Positions 1-43,651 of a stretch of DNA of 43,651 nt are shown one piece after another (position 1 is the stretch's first letter; the number at the start of each line of letters is the position of its first letter). Both the position numbers and the translations under genes were made by a program. The notes under the pieces were generated by a model, which saw nothing but the letters and a program-made list of their open reading frames with translations, was not told the origin of the DNA and ran no database searches. The stretch is taken from positions 1 through 43,651 of the forward strand of contig JACOSX010000036.1 of assembly GCA_016178625.1 (NCBI GenBank), given 5' to 3'. Source of the DNA: Ignavibacteria bacterium. GTDB taxonomy: Bacteria; Bacteroidota; Ignavibacteria; UBA10030; SZUA-254.

Positions 1-60
1 ACGGGGTGTTTTCGACCCCGGGCTGACTCCTCGCTACGTGGCTTACAGAGTTTTACCACG

Positions 61-103
61 GTCGGGACTTGGGAGGGGAGCGCCCTTCCCTCCCTCACCC
101 GAC
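61..103 (-). terminator. Hairpin downstream of the SBBP-repeat T9SS gene
   Basis: A stem-loop lies about 28 nt after the stop codon of the minus-strand gene ending at 131. The outer arms are GTCGGG (61-66) and CCCGAC (98-103), and an inner purine-rich arm pairs GGGAGGG with CCCTCCC. No clear U tract follows. The position and strong G/C pairing suggest transcription termination or 3'-end protection. A second small hairpin, CGGGGT/ACCCCG, lies at 2-20. Function is inferred from position only. Confidence 0.4.
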
Positions 104-130
104 AAGATTAGGATCAGTTTAGCTTGGCGC

Positions 131-2479
131 TCATTTTATCAGCATCATTTTCTTGATCTGCTGGAATTGACCGTTGTTGACGTTAAGCCGATAGAAATAC
201 ATCCCGGACGATAAATTACTTGCATCGAATGTCACCTCCTGATTTCCTTCATCCATCTGCTCGTTGTCGAGTACTGTTGCCACTTCCCTGCCAAGGATGT
301 CGTAGACCTTCAACGATACAATTGACTGTTCCGAAAGATCGAACTCGATCGTTGTTGTCGGGTTGAACGGATTCGGGTAATTCAGATAGAGTGCATAGCG
401 CTCGGGCGTAAGATCGAGCGAGCCCGGGGGAAACGAGAGTGGCTCCACGAGCGGCGCGATCGCAGGCGCAAGGAATGGGATACTATCGATCAGCACTGCA
501 CCGGTGACAACCAGGGGCTGCTTACTCACAACACCCAGTGGTCCGGTAAACGCACGATTCACCCGCGCAAAGATCGAATCGAGATGGGGCCAATCTACAG
601 ACGGGTACTTCTTCCAGTATGTCAGGTAATTATCCGCGAGTGTTGCGATTGCCCTCAGCGTCATCCCGTTAAAATGGTTGCTTGTATCACCGTCATCATA
701 GGTGAGATCACCGAGAGTGGGAGGAGTCACCTCCGCATCACTTGCTCCGATGTTCACGCGCAGAGCAATCAACTCACCTGCCAGATGATTATCGTGCTTA
801 TCTCTCTTGGGATTTTTCTTCTCACCGACAAATGGATCAGTTCCATAAAAGTCGAACCCTCGAGCGGGTCCCGTATCGGGTACATATCCGGCAACTCCCT
901 TTCCTTTATCGAAGCGCATCCAACCGTAACTCGATGCGCTATCGGGACGCGCGTTTCCAACCACAAGTCCACCCGGATATCCGGCAAAACCTTTCTTGAT
1001 CTTGGGATAGGCTTTGGTCATGGCTTCATCGCGAACGTTCCCACCGTTCGGTGGTGCCGATGTTTTCAGGTTTGCCGCTTTCACGGCGAAACTATCCTGG
1101 ATAAACGTACGATACTTCATCTTATTTGGATCAACATATTTGATCGTCAGGAATTCCGAACCCTTTGTCTTGTTGCTTGTACCGGTCACGTATACAGCGC
1201 CGCCAGAAGAGACGATCGCATACGGAACGTCATCGCCGTTCGCAGTTCCATTATATCGCAAACTGAAGTTCTCGTTGCCGTTTGAGCCATTGTACTGAAC
1301 TGTCGCGTAATCCAATCCGACGCCGGCACCAGCGCTCGGACCTATCACGTACGGGTTATTTCCGCCACTAATCGCTACGCCACCGTCGTCGTCATTCGCA
1401 GTTCCATTGTACGCCGAAAGCCAACTTTCATCGCCAGTTCCCTGATTGTACCGCACGGTGACGATATCATTGAAGCTTCCTGTTTGCAGACTTCGCCCCG
1501 TAACGTACACTCTGCTTGTACTTTGGACCGAGATCGCATACGCTTGATCATCACCATCCGCTGTTCCATTATAACGCGATACCCAATCTACTCCCCCATC
1601 AGAGGAAGCATATTTTATTGTTGCGTAATCGTAATCAGCAGGCAAACCATTTGCCGAATCCTGACTTCCGCCGGTAACGTACACCTCTGATGAACCTCGT
1701 AAGACAATCGCGCGTGCGATGTCATTGCCGTTGCCCGGTCCATTATAGCGTGCAACCCAAATCGAATCACCTGTGGCAGCGTCATACTTAATCGTCGCAT
1801 AATCAAGAAGAGTATCAAAGCTTGCACCCGACACGTACACATCGCTTGTCCCGTTCAATCTCATGGCAAGGGCGCTATCCGTTCCGTTGCCGGGACCGTT
1901 GTACCTCTTTTCCCACTTCAAGTTTCCTGCGGAATCATATTTCAGAGTGGCATAATCGAATCCCGTACCGGAGCCCATACTCCACCCCGTCACATACACA
2001 TTCAACGAATCATTGACAGCAATAGCGGAAGGTTTATCCTCACCGTTGCCGGGACCGTTGTAGCTGTTCACCCACACCTGAGTCAGATTGCTGTCGTACT
2101 TGATCGTAACATAGTCAAATCCTGAAGCACCGCCGTCACTGTAGCCCGTCACATACACATTCCGCCCGGTATCGACAGTGACTGCAACTGCTTTATCCAT
2201 GCCGTTTCCAGATCCCGTATAGTATGCCTCGTGCAGCTTCTCTCCATCTGAAGAGTACTTCACTGTTGCAATGTCAACTCCTGATGTCGATCGCGTGACC
2301 CATCCCGTAACGATAACATTGCCGTTATTATCAACAGCCATCGCCGTTGCGCCGTTCTTACCATTCTTGGTACTGCCGGAGAACCGGGCGACCCACTGGC
2401 GGGCAAGATCTGCTGTGGATTCAGAAGTGAATATCATCGCGACAAGGGCGAGAACGAAAAATTTTGTAGAATGTGTCAT
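131..2479 (-). CDS. SBBP-repeat beta-propeller protein with T9SS type A sorting domain
   Basis: This 782-residue exported protein starts with a signal peptide (about 1-23). It then carries about eight SBBP-type blades (roughly 40-445), each with a YVTG...DYATIKY core and an intervening YNGPGNGxD strand, so a beta-propeller fold is expected. Residues about 456-672 match a module shared with three other proteins in this window; it contains GNVRD, HLAGELIALRVNI, INRAF-like and TGPL motifs and is not a family I recognise. Residues 695-782 are a complete T9SS type A domain (LNYPNPFNPTTTIEF, VYDILGREVATV, SSGMYFYRL, KKMMLIK). The ATG has AAAAGGA 7 nt upstream. The gene follows the 797-residue paralogue by 39 bp, so the two are probably co-transcribed. 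The predicted location is the cell surface or outside the cell. No catalytic motif was seen; a structural or binding role is inferred. Confidence 0.9.
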   Translation of the reverse strand: MTHSTKFFVLALVAMIFTSESTADLARQWVARFSGSTKNGKNGATAMAVDNNGNVIVTGWVTRSTSGVDIATVKYSSDGEKLHEAYYTGSGNGMDKAVAVTVDTGRNVYVTGYSDGGASGFDYVTIKYDSNLTQVWVNSYNGPGNGEDKPSAIAVNDSLNVYVTGWSMGSGTGFDYATLKYDSAGNLKWEKRYNGPGNGTDSALAMRLNGTSDVYVSGASFDTLLDYATIKYDAATGDSIWVARYNGPGNGNDIARAIVLRGSSEVYVTGGSQDSANGLPADYDYATIKYASSDGGVDWVSRYNGTADGDDQAYAISVQSTSRVYVTGRSLQTGSFNDIVTVRYNQGTGDESWLSAYNGTANDDDGGVAISGGNNPYVIGPSAGAGVGLDYATVQYNGSNGNENFSLRYNGTANGDDVPYAIVSSGGAVYVTGTSNKTKGSEFLTIKYVDPNKMKYRTFIQDSFAVKAANLKTSAPPNGGNVRDEAMTKAYPKIKKGFAGYPGGLVVGNARPDSASSYGWMRFDKGKGVAGYVPDTGPARGFDFYGTDPFVGEKKNPKRDKHDNHLAGELIALRVNIGASDAEVTPPTLGDLTYDDGDTSNHFNGMTLRAIATLADNYLTYWKKYPSVDWPHLDSIFARVNRAFTGPLGVVSKQPLVVTGAVLIDSIPFLAPAIAPLVEPLSFPPGSLDLTPERYALYLNYPNPFNPTTTIEFDLSEQSIVSLKVYDILGREVATVLDNEQMDEGNQEVTFDASNLSSGMYFYRLNVNNGQFQQIKKMMLIK

Positions 2480-2518
2480 GATGCAATCCTTTTTAATTGA
2501 GGATGAATGAACTCCGTC

Positions 2519-4912
2519 TTACTTCAACACCATCATCTTTTTTACTTGGCTCATAGTCACGTTTCCCGAAAGAGGCTCTGCAATGAGTTGATAGAAATAC
2601 ACTCCGGAGGACAGATTTGAAGCATCAAAATCCATTACCTGATGACCATCCTCCATTGTAAGATGGTCAATTGGCGTACTGACCTCTTGACCTAGAATGT
2701 TAACAACCCTTACCGTCACCACAGAAGGTTCAGGCACCACAAATTCGATTGTCGTAAATGGGTTGAAGGGATTTGGATAATTCTGGAATAGGGTGAACTC
2801 GTCAGGCACGCCCGGATCAACAGGTCTCGCTTCGAATGCGGGGATCGCTGTCGGTCGATCAATGCTCGGTAAAAGATACGGGATTGAAAACAAGGCTTTT
2901 GTCGACGTGATGCGCAATGGACTTGTCGATACCGTATCGAACGGTCCGTCGAAGGCAGCATTGATCTTCTTGAGAGAGCTTGCAAGGCTCGTGTAATTAA
3001 CATGGTATGACCGCCATATGGTAAGTATACTGTCAATGGTGCCGGTAATCTGTCGCAGCTTTTTATAATTGAGCGGATTGCTCTGGAGCGCCGTGTCCTT
3101 AAACACGAGGTCACCCAATCCCTCTTGAATAATTCCGGCATCGCTTGCTGCGATATTCACCTTTAAGGCAAGCAACTCGCCTGCGAGTCGGTTATTGTAC
3201 CTTATGATACTCGGGTTCTTCAGTTTGCCTACGAAACTACGATCGAATATTCTATCAAACGGACGAGGGGTACTCCACTGGGGTAACGCTCTTCTTACAT
3301 GCAGGCTCTTTGTGAAATATTCCCATCCATAATACTTCGCACTATCCAGCCGTTCAAGTCCAACAACGATACCATTAGGAAAAACACCGCGACCGAACGT
3401 CGAATCACGGACATTTCCGGCGTTCGGGATGCCGATGATTGTACTGAACCCTTTCTTAAATCTTTTGGACTTTACGCCGAGACTCTCCTGAAGAAATGTT
3501 CGGTAACATCCGCCGCCGAGCAATCCATTGGCGCCGATGCGACTTGCATAGATGTCCGTTGAACCGGAATTGAGATGATAATCTGCCCATGCGATGATCG
3601 CTCCATGAAGACTATCGCTTGCAAGCTGCGGCATGAACTGATCCATCGGCGCAGTCGATATGGGCACGCCATCTGTGGACCAAAGCGCACTTCCATCTTG
3701 ATCCAGACGCTGCGCATAAATATCGTACGAGGGGGTGCGTTTGTCCTGCCATGTAACGACAACATCCGAGCCCTGCATAACCACCTGTGGGTTGTATTGC
3801 TGCCCGGGACCTGCACACACTGCCACTCCTCCAGCCGCCCATAACGTCTGTCCGCCAGCATTCACCCTTTGAGAGAAGATATCGTAATCTATTCCGCGAT
3901 TGTCTTGCCAAACGACAACTGCACCGCCACTACCGTCCTTTGCAATTTGTGGGTAATACTGGATTCCTGAGGCGGTCACGAGTTGGACGCCATTTTGCGC
4001 CCACTTCACGATGCCGTTGGCATCAACTCTCTGAGCGTAGATATTATCAGTTTGACCATTGCGCCGGTCTTGCCAGGTGATGATCGCGCCGCCAGATCCG
4101 TCATCCACGAGCTGGGGGTTCCACTGGGCATTCACCGCGTTGCAGATGGAGACGCCGTCTGGTTGCCAAGCAGGCTGCCCATTGGCAAGAATCCGTTGAG
4201 AGTACACGTCTGTTGTGCCGGAACCTAACCGATAATCAGTCCACGCGATAATTGCACCCCCTTTTCCGTCTGAAATCAGTTTGGGTTCAAGCTGATCGCT
4301 GACAGCGGAACATACGACTTGACCATTCGTCGACCAGAGTGCACTGCCGATCGCATTGAAGCGTTGAGCATAAATATCGAACTGCCCATTGCGCCGATCT
4401 TGCCAGGTGACAATAACACCGCCCGATCCGTCAGTGACAAGCCGTGGATTATACTGATGTCCTGTTGCATTACATACCAATGTACCGTTCGGGGTCCACC
4501 ATGGTATGCCGTCGGAGTTGATGCGCTGGATAAAAATATCGTAATCAACACCATACCGGTTGTCCTGCCAGACAATGAACGCTCCTCCCAAGTCATCTGC
4601 AATGATCTGCGGATAATACTGGTACCCCGCGCTCGTTGCAATCTGTACCCCTCCATCCTGCCATACCATGCGTCCCGCTGGACCAACTCTCTGAACAAAC
4701 AACTTATCCGTCGTGCCATCACGTCGATCCTGCCAAACAAGAATCGCACCATTCTTACGATCGCTCACGAGGTGAACATTCCACTGATTTCCGGCTGCCG
4801 TGACAATGGGAACAGTTGTGTCCGACCGACAGGGCCAATCCGCACGCGCCGCTTCGTAGATACAAGAACACGCGAGCAATAGTGCTATACAAAATTTTCT
4901 CACAAGAATCAT
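2519..4912 (-). CDS. WQD-repeat T9SS cargo protein
   Basis: This 797-residue protein has a signal peptide (about 1-24) and seven to eight tandem units of roughly 50-55 residues (about 30-460). Each unit contains a core like GGAIITWQDRR followed by DIYAQR and a W-containing turn (ALWSTNG). The regular W/D/Y pattern predicts a beta-propeller or beta-solenoid. Residues about 470-685 are the shared module also found in the 782-residue neighbour (YRTFLQES, GNVRD, RLAGELLALKVNIAASD, INAAFDGPFDT). Residues 706-797 are a full T9SS type A domain with QNYPNPFNPFTTIEF and terminal KKMMVLK. The ATG at 4912 has no good Shine-Dalgarno sequence. No enzymatic motif is visible. It is likely surface-exported, and its function is unknown. 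Confidence 0.88.
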   Translation of the reverse strand: MILVRKFCIALLLACSCIYEAARADWPCRSDTTVPIVTAAGNQWNVHLVSDRKNGAILVWQDRRDGTTDKLFVQRVGPAGRMVWQDGGVQIATSAGYQYYPQIIADDLGGAFIVWQDNRYGVDYDIFIQRINSDGIPWWTPNGTLVCNATGHQYNPRLVTDGSGGVIVTWQDRRNGQFDIYAQRFNAIGSALWSTNGQVVCSAVSDQLEPKLISDGKGGAIIAWTDYRLGSGTTDVYSQRILANGQPAWQPDGVSICNAVNAQWNPQLVDDGSGGAIITWQDRRNGQTDNIYAQRVDANGIVKWAQNGVQLVTASGIQYYPQIAKDGSGGAVVVWQDNRGIDYDIFSQRVNAGGQTLWAAGGVAVCAGPGQQYNPQVVMQGSDVVVTWQDKRTPSYDIYAQRLDQDGSALWSTDGVPISTAPMDQFMPQLASDSLHGAIIAWADYHLNSGSTDIYASRIGANGLLGGGCYRTFLQESLGVKSKRFKKGFSTIIGIPNAGNVRDSTFGRGVFPNGIVVGLERLDSAKYYGWEYFTKSLHVRRALPQWSTPRPFDRIFDRSFVGKLKNPSIIRYNNRLAGELLALKVNIAASDAGIIQEGLGDLVFKDTALQSNPLNYKKLRQITGTIDSILTIWRSYHVNYTSLASSLKKINAAFDGPFDTVSTSPLRITSTKALFSIPYLLPSIDRPTAIPAFEARPVDPGVPDEFTLFQNYPNPFNPFTTIEFVVPEPSVVTVRVVNILGQEVSTPIDHLTMEDGHQVMDFDASNLSSGVYFYQLIAEPLSGNVTMSQVKKMMVLK

Positions 4913-4997
4913 GTTATGGTCTGCATCCTGTCCTGAGAAAAGGGATATTGATTATGACAACCAAACGCGATCGCATCACTCGCGTTTCAACGACGCG

Positions 4998-7900
4998 CTA
5001 TTTCATGAAAATAATTTTCCTTGAACTCGAATAGTCCATCTTGAGACTTCGATCGCTGCTATAAGGCGAATGGGCGATCATCTTCAGGTAGTACACGCCA
5101 CTGCTCACCGCACTTCCATTCGTACGCAATCCGTTCCACTCGACGTTGTAAGCACCACGTGCATACAACTCGTCCACGAGAGTTGAAATTTCCTCTCCCA
5201 AGACATTGTAGACCCGGATCAGAACATGTGCACTGAAAGGCACCGAAAACCGGAAGTGCGTTGTTGGGTTAAATGGATTCGGATACACTTGTCCCAACGA
5301 ATACTCCTGTGGGGCTTCAGCGCTTTCAACAGAGTGTTGGACTTTTATTGTAAATGTAGATTGGGTGTTATTGTGAACAACAATACTACCCACGTTGATC
5401 AATCGAGTTTCGGCGATGCTTTGCGTGCCAATCCTCTCAACCAGAATATAAGTGAAATTTTCCTCATTTTCTACCTGCCATGAAAAAAATAATTTATCTG
5501 AGGGTGAGGAAATCAAGAGTGGGTATTCCAGCATCCTTTCAACCGTTTTGGAATGAACCCGCAGCAATCCCCGTGGAGCAAATTGCGCTTCCACCGCGCC
5601 TACCGGTGGAGCGGGAGGCATTTCATTCAATTCACCATACCGCTGTGGGTCACCTTCGCCAAAGTACAGTGCTTGCGCATGACCGGCACCATCAGCAACC
5701 GTAATGAAGTGAAGATCTTTAACTCCATCATTGTTTTGCACCTGCTTCGCCATTGCCGAAGGTGAAGTTGTTAAGACTAATTTTCCGGCTCCGCGCATTT
5801 TTACCCAGTATCCATAACCTGGGTATAACGTTGTCGTCGGAGTATAACCTGTCGAGCCAAAACCGAAGTACATGGAGGCAACCAAACTGTCCGGTATCGA
5901 TGTCACGGTCGACGTTGGAATTGCTGTGGAGAGTGAACCTATCAGATTCCACCCCGCAGCAACGGACACAGTGTCAACAGTGAGTCGGCAACCTGTAAAC
6001 GACAATTGACCGGTCTTGACCCAAAATCCGTCTCCATGCGTCAGATCGTCTGTTAGTATATATCCTGCTTGATACCGAAAACAGTTCGAGAGGTAATACG
6101 GCAATATGGAAGTTTTTCTGGAATCACCAACAAGCACAGGGATAGAAATGAGATTCCATCCATCCGGTGCCGAGAATTCAATTGTGATCGGTCTGCATTC
6201 AAGAATTTCAACTGCATGAACGACTGAGTCTGCAACCGTGAGTGTGTCATGCCTACGCATTTCGAGATTGTAGATGCTGCCGTGGGTCTCCGCATCGCGC
6301 AGAATGAAATATTGAGTCTTGAGACTGTCGGGATTCCACGTGAGCAAGCAAGGATAGCCGCCAGCACCCGGCTGAAACTCGCCGACAAACAGATGCTGAT
6401 CATTGGCGCCTCCGAGTGTATCGCGGAAATCTTTCTTGGTCCCGTTTGTGGCCGGGATCCTCCACCGAATATCGTAGGTTCCCGGAGAAGGCTTGGGAGG
6501 AAGCTCTGCCTCACCAAGTGACGTATCAATGCCATCCGTCGCGCCCGCCAGAGTGCCAAACTTCATGGAATCCTGGATCATTCCCTGGTCTCTTATGTGG
6601 AGATAAGCGCTGAACGTATTCTGCACACTAATCGTGAAGACGCTATCGCTTACATCCGTCGCGGTCGAGTCGTTCTTATCGCTGATCCGAATCAAGCACT
6701 GGCTCGATGGTGAGTTCGGAACTGTCCATGAGAGCGAGTCTGCAGATGCGGCACGGGTTGCGATGAAATCCCATGTCGCTCCACTGTCCGTCGATGAGTA
6801 GATGTCCACTGTCGGAAGAACAGGCGCCACCGTCCATGAGATTGTATGTAGTGAACCAACATCCCACTCTTCGCTCCCATTCGGTGAAACCAAATGTATC
6901 GGAGTGTGGTAGATAACAAAATTGGAGTCACTGGTATCTGCAGTGGTTGTGAAGAGAGCATCCGATATTCTTATCCTGCACGAATCTGAGAGCTGAAAGG
7001 GAACCGTCCAACTATAGAATGGCTGTCCGGCGGGGACACTATCGGCAATTGTCGTCCAGCTCGATCCTCCATTTGCGGAGAACTCAAGCTTCACATAATA
7101 AATTCCTTCCGCCGTCCACGTGATGTTGTGGACGGAGGATTCATTCCAGTACTCACCCCCGTTGGGAGAACTAATGTGAATTGCCGTCGGATATTGAAGC
7201 TTGTAGATTCCATCATCTTGCAGCGCAATAACAGTGAGCGTATCAAGCACCATCAAACCATAGTTGATCGGAGACGATAGTGATGCGTTCATGTTTGTCC
7301 AGGTGGCTCCTGAATCGCGCGAGAGAAAGATGCCGCTCGGATTTGCGCCATACGTTCCGAAGTAGACGTACCCGGGGGTCGTCTTCGAGCACGTAATCCA
7401 CCAACCGTTGCCTCCGAACGGGTCGGTACACGTAACCTTGATAGGGGTGGATATGCAGCTCCATGATTCGCCCCAGTTCGTTGTTCTCAAAACACCTCCT
7501 CCACCGCTATACTTTGTAGCATACGCTACGCGGGGATTGAAGGGATCAATAGCAATGCTTGGTATTTCACCATCACCGGCGGTCGTGTAAACCTTCTTCC
7601 AGTTTACACCATAGTCGGTTGTCTTCCAGATCCCTGAAGAGAAGTCACCAATATAGATAATGTTCGCACTGTCCGGTCGGATCTCCGCATCACACCACGC
7701 ATTGAATCCAGTGACGACCGAGACAACATTCCATGTCGAACCAAAATCGATACTCCGATAGACTGTATCGTTACCCATCGTGTAGACCGTATCAGGATGG
7801 ATCGGCTTGAACTCCACAGGCTTACCAAAATAGGAAAACTCGCCAGCCCATTTCTGAGACCAGGTGGAACCTCCGTTGGTAGTTTTCATAATCCGGTCGA

Positions 7901-8213
7901 GTGCACCCCCCTCGACACCGCAGAGAATTTGCAGTGTATCTAAGGGGTTGACGGAGATGGATTTGATGACACCACCACCGGGAATGACATTACCGAATGC
8001 CGCCCATGAGTATCCCCGGTTACGACTCACGTACACCTGAGCGCCAAAGTTCGATCCATATAATATATCCGTATTGACCGGATTATAGGTGAGCGGGTTT
8101 CCCAAACCGCTCCCGCCGAGTTTGTGAACCCATGATTGAGCGACGACGATTCCACTACTCAGCGCGAACATCGATATCCCGATAGCGACATATTTGAAGA
8201 ACCTCTCCCCCAT
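4998..8213 (-). CDS. BNR/sortilin-like propeller T9SS cargo protein
   Basis: This 1071-residue protein has a signal peptide (about 1-25). An N-terminal propeller (about 28-345) has BNR/Asp-box-like motifs (SRNRGYSW, TTNGGSTW, STDFGSTW-like, SRDSGATW), resembling the VPS10/sortilin and Ycf48 styles. Two Ig-like repeats follow (HISSPNGGEYW and HLVSPNGSEEW units). Next is a beta module with the motif ATDGIDTSLGE and a proline-rich ELPPKPSPG stretch, then a tandem GWN module (GWNLISIPV and GWNLIGSL), a second LPPxPP-type module (TLYFGEGD, MPPAPP) and the T9SS type A domain (970-1071, VYPNPFNPTT, terminal KIIFMK). Its ATG overlaps the stop of the upstream gene as TAATG and has no Shine-Dalgarno, so translational coupling is likely. 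No catalytic residues are apparent. Confidence 0.9.
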   Translation of the reverse strand: MGERFFKYVAIGISMFALSSGIVVAQSWVHKLGGSGLGNPLTYNPVNTDILYGSNFGAQVYVSRNRGYSWAAFGNVIPGGGVIKSISVNPLDTLQILCGVEGGALDRIMKTTNGGSTWSQKWAGEFSYFGKPVEFKPIHPDTVYTMGNDTVYRSIDFGSTWNVVSVVTGFNAWCDAEIRPDSANIIYIGDFSSGIWKTTDYGVNWKKVYTTAGDGEIPSIAIDPFNPRVAYATKYSGGGGVLRTTNWGESWSCISTPIKVTCTDPFGGNGWWITCSKTTPGYVYFGTYGANPSGIFLSRDSGATWTNMNASLSSPINYGLMVLDTLTVIALQDDGIYKLQYPTAIHISSPNGGEYWNESSVHNITWTAEGIYYVKLEFSANGGSSWTTIADSVPAGQPFYSWTVPFQLSDSCRIRISDALFTTTADTSDSNFVIYHTPIHLVSPNGSEEWDVGSLHTISWTVAPVLPTVDIYSSTDSGATWDFIATRAASADSLSWTVPNSPSSQCLIRISDKNDSTATDVSDSVFTISVQNTFSAYLHIRDQGMIQDSMKFGTLAGATDGIDTSLGEAELPPKPSPGTYDIRWRIPATNGTKKDFRDTLGGANDQHLFVGEFQPGAGGYPCLLTWNPDSLKTQYFILRDAETHGSIYNLEMRRHDTLTVADSVVHAVEILECRPITIEFSAPDGWNLISIPVLVGDSRKTSILPYYLSNCFRYQAGYILTDDLTHGDGFWVKTGQLSFTGCRLTVDTVSVAAGWNLIGSLSTAIPTSTVTSIPDSLVASMYFGFGSTGYTPTTTLYPGYGYWVKMRGAGKLVLTTSPSAMAKQVQNNDGVKDLHFITVADGAGHAQALYFGEGDPQRYGELNEMPPAPPVGAVEAQFAPRGLLRVHSKTVERMLEYPLLISSPSDKLFFSWQVENEENFTYILVERIGTQSIAETRLINVGSIVVHNNTQSTFTIKVQHSVESAEAPQEYSLGQVYPNPFNPTTHFRFSVPFSAHVLIRVYNVLGEEISTLVDELYARGAYNVEWNGLRTNGSAVSSGVYYLKMIAHSPYSSDRSLKMDYSSSRKIIFMK

Positions 8214-11200
8214 TATTTCAGAAGAATCATTTTCTGTACACTCGTAAACTTACCCGCCGTCAATCGGTAGAAGTAAATTCCACTTGCGACCTGATCGCCC
8301 GAGAAAGGAATTTCGTAGAAGCCAGCAGTCTGCTTACCGCTCACCAGCGTTGCCACCTCTTTTCCCAAGATATCATATACCACAAGAGTCACGAGCTCGT
8401 CATTCGGTAACTCGTAGCGGATTCTTGTTGTTGGATTGAATGGATTCGGATAATTCTGATGCAACACATATTGTGTCGGAAGAAGGTTTTGTTCCACTCT
8501 TAGTCGTGCCGTAGAGAGATCGACAGCATTAACTGTTATCGATCCATCTCCCTTCAGAATATGAACATCCGCCTTTGAAGATCTCTTGTTGACAAGCACC
8601 AACGTATACTTCACCCCGGATCCGTCACCAACGTGCCAGGAAAGAGTAAGCGGATTATCCGACGAGTGAATCATCAACGGATACTCAACAGCTTCCGAAA
8701 GCGCGGCAGGATGCGTTTCCACCATCCTCTGAGATCCGAAGCGAACATCAAAACCACCTTCGGGCGGCAGTGGCGGCATAACGAACCGCTGCAGATCGAG
8801 AGGCCTCTCTGGATTCTTTCCGAAGTAGAGGGTTTGAGAATTTCCGCGGTTGTTGCGAACCGTGAGAGAATTCAAAGTACTTAATGCACGGACGTCGCTT
8901 TCTGCAACCGCATCCTTCGGAACCGACTGTGATGAGACAAGTGCGAGCTGTCCATTAGCGTTCACCCTGATCCAATACGCACTTCCCGGGAGGATTGAAT
9001 CTTTCGCAACGTATCCACCACCTTCATAACCGAAGAAGTTTGATACCATAATGCCGGGAGGTACGGACGTCACGAGCCCGACCGGAAGCGGTACGGAAAG
9101 TGAACCAATCAAATTCCATGCTACCGTGACTGGAATGGTATCATTTGTATTTGGCGAACCACTGAGAACACGTCCCGTCGAGCTATTAAACTTCAACCAG
9201 AACCCTGCGCCGTTATCAAGCGTATCTCGCGTGGCATACCCTCCTTGATAGATAAACGCATTCGATGCCGCGTTGGGGAAAAGGCCGGTCTTTGTTTTTT
9301 GAGCCATGATCAGTGGAATGGATAACATATTCCAATCACTGGTGAATTGATACGTAAATGCCGGGAAGGTTGTGCCCTGACGGAGCGCCAGCGCCTGAAC
9401 GCCTGACATCCCCATCGGTCCAACGATCGTGCCGGTTCCATATGCGGTATCAATAGTGATAAGCTTATTCGGATTAGGTCCTGAACCGATTAGACCAAAG
9501 AGGACTCCGTTGGCATCGAAGATAATATCCGTAGTCGTAACTCCGAAACCGGTTGTGCCGACAAGCGTTGGAGTGCCAGAGGGAAGACTGATCTTGTAGA
9601 TACGATCAAGGTTTGAGTTTCCCGACGGTCGAACCGATGCCCAAAGCTCACCGGTGATGGGATTGAAATCAATTCCCGCGATATTCAGTCCGGTTGATGC
9701 TACCTGCGTCGCTACACCGGTAGCGATATTCACGCGATAAAGGGTTCCCGTAAGTCGAGCCATGTATAACGTATCACCTCTAAATGCCATGCCCTTGAGC
9801 AACGAAATTGGAATGGTGGAGACCGGATGGGCATCTCCTCCGGCACTATTGATACGCACTAAAATATTGTTCGCGCCCACTGCTGCGATTCCAATCAATT
9901 CGTGAGTTGTCGGATGGACCCTCGCGCTGACGATCTGTTCATACCCGGAAGAACCAATGTTACTCGCTGCTCCGGTCGTTGTATTCACGGTTAAGAGCTT
10001 TGCGTCGGGGGTTCCGCTCGTCGCGTACATTAATCCACCTTGCGCTTGGGTTATCGAGAAGCCACTCCCTCTAACGCTTATCGAGGTGACCGGATTACTC
10101 GTATCATTCGTACTGATGTTAATCGATCCTGTAAGGATGCCAGTCGTTTTCGGTGTGAAGACCGCTCTCACCGATGTAGTCTCGAACGACGCCAGCGAGA
10201 AAGGCAACGTCGGCGGATTAACAAGCATGAAATTTGTATCAGGCAGTATTATCGCTGACATCGTCAACGTGTCCAGGCCATAATTCGAGAGTGAAACAGC
10301 GAGCGTTTCGCTCACAGTGCCAACTTCGTGTGGACTGAAATTCATCTCTGGCGGCTCCACGAACAAGAACTTACCAGGAACAGGTGCCATCTTGGCTTTG
10401 CCGACCCATGTATGATAGTCGTTAGTGCCCGACGTATACTCGGTATGGACCCAGATGGCGGTTGTATCGACCGGATCGAGTCCTACGCCCATATAGTCAC
10501 CCCAACGGTTGCGCTGACCCGGCGCTACAGGATCATAGTGACCCAACCCGAGCTTCAGTGCGACGCTCGATGAGATCCCCGGTGGATCACTGTTTCGATG
10601 GCCAGCAACATACGCACCTGCATACTCAGTCGTGCCTGATCGTGAAAACGTGACGATGAAATTCTTCTCTGCATCGACCATGAGCGCGGGATAGAAATGC
10701 CAGTAACCATCTATTCCTGCAGCGACGTCTTCGAGATTGGTATTTGTGAATGGATTCAATCTGACATAGTGGAGAGCAGAATAGGCATCTCCGGGACCAC
10801 TGGCTACCGAGTGAACCACCCATAGAGAGCTGTCCCGATACACCGTTTTATGCCTCACAGCACTCCCGCCTCCTTCGAAGGGATTACCACCGCCCGGTTG
10901 CCCTGGATTTGGCGCGGAATTATATGCTACAACAGGGATGTTGGCGCCAGTAATCGACGGAGTGCCGATAGGATCGTGAATAGTCCACACGGTGAAAAAT
11001 GTGCCTGAGACGTATGGAGATGCATTCACCAAAAAGTGGACACCGACGGGTGTAAAAATGACCGACGGTCGTATGCCATCCAGCCGCACGGAGGGATGAT
11101 CAGGCTCCCTGAAGTCCCAGAAGTCTGTCCACGATACAGGACCACCGGTATTCGCGTACAATTCCGTTTTCGGGATGATGCGAACCCTCGAGTAAAAGAA

Positions 11201-12397
11201 TCCCGTACCGAATTCTCGAGTTGTGATATACACTGCTTGCTCGTCAAAGCCCATCTGTGGATAATCAGCAAACGCGCCTGTGGTTGAATCACCGAGTCCT
11301 TCCGGAAGAGCATAGTTATACCATGCACCGATCGGATTGTCATCGTCTGAGACGGAGATGACAAGCTTATTGGGCGTGCTTCCCTCTAAGCCCGCCATCA
11401 CCCACCGGTGATCGAATTGATCATAGAGGATTTGTGGATCACCTGCATAATTTGCTACAACATTAGAGAACCAGGAATCTGATCCGATGTCCTTCAAGAG
11501 AGTCCCATTTTTATCCCATATCCGAAATGCATGATTGACAATTGCAACAACGTGATTGGGACCTACAGCCATGGTAGGATCGGGGGGAAAATCACCGCTG
11601 GTGAACCCAAGAAAGTTCTTTAGGATAACAGGCTTGGATGGCGGAGTCATGGTCGCTTCTATTGATTTTAGCTCCTTGAAGTTTGATCCCTTAGGTCCCT
11701 TGGGTTTCATGACATCCGGGGGTGTCGGGAGGAGCGGAACATCCGGTTCATTTTCGACTTCCTGCCCCGCTCCACCACCCTCTCCACCCATCACCATCGC
11801 TGCTTCAGGTCCGGTGTTCGCGAGAGCACCGCTGGCAACTGAGCCACTCTTCGGGCCTTTTACGATCGGGAAAGGCAACTGGGGGCAAGAGTCTGAACAA
11901 ACTCTGAAAAAAAGATCTCCACCGGTCGGCACACCGCCCGACGGTCCACCACCGTTCCACTCCGCAATTTGAATAGTGTAGGTCGTTCCCGCCTGCACGA
12001 GCCATCGAATCTCCGATTGGCGAACAACACCCGGAATGATATCATCATTGCACGAGTCAAGGATGAGGCTACCACAAGAGCCATGATACAGACCCATTGC
12101 GATATCGTAATCTTGCGGTTCGCTACCAGATGTAGAGAACGTGACATACCGCGTCGAGTCGGCAGTATATTGGAACCACACGGTTTTCCCCCCTCCTCCA
12201 TTCGCACAAGCTAACGCGGGATCAGAAGGATTTGGCGTTGCGAGCCGAGTATTCTGGGACACTGTGAAGGGAAGTGATGAGATAACCGTCGCACCGCTAC
12301 ACTCATCGTTCGCGGGTACCTGTGCTGTACTACTGCCCGGTGACAGGATCATCAGGATAGCGGCGACTGCCATGAAGAGAGTTGAAGTATGTTTCAT
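8213..12397 (-). CDS. Large multidomain T9SS cargo protein (PPC-like, propeller and ASH-like domains)
   Basis: This 1394-residue exported protein has a signal peptide ending near STAQ (about 26). A domain of about 140 residues beginning NDECSGATVI resembles bacterial pre-peptidase C-terminal (PPC-like) beta-sandwiches. It is followed by a low-complexity linker and a large beta-rich region with DPTMAVGPNHVVAIVN, QILYDQFDHRWVMA and WGDYMGVGLDP motifs, probably a propeller. An ASH/Hydin-like Ig domain comes next (FSPHEVGTVSETLAVSLSN). A second propeller follows (YATSGTPDAKLLTVN, DFNPITGELWA). Then come a tandem GWN module (SDWNMLSIPL, AWNLIGSL), the LPPxPP module (TLYFGKNPE, MPPLPPEGGFDVRF) and a T9SS type A domain (1309-1394, terminal KMILLK). 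Upstream, 235 bp separate it from the PLD-like gene; I see no convincing promoter there and only a weak AGAGAC-type ribosome site. Confidence 0.88.
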   Translation of the reverse strand: MKHTSTLFMAVAAILMILSPGSSTAQVPANDECSGATVISSLPFTVSQNTRLATPNPSDPALACANGGGGKTVWFQYTADSTRYVTFSTSGSEPQDYDIAMGLYHGSCGSLILDSCNDDIIPGVVRQSEIRWLVQAGTTYTIQIAEWNGGGPSGGVPTGGDLFFRVCSDSCPQLPFPIVKGPKSGSVASGALANTGPEAAMVMGGEGGGAGQEVENEPDVPLLPTPPDVMKPKGPKGSNFKELKSIEATMTPPSKPVILKNFLGFTSGDFPPDPTMAVGPNHVVAIVNHAFRIWDKNGTLLKDIGSDSWFSNVVANYAGDPQILYDQFDHRWVMAGLEGSTPNKLVISVSDDDNPIGAWYNYALPEGLGDSTTGAFADYPQMGFDEQAVYITTREFGTGFFYSRVRIIPKTELYANTGGPVSWTDFWDFREPDHPSVRLDGIRPSVIFTPVGVHFLVNASPYVSGTFFTVWTIHDPIGTPSITGANIPVVAYNSAPNPGQPGGGNPFEGGGSAVRHKTVYRDSSLWVVHSVASGPGDAYSALHYVRLNPFTNTNLEDVAAGIDGYWHFYPALMVDAEKNFIVTFSRSGTTEYAGAYVAGHRNSDPPGISSSVALKLGLGHYDPVAPGQRNRWGDYMGVGLDPVDTTAIWVHTEYTSGTNDYHTWVGKAKMAPVPGKFLFVEPPEMNFSPHEVGTVSETLAVSLSNYGLDTLTMSAIILPDTNFMLVNPPTLPFSLASFETTSVRAVFTPKTTGILTGSINISTNDTSNPVTSISVRGSGFSITQAQGGLMYATSGTPDAKLLTVNTTTGAASNIGSSGYEQIVSARVHPTTHELIGIAAVGANNILVRINSAGGDAHPVSTIPISLLKGMAFRGDTLYMARLTGTLYRVNIATGVATQVASTGLNIAGIDFNPITGELWASVRPSGNSNLDRIYKISLPSGTPTLVGTTGFGVTTTDIIFDANGVLFGLIGSGPNPNKLITIDTAYGTGTIVGPMGMSGVQALALRQGTTFPAFTYQFTSDWNMLSIPLIMAQKTKTGLFPNAASNAFIYQGGYATRDTLDNGAGFWLKFNSSTGRVLSGSPNTNDTIPVTVAWNLIGSLSVPLPVGLVTSVPPGIMVSNFFGYEGGGYVAKDSILPGSAYWIRVNANGQLALVSSQSVPKDAVAESDVRALSTLNSLTVRNNRGNSQTLYFGKNPERPLDLQRFVMPPLPPEGGFDVRFGSQRMVETHPAALSEAVEYPLMIHSSDNPLTLSWHVGDGSGVKYTLVLVNKRSSKADVHILKGDGSITVNAVDLSTARLRVEQNLLPTQYVLHQNYPNPFNPTTRIRYELPNDELVTLVVYDILGKEVATLVSGKQTAGFYEIPFSGDQVASGIYFYRLTAGKFTSVQKMILLK

Positions 12398-12632
12398 AAT
12401 CTGTCTCTATAGATTAGTGGGGGTTAGTAGATAGATTTTTTTGATGGGGGAGCAGTTCGATTTCGCGTTCAGGAGATCAGTGCAACGGATGGCGAATGCA
12501 CGTGTCAGTCCTGCATGAGGAATGGTGCCGCGTAAAGGCACATCGAGTATGTCGGATGGAAGATGACCCGGTACCAATGACGTCATGCAGACCTGACAAA
12601 GATGAATGAGAACAACATGAACACCTGCAACA

Positions 12633-15600
12633 TTACTTTAGCAACAAGAGTTTTCGAACACTGTTGAATTCGTGATGACTATCGCCGTCGCCCATTGTTT
12701 CCAGTCGGTAAAAATACACGCCGGCTGAATAATGCGAAGCATCAATAACCACGCTGTGATACCCAGCCTCACGAGGCTGATGGTCAAGCACTCGCTGCAC
12801 CACTTCGCCGAGCACGTTGTAGATCGTGAGAGTCACCGACGCTTGGCGAGGGAGCGCAAACGGTATTGTCGTGCTTGGGTTAAATGGATTTGGATAATTC
12901 TGACCGAGCGAGTATTCCTTCGGCAATGGCTTTACGGGCGATACGATCAGCACAAGTTCACTCGTGGAACCCTTACCAACGCTCGCTTCACCCTTGCCCG
13001 TTAACGGAATTGAAGATGCTTCACGCTCAGTCCCAACTCTCAAAGTATAAGAATTTGCATCCTGACTGTCAATACTCCAGCGCAGTTTTATTGAAGTATT
13101 TTTCGCTTGGAGCTGGATAGCGAAATGTGCAGGATTTTGTAAATTGTTCGCAAATAACCCAAGACTCGTCCCTGACGCGAACCGAACATCGAATGCACCA
13201 TCAGGCGGGCTCGGTGGAAGCTCGAACAAGCCAGAGTGGAGATCGGTCTTCGAGTCCGTTCCGAAGTACAGAGTCTGTTCGTGACCTTCAGCGTCCGAGA
13301 AGACGAGACTGTTCATTCCTTTCAACGACGCCGGCCGCGAGGGCTTGGGTTGCTGCGATGCGCTCGCAAGTATCAGTGTACCGGCTTGATTGGTCTTCAC
13401 CCAGTACGCGTTTCCCGGCTTAATCGTGTCGGTGGGGAAATACGCACCGTTGAACCCGATGTAGTTCGAGGTCACGATGCTTGGTGGATTCTGAACAATC
13501 GAAGTCTTTGCCAGGGGGTTGCTGATCGAGCCGATCATATTCCACTGGCTCGCGACATGGATAGTCTCCGCCGTGATGACAATACCCGTGAGTGAATCGG
13601 TTTGAGCGCCTGAGAACTTCACCCAGAACCCTTTTCCGTTCACCAGAGAATCGTGCGGAACATATCCTGTTTCAAATGCAAATGCCATCGACGTTGCCGT
13701 CGGGAAGAGCGTCGTGCGTCGATTATCGCTCACCGCCACCGGCACCGAAACCATGTTCCATCCATCCATGATGCCGATATGAGAAGTCACCGTATCCGTA
13801 GTTACTTTCTTGCCGATACCGGAGAGAGAGACGGTATTTGGACTTCCGGGGGCGTCATGCGTCACGGTGATCGTGCCGTATCGAATGCCCAACACTGTCG
13901 GTATGAACGTTACATAAAATTTCTGTGTCGCCGAGGGGGGAACCGTCGCGCTCGATGGACTTACGCTGTAGTACGCGTTCGATGTGGTAACACTCGAGAT
14001 CGTCAGTGATAATGTACCTGTATTGGAAACTGTGAAGCTATCCTGCTTGGTCTGACCAATGATGACAGTATCGAAAGCGATCGTGGAAGGTGTCTCGGAA
14101 TAAATTGGCGAATCGGTAATGTGCAAGGAATCCGTTCCACCGGCTTCGTAATACCGCGCCGCGAATTCTTGCAGATAGAGATTCGCAACCCTCCTGTTCT
14201 GCACGATGAGTGTATTTTCATCGTTGGAGTTCTCTGCGCTGTTCGACCAATTGTGAGAACCCGTTTCGGCATATTGCGTGCCAGCGACCTGATCGCCGTC
14301 GATGACCACATATTTGTGGTGAAGCAATCCCGATCCACCTTTCAAATGCACATCCACCCCGTTCGATTGCAGATACGAGTACTGATTACCGGAGTCAGTA
14401 TTGTTATCCATGAGAACCCGCGTCTTATCTCCGGCGGTCTTCCTCGCAATGACACTGTCGGCAATGTCTTTGCGCGTAAAGGTGAGAATACAGGCAGCCA
14501 CAGAATGCTGTGCGTGACCTATCGTCTCGCGGATGTACCTCGTCGCATCATCGGAGGGACTAAAATATGAGCTGACCGGAACGCCATTGATGATAAAGTG
14601 ATGAGGGGTGTTATCCGTTTTCCGTCCGCCGAATCGTGACGTCGAAGAATTCGGCGTATCTGTGTCGCTCCCCCACATCTCGTTGAACTCCGTCGTGTAC
14701 GCGCCCGCGAGAGAGACGTCTTGTATCTCAATGGAGTTTTGCCGGTCCTGTGTCGTGCCCTGGTTGGTGGGGTTCCACGATCCGCCCCACACCCAGACGC
14801 TTTCCGGTGCGCCGCCGCGATAGTCGATCACAAAAAACTTGTTGTGCATCAGTCCCGCTCCAAACCACACCGGATCAAAGCGATCGGTGATGAGCGGGAT
14901 GCCATTGCTTACCAAGGTCGGGAAACTGCTTCCCGGGCTTGTGCTGTTATCATACTCGCAGATGACGCGCACCTTCACACCGCGGCCCTTGGCAGAGATG
15001 AGCGCACTGGCGATGACGTCGCCCTGACCGTTTGCACTCAAACTGTACAGCGCCAGGTCGATGGAGCGGTGTGCATTGTTGATGCGTGTGACAATGAGCG
15101 ATACGAGATCTTGATTGCCAAGGGCGTTCTCCCCCATCGACACGGAGGTGTTGACGCTCTTGTTGAAATAGACGTTCATTTGTCCCGTGGAACCTGCGGG
15201 TGAGGCAGTGCTCACGACAAGGTCACCCGCTATGCTACTGTCAGCTCCTGAAACCGAGAATGCCTGGACATGGTAAATTGTTGCCGCTTGCAATCCGGTG
15301 ACGTCGATGCCGTGACTCGTCCGCAGCGTATTATCCGGCTCGATGACGCCGAGCTCATACGCTGTCGTCGTACCATACCGCAACCGACTCGTCCCGTTGT
15401 TCACCGTTGTCCACGAGATACGGAAAGACGATGAGGTGATGTTGCTCTCGACCGGAAGCGTGGCAAAAATCGGACCTTTATTGAGGATGTCTGTTGTCTG
15501 CCGCGGCATCAACTGGTAACCACCGATGAATGGCGAGGTGGACTTAAACTGACTCATAACCCCAATGATGCCAAAGGTACTCTGTGGTGCAGGCGTATTA

Positions 15601-17135
15601 GCAAAGTCGACGTTGTTATCGACACGGATGTCGACATTTCCAGACGCATCGATCAGGCGATAGTTCGTCCCGGAACCGGTTACTGTCCATGAGGTAATCG
15701 GATTATTGAACGTGTCGCGCACAGCGACGAGATTCACTCTGACGAGTCTTCCTTCATACACTTCCACCCCGCCGGCGCCGTCGTTCTTCAAGTCGGCACA
15801 CGTGACAACTTCAGGAGACGGGCTTGTGCCCGGACCAAGAAGCGAATCCACATGCGGCGATGTCATCTCAAACAATCCATTGAATGGATCGACCTTCCCC
15901 GACACGACCACCTCATCCCCGATGTTCACAACACCCGATAGCGCGGATCCGAAAATCCCCATTCCACCGGTGTTATCCTGCACATACGATGGACCACCGA
16001 ACTGATTTGCCACCGTAACAACGCCTTGGATCGTCGCAAGCTGTCCAAATCTGAGCGGAAAGCCGTTGGCATCATTCCCCTTCACTTCGGAGATCGGCTG
16101 AGGCAAACCGAAGACCACCATCTTCGGTAATGGCGCCACGTCGGCGTAATCTGTTTGCGCTTTCGTTTGAACGTTGATAGGATAGAATGCCGTGCTGTCC
16201 GGAGCGGTGACGTTCAGAATAGCAATCACTGTCGAGTCGGCGCTCATCGTGAGCGTATTGAAGTAAATCGTATCGCCACTGACCGATTTCGTTGCTGTCA
16301 TGTTCGTGAAGCTGACGTCCGCGGCATCATGCGACCAGCCGAAGTTCGACGGCAGGATGACACGCATGTCAGTGTTGGTGTATGCAGGATCGCGATGATA
16401 CGTGACCGTAATGGTGGATGTTGTCCCATGCTTCATCGTATCGGGATCGACTGTTGCCGTGCCGTTCCCATCGGCACGCGCGCGAAGAGCGCTGATCCAG
16501 GCAAGGTTCGTTGCTGTGTTACCAGCACCGGGAGTCTGCGTCGCAGTATTAAACGTCCAGTTGGCTGTCGACGTCAGTTCGGGTGTAGTATCTTCATTAA
16601 AGTAAATGGTGTTACCGCTGCTCATCGTCCCGCTGAAATGAACTTTCGGTGCGGGAAGAGAGCCCACATTGTTGGTTCCCCACGAGACGCCGAAGACATG
16701 AGTGTCCGATGCATCTCGTATCTGAATAGCATCGCTACTTCCGGCAAACAAAAAAGTACCGGTAGCAGTAAAATAAGTACTGTTGCTCGATTTGATAATG
16801 AGTATATAGTCGGACGGATCGGTGTCTTCAGTGAATGTTGTTGACGACGTACCAACGACGATGATGGTCCCTTTCCGGAGAAGACTCCAGAGACTATTAG
16901 ACGTGAACGTCAACGGAGATTGTGCGGCACCTCCAGAACTATAATCCCGAAGGTCCCAATTACGGATATCCAAACTGTCTTGAACAACAAGAAGTTCGAC
17001 CCATTCGTCGTTGCCGCTGGAGTTGTAGAGTTCATTGATGATCATCTGCTGCGCGTGCAGCAATGGTGACCACAGGACAAACAAAGGAATGGCATACCTT
17101 AGAAAAGACCTCCCAAGTCTTTCATGGATTCTCAT
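12633..17135 (-). CDS. Secreted phospholipase-D-like protein with lamin-tail domain and T9SS sorting domain
   Basis: This is the longest gene here (1500 residues). The order is: signal peptide (1-29); lamin-tail-like domain (about 30-155, INELYNSSGNDEWVEL); a beta region; an OB-fold-like nucleic-acid-binding style domain (about 365-530, IQGVVTV, YVQDNTGGMGIF); fibronectin type III (about 556-645); two PLD domains (about 652-830 and 850-1000); an ASH-like Ig domain (about 1015-1108); a tandem GWN module (1125-1256); an LPPxPP module (about 1275-1400); and T9SS type A domain (1408-1500). Both HxKx4D signatures are intact: H764-K766-D771 (HNKFFVID) and H939-K941-D946 (HHKYVVID). This predicts an active phosphodiesterase, either phospholipase or nuclease; the lamin-tail and OB-like parts make a DNA substrate plausible. 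The ATG has AAGGA 5 nt upstream. Confidence 0.93.
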   Translation of the reverse strand: MRIHERLGRSFLRYAIPLFVLWSPLLHAQQMIINELYNSSGNDEWVELLVVQDSLDIRNWDLRDYSSGGAAQSPLTFTSNSLWSLLRKGTIIVVGTSSTTFTEDTDPSDYILIIKSSNSTYFTATGTFLFAGSSDAIQIRDASDTHVFGVSWGTNNVGSLPAPKVHFSGTMSSGNTIYFNEDTTPELTSTANWTFNTATQTPGAGNTATNLAWISALRARADGNGTATVDPDTMKHGTTSTITVTYHRDPAYTNTDMRVILPSNFGWSHDAADVSFTNMTATKSVSGDTIYFNTLTMSADSTVIAILNVTAPDSTAFYPINVQTKAQTDYADVAPLPKMVVFGLPQPISEVKGNDANGFPLRFGQLATIQGVVTVANQFGGPSYVQDNTGGMGIFGSALSGVVNIGDEVVVSGKVDPFNGLFEMTSPHVDSLLGPGTSPSPEVVTCADLKNDGAGGVEVYEGRLVRVNLVAVRDTFNNPITSWTVTGSGTNYRLIDASGNVDIRVDNNVDFANTPAPQSTFGIIGVMSQFKSTSPFIGGYQLMPRQTTDILNKGPIFATLPVESNITSSSFRISWTTVNNGTSRLRYGTTTAYELGVIEPDNTLRTSHGIDVTGLQAATIYHVQAFSVSGADSSIAGDLVVSTASPAGSTGQMNVYFNKSVNTSVSMGENALGNQDLVSLIVTRINNAHRSIDLALYSLSANGQGDVIASALISAKGRGVKVRVICEYDNSTSPGSSFPTLVSNGIPLITDRFDPVWFGAGLMHNKFFVIDYRGGAPESVWVWGGSWNPTNQGTTQDRQNSIEIQDVSLAGAYTTEFNEMWGSDTDTPNSSTSRFGGRKTDNTPHHFIINGVPVSSYFSPSDDATRYIRETIGHAQHSVAACILTFTRKDIADSVIARKTAGDKTRVLMDNNTDSGNQYSYLQSNGVDVHLKGGSGLLHHKYVVIDGDQVAGTQYAETGSHNWSNSAENSNDENTLIVQNRRVANLYLQEFAARYYEAGGTDSLHITDSPIYSETPSTIAFDTVIIGQTKQDSFTVSNTGTLSLTISSVTTSNAYYSVSPSSATVPPSATQKFYVTFIPTVLGIRYGTITVTHDAPGSPNTVSLSGIGKKVTTDTVTSHIGIMDGWNMVSVPVAVSDNRRTTLFPTATSMAFAFETGYVPHDSLVNGKGFWVKFSGAQTDSLTGIVITAETIHVASQWNMIGSISNPLAKTSIVQNPPSIVTSNYIGFNGAYFPTDTIKPGNAYWVKTNQAGTLILASASQQPKPSRPASLKGMNSLVFSDAEGHEQTLYFGTDSKTDLHSGLFELPPSPPDGAFDVRFASGTSLGLFANNLQNPAHFAIQLQAKNTSIKLRWSIDSQDANSYTLRVGTEREASSIPLTGKGEASVGKGSTSELVLIVSPVKPLPKEYSLGQNYPNPFNPSTTIPFALPRQASVTLTIYNVLGEVVQRVLDHQPREAGYHSVVIDASHYSAGVYFYRLETMGDGDSHHEFNSVRKLLLLK

Positions 17136-17193
17136 AACAATCCTTATATGTACAATGAACTACCGACCCCCGGAGATCAGACTTACCTATGTT

Positions 17194-17233
17194 CCCAAGC
17201 TCTACCCCCGCATCATTGCTCGTAGAGCCCGGG
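17194..17233 (-). terminator. Hairpin between the 1500- and 627-residue T9SS genes
   Basis: A 12-bp stem (17194-17205 with 17222-17233) has two G-U pairs in the minus-strand RNA and a 16-nt loop. It lies in the 109-bp gap upstream of the gene ending at 17245 and downstream of nothing else on this strand except that gene's stop codon, so it sits just past the 3' end of the 627-residue gene. No U tract follows. It may terminate transcription or protect the transcript end. Confidence 0.4.
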
Positions 17234-17244
17234 AGGGTACAACC

Positions 17245-19128
17245 TTACTTTATCAATAGCATCTTCCTGACACTGGTGAACAGTTGACCCTGAGCACCTG
17301 TTTCTTCGTCCGCAATGGCTTGCACCTCGAGGCGGTAGAAGTATACACCCGATGGGAGGGTGTTTGCATTGAACTCAGCAGCCTGTTCACCATCGTCCAT
17401 CGATTCATGATCGAGCAGCGTTGCCATCTCTTGACCGAGCGTGTTGTACACCTTCAGCGTAACAACAGCAGGAGTGGGAAGAATAAACTCGATCGTCGTT
17501 GTCGGATTGAATGGATTGGGGTAATTCTGGCTGAGCCTGAATTCCATCGGCTCATCAAGCAGCACCAACGCATCTCGAGAGATGTCGACCCTCTGAGCTA
17601 CAGACGGATTCGCATGGAGGTACGGAACATCCTTCAGCGGCTTCACACCGGTGCAGACCACCTTTCCACAACTCCAACTGATCGTATCCAACGGACCGGA
17701 GAACGCATTGTTGATGTTCTGAACAACCGTAAGATACTTCGACGAATCCATTCCTTTTGATACTTGATTGCAGCCTAAGAAGCTGTCGACTTGAGCAATA
17801 ATCTCGCGAACGGTCTTTGCATCGAACGGGCTCGGGTCGACCTGATGATTATCGTAGATCAAATTACCCAACCCTTGTGGGAAGATTCCGGAATCACTTG
17901 CCGCAACATTGAGTTTGAGCGTGAGCTGTTCGGCAAATAAGACATTGTTATGTTTCTTCGGTGGCAGGCTCTTCTGTCGTTTCGAGATTTGCTTTCCATT
18001 AGCGTCAAATGTATTCAGACAACGAGGAACCAGCGAATGGTATATATCATTATTCTTTCGCGAAGTGAAAAACGATTTCAACACGTCCTTATACTTTGTA
18101 TGGTAGACGGTATGAGCGCCCTTTGGATCATTCGTCGACCCTACGGTGATGACCACCGGTGTTTGCATGATGCCGCCAAAAATCCCTTCGCCGACGTTGT
18201 TGAGGTTCGGCATCGGTAAGCCAAGCACTTGCTTCAGCGTGTCACCCGGAAGGACCGGCTTACCGGGCAAGATTCCTTTCAGCACGAGACTGGAGCCAGG
18301 AACCTTGCTCGTCCAGCGATATTCGACAGTCCGGAGCTTGCCTTGCAGACCATGGAAATCGAACTGCACGGTGTCATCGGCCGATGGTGGATTGCTGGTT
18401 TGTGGACAGTTGAGATCGATCGCCCAGAGCTTGAACTTCACCGCATCCGGGTTCGTTGCACTGGCGTAACAGAGCGGCACCTTGTTTCCTTTTGCATGCG
18501 ACCATAGTGCCAAAAGAAAATTCGGACCAACATTGAATTTCAACTCGAGCTTCGAAAGCGGCTCGAGCCCCCGTGGGACGACGAGGTTGAGCTTCAGCTC
18601 CGCTTCATCGAATTTACACTTGACTGCCTTTCGCACCTGGAACCCGCCACCGTACGTGCTTGCCCAATCGAGATACCTTGCCGTGCGATACTTTGTTGTG
18701 TCGGTGGATGTTGCAACGATGAATTGATTGTTGGAATTTACCGTCCCGTTCTTGACGAAGACATCCAGTGTCATCTCGTCGATCTTCGTCGAAGTACTTA
18801 CTTCGCCGGAGTCGCCATTCACTGTATTGACCCCGGCGATGGCATCAAGCGGAAACCACCCAATCGGAACGATGGGATGGATCCTATAGGTAACATTCCC
18901 CGGCAAAAGGGTGAACTGAAAGTTTCCCGACACATCGGTTGTCACGGTATCCATTCCGAACCCCTCCACCGGCGTTTTGACAATCTTCCATCCTGCGAGT
19001 CCCGGTCCTGATTGTGAGCCTCTGTTCACACTGCCATGGATTTGACAATGTGTGGCATACAGGGGGACGTTCGCGATAACGAAGAACCACAGAATGGCGA
19101 TCGTCAACATCAGGGTATGTCTGTTCAT
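17245..19128 (-). CDS. T9SS cargo protein with shared pre-sorting module
   Basis: The frame stays open upstream to 19254, but I place the start at 19128. There the ATG begins a clear signal peptide (MNRHTLMLTIAILWFF) with AAGGAG 8 nt upstream, and the longer version would run into the preceding gene. The protein is 627 residues. An N-terminal carboxypeptidase-regulatory/Cna-B-like domain (about 28-110) has the pattern GLAGWKIV...DVSGNFQFTLLPG. A beta-rich middle follows, with VPRGLEPLSKLELKFNVGP. Residues about 345-505 carry the shared unrecognised module (KHNNVLFAEQLTLKLNVAAS, INNAFSGPLDT, VPYLHA). The T9SS type A domain spans 528-627 (QNYPNPFNPTTTIEF, terminal RKMLLIK). It follows the 1339-residue gene by 47 bp and is probably in the same operon. 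Its role is unknown. Confidence 0.88.
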   Translation of the reverse strand: MNRHTLMLTIAILWFFVIANVPLYATHCQIHGSVNRGSQSGPGLAGWKIVKTPVEGFGMDTVTTDVSGNFQFTLLPGNVTYRIHPIVPIGWFPLDAIAGVNTVNGDSGEVSTSTKIDEMTLDVFVKNGTVNSNNQFIVATSTDTTKYRTARYLDWASTYGGGFQVRKAVKCKFDEAELKLNLVVPRGLEPLSKLELKFNVGPNFLLALWSHAKGNKVPLCYASATNPDAVKFKLWAIDLNCPQTSNPPSADDTVQFDFHGLQGKLRTVEYRWTSKVPGSSLVLKGILPGKPVLPGDTLKQVLGLPMPNLNNVGEGIFGGIMQTPVVITVGSTNDPKGAHTVYHTKYKDVLKSFFTSRKNNDIYHSLVPRCLNTFDANGKQISKRQKSLPPKKHNNVLFAEQLTLKLNVAASDSGIFPQGLGNLIYDNHQVDPSPFDAKTVREIIAQVDSFLGCNQVSKGMDSSKYLTVVQNINNAFSGPLDTISWSCGKVVCTGVKPLKDVPYLHANPSVAQRVDISRDALVLLDEPMEFRLSQNYPNPFNPTTTIEFILPTPAVVTLKVYNTLGQEMATLLDHESMDDGEQAAEFNANTLPSGVYFYRLEVQAIADEETGAQGQLFTSVRKMLLIK

Positions 19129-19175
19129 GATTCTCCACTCCTTATCTAACCAACGAACCATCACGTCGTCTGTTC

Positions 19176-22100
19176 TCACTTCCTCATCATGATTTTTGGA
19201 ACCGCACCCGGAACATGCAGGACCAGTTTTCCCGGGGCGTTCGTTTTCACCCAATACGAGTACCCCGGAACAAGAGTTGTCGTAATAAAGTAACCAGTTT
19301 CCTTAAATCCAAAATAGTTTGATGTGACAATGCCGGGTGGAATCTGGATGATGGAGCCGGTTGCCACCGTATCGCTGATCGTGCCGATCATATTCCATCC
19401 GGTCGCAACGTCGATCGAGTCGAGAGATCGTTCCGCACCTTCAATTGCCAATGTCTCCGCCGCGGAAAATTTCAGCCAGTACCCGATAGTGTTCTTCAAC
19501 GTATCCTCGATAACATACCCGTCGGCATACGCGAACGCGTTCGACACCGCTGTGGGGAAGATACTCGTCTTGCGATAATCTGTAACCGTCACCGGCACAG
19601 AGAGCATGTTCCAGCTTGCCATGACCGTTACTTCCGTACCACTGATGCCAAGTGGACGCGAAGCGTCGGATGCGGTCCATCGTGAAAATGCGTTGATGCC
19701 GGAAGCATGGACCCGATGGAGTCCGGAATCCGCCACGCTGGATTGCGGCGTCCACGTCGTTCCGCCATCGGTCGATCGCCATAGCTGAAGTGTGGAGGGA
19801 TTGTGACCGTTCAGCTCACTGGCGTCGTAAGAGAAATCGAACGTCGCGTTCAAGCCTGTGTTCACTTTCGGCTCGATATCAAAGTATCGTTCAATCGAGG
19901 AATTGCTGCCACCGGTCTGCGCAACACCGGTGACGCGTGTTACGGTTGTCGTGTCGGGCGATGAGCCTGCCGCGTTGATCGTCGTGCCGATTCCGCCGAA
20001 CGACTCATCCGTTGACGAAGCGACCTTCCTCACGGCGACCACTGCACCTATCACGGTGTTGCCTGGCGTTTCAATGAGTGTTCCCTTCAGCGTCATCGAA
20101 TAGAAGGATGGAATGCTCATGTCCTGTTGCAGGATAAGTGTATCGTTTGAACCTACAATGACGTTGGCATATTGTCCGACATGTGTTCCGCTGATCACCT
20201 GCGTTGCCGATGATAGACCTGCCGACAAGCCACCGACGTACAACGTGTAGTTACACGCGTTGAGGATGTTGGAAGGAATTCTCGCGTTGGACTTGGGGGA
20301 CTTCGGACCAGGCACCGCGACAGTCAAATCCAGCGTGCCATTGTTGGTGATGCCCCCTCCATCGAGATTGATTGCCGCGTTGTTCACGCCGCCCGTAAAA
20401 TCCTGAACGATCATTGCGGCGCCGCTGTCGATCGTAATTCCTCCGGTTAAGGTTGGAACGCCGCTGGAAGATGCATTACCGATGTCGTTTGCTGTTGAGT
20501 CGTTCGCGGCACCGATATAGAATTTCGCCCCCTTCTTGATTGCGATGCTTCGGGCGGTCATCGTCGCAACTTTGGTTGGAGCCCAGACAAGCGTCTTTGC
20601 CGATGACCCGTCGCCGATTTCGAGATTCCCCATCCGGAATCCCGCGCCGTTCTTCAGCGAATCGGTTGTCGAACCGAGAAGCTTCACGATGCCTTCGTTC
20701 ATGTTCAATCCGGCACTGCCACTCGACGTTGAATTGCTCGATGTCGTCACGACGTTGTGTTTGATGATGAGCGTCGCGGAAGCATTTCCATTGGACGTGA
20801 GCTGTGACCGACCGCCGTGGTCGCCACTGCCACCTCCCGATCCACCAGTAATTGAGAGGTCGCCATTGATTGTCAGATGTGGAGAACCTGCGGAAGCAAA
20901 TTGGAGAACCGGTCCTGAATTTGACGCCGACCCACTTCCTGTCATTGTCAGGTTGTGGCATAATGCATTCGGGATATCGACCGTGACGACGACCCCGAGG
21001 ATCGACATGGTCGCGTCGTCGAGGGGTCCGGGCACAACACCACCCGACCACACGCCGGGGTTGCTCCAATTGCCCGTTGCAATAGCTTCAAAGCCCGATG
21101 TTGTAATAACGACTGTCGGAGACGAAGCAATTGCCGAGAGGGTCCCCGTTGTGCCTCGCGTTTTCACAAGAAACGTTGTCGAGCCACCAGCGCTCGGTGT
21201 GTTGAGACTGGAGATGACGATCTTTCCGGTATTTGCGTTCGTGACATTTGCATTGGTCACTGCAATGACATACGGATTGCCGGCAGATCCGTCACCTGAA
21301 ACCGAGGATGTCGACCCACTGAATCCGGAGCCGGACAACGACCGCGATGCAGTATTCGTCCACACCCAAGTCGAGGGAATGGAGACACTCACGCCGCCGA
21401 GTGTGTTCGTTCCATCGCCAGTGACAATCACCGTTTCTGCGACCGCATTCACATTGACGAGACGAGCGATCGGACTGATGGTCGCTGTCCCTGTTCCATC
21501 GGCGGGCGAGAAGCCGAGATCTATTTGATTGCGTGGAGCAATCTTATACATTTTCTGGCCGGCACCGGTGTAGTCGTCTCGGTGATACACAATGCCGGTG
21601 ACCGGTGATGACGGTGGAATCGTGTTTCCTACCGCGTTGTTAACGGAATTGAGATAGATGGTACCGGAGTCTACCCCCGTCAGGAAATTGTTCACTCCCC
21701 TGGTGTTGGAGGAGGGGGAAAAGGTTTGGCTTACAGAATCCCAATTCACAGTGTTCAGCTTCACAAGCTTTCCTTCGTTTACTTCCGTGACGTTAACAGC
21801 ACCGCCTAAGACTGCGGGAGTGATCGTCGTTGATCCCCCAAGATTAAAGACATCTGGCGCGCTGACGGAAGCAGGATGGAGCTCAGTGTTGCCGTGGAAG
21901 GCAGCCACATTACCTTTAACGATGATTGTATTTCCTTGCAAGAGTGAGAGATGACTGTCCGCGCCTCCCTTGTAGACGACAACACCATACGCACCATCTT
22001 GAATCACGATATCGGTGGATGTTGTCTCCGCGAGAACACGATTGGGAATTGTGATAACACCTTGCACCGCAACAGTGGTGCTAAGCAACACCGGTGTCGT

Positions 22101-23195
22101 CCCATTAGCATCACTGTTTCCAAAACCATCCGTGCCACCTGTACGCAAGTTTTGAACGGGGATGATTGTGTAAGAGACGGGAGATGAAACAATATTGGTC
22201 AACGTGCCACCCGATTTGGCCGTAGCCACGAACCATGTGTCGTTGCCGCTTGCACCCGCGGTATTCGGGTTGGGCGACGTAAGGTTAACGATGCGGATCG
22301 TGCCTGCGGCGGTATCTGTCAGTCCAGCGTTGAGGACAGTGACGGAGTTCGCGCCGATACTCGTGCTCTTCCCTGCAAATGCACCGCCAAGAGAAACGTT
22401 ACCGCCGGAAAATCCCGTAAAGGATGAGGGCACAATCAGACGGACCTGGTCGAGAAGACCAGCGGGAGTTCCACTCACTGTAACCGTCACCGACTGCCCC
22501 GGAGTCGTGCGATTAAAGATCGTGCTGCCATTCAGCGTACCCACTGTGTTGTTTGCCAGCGATGCTGATCCATCGCCATCGTTCAGGATGGTCGCAAATC
22601 CGAGAAGCTGAACATCGTCGATGCGGATATTTGAAGAACTCGAAGAACCAGAACCCGTTGCTGTCCAGCGAATATAGACCGAGTGAGCGCCATCGACTGC
22701 GGGCGGCAACGGAAACACTTTCAACGCCCAGTTGCTGTTGCCGGGATGGTTGAGCGTTCCACCACTGAGAAGGGTGAAGGTTGAGTTATCTGTCGAGTAT
22801 TCCACCGTCAGCGTTATGGGATTACTACTCGTGCCCGAGAATCGTACACCAAACTTTAGCGTATCATTTGTATAACTCGACCCATTGATCGCCGGAGTTT
22901 TCACCCACGAACCGGTCGTTTGTCTGTTTTCTGCATAGCAGTTGTTACCACCGGACACACCAGGATATCCTGAGCTTGCCGAGTTTTCAAGCAGTCCCCA
23001 AGGTCCACCTCCGGTCGTGGCATTTAGACCGCTTGGATTTTTTGTCCATCCAACAGGAATTTCCGTGAGCATAGAAGTCGATGTGCCTGCACCAGTTCCA
23101 AAGTTTTCAGAAAAAAACGTTATTTGCGCCCTCCCTGATTCGAACAAGACCACAAGAAGAAATAAGGCGAAAGCAACATACCCAATGGCTTTCAT
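19176..23195 (-). CDS. Giant exported beta-rich protein lacking a T9SS sorting domain
   Basis: This 1339-residue protein has a signal peptide (about 1-23). A cleaved-adhesin/MAM-like jelly-roll domain follows (about 25-200, FFSENFGTGAG, RIDDVQLLGF). Next are beta repeats and an OB-fold-like domain resembling that of the PLD protein (VAVQGVITIPN, IVIQDGAYGVVVYKG). A long Gly/Ser/Asn-rich beta-helix-like region comes after that (LTMTGSGSASNSG, GGGITNNGTLDL). The tandem GWN module (1192-1335) ends the protein with PGYSYWVKTNAPGKLVL, after which it stops at KIMMRK. The LPPxPP module and YPNPFNP domain that follow GWN in its relatives are absent. The next reading frame downstream does not continue a sorting domain, so this is not a simple frameshift. 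GGGAGGT lies 9 nt before the ATG. It may be a deletion product or be secreted without a type A domain. Confidence 0.85.
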   Translation of the reverse strand: MKAIGYVAFALFLLVVLFESGRAQITFFSENFGTGAGTSTSMLTEIPVGWTKNPSGLNATTGGGPWGLLENSASSGYPGVSGGNNCYAENRQTTGSWVKTPAINGSSYTNDTLKFGVRFSGTSSNPITLTVEYSTDNSTFTLLSGGTLNHPGNSNWALKVFPLPPAVDGAHSVYIRWTATGSGSSSSSNIRIDDVQLLGFATILNDGDGSASLANNTVGTLNGSTIFNRTTPGQSVTVTVSGTPAGLLDQVRLIVPSSFTGFSGGNVSLGGAFAGKSTSIGANSVTVLNAGLTDTAAGTIRIVNLTSPNPNTAGASGNDTWFVATAKSGGTLTNIVSSPVSYTIIPVQNLRTGGTDGFGNSDANGTTPVLLSTTVAVQGVITIPNRVLAETTSTDIVIQDGAYGVVVYKGGADSHLSLLQGNTIIVKGNVAAFHGNTELHPASVSAPDVFNLGGSTTITPAVLGGAVNVTEVNEGKLVKLNTVNWDSVSQTFSPSSNTRGVNNFLTGVDSGTIYLNSVNNAVGNTIPPSSPVTGIVYHRDDYTGAGQKMYKIAPRNQIDLGFSPADGTGTATISPIARLVNVNAVAETVIVTGDGTNTLGGVSVSIPSTWVWTNTASRSLSGSGFSGSTSSVSGDGSAGNPYVIAVTNANVTNANTGKIVISSLNTPSAGGSTTFLVKTRGTTGTLSAIASSPTVVITTSGFEAIATGNWSNPGVWSGGVVPGPLDDATMSILGVVVTVDIPNALCHNLTMTGSGSASNSGPVLQFASAGSPHLTINGDLSITGGSGGGSGDHGGRSQLTSNGNASATLIIKHNVVTTSSNSTSSGSAGLNMNEGIVKLLGSTTDSLKNGAGFRMGNLEIGDGSSAKTLVWAPTKVATMTARSIAIKKGAKFYIGAANDSTANDIGNASSSGVPTLTGGITIDSGAAMIVQDFTGGVNNAAINLDGGGITNNGTLDLTVAVPGPKSPKSNARIPSNILNACNYTLYVGGLSAGLSSATQVISGTHVGQYANVIVGSNDTLILQQDMSIPSFYSMTLKGTLIETPGNTVIGAVVAVRKVASSTDESFGGIGTTINAAGSSPDTTTVTRVTGVAQTGGSNSSIERYFDIEPKVNTGLNATFDFSYDASELNGHNPSTLQLWRSTDGGTTWTPQSSVADSGLHRVHASGINAFSRWTASDASRPLGISGTEVTVMASWNMLSVPVTVTDYRKTSIFPTAVSNAFAYADGYVIEDTLKNTIGYWLKFSAAETLAIEGAERSLDSIDVATGWNMIGTISDTVATGSIIQIPPGIVTSNYFGFKETGYFITTTLVPGYSYWVKTNAPGKLVLHVPGAVPKIMMRK

Positions 23196-23345
23196 GACGA
23201 TTGTACCTCCCAGTAAAGTTTAGAAACAGTGAATTATGAGTTCTCTCTTCATTATTATTTGATCAGTGAATTGAAATGTTCTACGCAGGTTCGATCCGCT
23301 TGCGTTCCCTACAGTCCCCAACAGTTATCTGATCAGTGTGGGTTT

Positions 23346-23361
23346 GTTCGTGCGCACGAAC
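23346..23361. repeat. Perfect 16-bp palindrome GTTCGTGCGCACGAAC
   Basis: A perfect dyad sits in the 220-bp gap between the 701-residue gene (stop at 23416) and the 1339-residue gene (start at 23195). It is 54 nt past the upstream stop and about 150 nt before the downstream start. It has no U tract and no loop, which fits a protein-binding operator as well as an RNA hairpin. Two direct copies of TGATCAGTG lie nearby (23260-23268 and 23330-23338). Confidence 0.4.
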
Positions 23362-23415
23362 GATGTCCGTAAGCTCCTACCGTATCAGAATTTTCTAAGC
23401 TTCGGGGACAAAGAA

Positions 23416-25521
23416 TTACCTCAATAAAATCATTGTCCAGTCGTGGATTCCCCGGTCGAATACGCCCGCGTCGATTTGGCGAACAAGCATCCCTATACTA
23501 TTATAGATCTTGATAACGACGTCGGATCTCCCTTCAAGCCGGAACGGAATGAACGTATCCGAGTTTCGTGACGGAACGAAGGGGTTCGGTATATTCTGAC
23601 CAACCTTCGAATCCTTGTTTACACTTGGCGGCTTCGGTGGCTCCGGCGTTGGGGTCGATCCGCCACCATCGACCGTCTTAATGATGGTTCCGCTGGAACC
23701 GACTGCCCACCCCGTTGAATCATCAATAAATTGAATCGCATGAAGAAAATTGCTCGTCCCAGACCGGAGGAACAGCCAATCTTCCCCACCATTCGTCGTC
23801 TTGAGAATTGTGCCGTTGGCGCTCGCGATCCATCCGATCGTATCAGAAGAAAAATACACACTGTTCGCGCTTGAACGCAGCGGGCTCCCCTGTCGGAACC
23901 ACGTGTCGCCAAAGTCAGTAGACTTCCAGATAATACCGCTCTGCCCTACGACCCACGTGTTCCCGGAAGGACGAACGAACACGGCGTGCAGTCCGGGCGA
24001 TAATTGGTCGGGCGTGAGCTGTGAGGACCATGTTGTTCCTCCATCTGTGGACTTGAAGATCTTTCCGACACCAATTGAATCGGCAGTAATGAGGCCTGTA
24101 TCCCGATTAACGAAAGCGATCGAAATGAGCGATACATAGTTTCCCAGCATATTCGTCGGCGTCCACGAGAAGCCGCCATCGGTCGTTTTCACAACGATGC
24201 CGCCGCTTCCTGTCGCCCACCCATAAGAGTTATCGACAAAGGTCACCGCAGCAAGAGGCAGCAAGGTGCCGCTTGAGCGCGAGTTCCAGGTTGTTCCACC
24301 ATCATTCGTCTGCAGGATCGTCCCGGCATCTCCAACCACCCATCCGTTGGTAGCATCGTTGAACCGGACGCCATACAGGAAGTTGGCGGTTCCACTATTT
24401 TGCGTTGTCCAACTCGCTCCACCGTTTGAGGTCTTGAGAATGACACCTGCCTGACCGACGCACCACCCATCGTTCGCGGTGGGAAACGAAGAGGCAAAGA
24501 GTTCCTCGACACTGCCGCGGCTCAAACTCGTCCATGTCGCACCGCCATTTCCCGTAACCTTGATCTCGCCACTGCTGCCAACTGCCCACCCGTTAGTGGA
24601 GTCGGAAAAGGACATGTCATATAATGTGTTCACGCTATCGATCTTCGTGCTTCTAGTCCACGAGAACCCCCCATCAGTACTTTGAATGAGGGTTGCACTG
24701 CCGAAGCCAGCAATGCCGTAGGCGCGAGTGGGAGAAGCGAATTTCAGTTTCCAGATGCGATCAGGTGTCCGGCTCGCGAGTTGAGACCAGTTCGCACCGC
24801 CATCTGTAGTAACACGTATTGTACCGTTATCGCCTGCAACCCATCCGGTCATATCGGAAGAAAAATACACAGTGTACAGGTTCTTCCCTGTCCCACTGGG
24901 GAGACCGTTCCACGTGACACCCCCATCAACGGTGCTGCGGACGACACCGCTGTCGCCTGCTACCCACCCCGTGGTCGGGGAGATGAAATGGAGGGCTCGC
25001 AATTTCTTTGTCGTGTTGCTGAATAGTTCGCTCCACGAAGTACCGCCATTTGTTGTTCTGAAGATTGTCCCATTATCACCCGCAAGAAAACCTGTTGATG
25101 CGGACACAAACTGGATCGCGTTGAATGCCTTCTTATTCAGATTGCGGCGAGTCCACTTAACACCACCATCGGTTGTGTTCAGGATGGCACCAGAATCACC
25201 CGCCGCCCAAATTATAGAGGGAGAAATAACACTAATGGCTCGGAGTGTCGCTTGCGATTCTCCTGCGTAGGGGAGCACAGACCAATTCGCCCCGCGGTCC
25301 GTTGTCGAGAGAATAGACCCGGTCGCCCCAACGGCAACAGCTTTGAATCTATCAAAGGGATAGATGGCATACAGGTGATTTCCTTGTGGCATTCGATTTT
25401 GCCAGAACCAGCCCTGCTGTGCGGGACTGATGAAAGGTGTGAGACAAACAATGAGTAGAACGAAGAGATAGTACCTCCTGCGTGTTGTGTGTCCATTTTT
25501 TCCATGCAATGATCGTATCAC
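23416..25521 (-). CDS. Ycf48/BNR-repeat propeller protein with collapsed T9SS sorting domain
   Basis: This 701-residue protein starts at GTG with AGGA 5 nt upstream and has a signal peptide (RRRYYLFVLLIVCLTPF, cleavage near AQQ). It then has about a dozen Ycf48-like propeller units (about 35-620) with cores such as GWVAGDNGTI followed by TTDGGANW. After a Pro-rich linker, residues 640-701 begin a sorting domain (GQNIPNPFVPS, VVIKIYNSIGMLVRQI, GIHDWT) but go straight to MILLR and stop. In its relatives about 25-30 residues containing SSGVYFYRL separate those two parts. The reading frame is intact across the junction. No sorting-domain sequence is found in the other frames downstream, so an in-frame deletion is the simplest reading. 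Its ability to use the T9SS is doubtful. Confidence 0.88.
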   Translation of the reverse strand: MIRSLHGKNGHTTRRRYYLFVLLIVCLTPFISPAQQGWFWQNRMPQGNHLYAIYPFDRFKAVAVGATGSILSTTDRGANWSVLPYAGESQATLRAISVISPSIIWAAGDSGAILNTTDGGVKWTRRNLNKKAFNAIQFVSASTGFLAGDNGTIFRTTNGGTSWSELFSNTTKKLRALHFISPTTGWVAGDSGVVRSTVDGGVTWNGLPSGTGKNLYTVYFSSDMTGWVAGDNGTIRVTTDGGANWSQLASRTPDRIWKLKFASPTRAYGIAGFGSATLIQSTDGGFSWTRSTKIDSVNTLYDMSFSDSTNGWAVGSSGEIKVTGNGGATWTSLSRGSVEELFASSFPTANDGWCVGQAGVILKTSNGGASWTTQNSGTANFLYGVRFNDATNGWVVGDAGTILQTNDGGTTWNSRSSGTLLPLAAVTFVDNSYGWATGSGGIVVKTTDGGFSWTPTNMLGNYVSLISIAFVNRDTGLITADSIGVGKIFKSTDGGTTWSSQLTPDQLSPGLHAVFVRPSGNTWVVGQSGIIWKSTDFGDTWFRQGSPLRSSANSVYFSSDTIGWIASANGTILKTTNGGEDWLFLRSGTSNFLHAIQFIDDSTGWAVGSSGTIIKTVDGGGSTPTPEPPKPPSVNKDSKVGQNIPNPFVPSRNSDTFIPFRLEGRSDVVIKIYNSIGMLVRQIDAGVFDRGIHDWTMILLR

Positions 25522-25615
25522 AACATTCCTGTAGTTAGTTGGTGTCTCAGGCTTATACGTATTTCATTCCATCAATCCCCCGACATCCTCACAAAAGCTT
25601 GTGCGTCAGAGAAAA

Positions 25616-27925
25616 TTATTTTAATAAGAGCATCTTTCCTGTCGATTCGGCTTTCTTGTCAGTTGTAAAAATCCTGTACAGATAAACGCCCGATGAAAGA
25701 CCCTGTCCGTCAAAGACAACGTCGTGCTTTCCTTCCGTCAACGGCGCACCTTCCATAAGGGTAGCGACCTCCTGACCAAGGAGATCATACACCTTCAGAG
25801 TAACAGCGTTCGCCGCGGGCAATTCAAACTGGATTCTCGTTGTTGGATTGAACGGATTTGGATAATTGCGTATTGCTATTCGACTCTCTACGACTGGCGC
25901 AAGTGACGATGTAAACGTTGCCAATGTGCCGTATTGGAGAATTGTCCCTCCCGGTCCCGCAGCCCAGAGTCGAGTGCTATCCTGGAAGCTGAGGCCGCGA
26001 AGATCTTTGGTCGTGGGCGAAAATTGTTTTGTCCACATTAATCCACCGTTGGTAGTGCAAAGGATTCGTCCGGAGCTCCCGACAATCCATCCGCGTATTG
26101 GATCGGTAAAAGCCACAGCATACAATGGTTGGCTCACCCCGGCTGGCGTAATCATCCATGATGCACCCCCGGTGGTCGTTCGCAAAATGATACCACGTTC
26201 TCCCACCGCGACGCCGGTCGTCGCATCAATAAAATGCACCGAGTTCAACGTGCGATTGTTAGACACCGTCTGGATGCCCCATGCCGCTCCGCCATTTGAC
26301 GTGTGGAGAATGATTCCATTCGACCCGACGATCCATCCGTTAGATGAATCCACGAAAAAGACATCTTGCAGGATGTTCCGGAAGCCTGATACCTGTCGCT
26401 GCCAATGGGCACCTCCGTCCGTCGTGTTCAAAATTGTGCCATTCGTTCCCACAACCCATCCCAAAGTTTGAGAGACAAAATAGACCGATCGGTAAAACGC
26501 ACTGGTTCCCGAGACACGAAGACCCCACGTCGATCCTCCGTCAGTCGTTTGATAGATGGCAGCATGATCACCGACGGCAACGGCATTTACCGAATCAGTG
26601 ACAAAGATCTTTCGGAAATGGTATGATATCAATTGTGATTGATAGGCCCATGTCCGCCCACCGTCCGTCGTCCGGAAGATCGTACCAGCTTTCCCAACGA
26701 CCCAACCGCGGAGGCTATCACTAAAGTGCACATCGTATAAGTAGTTGGTGAATCCGCGTGAAACCTTCGTCCAATTCACCCCTCCATCGGTCGTATAATA
26801 TATGTTGCCCTCCAAACCGGAGATCCACCCATGTAAAGCGTCTGTAAAGCGAACTCCCGTAAGCCACTCGAGCGTGCCGGAAGTCTGAGTCGCCCATGTC
26901 TGTCCCCCGTCTGTGCTCTTAATAACTGTTCCACTCGATCCGACTGCCCACCCGGTCGTCGTGTCGGAGAAGGTAACCGATTCGAACATTGCGTTGACAG
27001 GGGAACTCACCGAGAGCCATGAAGCACCTGCGTTCGTCGTCCGGCGAATTCTCCCCTTGCCACCCACTGCGCACCCTTTGAGTGGTGTCATGAAGTTGAC
27101 CGAGGTAAGGCTCACGGAGTCACTAGCGAGCTCGACAGTCCATAGAGAGCCGCCATTGGTTGTCCCATAGATCCGTCCCGAATCGCCTACAACCCACCCA
27201 TGCAAAGCGTCAACAAAATCAACGCCGCGCAATGCGCGTGCCCCAATTGCCACTTGGGTAGTCCACGAAGAGCCACCGTTCGTCGTCTTCTTCAATGTTC
27301 CTAAATGCCCCACTATCCATCCAACATTCGCATTTAAAAATCGGACGGCATCGAGCGGCTGTGTCGTACCAGTTCCCAGCTTTGTCCACGAAAATCCCGC
27401 ATCCGTCGTGCGAAGGACAGTTCCAAACAGACCAACGGCGAACCCGTTGTTGTCGTCAACCATGTCAATTGCATTTAGACGGTTGCCGGTTGCCCGATTC
27501 GCGGGAAGTAGCTGCCAGCTTGTTCCGCCGTTCGTAGTCGCGACTGCTGAAGCCCTGTTCCCGACAAAGATCGCATGAGCCGACGGGGTCACATCAAGAC
27601 CAAAGAGTGCGCTCGCCTGAGGGAACGGATTGAGCCATGTCCAATATCTTCCCGAAGCACCTGCACTATCCGTATAGAGTGGATCGGTGAACAAGAATTC
27701 GTCATCCGGTGAGACTGTAGCACTTCCTCCATCGTGGGATGAACCATCGTCCACGACGGGAGCCGGTTCATTTTCAAAAACTTCTTTCGGTTGAACCTCA
27801 TCCTTCGAACCAGGAGTGCTTTGAGAATAGGATATCTGGCTCGCAAGGAAAACGCCAATGAAGAGCACGGCGGCACACAGCAGTTCCGCCGTTCTCCACT
27901 TCACAACCTGTTGTTTGTCTTTCAT
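25616..27925 (-). CDS. Ycf48/BNR-repeat propeller protein with T9SS sorting domain
   Basis: The frame is open to 28129, but the upstream part overlaps the usher gene. I choose the ATG at 27925 (MKDKQQVVKWRTAELL...), which gives 769 residues with an N-terminal hydrophobic segment (LLCAAVLFIGVFLASQI). An alternative ATG five codons upstream is possible. An acidic linker (about 35-75) precedes about a dozen Ycf48-like units (GWVVGDSGRIYGTTNGG type, about 85-655), predicting one or two propellers. Residues 683-769 are a complete T9SS type A domain (RNYPNPFNPTTRIQFEL, LSSGVYLYRI, GKMLLLK). It starts 31 bp after the usher-like gene, so it is probably the last gene of that operon. That makes it a candidate surface partner of the fimbria-like system, though this is inference from position only. 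Confidence 0.87.
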   Translation of the reverse strand: MKDKQQVVKWRTAELLCAAVLFIGVFLASQISYSQSTPGSKDEVQPKEVFENEPAPVVDDGSSHDGGSATVSPDDEFLFTDPLYTDSAGASGRYWTWLNPFPQASALFGLDVTPSAHAIFVGNRASAVATTNGGTSWQLLPANRATGNRLNAIDMVDDNNGFAVGLFGTVLRTTDAGFSWTKLGTGTTQPLDAVRFLNANVGWIVGHLGTLKKTTNGGSSWTTQVAIGARALRGVDFVDALHGWVVGDSGRIYGTTNGGSLWTVELASDSVSLTSVNFMTPLKGCAVGGKGRIRRTTNAGASWLSVSSPVNAMFESVTFSDTTTGWAVGSSGTVIKSTDGGQTWATQTSGTLEWLTGVRFTDALHGWISGLEGNIYYTTDGGVNWTKVSRGFTNYLYDVHFSDSLRGWVVGKAGTIFRTTDGGRTWAYQSQLISYHFRKIFVTDSVNAVAVGDHAAIYQTTDGGSTWGLRVSGTSAFYRSVYFVSQTLGWVVGTNGTILNTTDGGAHWQRQVSGFRNILQDVFFVDSSNGWIVGSNGIILHTSNGGAAWGIQTVSNNRTLNSVHFIDATTGVAVGERGIILRTTTGGASWMITPAGVSQPLYAVAFTDPIRGWIVGSSGRILCTTNGGLMWTKQFSPTTKDLRGLSFQDSTRLWAAGPGGTILQYGTLATFTSSLAPVVESRIAIRNYPNPFNPTTRIQFELPAANAVTLKVYDLLGQEVATLMEGAPLTEGKHDVVFDGQGLSSGVYLYRIFTTDKKAESTGKMLLLK

Positions 27926-27956
27926 ACAACCCCCATTCATTTCAATCAACCCCACG

Positions 27957-30533
27957 CTACCGCTCAACAACTTTGAAGATAAGATTCTCAATGACATCTC
28001 CCTCGGGAACGGCGCGAACCTCAATAGGTTTCTCAGCCTGATCACTGCGCAGTCCTCCCGCTTCAAGGTCTTGAGTTGAGATCGAGAGCGTATACGTTCC
28101 GGGAGGTACCCCGATAAAATTAAATTCACCCGTCGAGAAGGATCTCATCGTTTTCGAATAGCCAGTATTGGAAAGCGTCACCGTGATTCCTTCCACCGGC
28201 ACTTCGGCGCCTTTCTGAACTTGAACGACACGACCACTCACAAGCCCGCCGATCACGATCGGGAGATCTAACGGTCTCAAAAGGTTTGGCTCAGCCATGA
28301 CAGCGACGGACTGAAAATATGGAACCCAGTGTGGGTCTTCAAAGTTTTGTACAGGGAAATAGGTGATGTATTTCTGATACGCTTCAGCATTTGCGATGAG
28401 CACACCTTCCTTCTTCTTCTCACCCGCTGCACTGAGTTTTGGTCCGTATGTTTTTACAGTGATATCCGGAAGATACGACTCACCTTGATCTCTGATGCCG
28501 TTGCCGTTGCGGTCGAGGAATGGTCTGAATGATAATGCACCGCGACCGAGACGGAGTCGATCTTCGAAAAAGAAATCTCTCACCGTGCTGGACGTAACGA
28601 TACTGCCGCTGAGTACTTGATCGTACTGGTATTCACTATTTGACCTCAATCCCCGCGCCTCAAAGCGCAAAAACGGAAGATCAAGCAGCGCCTGAAGCCT
28701 GAAGAACGTAAACGACGGTTTGAACGTATGAGTATAGGATGCCGTTAATAAGAGGTCGGAAGTAATGGCTCGGTTGACAACAGCGCCGAAGTCTTGAACC
28801 TCACTCGTCTGGTGATTATACAACGTGGTGATGGCAAAGACGACATCCGCAGGCAAGCGGAAGGAAGAGTTTACTCGCGTTGTCCAGAAGCGTCTGAGAC
28901 TTGGCAAGTCGCCCAATCTCGTCCAACCTGCAGAGTTGGTGACATCGAACCGCCACCCTCCCGTGTACCCGGCAATACCTCCGATTAAACTTTGATCGCG
29001 CTGGTTCTCAAACATGGTCTGGACCGCCTGTACACTAATAAACAGTTGACGCGTGCCCACTCCGATAGGGACGTTGATCGACAATCCGTGCTGGTCAATC
29101 ACCCGGCTAACGTTGAAGGGGGAATTGACGTTAAAGCGAACATTTGTATAGTTGATGAATGCTTGTGATGGAAAGAGTGCACTCAGCGACACGCGAGACG
29201 CGAGGAGTGGTGAAAAGTTAAACTCTCCGATCACGCCAGGCGCTATCCGTGCAGTCGACGAGAAGCCAGGGAACCAGTGAGAAGATTCTCCCTTGCTTCT
29301 ATAATACCACAGATCTCCACCAATGGTGATTCGTTCGGAGGCTCCAACATCGACGGTTGCCTTGCCGTAGCGCGCTTTTGCAAAATTTCTCAACTGGCCC
29401 CCAAGAATGCTGTATTGCACCTCGTTGGGCGGAATCAGGATCTGGGGGATATTTGATCGGAACCGCTCGGAAGAAACCCCACCCCATTCATCATATCGTC
29501 GTATTTCAAAATCAGAAACACCATAAGGCATATCGAGTTCAAAATTATACATACTATCTCGTCGGCTCTTGATGAACGACTGTAACACGCCTCCCTCGTA
29601 AAGCTCGACATCCTGAGACGCCGCTGCCTCGACAGAGAGCACTTCACTTCCGAGCAAGAGCCTGCGCGGAGCGGGTTTGTTCGTAAATTCAACACCGCGA
29701 ACACGACCTGAGAATACAGGATCGTTCTCGGTTAGATCACCGATGGTGATCTGTCTCAGCCACCGATTATCAAAAAAAGGATAGCGAATGAACGCGTTGA
29801 CATTGTTTTCACGCAAACGCTCTCGTACATTCCCGCGGAATCGTGCCTCGAAGTCACCTCCGATAATCTTACCGCCAACACCGAGGGTATAGGCATGACG
29901 GGGAGTTTGATGCTCAAAAACGGACGAGGCTAATCGCCAGTCAACGCGGGTTCCTCCAAACATCGATGCTGCCCGTCCGAAATCGTACGATGGAATAGGC
30001 TTCTCATGGGAACGAAGAGCCCTGTCACGATTTCGTTGTCGCTCAAGCAAGATCTCGATAGGGAGCTGACCTGCGCTTCTGAGCGTCACCGTTAACCGGC
30101 GCGAATCGAACGCTGATTCAATATGAAACAAATCTCTGAGAATACCTGATTCGAGGTACAAATCTTGAGGAGAAACAATGTACTTATCGCTGCTCAGAGG
30201 CACGGTGCGATCCTTCAATTGCGCGGATCCTAACTTCACGTCGATGACATATTGAGAATCAGCGTTAACAAAAAAGCCTGAAACTCTGTTTCGATCGGGC
30301 GAGATCGATGCATTGATACGCAGGAAGGTGAAGACTTCGCTGACGGGCAGATAAATGCGACGATCTTTCCGCAGAATGAAGAGTTCCGTTCGCCCTATAC
30401 CGCGAATCTTCAGCTCCACCGGAACTTTCTCCTCAAGAGGATTGGAAGGATCATCTCCCGCGAGCGCCTCGACAACGCTGAATGCCGCAAGAGCGAAGAT
30501 AACCAGTATGCGAGACATTCTGAGCGAGGGCAT
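27957..30533 (-). CDS. Usher-like outer-membrane protein (candidate chaperone-usher pathway)
   Basis: This 858-residue protein has a signal peptide (about 6-25, SRILVIFALAAFSVVEALAG); a second ATG at codon 6 may be the real start. Residues 36-165 are an N-terminal beta domain with VELKIRGIGRTELF and IYLPVSEVFTFL. A large beta-barrel follows (about 185-690) with alternating strands and many R/Y/F residues. An embedded plug-like segment at about 296-352 (DVELYEGGVLQSF, NFELDMPYGVSDFEI, RRYDEWGG) matches the usher plug pattern of a V-Y-x-G strand, an aromatic-D-L-P strand and a final D-G-like turn. C-terminal parts are an SdrD-B-like Ca-binding loop (FLDRNGNGIRDQGESYLP) and a carboxypeptidase-regulatory/Cna-B-like domain (VSGRVVQV...GEFNFIGVPPGTYTL). 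The start lies 4 bp after the chaperone stop, implying coupling. Assignment is by pattern; an alternative is another large secretion barrel. Confidence 0.75.
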   Translation of the reverse strand: MPSLRMSRILVIFALAAFSVVEALAGDDPSNPLEEKVPVELKIRGIGRTELFILRKDRRIYLPVSEVFTFLRINASISPDRNRVSGFFVNADSQYVIDVKLGSAQLKDRTVPLSSDKYIVSPQDLYLESGILRDLFHIESAFDSRRLTVTLRSAGQLPIEILLERQRNRDRALRSHEKPIPSYDFGRAASMFGGTRVDWRLASSVFEHQTPRHAYTLGVGGKIIGGDFEARFRGNVRERLRENNVNAFIRYPFFDNRWLRQITIGDLTENDPVFSGRVRGVEFTNKPAPRRLLLGSEVLSVEAAASQDVELYEGGVLQSFIKSRRDSMYNFELDMPYGVSDFEIRRYDEWGGVSSERFRSNIPQILIPPNEVQYSILGGQLRNFAKARYGKATVDVGASERITIGGDLWYYRSKGESSHWFPGFSSTARIAPGVIGEFNFSPLLASRVSLSALFPSQAFINYTNVRFNVNSPFNVSRVIDQHGLSINVPIGVGTRQLFISVQAVQTMFENQRDQSLIGGIAGYTGGWRFDVTNSAGWTRLGDLPSLRRFWTTRVNSSFRLPADVVFAITTLYNHQTSEVQDFGAVVNRAITSDLLLTASYTHTFKPSFTFFRLQALLDLPFLRFEARGLRSNSEYQYDQVLSGSIVTSSTVRDFFFEDRLRLGRGALSFRPFLDRNGNGIRDQGESYLPDITVKTYGPKLSAAGEKKKEGVLIANAEAYQKYITYFPVQNFEDPHWVPYFQSVAVMAEPNLLRPLDLPIVIGGLVSGRVVQVQKGAEVPVEGITVTLSNTGYSKTMRSFSTGEFNFIGVPPGTYTLSISTQDLEAGGLRSDQAEKPIEVRAVPEGDVIENLIFKVVER

Positions 30534-30537
30534 GGTG

Positions 30538-31401
30538 TTATTGTATAGTTACGGGAAATGTCCACCGACGAGACTCTCCATGCACAAGTTGTTTAGGAGC
30601 GGTATCGTCTCGTTTTGTTTCTGCAACCATCTCCAGAGTGTACGGACCGCTGGAAGTCGCGCTCACATCAATTTTTACATTGACGACAAAATCCTTGTAC
30701 ACGACGAGGTTGCGATCGAGCGAGCCAACTGACTTTCCCGCATGATCTAACACCCTACACCGTAATCGACCCCAAAACGAAGAATTTCCTATCCTTTTGA
30801 AATGCGCTTTTACCTGAACAACCTGATTACTAAAAACAGCATCGGCAAGATTGTCGAGTTCCACACCTGTTGAAACAGGACTGAGCCGGTAGTGGAGTGG
30901 AATCTCCATTGCCGTAATGACTTCCAGAGCGGGACCCTTAGTTTTTTGCCTGATGGACTTTGTGGGATGAGGTGTAAACAGCATCTTGCCCCAATACTCA
31001 CCCGAGGGCGTGCCAGGCGGTGGCGTAACAAAGATTCGAACTCCCTGGGACTCCTGCGGTCCGATCACAAATCGTTGAGGATATGGACGAATCCATGATT
31101 TCATCGAGCGGTCGTCGGACGAGAGCGATTCTGGATAGACGATCACTAGCCTGCCAGTATCGTCACTCACGTGGTATCCATATCGAACGTCAGCAGTAAC
31201 CTCGACCGGCTGATCACCATCATTGCGAACCGTGACGACTGTCGATTTTAATGGTCCGTCAATAAACACATACACCGGTCGGATGACCAACCCGGCTTGC
31301 GCAATAGATAAGAGAGAAGTAAAAACACCAAGCATCACGAACAACAACGCGAACCATCGCGGTGAAGAACATACTTGAGGAAAATGCTGAGGGTCTTGCA
31401 A
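30538..31401 (-). CDS. PapD-like periplasmic pilus chaperone
   Basis: The open frame reaches a GTG at 31446, but that codon lies inside a terminator hairpin loop. A TTG at 31401 with AAGGAAGG 8 nt upstream is preferred, giving 287 residues. A hydrophobic signal (WFALLFVMLGVFTSLLSIAQA) leads to an Ig domain with chaperone hallmarks: LVIRPVYVFI first strand, VTVRNDGDQPVEVTADV, SWIRPYPQRFVIGPQES, VRIFVTPPPGTPSGEYWGKM. A second Ig-like domain follows (VVQVKAHFKRIGNSSFWG, PYTLEMVAET). In the known chaperone-usher pathway such proteins complete the fold of pilin subunits in the periplasm and carry them to the usher. It lies between a pilin-like gene and the usher-like gene, which supports the call. 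The classical residue assignments (Arg/Lys anchor) cannot be fixed without alignment. Confidence 0.78.
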   Translation of the reverse strand: MQDPQHFPQVCSSPRWFALLFVMLGVFTSLLSIAQAGLVIRPVYVFIDGPLKSTVVTVRNDGDQPVEVTADVRYGYHVSDDTGRLVIVYPESLSSDDRSMKSWIRPYPQRFVIGPQESQGVRIFVTPPPGTPSGEYWGKMLFTPHPTKSIRQKTKGPALEVITAMEIPLHYRLSPVSTGVELDNLADAVFSNQVVQVKAHFKRIGNSSFWGRLRCRVLDHAGKSVGSLDRNLVVYKDFVVNVKIDVSATSSGPYTLEMVAETKRDDTAPKQLVHGESRRWTFPVTIQ

Positions 31402-31422
31402 ATGTGTACCCTTCCTTATTAT

Positions 31423-31463
31423 AAAAAAAGGAGGGATTACATGCACTGTGTACCTGTAATCCC
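31423..31463 (-). terminator. Factor-independent terminator between pilin and chaperone genes
   Basis: A perfect 9-bp stem, GGGATTACA/TGTAATCCC (31433-31441 with 31455-31463), has a 13-nt loop. On the minus-strand RNA it is followed by CC and a run of seven U (31423-31429). It lies 37 nt after the pilin stop and before the chaperone start. It should lower transcription into chaperone and usher, making the subunit more abundant than the assembly machinery. This arrangement is familiar from fimbrial operons. Confidence 0.8.
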
Positions 31464-31499
31464 ACCCATTATATTGTGAAGAGATTATGCTACCAGCAA

Positions 31500-32048
31500 T
31501 TACGGAGCGCCAGTGTAGCTAGCAGTGCACAATGCGGTTCCGGCATAGGTATCGCCGGAGAGCGCTGCAACTGGAACGCAGAAGTTGAAGCCCAGTCGCA
31601 CACTGATTGCACCACCTGTACCGGTATTGAAGGTGTTCCCCACACCGGGATTGGTGAGTCCGCCATCTTCAATACGCACCTGTGATGTCGGTCCAAACGA
31701 TACCGGAATCACTCCGGCTGACCCCGTCAATGCGGTCGGCAGTGTCCACTGTACCAACACGTCCTGACCCGGATCGCCAGTGATATCGGCACCCAAATCT
31801 GTGGTTGCTTCGCCGTTATCGGCTGGGAAGATGATGCTTGCACCACCGGTTGCATCAAACACAACCGTGTAGCACACGCCACGGATCACGTCCGTCACAT
31901 CGCAATCGACGTTGCCCACTGCAATGCCAGCACCCGCAGGGGTGATGGTAAGTGCAGAGACTGCAGATGCACTGGTCAGCTGTGCATTTGCCATGCTCGT
32001 CAATCCGATAACCAGGATGACTGCGCAAACAAATATGAAGCCTTTCAT
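31500..32048 (-). CDS. Pilin-like (DUF4402-like) subunit
   Basis: This 182-residue protein has a strong AAGGAG site 6 nt before the ATG, fitting high expression. The signal peptide (1-22) ends MANA|Q. The mature protein opens with an alternating stretch (SASAVSALTITP), as expected of a donor strand in donor-strand exchange. A beta-sandwich pattern follows, with VVFDATGGASIIFP, VPVSFG-like and GGAISVRLGFNF strands, and it ends near GDTYAGTALCTASYTG, the typical final strand of DUF4402/spore-coat-U-type subunits. Four cysteines in the mature part (C49, C59, C157, C174) could form two disulfides, one between C49 and C59 and one between C157 and C174. It carries no T9SS domain. Neighbouring chaperone and usher genes support a fimbrial role. 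The family assignment is by pattern, not by a search. Confidence 0.72.
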   Translation of the reverse strand: MKGFIFVCAVILVIGLTSMANAQLTSASAVSALTITPAGAGIAVGNVDCDVTDVIRGVCYTVVFDATGGASIIFPADNGEATTDLGADITGDPGQDVLVQWTLPTALTGSAGVIPVSFGPTSQVRIEDGGLTNPGVGNTFNTGTGGAISVRLGFNFCVPVAALSGDTYAGTALCTASYTGAP

Positions 32049-32070
32049 ATTGTACTCCTTACATGAATAG

Positions 32071-32265
32071 TTAGTTAAATGGTGGATTAGAGAGATTTAG
32101 ATTTACAAAACTCGTGTTCTTGTGACTCGTATTGCCTTGGTCGCTCGCCGGCGACCCTTGTGAACTGTCCCCTTTGGACTTTTCTTCACACTCCTTTCTT
32201 CTACTACTACCACTCAATGGTGCTATTTGTTGAACCTCAGATGATGATATAGAAGTGCTTGACAT
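32071..32265 (-). CDS. Possible small Ser-rich protein upstream of the pilin gene
   Basis: This 64-codon frame begins MSSTSISSSEVQQIAPLSG and ends NLNLSNPPFN, 22 bp before the pilin ATG. It is hydrophilic and Ser-rich, without signal peptide or membrane segment. The site before the ATG (TAGAAG) is weak. No other gene occupies this stretch, so it is not a shadow, but codon evidence is thin for so short a frame. It may be a leader or regulatory peptide for the pilin operon, or untranslated leader RNA. I do not recognise it. Confidence 0.3.
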   Translation of the reverse strand: MSSTSISSSEVQQIAPLSGSSRRKECEEKSKGDSSQGSPASDQGNTSHKNTSFVNLNLSNPPFN

Positions 32266-32278
32266 CTTCTATAGCAAC

Positions 32279-32331
32279 CTCACTTGAGTATGCGATCTCT
32301 CGGAATGAAAACGATCGCATACTCGTGTGAG
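32279..32331 (-). terminator. Long hairpin downstream of the 550-residue T9SS gene
   Basis: Two 19-nt arms (32279-32297 and 32313-32331) pair with only two mismatches around a 15-nt loop, starting 12 nt after the stop codon of the gene ending at 32343. No U tract follows. It separates the T9SS gene from the pilin operon and is probably a terminator or a transcript-stabilising stem. Confidence 0.5.
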
Positions 32332-32342
32332 AAGAGAGGAAA

Positions 32343-33995
32343 TTACTTCAGCAACATCATCTTCTGTACTTGCTGGAACTGTCCGTCGTTGACAATCAAC
32401 CGATAGTAATACACGCCGGAGGAGAGTGAGGAAGCATCGAACTCGATCGCATTCTCGCCTTCGGTGAACTCTTCATGGTTCACCAACGTCGCAACTTCCT
32501 GACCGAGGGTGTTATATACCTTCACCGTCACCAACGCATCTTCGGCTAAGTTAAACTCGATCGTCGTCGTCGGGTTGAACGGGTTCGGATAGTTCTGCCG
32601 CAACTCGTACGCACCGGGAAGCTCATTCGAGAACACCACATCATCCGGCACCGTAATAGATGTTGCTTCCGATAAGGATGAACGATAGAGCACTGTCGAA
32701 TTCGCAAGAGCTTTCACAGCCTTCAACACCAACTTGCCCGTTCCGGCAGACTGGTTGAAGGTAATCGTATCAATCGGACCACTGAAGGCGCCGTTGATGT
32801 TGCGAAGCACTTGATCAAGCTGGCCAATCGTTCCGGCTTTCGGATTGACGATCACGCAGGCAAGCACCGAGTCAGCCTGGAGGCAAATTTCATTCACGGT
32901 CTTACCATTGTATGCCGGAGGATCACCGGGCTGGGCAATATAATGCAGCGTGCCAAAGTCCGAAGCAAACGGGCTTGATGGATCCTTCTTAACCTTCGGA
33001 AGCGTGTTCATGGCAATATTGAGTTTCAACGCCGTGAGATCTGCAAACAGGACGTTATCGTACTTAAGCGGAGGAGCAGATTTTAGACCCTTGTTGATGT
33101 TCTTGCGCTTCCCCGGCAGTCCTGTTGAATCGAGACAGTGTGCAGCAGTAGTATGCTCTACACCCTTGCTAAAAAATGTCTTCATGCAGTCCTTATACTT
33201 CGGGTGATAGACATACTTGAAGATCGGCTTACCCTTGGAGTCCACACCAACCTGCGTCAAAAGACCAATGTGCAAACCCGCGGCTTTGCCGGTTGATGCG
33301 AACAGATCAGGAAATGCGCCTTGGGCGAAGAGCTCTTCACCCATGTTGTTGTAGTTCGGCATCGCCTGGGGGGTCTTGCTCGTGTTCTTCTGGCGCTTTT
33401 CTGCTTTCTGTTTCAGCTTACTGTCACGCGCCAATGCCCACTCGCTTGACGTTGCCGTGCGAAACGCTTTCCCATCACCACTGACGATCGTCACCGTCTG
33501 CGGGCTTGTATCAAATGCAGGGAACGTGTACCCTGTCGTTGCCGTCATGTCAACATCGATCGGTAAACTGGTGTTGGGGTCAATCCCCGTCAAATGCCAG
33601 TACCCTCCGCCTACGCCCGCAAGACCCGCCTGCCAGCTAAATGCCATCGCGCCGCCAGCGTCGTCAGACTTGAACTGCAGTCTATACCGATCTGTCTGGG
33701 AATCGCGGACCTCTTGGTGAAGATTTTTTAAACTTCCCGTACCCAAATTATCAACGCCGGAGATCGTAATGCAGCGGAGATCAAATGTCGGGGGCGGGGG
33801 CGGTATCTCTCTCTCCCCGAGTGAAGTATCGATCCCATTGGTCGCCAACGGGTGAACTCCAATGACGACGGAATCATTACCCACGCCATCCGTCGCGTAG
33901 ATCTTGATACTCCATCCTTGTGCACTCACTGTCTGTGTCGCAAACACAACCAAGCACAAACACACTATGAGCGATAAACCTTTAATAATTTTCAT
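32343..33995 (-). CDS. T9SS cargo protein with LPPxPP-type and shared pre-sorting modules
   Basis: I start at the ATG at 33995, which opens a textbook signal peptide (MKIIKGLSLIVCLCLVVFA, cleavage near VSAQ) with GAGG 5 nt upstream. The frame itself extends to 34109 through a hairpin. The protein is 550 residues. Residues about 26-75 carry the motif ATNGIDTSLGEREIPPPPP, matching a part of the 1071-residue protein. Residues about 266-440 are the shared unrecognised module (KYDNVLFADLTALKLNIA, INGAFSGPIDT). Residues 463-550 are a T9SS type A domain (QNYPNPFNPTTTIEF, SSGVYYYRLIV, KMMLLK). It lies between strong hairpins on both sides, so it may be a single-gene transcript. Confidence 0.9.
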   Translation of the reverse strand: MKIIKGLSLIVCLCLVVFATQTVSAQGWSIKIYATDGVGNDSVVIGVHPLATNGIDTSLGEREIPPPPPTFDLRCITISGVDNLGTGSLKNLHQEVRDSQTDRYRLQFKSDDAGGAMAFSWQAGLAGVGGGYWHLTGIDPNTSLPIDVDMTATTGYTFPAFDTSPQTVTIVSGDGKAFRTATSSEWALARDSKLKQKAEKRQKNTSKTPQAMPNYNNMGEELFAQGAFPDLFASTGKAAGLHIGLLTQVGVDSKGKPIFKYVYHPKYKDCMKTFFSKGVEHTTAAHCLDSTGLPGKRKNINKGLKSAPPLKYDNVLFADLTALKLNIAMNTLPKVKKDPSSPFASDFGTLHYIAQPGDPPAYNGKTVNEICLQADSVLACVIVNPKAGTIGQLDQVLRNINGAFSGPIDTITFNQSAGTGKLVLKAVKALANSTVLYRSSLSEATSITVPDDVVFSNELPGAYELRQNYPNPFNPTTTIEFNLAEDALVTVKVYNTLGQEVATLVNHEEFTEGENAIEFDASSLSSGVYYYRLIVNDGQFQQVQKMMLLK

Positions 33996-34075
33996 AGCAA
34001 CCTCGCTATTTGAATGTGGATGATGAGTTAAATGATAGTTAAATAAACTTTTGTTCGCTTCGGAAAAATCAACCA

Positions 34076-34122
34076 TTGAAGCATCCCGTCCCTCTCCGGG
34101 GGAGAACAACGGGATGCTTCAA
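34076..34122 (-). terminator. Perfect 14-bp hairpin downstream of the 1062-residue T9SS gene
   Basis: Arms TTGAAGCATCCCGT (34076-34089) and ACGGGATGCTTCAA (34109-34122) pair perfectly. The 19-nt loop can itself form a small CTCC/GGAG stem. It begins 10 nt after the stop codon of the gene ending at 34133. The RNA after the stem is AATGG...UUUUU a few bases later, so it could act as a terminator. Confidence 0.6.
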
Positions 34123-34132
34123 CACATCGTTA

Positions 34133-37100
34133 TTACTTCATCAACATGATCTTGTGGACAGCGGAGAATCCTTCACTTGCCGCATTCATACGCACGAAGT
34201 AAATACCCGTCGGTACCTGTAGTCCACGGCTGTCTCGTCCATCCCACTCCAGCTCATGCGAGCCGGCTTCCACCAGACCTGTCAACAAGGTTGCTACTTG
34301 TTGCCCTAACACATCGTAGATCGCAACTTCCATCTCGCTCGCTCGCGGTACGTCTACCGTGAAGTGTGTCGTCGGGTTAAACGGATTCGGGTAGTTCTGA
34401 CCCAGCGCAAACACTTTCGGCACCGCAATCGCTCCGCCAAGCTTCACCACCACGTTCTTTGTGCTCGCATTGGCTATCTTGATCGCTCCCGATCCTTCCA
34501 TCACCCCAAGCATCTTCACACCGTTGGTGAGAACCATCTTCCGATCTGTCGGATGACTGATATTCCAGCTCACCACCACCGGATAGGCTTCCGTCGTGAT
34601 GTTGATCGCATATTCGTACTTTGCCTTCTCGACCAGTTTCGACGGATACATCTCCACCATGCGACCGGAGCTAAACCGCGCATCGAACTCCGGTGCTGCC
34701 GGCGGCAGCTCCGATACTGAGTACAGGGACTTCGCTGAACCCTCATCGCCAAGATACAACGTCTGTGTCCGTCCGTTGTGATCGGTGATTGTCAGGCTGT
34801 TCAACTGCGACAGATCGTTCTCTGCCTGTGCCACAGTCTTTGCTGTGTTCGCAGAGGCGGTCAATGTCAATTTACCACCTGCACTCACCTTCACCCAGTA
34901 TCCATAACCGGGGATGAGGGTGGTTGTTGGTGTATAGCCTGTCGAACCGAATCCAAAGTACGAGGAGACCACTATGCTCGGAGGCGCTTGTGTGATACTG
35001 CTTGTTGCCACAGGTGACGACACCGTGCCGATCATGTTCCATCCCGCCGCCACAGGAATACTGACCGTCGTGGTCGGTTTGCCGGGTCCGCCCGCATAGG
35101 ATTTACCATTAAATTTCAGCCAGTAACCGGGACCGTTCGTTAACGGATCGGTCGGTATGTATCCTGCCTGATAGCGGAACGCCTGTGATACGGCACTCGG
35201 ATACAGCACTGCTTTATGATAGTCGTCGGGTTGTGTTGAGGCCGACAAGAGGTTCCATCCATCGGCGGCGAACACCGCAGCACCCGGATAGAACTTGATG
35301 CAGAAATTGTTTCTCGGCTTCGTCTCAATGGGATAAATATCTTTATTGATGAAGACAAAGCCAGGCTTCGGCCCGGACGTGGCAGTCGATTCCGCCTGCA
35401 TGCCAACCAACGCCGCACTATCTAAACCGTTTATGCCGATATTGTTGTACTGGTATTCAATCAAACCGGTACAGCGATTCAGAATCACACGGAAGGTCGT
35501 CACATCAGGAATTGGACCGCTGGCATCAAAGGCGCCGACGGAGTCCCATTCCACAATAAACTCACACGGATCTGTTCCGGCTCCATAGCGAACTTTGCCA
35601 AACGTGCCGCTGCTGTCACCAATGATGAAGTCAGCCCAAAACGGAGCGATGAATGGCCCCGGCATATTGTTCCTACCTGTTGTATCGGGGCGACCATGAT
35701 GTTGAAGTTGTGGAAAATCCCATCCACCTGTCGCGAAGCCGTTGGCGTTCACATCAAGAGTATCGGTTGCGGTTTTGGAAACTGCAATAGCTCCGTTCAC
35801 ACCGACCCACACGTAGCGATATCCAGTCTCACCAAAGATGGACATCGTGCCGCCCATATCAAATGGACCCGCTGTGCCGTCGTCCTTTGGGGCAGTTCCG
35901 TGACCAACATAGGGTGTCGTAAAGAACGCTCCCGTGTCGATCACAGTGCCTGTGGCAGCGATACTTTTCTTCGTGCACGAAGAAGACGTATCCACAAGGT
36001 AGTATTGGTTAGGAGCCAGGCACACCACTTTGTATGTATGGTACCCACTTGTTGTAACAGCACCATTGAGATCAATGGCTTTAATGCGATATGCTACCGT
36101 TGTTCCACATGGCTGACCCGGAATATCACCTTCCCAGAGGGGATCGAATGAAGGGCTCATTGTGATAGGGGGCTGAGGAACAAGTGTCGTTGAAACATCA
36201 GTGGTGCCTTTCGACCATTCAATAACTGCAGAGGCAACTCCAGCGCTTTCAGGATGAGTAGGGTAGCAATCAACGATACTATAGGTGACCGTGTGCGGAC
36301 CCTGATCGAGGGTAGCACTTGGTACGTCGCCATCGGGAGCCGAATTGACTACCGGCGGAACGTTTGTTGTTACTGTCATTGAATACCAGAAGTTATATAA
36401 ATCAGCAGTGAGCGGATCGTCACCACCACCGCGGGCAACCCAGCCGCGTTTTACTTGGACTGTCGGGATTCCATGACACGTTGGGCTCGGTCCAGAGTCG
36501 TGCTCATAGAACTTCCAGTTACGCGCAGGATAAAGTTCATCAGTGGTGTCTGCTGCCTGATAAGCAGTAAAGCGCCAGAGTGTAGAAGTCTGAACATTAT
36601 GAGTGTTGAGGGAATTAATACGGAACGAGATCCAGATATATTGTCCAATCGTAATCGGCAAGTCTTGACCAAGATCAGCCATGGCGACGTGGTTTACGGT
36701 CGGTGCACTAGAACTGGCATGATCGGTCGCGGGATATCCGCCCAAACCCCAGAGCTCATTGGATATCGGTGGTATCGTCGTTGCAGTAGGATTAGTAGAA
36801 TGCCAAGTAGTGTCGGGGAATGCATCTTCAATAAATGCTGCAACACCATTGTCCAGATCCTGCGTGTTCACCCAATAGCCCCAACTCTGGCAGGGCAAAC
36901 CGAACCCGCCATGTCCAGGACCGTAGGTATTTGTGATATTGGAATTATGTACGCGCAAGTAGATCAACGAGTCCTTAGCACCCACAGTGCCACCAGTAAG
37001 CCAGAAGATGGTATCGATCTTACCGCTTGCTTTCGCTTGGAACCATTCAGCCATAACGTCTTTGTGGTTTGAACCAAAATTCCCATTGTCTGGGAACCCG

Positions 37101-37321
37101 GCATTGGGATCAAACCCAAAGTGAAAATAGCTTGGACATGAGTTTGTCACTGATGAAACTGGTGACTGTGCTCGCTTCATTCGTTTCGCAATGACAGCGG
37201 AAGCGCTCTCACCTTTGCGGAGAGGAATAACATCTTGATCCGGTGTAACAAGATACTTCTGCTGAGCAAGAACAAAACAGCTCAACAAAAGTACCGAGAG
37301 AAACAGTGTCAATAACCGCAT
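34133..37321 (-). CDS. Large T9SS cargo protein (NIDO-like and tandem GWN modules)
   Basis: This 1062-residue protein has a signal peptide (MRLLTLFLSVLLLSCFVLAQ). An N-terminal beta domain (about 45-320) contains GFDPNAGFPDNGNFG, YLRVHNSN and WISFRINSL. An Ig-like region follows, then a NIDO/nidogen-like part (about 470-680) with RYVWVGVNGAIAVS, IAPFWADFIIG and FRVILNRCTGLIEYQYNN. The tandem GWN module (about 690-825; GWNLLSAS and GWNMIGTV) comes next, then an LPPxPP-like module (TLYLGDEGS, SELPPAAPEFDARF) and a T9SS type A domain (970-1062, QNYPNPFNPTTHF, terminal HKIMLMK). AAGGAG lies 8 nt before the ATG. It has its own near-consensus promoter about 140 bp upstream, so it is likely well expressed. 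Its function is probably adhesive or structural. Confidence 0.92.
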   Translation of the reverse strand: MRLLTLFLSVLLLSCFVLAQQKYLVTPDQDVIPLRKGESASAVIAKRMKRAQSPVSSVTNSCPSYFHFGFDPNAGFPDNGNFGSNHKDVMAEWFQAKASGKIDTIFWLTGGTVGAKDSLIYLRVHNSNITNTYGPGHGGFGLPCQSWGYWVNTQDLDNGVAAFIEDAFPDTTWHSTNPTATTIPPISNELWGLGGYPATDHASSSAPTVNHVAMADLGQDLPITIGQYIWISFRINSLNTHNVQTSTLWRFTAYQAADTTDELYPARNWKFYEHDSGPSPTCHGIPTVQVKRGWVARGGGDDPLTADLYNFWYSMTVTTNVPPVVNSAPDGDVPSATLDQGPHTVTYSIVDCYPTHPESAGVASAVIEWSKGTTDVSTTLVPQPPITMSPSFDPLWEGDIPGQPCGTTVAYRIKAIDLNGAVTTSGYHTYKVVCLAPNQYYLVDTSSSCTKKSIAATGTVIDTGAFFTTPYVGHGTAPKDDGTAGPFDMGGTMSIFGETGYRYVWVGVNGAIAVSKTATDTLDVNANGFATGGWDFPQLQHHGRPDTTGRNNMPGPFIAPFWADFIIGDSSGTFGKVRYGAGTDPCEFIVEWDSVGAFDASGPIPDVTTFRVILNRCTGLIEYQYNNIGINGLDSAALVGMQAESTATSGPKPGFVFINKDIYPIETKPRNNFCIKFYPGAAVFAADGWNLLSASTQPDDYHKAVLYPSAVSQAFRYQAGYIPTDPLTNGPGYWLKFNGKSYAGGPGKPTTTVSIPVAAGWNMIGTVSSPVATSSITQAPPSIVVSSYFGFGSTGYTPTTTLIPGYGYWVKVSAGGKLTLTASANTAKTVAQAENDLSQLNSLTITDHNGRTQTLYLGDEGSAKSLYSVSELPPAAPEFDARFSSGRMVEMYPSKLVEKAKYEYAINITTEAYPVVVSWNISHPTDRKMVLTNGVKMLGVMEGSGAIKIANASTKNVVVKLGGAIAVPKVFALGQNYPNPFNPTTHFTVDVPRASEMEVAIYDVLGQQVATLLTGLVEAGSHELEWDGRDSRGLQVPTGIYFVRMNAASEGFSAVHKIMLMK

Positions 37322-37435
37322 AAGTATTTCTCCTTATGGAATCTTTTATTGATGATTTAATTAGAGAAGTTATTAGGGTACTAAAAAGTCTGGCACAAAC
37401 TTCGCGATAAAACTAATTTTCGAATGCTGCTTGGT

Positions 37436-37460
37436 CAAGTGTAACTATGGAGGACACTTG
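37436..37460. promoter_or_regulatory. Inverted repeat CAAGTGT-N11-ACACTTG at predicted transcription start
   Basis: Perfect 7-bp arms lie at 37436-37442 and 37454-37460. The repeat abuts the -10 box of the 37462-37490 promoter and would cover the predicted transcription start near 37455. This is a classic place for a repressor operator; it could instead form a 5'-end stem-loop in the mRNA. Confidence 0.45.
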
Positions 37461-37461
37461 G

Positions 37462-37508
37462 AATATAGTCCTTTTCTAAAATATTGTCAAGCTTTTTTTT
37501 AAAAAAAA
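37462..37508 (-). promoter_or_regulatory. Sigma-70-type promoter with A/T-tract UP-like element
   Basis: On the minus strand, TTGACA (37485-37490) is followed by exactly 17 nt and TATATT (37462-37467), close to the sigma-70 consensus. Directly upstream of the -35 box is a perfect T8A8 tract (37493-37508), as in UP elements that bind the RNA polymerase alpha subunit. It would give a leader of about 135 nt ahead of the gene starting at 37321. The Bacteroidetes-type TAnnTTTG box was not needed to explain this promoter. Confidence 0.75.
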
Positions 37509-37591
37509 CGAGTAGTAGGGAAACATTTTCAACGGAACAAAAATCTTACGAAATCTCTTTAGAATACTTTGTCGTCAGGCAAAAAATGTCC

Positions 37592-38668
37592 TCAAAAACC
37601 CATTGCAATGGTGAAAACGTGATTTCCAGTGAAATACTTGACAGATCGATATGCGTAGTCAACAGAGACCTCCGCATCTCTAATGGTAGCACTGATACCT
37701 ACACCGGCGGTGGGTCCAAAGATATACTCTCTACCCTCATCTTCCGATGAGAACGCCGCTCCGCCGCGAACAAAGAGCACCTCGTTAAAAATGTATTCTG
37801 CGCCAATCTTATATTCATCGTCTGAAAAATTGTTGTTCTGGAACGTTGAAGCAAAGTTCATCCGTCCCTCCCCTGCGACGCTGACTGTATAACCTAATCC
37901 AATCTCGATGGTCGACGGTAAATCAGCGGCTGCAGCTTGTATCCTTACTGAGGACGTCTGACGGTTCGCGTCGTTTACCTGAGCGGTTCGAATTAAACCC
38001 CCACCACCGAACCGCATCGAGGGGCCGATATTCTTCACAGCGACGCCAACACTCAGTCCCTCTAAGCCACCAAGACCCGAATATTGAACGCCCGCGTTGA
38101 AAGCAATATCGGTGGCAGAGACACGCGCCATCCTCTCAAAAACGAAGTTCATCGTAATGCCGACGGCGATGCGGTCGGAAATTTGTCGGGCAAATGTTCC
38201 TCCAATAATCATGAACGTCGGCGATGTCTTCTCCCCAGTTCCATCAGGCTGATCCTCCGTCGTCACTTTAACATCACCGAATGATAACGTTTTGATAGTT
38301 AATCCTATGCGACCAACATCGGAGAGACTCGAACCTGCAGCAATATAATCCACACCGATATCGGCAAGATAACTCATATGAGACAACAACAGATTCGTTT
38401 TCGCTGACGACCGCGCAAGCCCCGCAGGGTTCCAATAGATTGCTTCAACACCAGAGATCGTTGCAAGGGATGAGCCTGCCAGCGCGATCGACCGCGCTCC
38501 AACGGGAATCAACAGCTCGGAAGCAGCCGCCGTTCCGGCCTTGTCTCCCCTGCCCGCGAAGAGCATGATAGGATTGATCAATAGACACGCTACCAGGGCA
38601 ACTAGATTCACCACCACCAAACATCTCGAAGGTTTATGAAAAAGTATTTTAAATGGTGGGACAGGCAT
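37592..38668 (-). CDS. PorV/PorQ-family outer-membrane protein (T9SS-associated)
   Basis: From the ATG at 38668 this gives 358 residues, near the usual size of PorV-type proteins. The hydrophobic leader (VVVNLVALVACLLINPIMLFAG) is followed by the family signature: AAASELLIPVGARSIALAGS, then AIYWNPAGLARSS, then LLLSHMSYLADIGVDYIA. The rest is a FadL-like beta-barrel pattern with alternating strands, ending in the aromatic residue F (TIAMGF) as outer-membrane barrels do. In characterised T9SS, PorV binds the C-terminal signal and shuttles cargo to the attachment complex. The frame is open to 38881, but the extra 71 residues are translated REP-like repeats. The 38668 ATG itself lies in a repeat, so a GTG slightly downstream may be the true start. 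It follows the 1068-residue exported protein and is possibly co-transcribed. Confidence 0.85.
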   Translation of the reverse strand: MPVPPFKILFHKPSRCLVVVNLVALVACLLINPIMLFAGRGDKAGTAAASELLIPVGARSIALAGSSLATISGVEAIYWNPAGLARSSAKTNLLLSHMSYLADIGVDYIAAGSSLSDVGRIGLTIKTLSFGDVKVTTEDQPDGTGEKTSPTFMIIGGTFARQISDRIAVGITMNFVFERMARVSATDIAFNAGVQYSGLGGLEGLSVGVAVKNIGPSMRFGGGGLIRTAQVNDANRQTSSVRIQAAAADLPSTIEIGLGYTVSVAGEGRMNFASTFQNNNFSDDEYKIGAEYIFNEVLFVRGGAAFSSEDEGREYIFGPTAGVGISATIRDAEVSVDYAYRSVKYFTGNHVFTIAMGF

Positions 38669-38720
38669 TTCTGCCTGCCGAGACCCAGCAGCAATCGTCA
38701 GACAAGAATGTCTGACCCAC
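38656..38720. repeat. Pair of inverted REP-like palindromic units
   Basis: Unit 1 (38656-38679) begins GTGGGACAGGCATT and contains a CAGGCA/TGCCTG stem. Unit 2 (38697-38720), in opposite orientation, reads GTGGGTCAGACATT on its own strand and contains a perfect GTCAGACA/TGTCTGAC stem. They share the pattern GTGGGxCAGxCATTyyTGyCTG. A head-to-head pair of this kind is typical of REP/BIME elements. A third relative lies at 42328. Unit 1 contains the ATG used for the PorV/PorQ gene. Confidence 0.7.
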
Positions 38721-38778
38721 AGTAAGAAGAAGTTTTTCAACACCTGGTTTGAAGACTTATGAAAAAGTCCCTTCCGAG

Positions 38779-38818
38779 TCATTGCGAGGATTGGAGAGAC
38801 GAAGCAATCTCGCAATGA
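38779..38818. repeat. REP-like palindrome TCATTGCGAG...CTCGCAATGA
   Basis: Perfect 10-bp arms (38779-38788 and 38809-38818) surround a 20-nt loop that includes GACGAAGCAAT. This resembles interspersed TCATTGCGAGG-type repeats seen in many bacterial genomes. It lies in the gap between the 1068-residue gene and the PorV/PorQ gene. Confidence 0.65.
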
Positions 38819-38899
38819 TTGCCTTTGTGTGTTCTTCACCATCGTGCAAGTAGTGAACAACATTCTCCGCGAACACTTCATGAGTTACTCGAATCTATC

Positions 38900-41800
38900 T
38901 TAATTACTTTGGGACGATTGATTCTCAGGGACAATCATCAGTTTCAGGGTTTTGACTCCAAGATCATTGCCCACCTTGTCTTTGAGCTCGATGTGAGCTA
39001 AGTACATACCACCTGCAGCAGGTAGTCCGTTTTCGTTATTGAGATCCCACGCGGCAAATTGCGTTTCATCGGATTTTCGAATCGTTTTTACCAGAACACC
39101 AGAGAGATTGAAGATTCTAATTGTTGCAAATTGGGGGAGATGATTGAACGTGACAAACTTTTGGAAGCGGTTGATCTCAGCCCTGTTCGATCCGTAATAT
39201 GGATTGGGGAAAACATTTACTAACTCCACTTCCCTCAGAGCGGCGGCGAGGTCCGTATGTGTAACGGCTGCGGTCGAGAATACATTCACATCCCTATTGC
39301 GTACTTCTTTGAATCTCTCGAAGCGGATTGTTGTGCCGGGAGGGACAGCGATACCGTTGCCATCAAGGTCTGCGATGTACGCTTCCTTCACACCGGCTCT
39401 CAACGAGTATTTCTGACCGGAGATCCATACGAATGCCCGGAACGAAACAGCATCCGGGCGACTTGGCGCATCATCATAATATGTCCCGCCAGAAAACCCT
39501 TGTGTGTTCCTGATGCTGTCATTGATAATCGTAATCGGATAGAACACTTGAAGCGTCTTACCGTGGTACGAATGATCAACGAGGACGGACGTGCGCCAGA
39601 CACTATCTCCCCCATGGTAACTGATCGCTGTGTAGAGTTGGCGACTGACGGAATTAATTCTGCTCTCACCCACTTGCCATGCGGTATATGGGACCCTCAC
39701 CCAGCGCGACGTCACAGGAGTCGGGCCCATGAATAATGCCCAGCTCGAATCACCGGCGAACCGAAGCTCCAGATCGACATCTAATGCATTTTCGCCCTTG
39801 ATGGTGTCAAGTTGTGATGTTCCCCCACCAACCACCATATAATTTCCGGCGGGGTTGGGGTAATTAAATACACCGCTTCGTGTCGGTTGGTAATTGAATT
39901 GCGTTTCGTATACTCCTTTCAGCCCATGCAATGGTAAGAGAACTTCGACGAAGAACCCGCGAGTAATCACCCGTAGCCTGGGTGAATCGGCGCGAACCCC
40001 GCGAAGCAGGGTATCACTGTTGGTGGAATCGATGAGATCCCACGTTGGCTTCGTCTCAACATCTATAAGTGGATCGGTATCCCGATGAAACAGAATATGA
40101 TAAACATGTCCGTCAGGTCGTGAAGGATCATAAAACGTCGGAACCACGGAGGCGTCGTTCAGTCCAACCAGATTCGACGAAGTCTTCACAATCTCATCGA
40201 TCGAGTAAGGATATACTGTTCCCGGATTCGGAGAATGAGGGACGCATTCCCGAATGATCAGCGGCGATTCAATACGTTGTTGTGCATATGCAGGGTCGGG
40301 ATTGTACACTGTGCTTGTAATTCCAAAGTAATATTTCTGTCCGTTTACGAGTGGATGGTTTCGTACCTTATCAAGAATAATGGGAAGATAGCGCGGCTGC
40401 GTGGGATCGAATGGCTGATAGACAAGCGCCTGCTCTCTGGTCGAGGTGGGAAGCGGAAACTGATAGACTGTGTACGATTCAAAATGATACCCTCGAGAGG
40501 TGTAGCCCTCGACCCTGCGAACCTGTGCGGTATCCGATTCCCAGTCGAGGATAATTTTGTTATCAAGCTCGACGACTCGTACATCGGGAGCCGGGATCGG
40601 ATCAGGAAACTGAAAATTGAGGTTGAAGGCATCCTGAGCAGCGCCATCGATAGTTTTCACAGTTGAAATGCCGTCGCGATTGTCTTTTCCCATTCCGGCA
40701 ATCAATCCAACCACAACCTCCTGCGTGTCGCCGAACGCAAGTGTGAACGGACCACTTACCATTGCAAATCGACGATCACCCGGAGGATCAAGAACGCCAT
40801 CCACCCACCCGTGATAGAGTTGAGGATCACCAGTCAACTCAAAGGTTGTACACGCATTTGTCGTCGGATCAAGAAGACATTGTGGAGGTGAAATGGGTCG
40901 GGTCTTATAGCCGCGGAGAATATTCCACCACGACTGTCGATTCGTAAGATCACCCGTTCGCGTGGAAGCGGTAAAATACGTGAAGGTCGTCAATGGCAGA
41001 TTTTCAAACCCATCTATTGTCTGTAAATTCCAGCGAGCTTGAGAGCTTGGCTTGGACACTCGTGGTCCCTGGAAAAGATCATAGCCAACAACAGGAGGTG
41101 GGAGATTCTGCTTATTGAATTCAACATCAACGGGTCGAGCATTGTACGCATATCCAAGACTTCTATCGACGCTGCACCCGACAAAATCATCGTTAAAATC
41201 TCCCAGATCAGGATCAACCCATTTCGCTAGATACATGGAATCAATGGTCGCTGTCGATGGCGTTGTGGAAGTTCCCTTGTAGATGATTCGGTATCGTTGA
41301 AAAATGACATTGTCAAGTGACGACGACCGATTGTACGCCCAGCATGTTACCTGCATCTCCAAACCGATCGGCGTCGAGCCGAAGAGTTGACGCGTGGCAT
41401 TTCCATCCAAATCATTCGCGACAAACCAAATAATCTGATCCGCTCCGCCAAGGCCAGGTTCATCAATGTCCGGACCTGCACTTCCCGAAGAGTCGGGCTG
41501 ATAACCGGGAATACCGTTCCGCTCATAGTATGGAGCCCCGTTTTGCCAGGGCCATTCCATCCAATCCTTCCGATATTGATCGCGAAGGGTCTGAATATTT
41601 TCGGAAGTTACGTCGATGAGCGGTATGCTAAAGTATTCAGAGGCATCGCGCGCCAAGTCTGCTGTCGCCCAGTCGCGCCGAATCCGATAAATTCGGACGT
41701 CGGGATTATCAGGATTCTCCGCCACACCGGGGCTGATAATGCGGCCAGAGACAGTCCCAACATTAAACGCCTGTCCGCCAACGCGAAGAGTCGGGGTCCG

Positions 41801-42106
41801 GTTATCCCGAACAAGTCCACCCCAGACTAATCCGCCAGAGTATACAACGGTGGAAGTCCCGCGTGGGAAAGTCACTCCCGCAGTCAAGTCTTGCGGTCGA
41901 CGTTCCAGCATACCGTTATCCGTTGCCCACATGGCAATATTGTTGATATTCATCAGGGTAGAATGGGGTGTGCCAAGCGTTTGCCGGATTTGTGGTGGAT
42001 GTCCAAGCGTCTTCCTCCCAGATCCAGCATGCGCTGTGGCTGGCATCGAAAGGTATACCGCAACCACCATAGAGACAACCAACAGGTTCAGAAAAAGTCT
42101 TCGCAT
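38900..42106 (-). CDS. Large exported protein with variant C-terminal sorting-like domain, upstream of PorV/PorQ
   Basis: I choose the ATG at 42106 (MRRLFLNLLVVSMVVAVYLS, signal cleavage near AHAG), giving 1068 residues; the frame continues to 42169 without a signal-like sequence. The N-terminal region has MNINNIAMWATDNGM and GLVWGGLVRD. Middle blocks include DFNDDFVGCSVDRSLGYAYN, FTYFTASTRTGD and GDTQEVVVGLIAGMG. FnIII-like segments follow (PDVRVVELDNKIILDWES). The C terminus (about 970-1068) has VFPNPYYGSN, then FNHLPQFATIRIFNLSG, LVKTIRKSDETQFAAWDLNN and GMYLAHIE. It resembles a T9SS-type domain but differs from the YPNPFNP form and ends in a polar tail (NQSSQSN). Its place just before a PorV/PorQ gene suggests a cargo-partner pair. 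No enzyme motif is seen. The ribosome site is weak (AAAAG). Confidence 0.85.
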   Translation of the reverse strand: MRRLFLNLLVVSMVVAVYLSMPATAHAGSGRKTLGHPPQIRQTLGTPHSTLMNINNIAMWATDNGMLERRPQDLTAGVTFPRGTSTVVYSGGLVWGGLVRDNRTPTLRVGGQAFNVGTVSGRIISPGVAENPDNPDVRIYRIRRDWATADLARDASEYFSIPLIDVTSENIQTLRDQYRKDWMEWPWQNGAPYYERNGIPGYQPDSSGSAGPDIDEPGLGGADQIIWFVANDLDGNATRQLFGSTPIGLEMQVTCWAYNRSSSLDNVIFQRYRIIYKGTSTTPSTATIDSMYLAKWVDPDLGDFNDDFVGCSVDRSLGYAYNARPVDVEFNKQNLPPPVVGYDLFQGPRVSKPSSQARWNLQTIDGFENLPLTTFTYFTASTRTGDLTNRQSWWNILRGYKTRPISPPQCLLDPTTNACTTFELTGDPQLYHGWVDGVLDPPGDRRFAMVSGPFTLAFGDTQEVVVGLIAGMGKDNRDGISTVKTIDGAAQDAFNLNFQFPDPIPAPDVRVVELDNKIILDWESDTAQVRRVEGYTSRGYHFESYTVYQFPLPTSTREQALVYQPFDPTQPRYLPIILDKVRNHPLVNGQKYYFGITSTVYNPDPAYAQQRIESPLIIRECVPHSPNPGTVYPYSIDEIVKTSSNLVGLNDASVVPTFYDPSRPDGHVYHILFHRDTDPLIDVETKPTWDLIDSTNSDTLLRGVRADSPRLRVITRGFFVEVLLPLHGLKGVYETQFNYQPTRSGVFNYPNPAGNYMVVGGGTSQLDTIKGENALDVDLELRFAGDSSWALFMGPTPVTSRWVRVPYTAWQVGESRINSVSRQLYTAISYHGGDSVWRTSVLVDHSYHGKTLQVFYPITIINDSIRNTQGFSGGTYYDDAPSRPDAVSFRAFVWISGQKYSLRAGVKEAYIADLDGNGIAVPPGTTIRFERFKEVRNRDVNVFSTAAVTHTDLAAALREVELVNVFPNPYYGSNRAEINRFQKFVTFNHLPQFATIRIFNLSGVLVKTIRKSDETQFAAWDLNNENGLPAAGGMYLAHIELKDKVGNDLGVKTLKLMIVPENQSSQSN

Positions 42107-42327
42107 CACTTTTCTGACGTATGCATTATCGATGAGCAACATGCGGTGGTGATACAAGTGGCAAAACAAAACAGATTTGCAGAAAAATGAGCGATGAGAA
42201 AATAATCTATCATTTCACGCGGTGTGGATGAAGAGAACGTGCGGAATACTATATATATAAGAAATTTATTTGATAATAATAGTCATACAAACTTCAGGTA
42301 GTGTATCAATTCAAGAAAAACATTTCA

Positions 42328-42424
42328 GTGGGACAGGCATTCTCTACGAGTCCCCACGGGTCTATCGACCCGAAGGGTCGTAGACTTCGACTCGATAGAG
42401 TCGTAGACTTGCCTGTCAGACAGG
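42328..42424. repeat. Composite REP-like element with nested palindromes
   Basis: It starts with the same GTGGGACAGGCATT head as the unit at 38656. Outer arms GACAGGCA (42332-42339) and TGCCTGTC (42410-42417) enclose a 70-nt loop. Inside are CGACCC-GAA-GGGTCG (42366-42380) and two direct copies of GTCGTAGACTT (42377-42387, 42400-42410). CCTGTC-A-GACAGG (42412-42424) overlaps the 3' arm. It appears to be the same repeat family with a large loop insertion. Confidence 0.6.
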
Positions 42425-42582
42425 TCCCGAGGGGATGGCTTCACCAAATGTCCTACCAAGAACCAAACTGATGCACTACCAAACTTTAAACAGGCTCGGA
42501 AAAATAATGATGTCACTTTGTTTTCCGATTCAAGAACCGCCTCAAAAAATAGGTAACGATTTTTTTATCCTCCCTCAACAAA

Positions 42583-42628
42583 ATGCAGGGCTGGAACGCA
42601 ACTGCATCAGACATTCCAGCCCTTGCAT
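42583..42628 (-). terminator. Hairpin terminator after the partial T9SS gene
   Basis: Arms at 42583-42596 and 42614-42628 pair over 14 bp with one bulged base. On the minus strand the stem is followed by UUUG. It lies about 90 nt past the stop codon of the gene ending at 42719 and is the more likely terminator of the two hairpins here. Confidence 0.55.
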
Positions 42629-42659
42629 ATACCGTATTGAAGAGCGAGATCGATTCTTT

Positions 42660-42702
42660 GACTTCCCCAACAGTGAGAGCGATTATCAAGACGGGGGAAG
42701 TC
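42660..42702 (-). terminator. First hairpin after the partial T9SS gene
   Basis: Arms GACTTCCCC (42660-42668) and GGGGAAGTC (42694-42702) pair perfectly, beginning 16 nt after the stop codon. There is no U tract. It may protect the mRNA end or act together with the following hairpin. Confidence 0.4.
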
Positions 42703-42718
42703 TCTAAGAACGAAGCTC

Positions 42719-43651
42719 TTACTTCATCAACATCATCTTCTTCACCTGATCGAACGAATTGCTCGGATTGTTTACATCCGTTGCGACGAGGCGGTAGAAG
42801 TACACACCACTGCTGATCTGCTCGCTCGAGATATTCCGAGAGTCCCAGGTGATTGAATGGAACCCTGCTTCTTGGTCTCCATCAATCAACTCCGCTACAA
42901 CCTGACCCGTGATAGTGAATACCTTCAGTGTTACATGCGCGTCAACTGGCAGTGCGAAGCGGATCTCTGTTGTCGGGTTAAATGGATTCGGATAATTCTG
43001 ATCCAGTGCATACTGCAATGGGATCTCCGCATGGCCCGGTTTCGCCGTGAGCTTCAAGCCCTCGACGGGTTGCCGAAGTTGCAAACGCCCGGCGCTGAGC
43101 ATCGATCTTCGAACCATATCTTTCTTTCCATTGCGGTATGAAATATCATACGACACGTCACTCGAGTTCTTGACATTCCAGGTAATGGTGACCGGATAAG
43201 CAACTGATTGCAATTGGATCGCGTATTCAACAGCAGCTTTGAGATCCGTTGGAACGAGCTCAGCCATTCGCTGCGATGCAAACCGTACATCAAATTGTTC
43301 TCCCGGCGCTGAGGGTGGCAGACTAAACAGCTCAGGCGACTTGTTCACTCCTGCTCCGAAGTACAGAGTTTGTGAACGGCCTTTGCTGTCCTGAATGGTC
43401 AACGCGCTTAATCCCTCAACAGGATCTTCAACAGGCGAGGTTTTGGCAACATTGCTCACACAATTGAGAGTTAATGTTCCGGGGCCGCTGCACTTCACCC
43501 AGTAACCATATCCAGGATTAATTGTGCTGGCGATAAAATAGCCAGTCAAACCGTAAGCGAAGTAATTCGAGACCACAATTCCCGGAGGCGACTGAACAAT
43601 AGTGTTTGTTGCGACGGGTGCCGAGCAAGAACCGATCATATTCCATCCGGC
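42719..43651 (-). CDS. T9SS cargo protein, C-terminal part (5' end outside window)
   Basis: Only the last 310 codons are present; the frame stays open to the window edge, beginning within the motif AGWNMIGS. Visible parts in order are: the second half of the tandem GWN module (VVSNYFAYGLTGYF, PGYGYWVKCSGPGTLTL); an LPPxPP-type beta module (LSALTIQDSKGRSQTLYFG, FSLPPSAPGEQFDVRF, YAIQLQSVAYPVTITW); and a complete T9SS type A domain over about the last 95 residues (QNYPNPFNPTTEIRFALP, SSGVYFYRLVA, KKMMLMK). The order matches the C-terminal ends of the 1071-, 1394-, 1500- and 1062-residue proteins. The ATG at 43639 is internal and not a start. Confidence 0.93.
   Translation of the reverse strand, partial: AGWNMIGSCSAPVATNTIVQSPPGIVVSNYFAYGLTGYFIASTINPGYGYWVKCSGPGTLTLNCVSNVAKTSPVEDPVEGLSALTIQDSKGRSQTLYFGAGVNKSPELFSLPPSAPGEQFDVRFASQRMAELVPTDLKAAVEYAIQLQSVAYPVTITWNVKNSSDVSYDISYRNGKKDMVRRSMLSAGRLQLRQPVEGLKLTAKPGHAEIPLQYALDQNYPNPFNPTTEIRFALPVDAHVTLKVFTITGQVVAELIDGDQEAGFHSITWDSRNISSEQISSGVYFYRLVATDVNNPSNSFDQVKKMMLMK

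Follow-up and report, generated by a model that had tools for sequence, protein, structure and literature searches.

Chaperone-usher (CU) pili fall into three curated subfamilies: archaic (sigma), such as Csu of Acinetobacter; alternative (alpha), such as ECP of E. coli; and classical, such as Fim and Pap. One chaperone proline is invariant throughout the CU superfamily, and an arginine (CsuC Arg89) that is required to bind the C-terminal carboxylate of the pilin is a mark of the non-classical chaperones (PMC4654587). In a 2016 review of pore families of the outer membrane, fimbrial ushers are listed solely for Proteobacteria, Spirochaetae, Cyanobacteria, and Deinococcus-Thermus (PMC4827864). 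Porphyromonas and its relatives, which belong to the same phylum as the bacterium studied here, carry Type V (Mfa/FimA) surface fimbriae, for which strand donation has been proposed and no chaperone or usher has been described (PMC5789003). In a literature search, the sole paper naming both Ignavibacteri* and chaperone-usher was a Methylococcus secretome study, and no paper on DUF4402 was found.

The window analyzed here is a 43,651-nucleotide stretch of DNA from an Ignavibacteria bacterium. Its minus strand carries three neighboring open reading frames for a pilin-like subunit, a chaperone, and an usher (Table 1), as a first-pass annotation had proposed. That annotation also described a divergent CU locus in a genome of the FCB group that carries T9SS, which is upheld by models of a 24-strand, plugged usher and a two-Ig chaperone. 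By fold, components, and gene order, the locus is a CU system, and its gene set looks intact. As a divergent variant of the CU pathway, it is filed outside the archaic, alternative, and classical subfamilies because it lacks curated marks of each. Very probably it is a pilus operon of the CU pathway from a divergent DUF4402-type clade that is largely unannotated, a reading that draws on the usher and chaperone models, profile links for all three proteins with flat controls, conserved chaperone residues, a conserved gene order, and a hairpin behind the pilin gene.

Table 1. Features of the locus and of its immediate neighbors, with positions in the window.
Feature	Coordinates	Strand	Basis or remark
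T9SS cargo before the pilin gene	32343..34109	(-)	Por_Secre_tail
Pilin-like subunit, 182 aa	31500..32048	(-)	ORF
Terminator-like hairpin in the pilin-chaperone gap	31421..31463	(-)	GGGATTACA-13 nt-TGTAATCCC, then TCCTTTTTTT
Chaperone, PapD-like two-Ig, periplasmic	30538..31401	(-)	287 aa from TTG 31401
Outer-membrane usher	27957..30533	(-)	858 aa ORF
24-strand barrel including plug, usher residues 192-647	28593..29960	(-)	DSSP string of model
Plug-type six-strand insert, usher residues 293-362	29448..29657	(-)	Between barrel strands 6 and 7, model
C-terminal domains, usher residues 665-857	27963..28541	(-)	CTD1/CTD2 position; SdrD_B/CarboxypepD_reg matches
YCF48-like T9SS cargo	25616..28129	(-)	Pfam PSII_BNR + Por_Secre_tail; directly after usher

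The chaperone and usher genes are spaced by 4 bp. The chaperone could also begin at GTG 31446, giving a protein of 302 aa, but the shorter form from TTG 31401 reads as the more likely one because AAGGAAGGG lies directly 5′ of this codon. When the triplet was sought in related genomes, its order was found again: the usher is preceded by a chaperone gene in 19 of the 20 related loci read out, and a pilin-like gene lies 5′ of the chaperone wherever the contig is long enough. This order, kept across the related loci, indicates that the arrangement is not due to chance. The hairpin 3′ of the pilin gene is better than all 200 shuffles at the window locus, and of the 13 loci examined, 10 have a comparable hairpin that outscores every one of 200 shuffles. 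It was detected by a wider scan, the promoter/terminator scanner having missed it owing to a loop limit. It is a candidate attenuator that would allow pilin excess by keeping pilin output higher than chaperone and usher output.

The usher was modeled from a 19-row alignment with a pLDDT of 86.6 and a pTM of 0.68. The DSSP string of the model contains 24 barrel strands in total, six at residues 192-284 and 18 at residues 372-647 on either side of the insert, so that both the barrel and the plug expected by the first-pass annotation are seen. The location of the plug is the one known from PapC. The best 17 Foldseek matches in the PDB, at E values from 6.8e-27 to 6.7e-13, are FimD or PapC without exception, and the first non-usher match follows at E 2.9e-8. 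VIA-align places the model on the FimD pore with a Z of 23.0 (rmsd 4.1, 358 aligned), compared with 19.1 for the best non-usher barrel. In the CU pathway, the N-terminal domain of the usher binds complexes of chaperone and subunit. A folded N-terminal domain occupies usher residues 35-153 in the model, and its profile comparison stays at control level, which counts against the CU reading.

Whole-chain structural alignment extends to usher model residue 856 and FimD residue 833, which means that the C-terminal part of the usher corresponds to CTD1/CTD2. Pfam matches CarboxypepD_reg (3.1e-9) and SdrD_B (6.5e-7) to usher residues 765-821, and the C terminus of E. coli EcpC has a weak and similar CarboxypepD_reg match. 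The suggestion that SdrD-B-like and Cna-B-like C-terminal parts are a special addition lacking in classical ushers was rejected on these grounds.

The chaperone is modeled as a two-Ig protein (pLDDT 85), the fold foreseen for the 287-residue product, and matches CU chaperones of the PDB in both VIA-align (Z 12-13.4) and Foldseek. The model also reaches Z 14.4 with a WxLIP protein; that WxLIP proteins outside the CU pathway score like CU chaperones counts against the CU reading. Across 40 aligned chaperones, Pro57, Asn75, and Pro123 are invariant, and Pro123 matches the invariant proline of the superfamily. At position 154, 32 of these sequences carry Arg, four Lys, and four His; the window protein has Lys there, and hhalign aligns this position to the conserved archaic arginine. 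Arg or Lys at position 154 (36/40) therefore matches the anchor arginine of the non-classical chaperones, both archaic and alternative. By analogy with CsuC Arg89, residue 154 would anchor the pilin carboxylate.

Pilins of the CU pathway have an incomplete Ig fold and a donor strand at the N terminus. The window pilin has a signal peptide followed by QLTSASAVSALTITPAG, a candidate donor strand placed at the N terminus from the sequence, and its C-terminal strand ends SYTGAP. It has no family match in Pfam. Among 18 aligned pilin relatives, seven match DUF4402 and one matches spore-coat-U (SCPU, E 0.04). A CU clade of this kind would supply a function for DUF4402.

Family models recognize the other two proteins poorly. 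Pfam Usher (PF00577) has no above-cut-off match in the window usher and is found in one of the 19 aligned ushers, at E 0.063; it passes the cut-off in none of 22 usher-bearing genomes, with a positive E. coli control, and an archaic reference usher scores 1.4e-37. PapD_N matches the chaperone at 3.6e-4, below cut-off. NCBIfam contains nothing relevant for the pilin, chaperone, or usher. Searching the PDB by sequence with profiles A1-A3, or with only the usher or the chaperone, returns no ushers or CU chaperones, and the marginal matches are attributable to chance.

Alignment-to-alignment comparisons connect the proteins to known CU components. Against E. coli K-12, the usher alignment reaches a probability of 98.6 (E 9e-16) and the chaperone alignment 96.8, with reversed and column-shuffled controls below 1. 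For later hhalign runs, the alignments were enlarged and archaic references were drawn from named plasmids; reversed controls in these runs are at most 1.2. The main carrier of the usher signal is the slice containing barrel and plug (98.6 against archaic ushers); the plug slice scores 67 against the archaic plug (reversed control 0.7), and the C-terminal slice scores 57 against the archaic CTD. Comparisons against one archaic chaperone or usher are weak (2.8 and 0.7) and become strong once both sides are alignments. The enlarged alignment ranges from 24 to 98 against single references, which are not to be quoted alone.

The window locus shares features with each CU subfamily. Archaic systems are linked to it through hhalign probabilities of 99.3 for the usher, 97.9 for the chaperone, and 95.2 for the pilin family alignment against spore-coat-U pilins (reversed control 0.1). 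Chaperones of both groups have a V-x-P start, the invariant proline, and an anchor-type arginine, and both systems keep the pilin-chaperone-usher order. Unlike archaic systems, the window usher escapes PF00577, and the clade pilins resemble DUF4402 rather than spore-coat-U. Alternative systems share the non-classical anchor arginine (PMC4654587) and, in EcpC, the C-terminal CarboxypepD_reg match. They differ in the TcfC and CooC_C domains, which Pfam finds in EcpC and not in the window usher, and the comparisons are lower (62.5 for the chaperone against EcpB/EcpE, 21.6 for the usher against EcpC alone). With classical Fim and Pap, the usher fold is common (24 strands, plug, and C-terminal domains) and the profiles match at 98.2 for the usher and 95.8 for the chaperone, whereas the usher lies below the PF00577 cut-off and pilin similarity is confined to 16 C-terminal residues. 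For Type V fimbriae, Pfam gives no family match to the window pilin, chaperone, or usher.

The usher is present in 28 of 100 related genomes. An initial contig scan for relatives found none; the 19-row alignment is too divergent for scanning, and a nine-row alignment led to seven named MAG loci. The named usher loci belong to Ignavibacteria or Bacteroidota MAGs. In a scan of 395 genomes of the phylum, 213 were positive, and long matches alone were counted because many hits cover only the CarboxypepD-like C terminus. Sixty-four genomes have a match over at least about 600 of the 863 columns, and a count of the listed rows spreads these long matches over at least 15 families. Of 20 long-match loci, 19 have an upstream chaperone and 16 a nearby match to the pilin profile. 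A clade across so many Bacteroidota-related families would extend the known reach of the CU pathway.

Operons of DUF4402 protein, chaperone, and usher that belong to the same clade are also found on plasmids of Polaromonas, Pseudoalteromonas, Sphingopyxis, and Novosphingobium (L156-L159). Their genes are annotated as DUF4402, as molecular chaperone or hypothetical protein, and, for the usher, as carboxypeptidase regulatory-like or hypothetical protein. These proteobacterial operons take the family beyond the FCB group. The new usher clade put forward by the first-pass annotation holds as a family missed by current models, but not as one restricted to FCB bacteria. In a FastTree phylogeny of ushers (836 columns), those of the FCB group form one clade with a support of 0.987, with archaic and classical ushers outside it. 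Adding the proteobacterial members places them with two FCB members at a support of 1.0. In this larger tree, EcpC and the entire group are united at 0.96 to the exclusion of archaic and classical ushers; the group without EcpC has a support of only 0.41.

The locus most likely works like Fim or Csu. By analogy with these systems, the signal peptide would take the pilin into the periplasm, where the two-Ig chaperone would donate its G1 strand to cap the subunit and would bind the C-terminal carboxylate of the pilin. The chaperone-pilin complex would then pass to the usher, which would open its plug, and subunits would be joined by donor-strand exchange while being threaded through the 24-strand pore. 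The window operon has a single pilin gene and no recognizable tip adhesin, which counts against the pilus reading, and the other pilin genes of the genome lie on separate contigs. This composition would suit a system in which the chaperone and usher homologs export a short-chain or capsule-like coat, a homopolymer layer rather than a rod with a tip. Such a coat would use the same assembly pathway and so differs from a pilus in product, not in machine. It is the less likely product, and several of the other long-match loci carry three or four pilin genes before the chaperone.

The operon is flanked by T9SS cargo genes. The listed frame of the YCF48-like cargo overlaps the usher, and its true start is uncertain. 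A homolog of this cargo directly follows the usher in all 13 loci with room for it, and a homolog of the cargo before the pilin gene occupies the same place in 10 loci; both patterns extend over two families. Pfam finds the T9SS C-terminal sorting domain in these flanking genes and not in the window pilin, chaperone, or usher. The constant flanks, together with SprA in the genome, are what could be expected if the triplet were a T9SS accessory that helps the flanking cargos reach or attach to the surface. This is highly improbable, since distant loci (L034-L039 and others) keep pilin, chaperone, and usher without these cargos, and the proteobacterial plasmid operons have none among their annotated neighbors. 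Because of such distant loci, the flanking cargos probably lie outside the CU core. A PorV/PorQ-family outer-membrane protein (37592-38881, minus strand; NCBIfam PorV_fam, 1.5e-43) is encoded beside T9SS cargos upstream of the operon. Such a clade would open the question of how the CU pathway and T9SS coexist on a single cell surface.

The least probable alternative, a shared fold only, in which the genes beside a DUF4402 protein encode an Ig-type protein and a large barrel that serve some unrelated function, would explain why single sequences match no known usher or CU chaperone of the PDB or Pfam significantly, but it is opposed by independent profile links to all three CU components with flat controls, a rightly placed plug, ushers far ahead of other barrels, and a conserved operon.

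Profile searches find one usher and one chaperone in this genome, with more pilin-like genes on other contigs. Further stand-alone pilin genes, on C65 (L107, 1322-6000) and C6 (L108, 186-2477), lie beside T9SS cargos and distant from any second chaperone or usher. One of these cargos has several SdrD_B domains and resembles the 32343-34109 protein, and the other is of the BNR/sortilin type.

A third contig, C89 (L109), has two minus-strand genes (969-2285 and 2289-3236) whose products carry a T9SS sorting domain behind pilin domains. The first protein (438 aa) contains two pilin domains and the sorting domain, and over 152 residues its second pilin domain shares 64% identity with the window pilin. 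Similar two-domain pilin ORFs occur in five other genomes (L141, L143, L144, L145, and L146), four with a sorting domain and one truncated where its contig stops. The first pilin domain of the fusions is mostly without an N-terminal extension, and the stretch between the last pilin domain and the sorting domain is similar to pilin N termini (ITSASSVAAITVTVS vs LTSASAVATLTITVA). Shuffling gives a p of 0.0002 for this pair, 0.0005 for another protein, and 0.06-0.28 for four more, while one of seven control segments reached 0.026; these values come from short segments with chosen boundaries and references and are uncorrected for that choice. The resemblance suggests, with moderate confidence, that the donor strands of the fusions are supplied in cis. 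The chances are about even that pilin modules of the clade have been rewired for T9SS in several Ignavibacteria-order genomes, with the fold completed in cis without chaperone or usher. If so, they would form, together with the Bacteroidota-Proteobacteria usher clade, a natural case of pilins switching secretion route, and cis-completed, T9SS-exported pilins would make donor-strand logic testable beyond the CU pathway.

Other genes and domains accompany the usher elsewhere in the clade. In several distant loci, the usher is directly followed by a small ORF for a secreted product of about 110-140 aa (for example, L075 2866-3279, L035 2251-2595, and L074 8751-9110), in one case on the opposite strand. 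SPOR domains are matched in a C-terminal extension of two of the 19 clade ushers (L037 6795-9659 and L038 5324-8371), and SPOR-domain genes flank the Pseudoalteromonas operon (L157 2302-2787 and 7604-8242). These extensions and neighbors possibly reflect a link to peptidoglycan.
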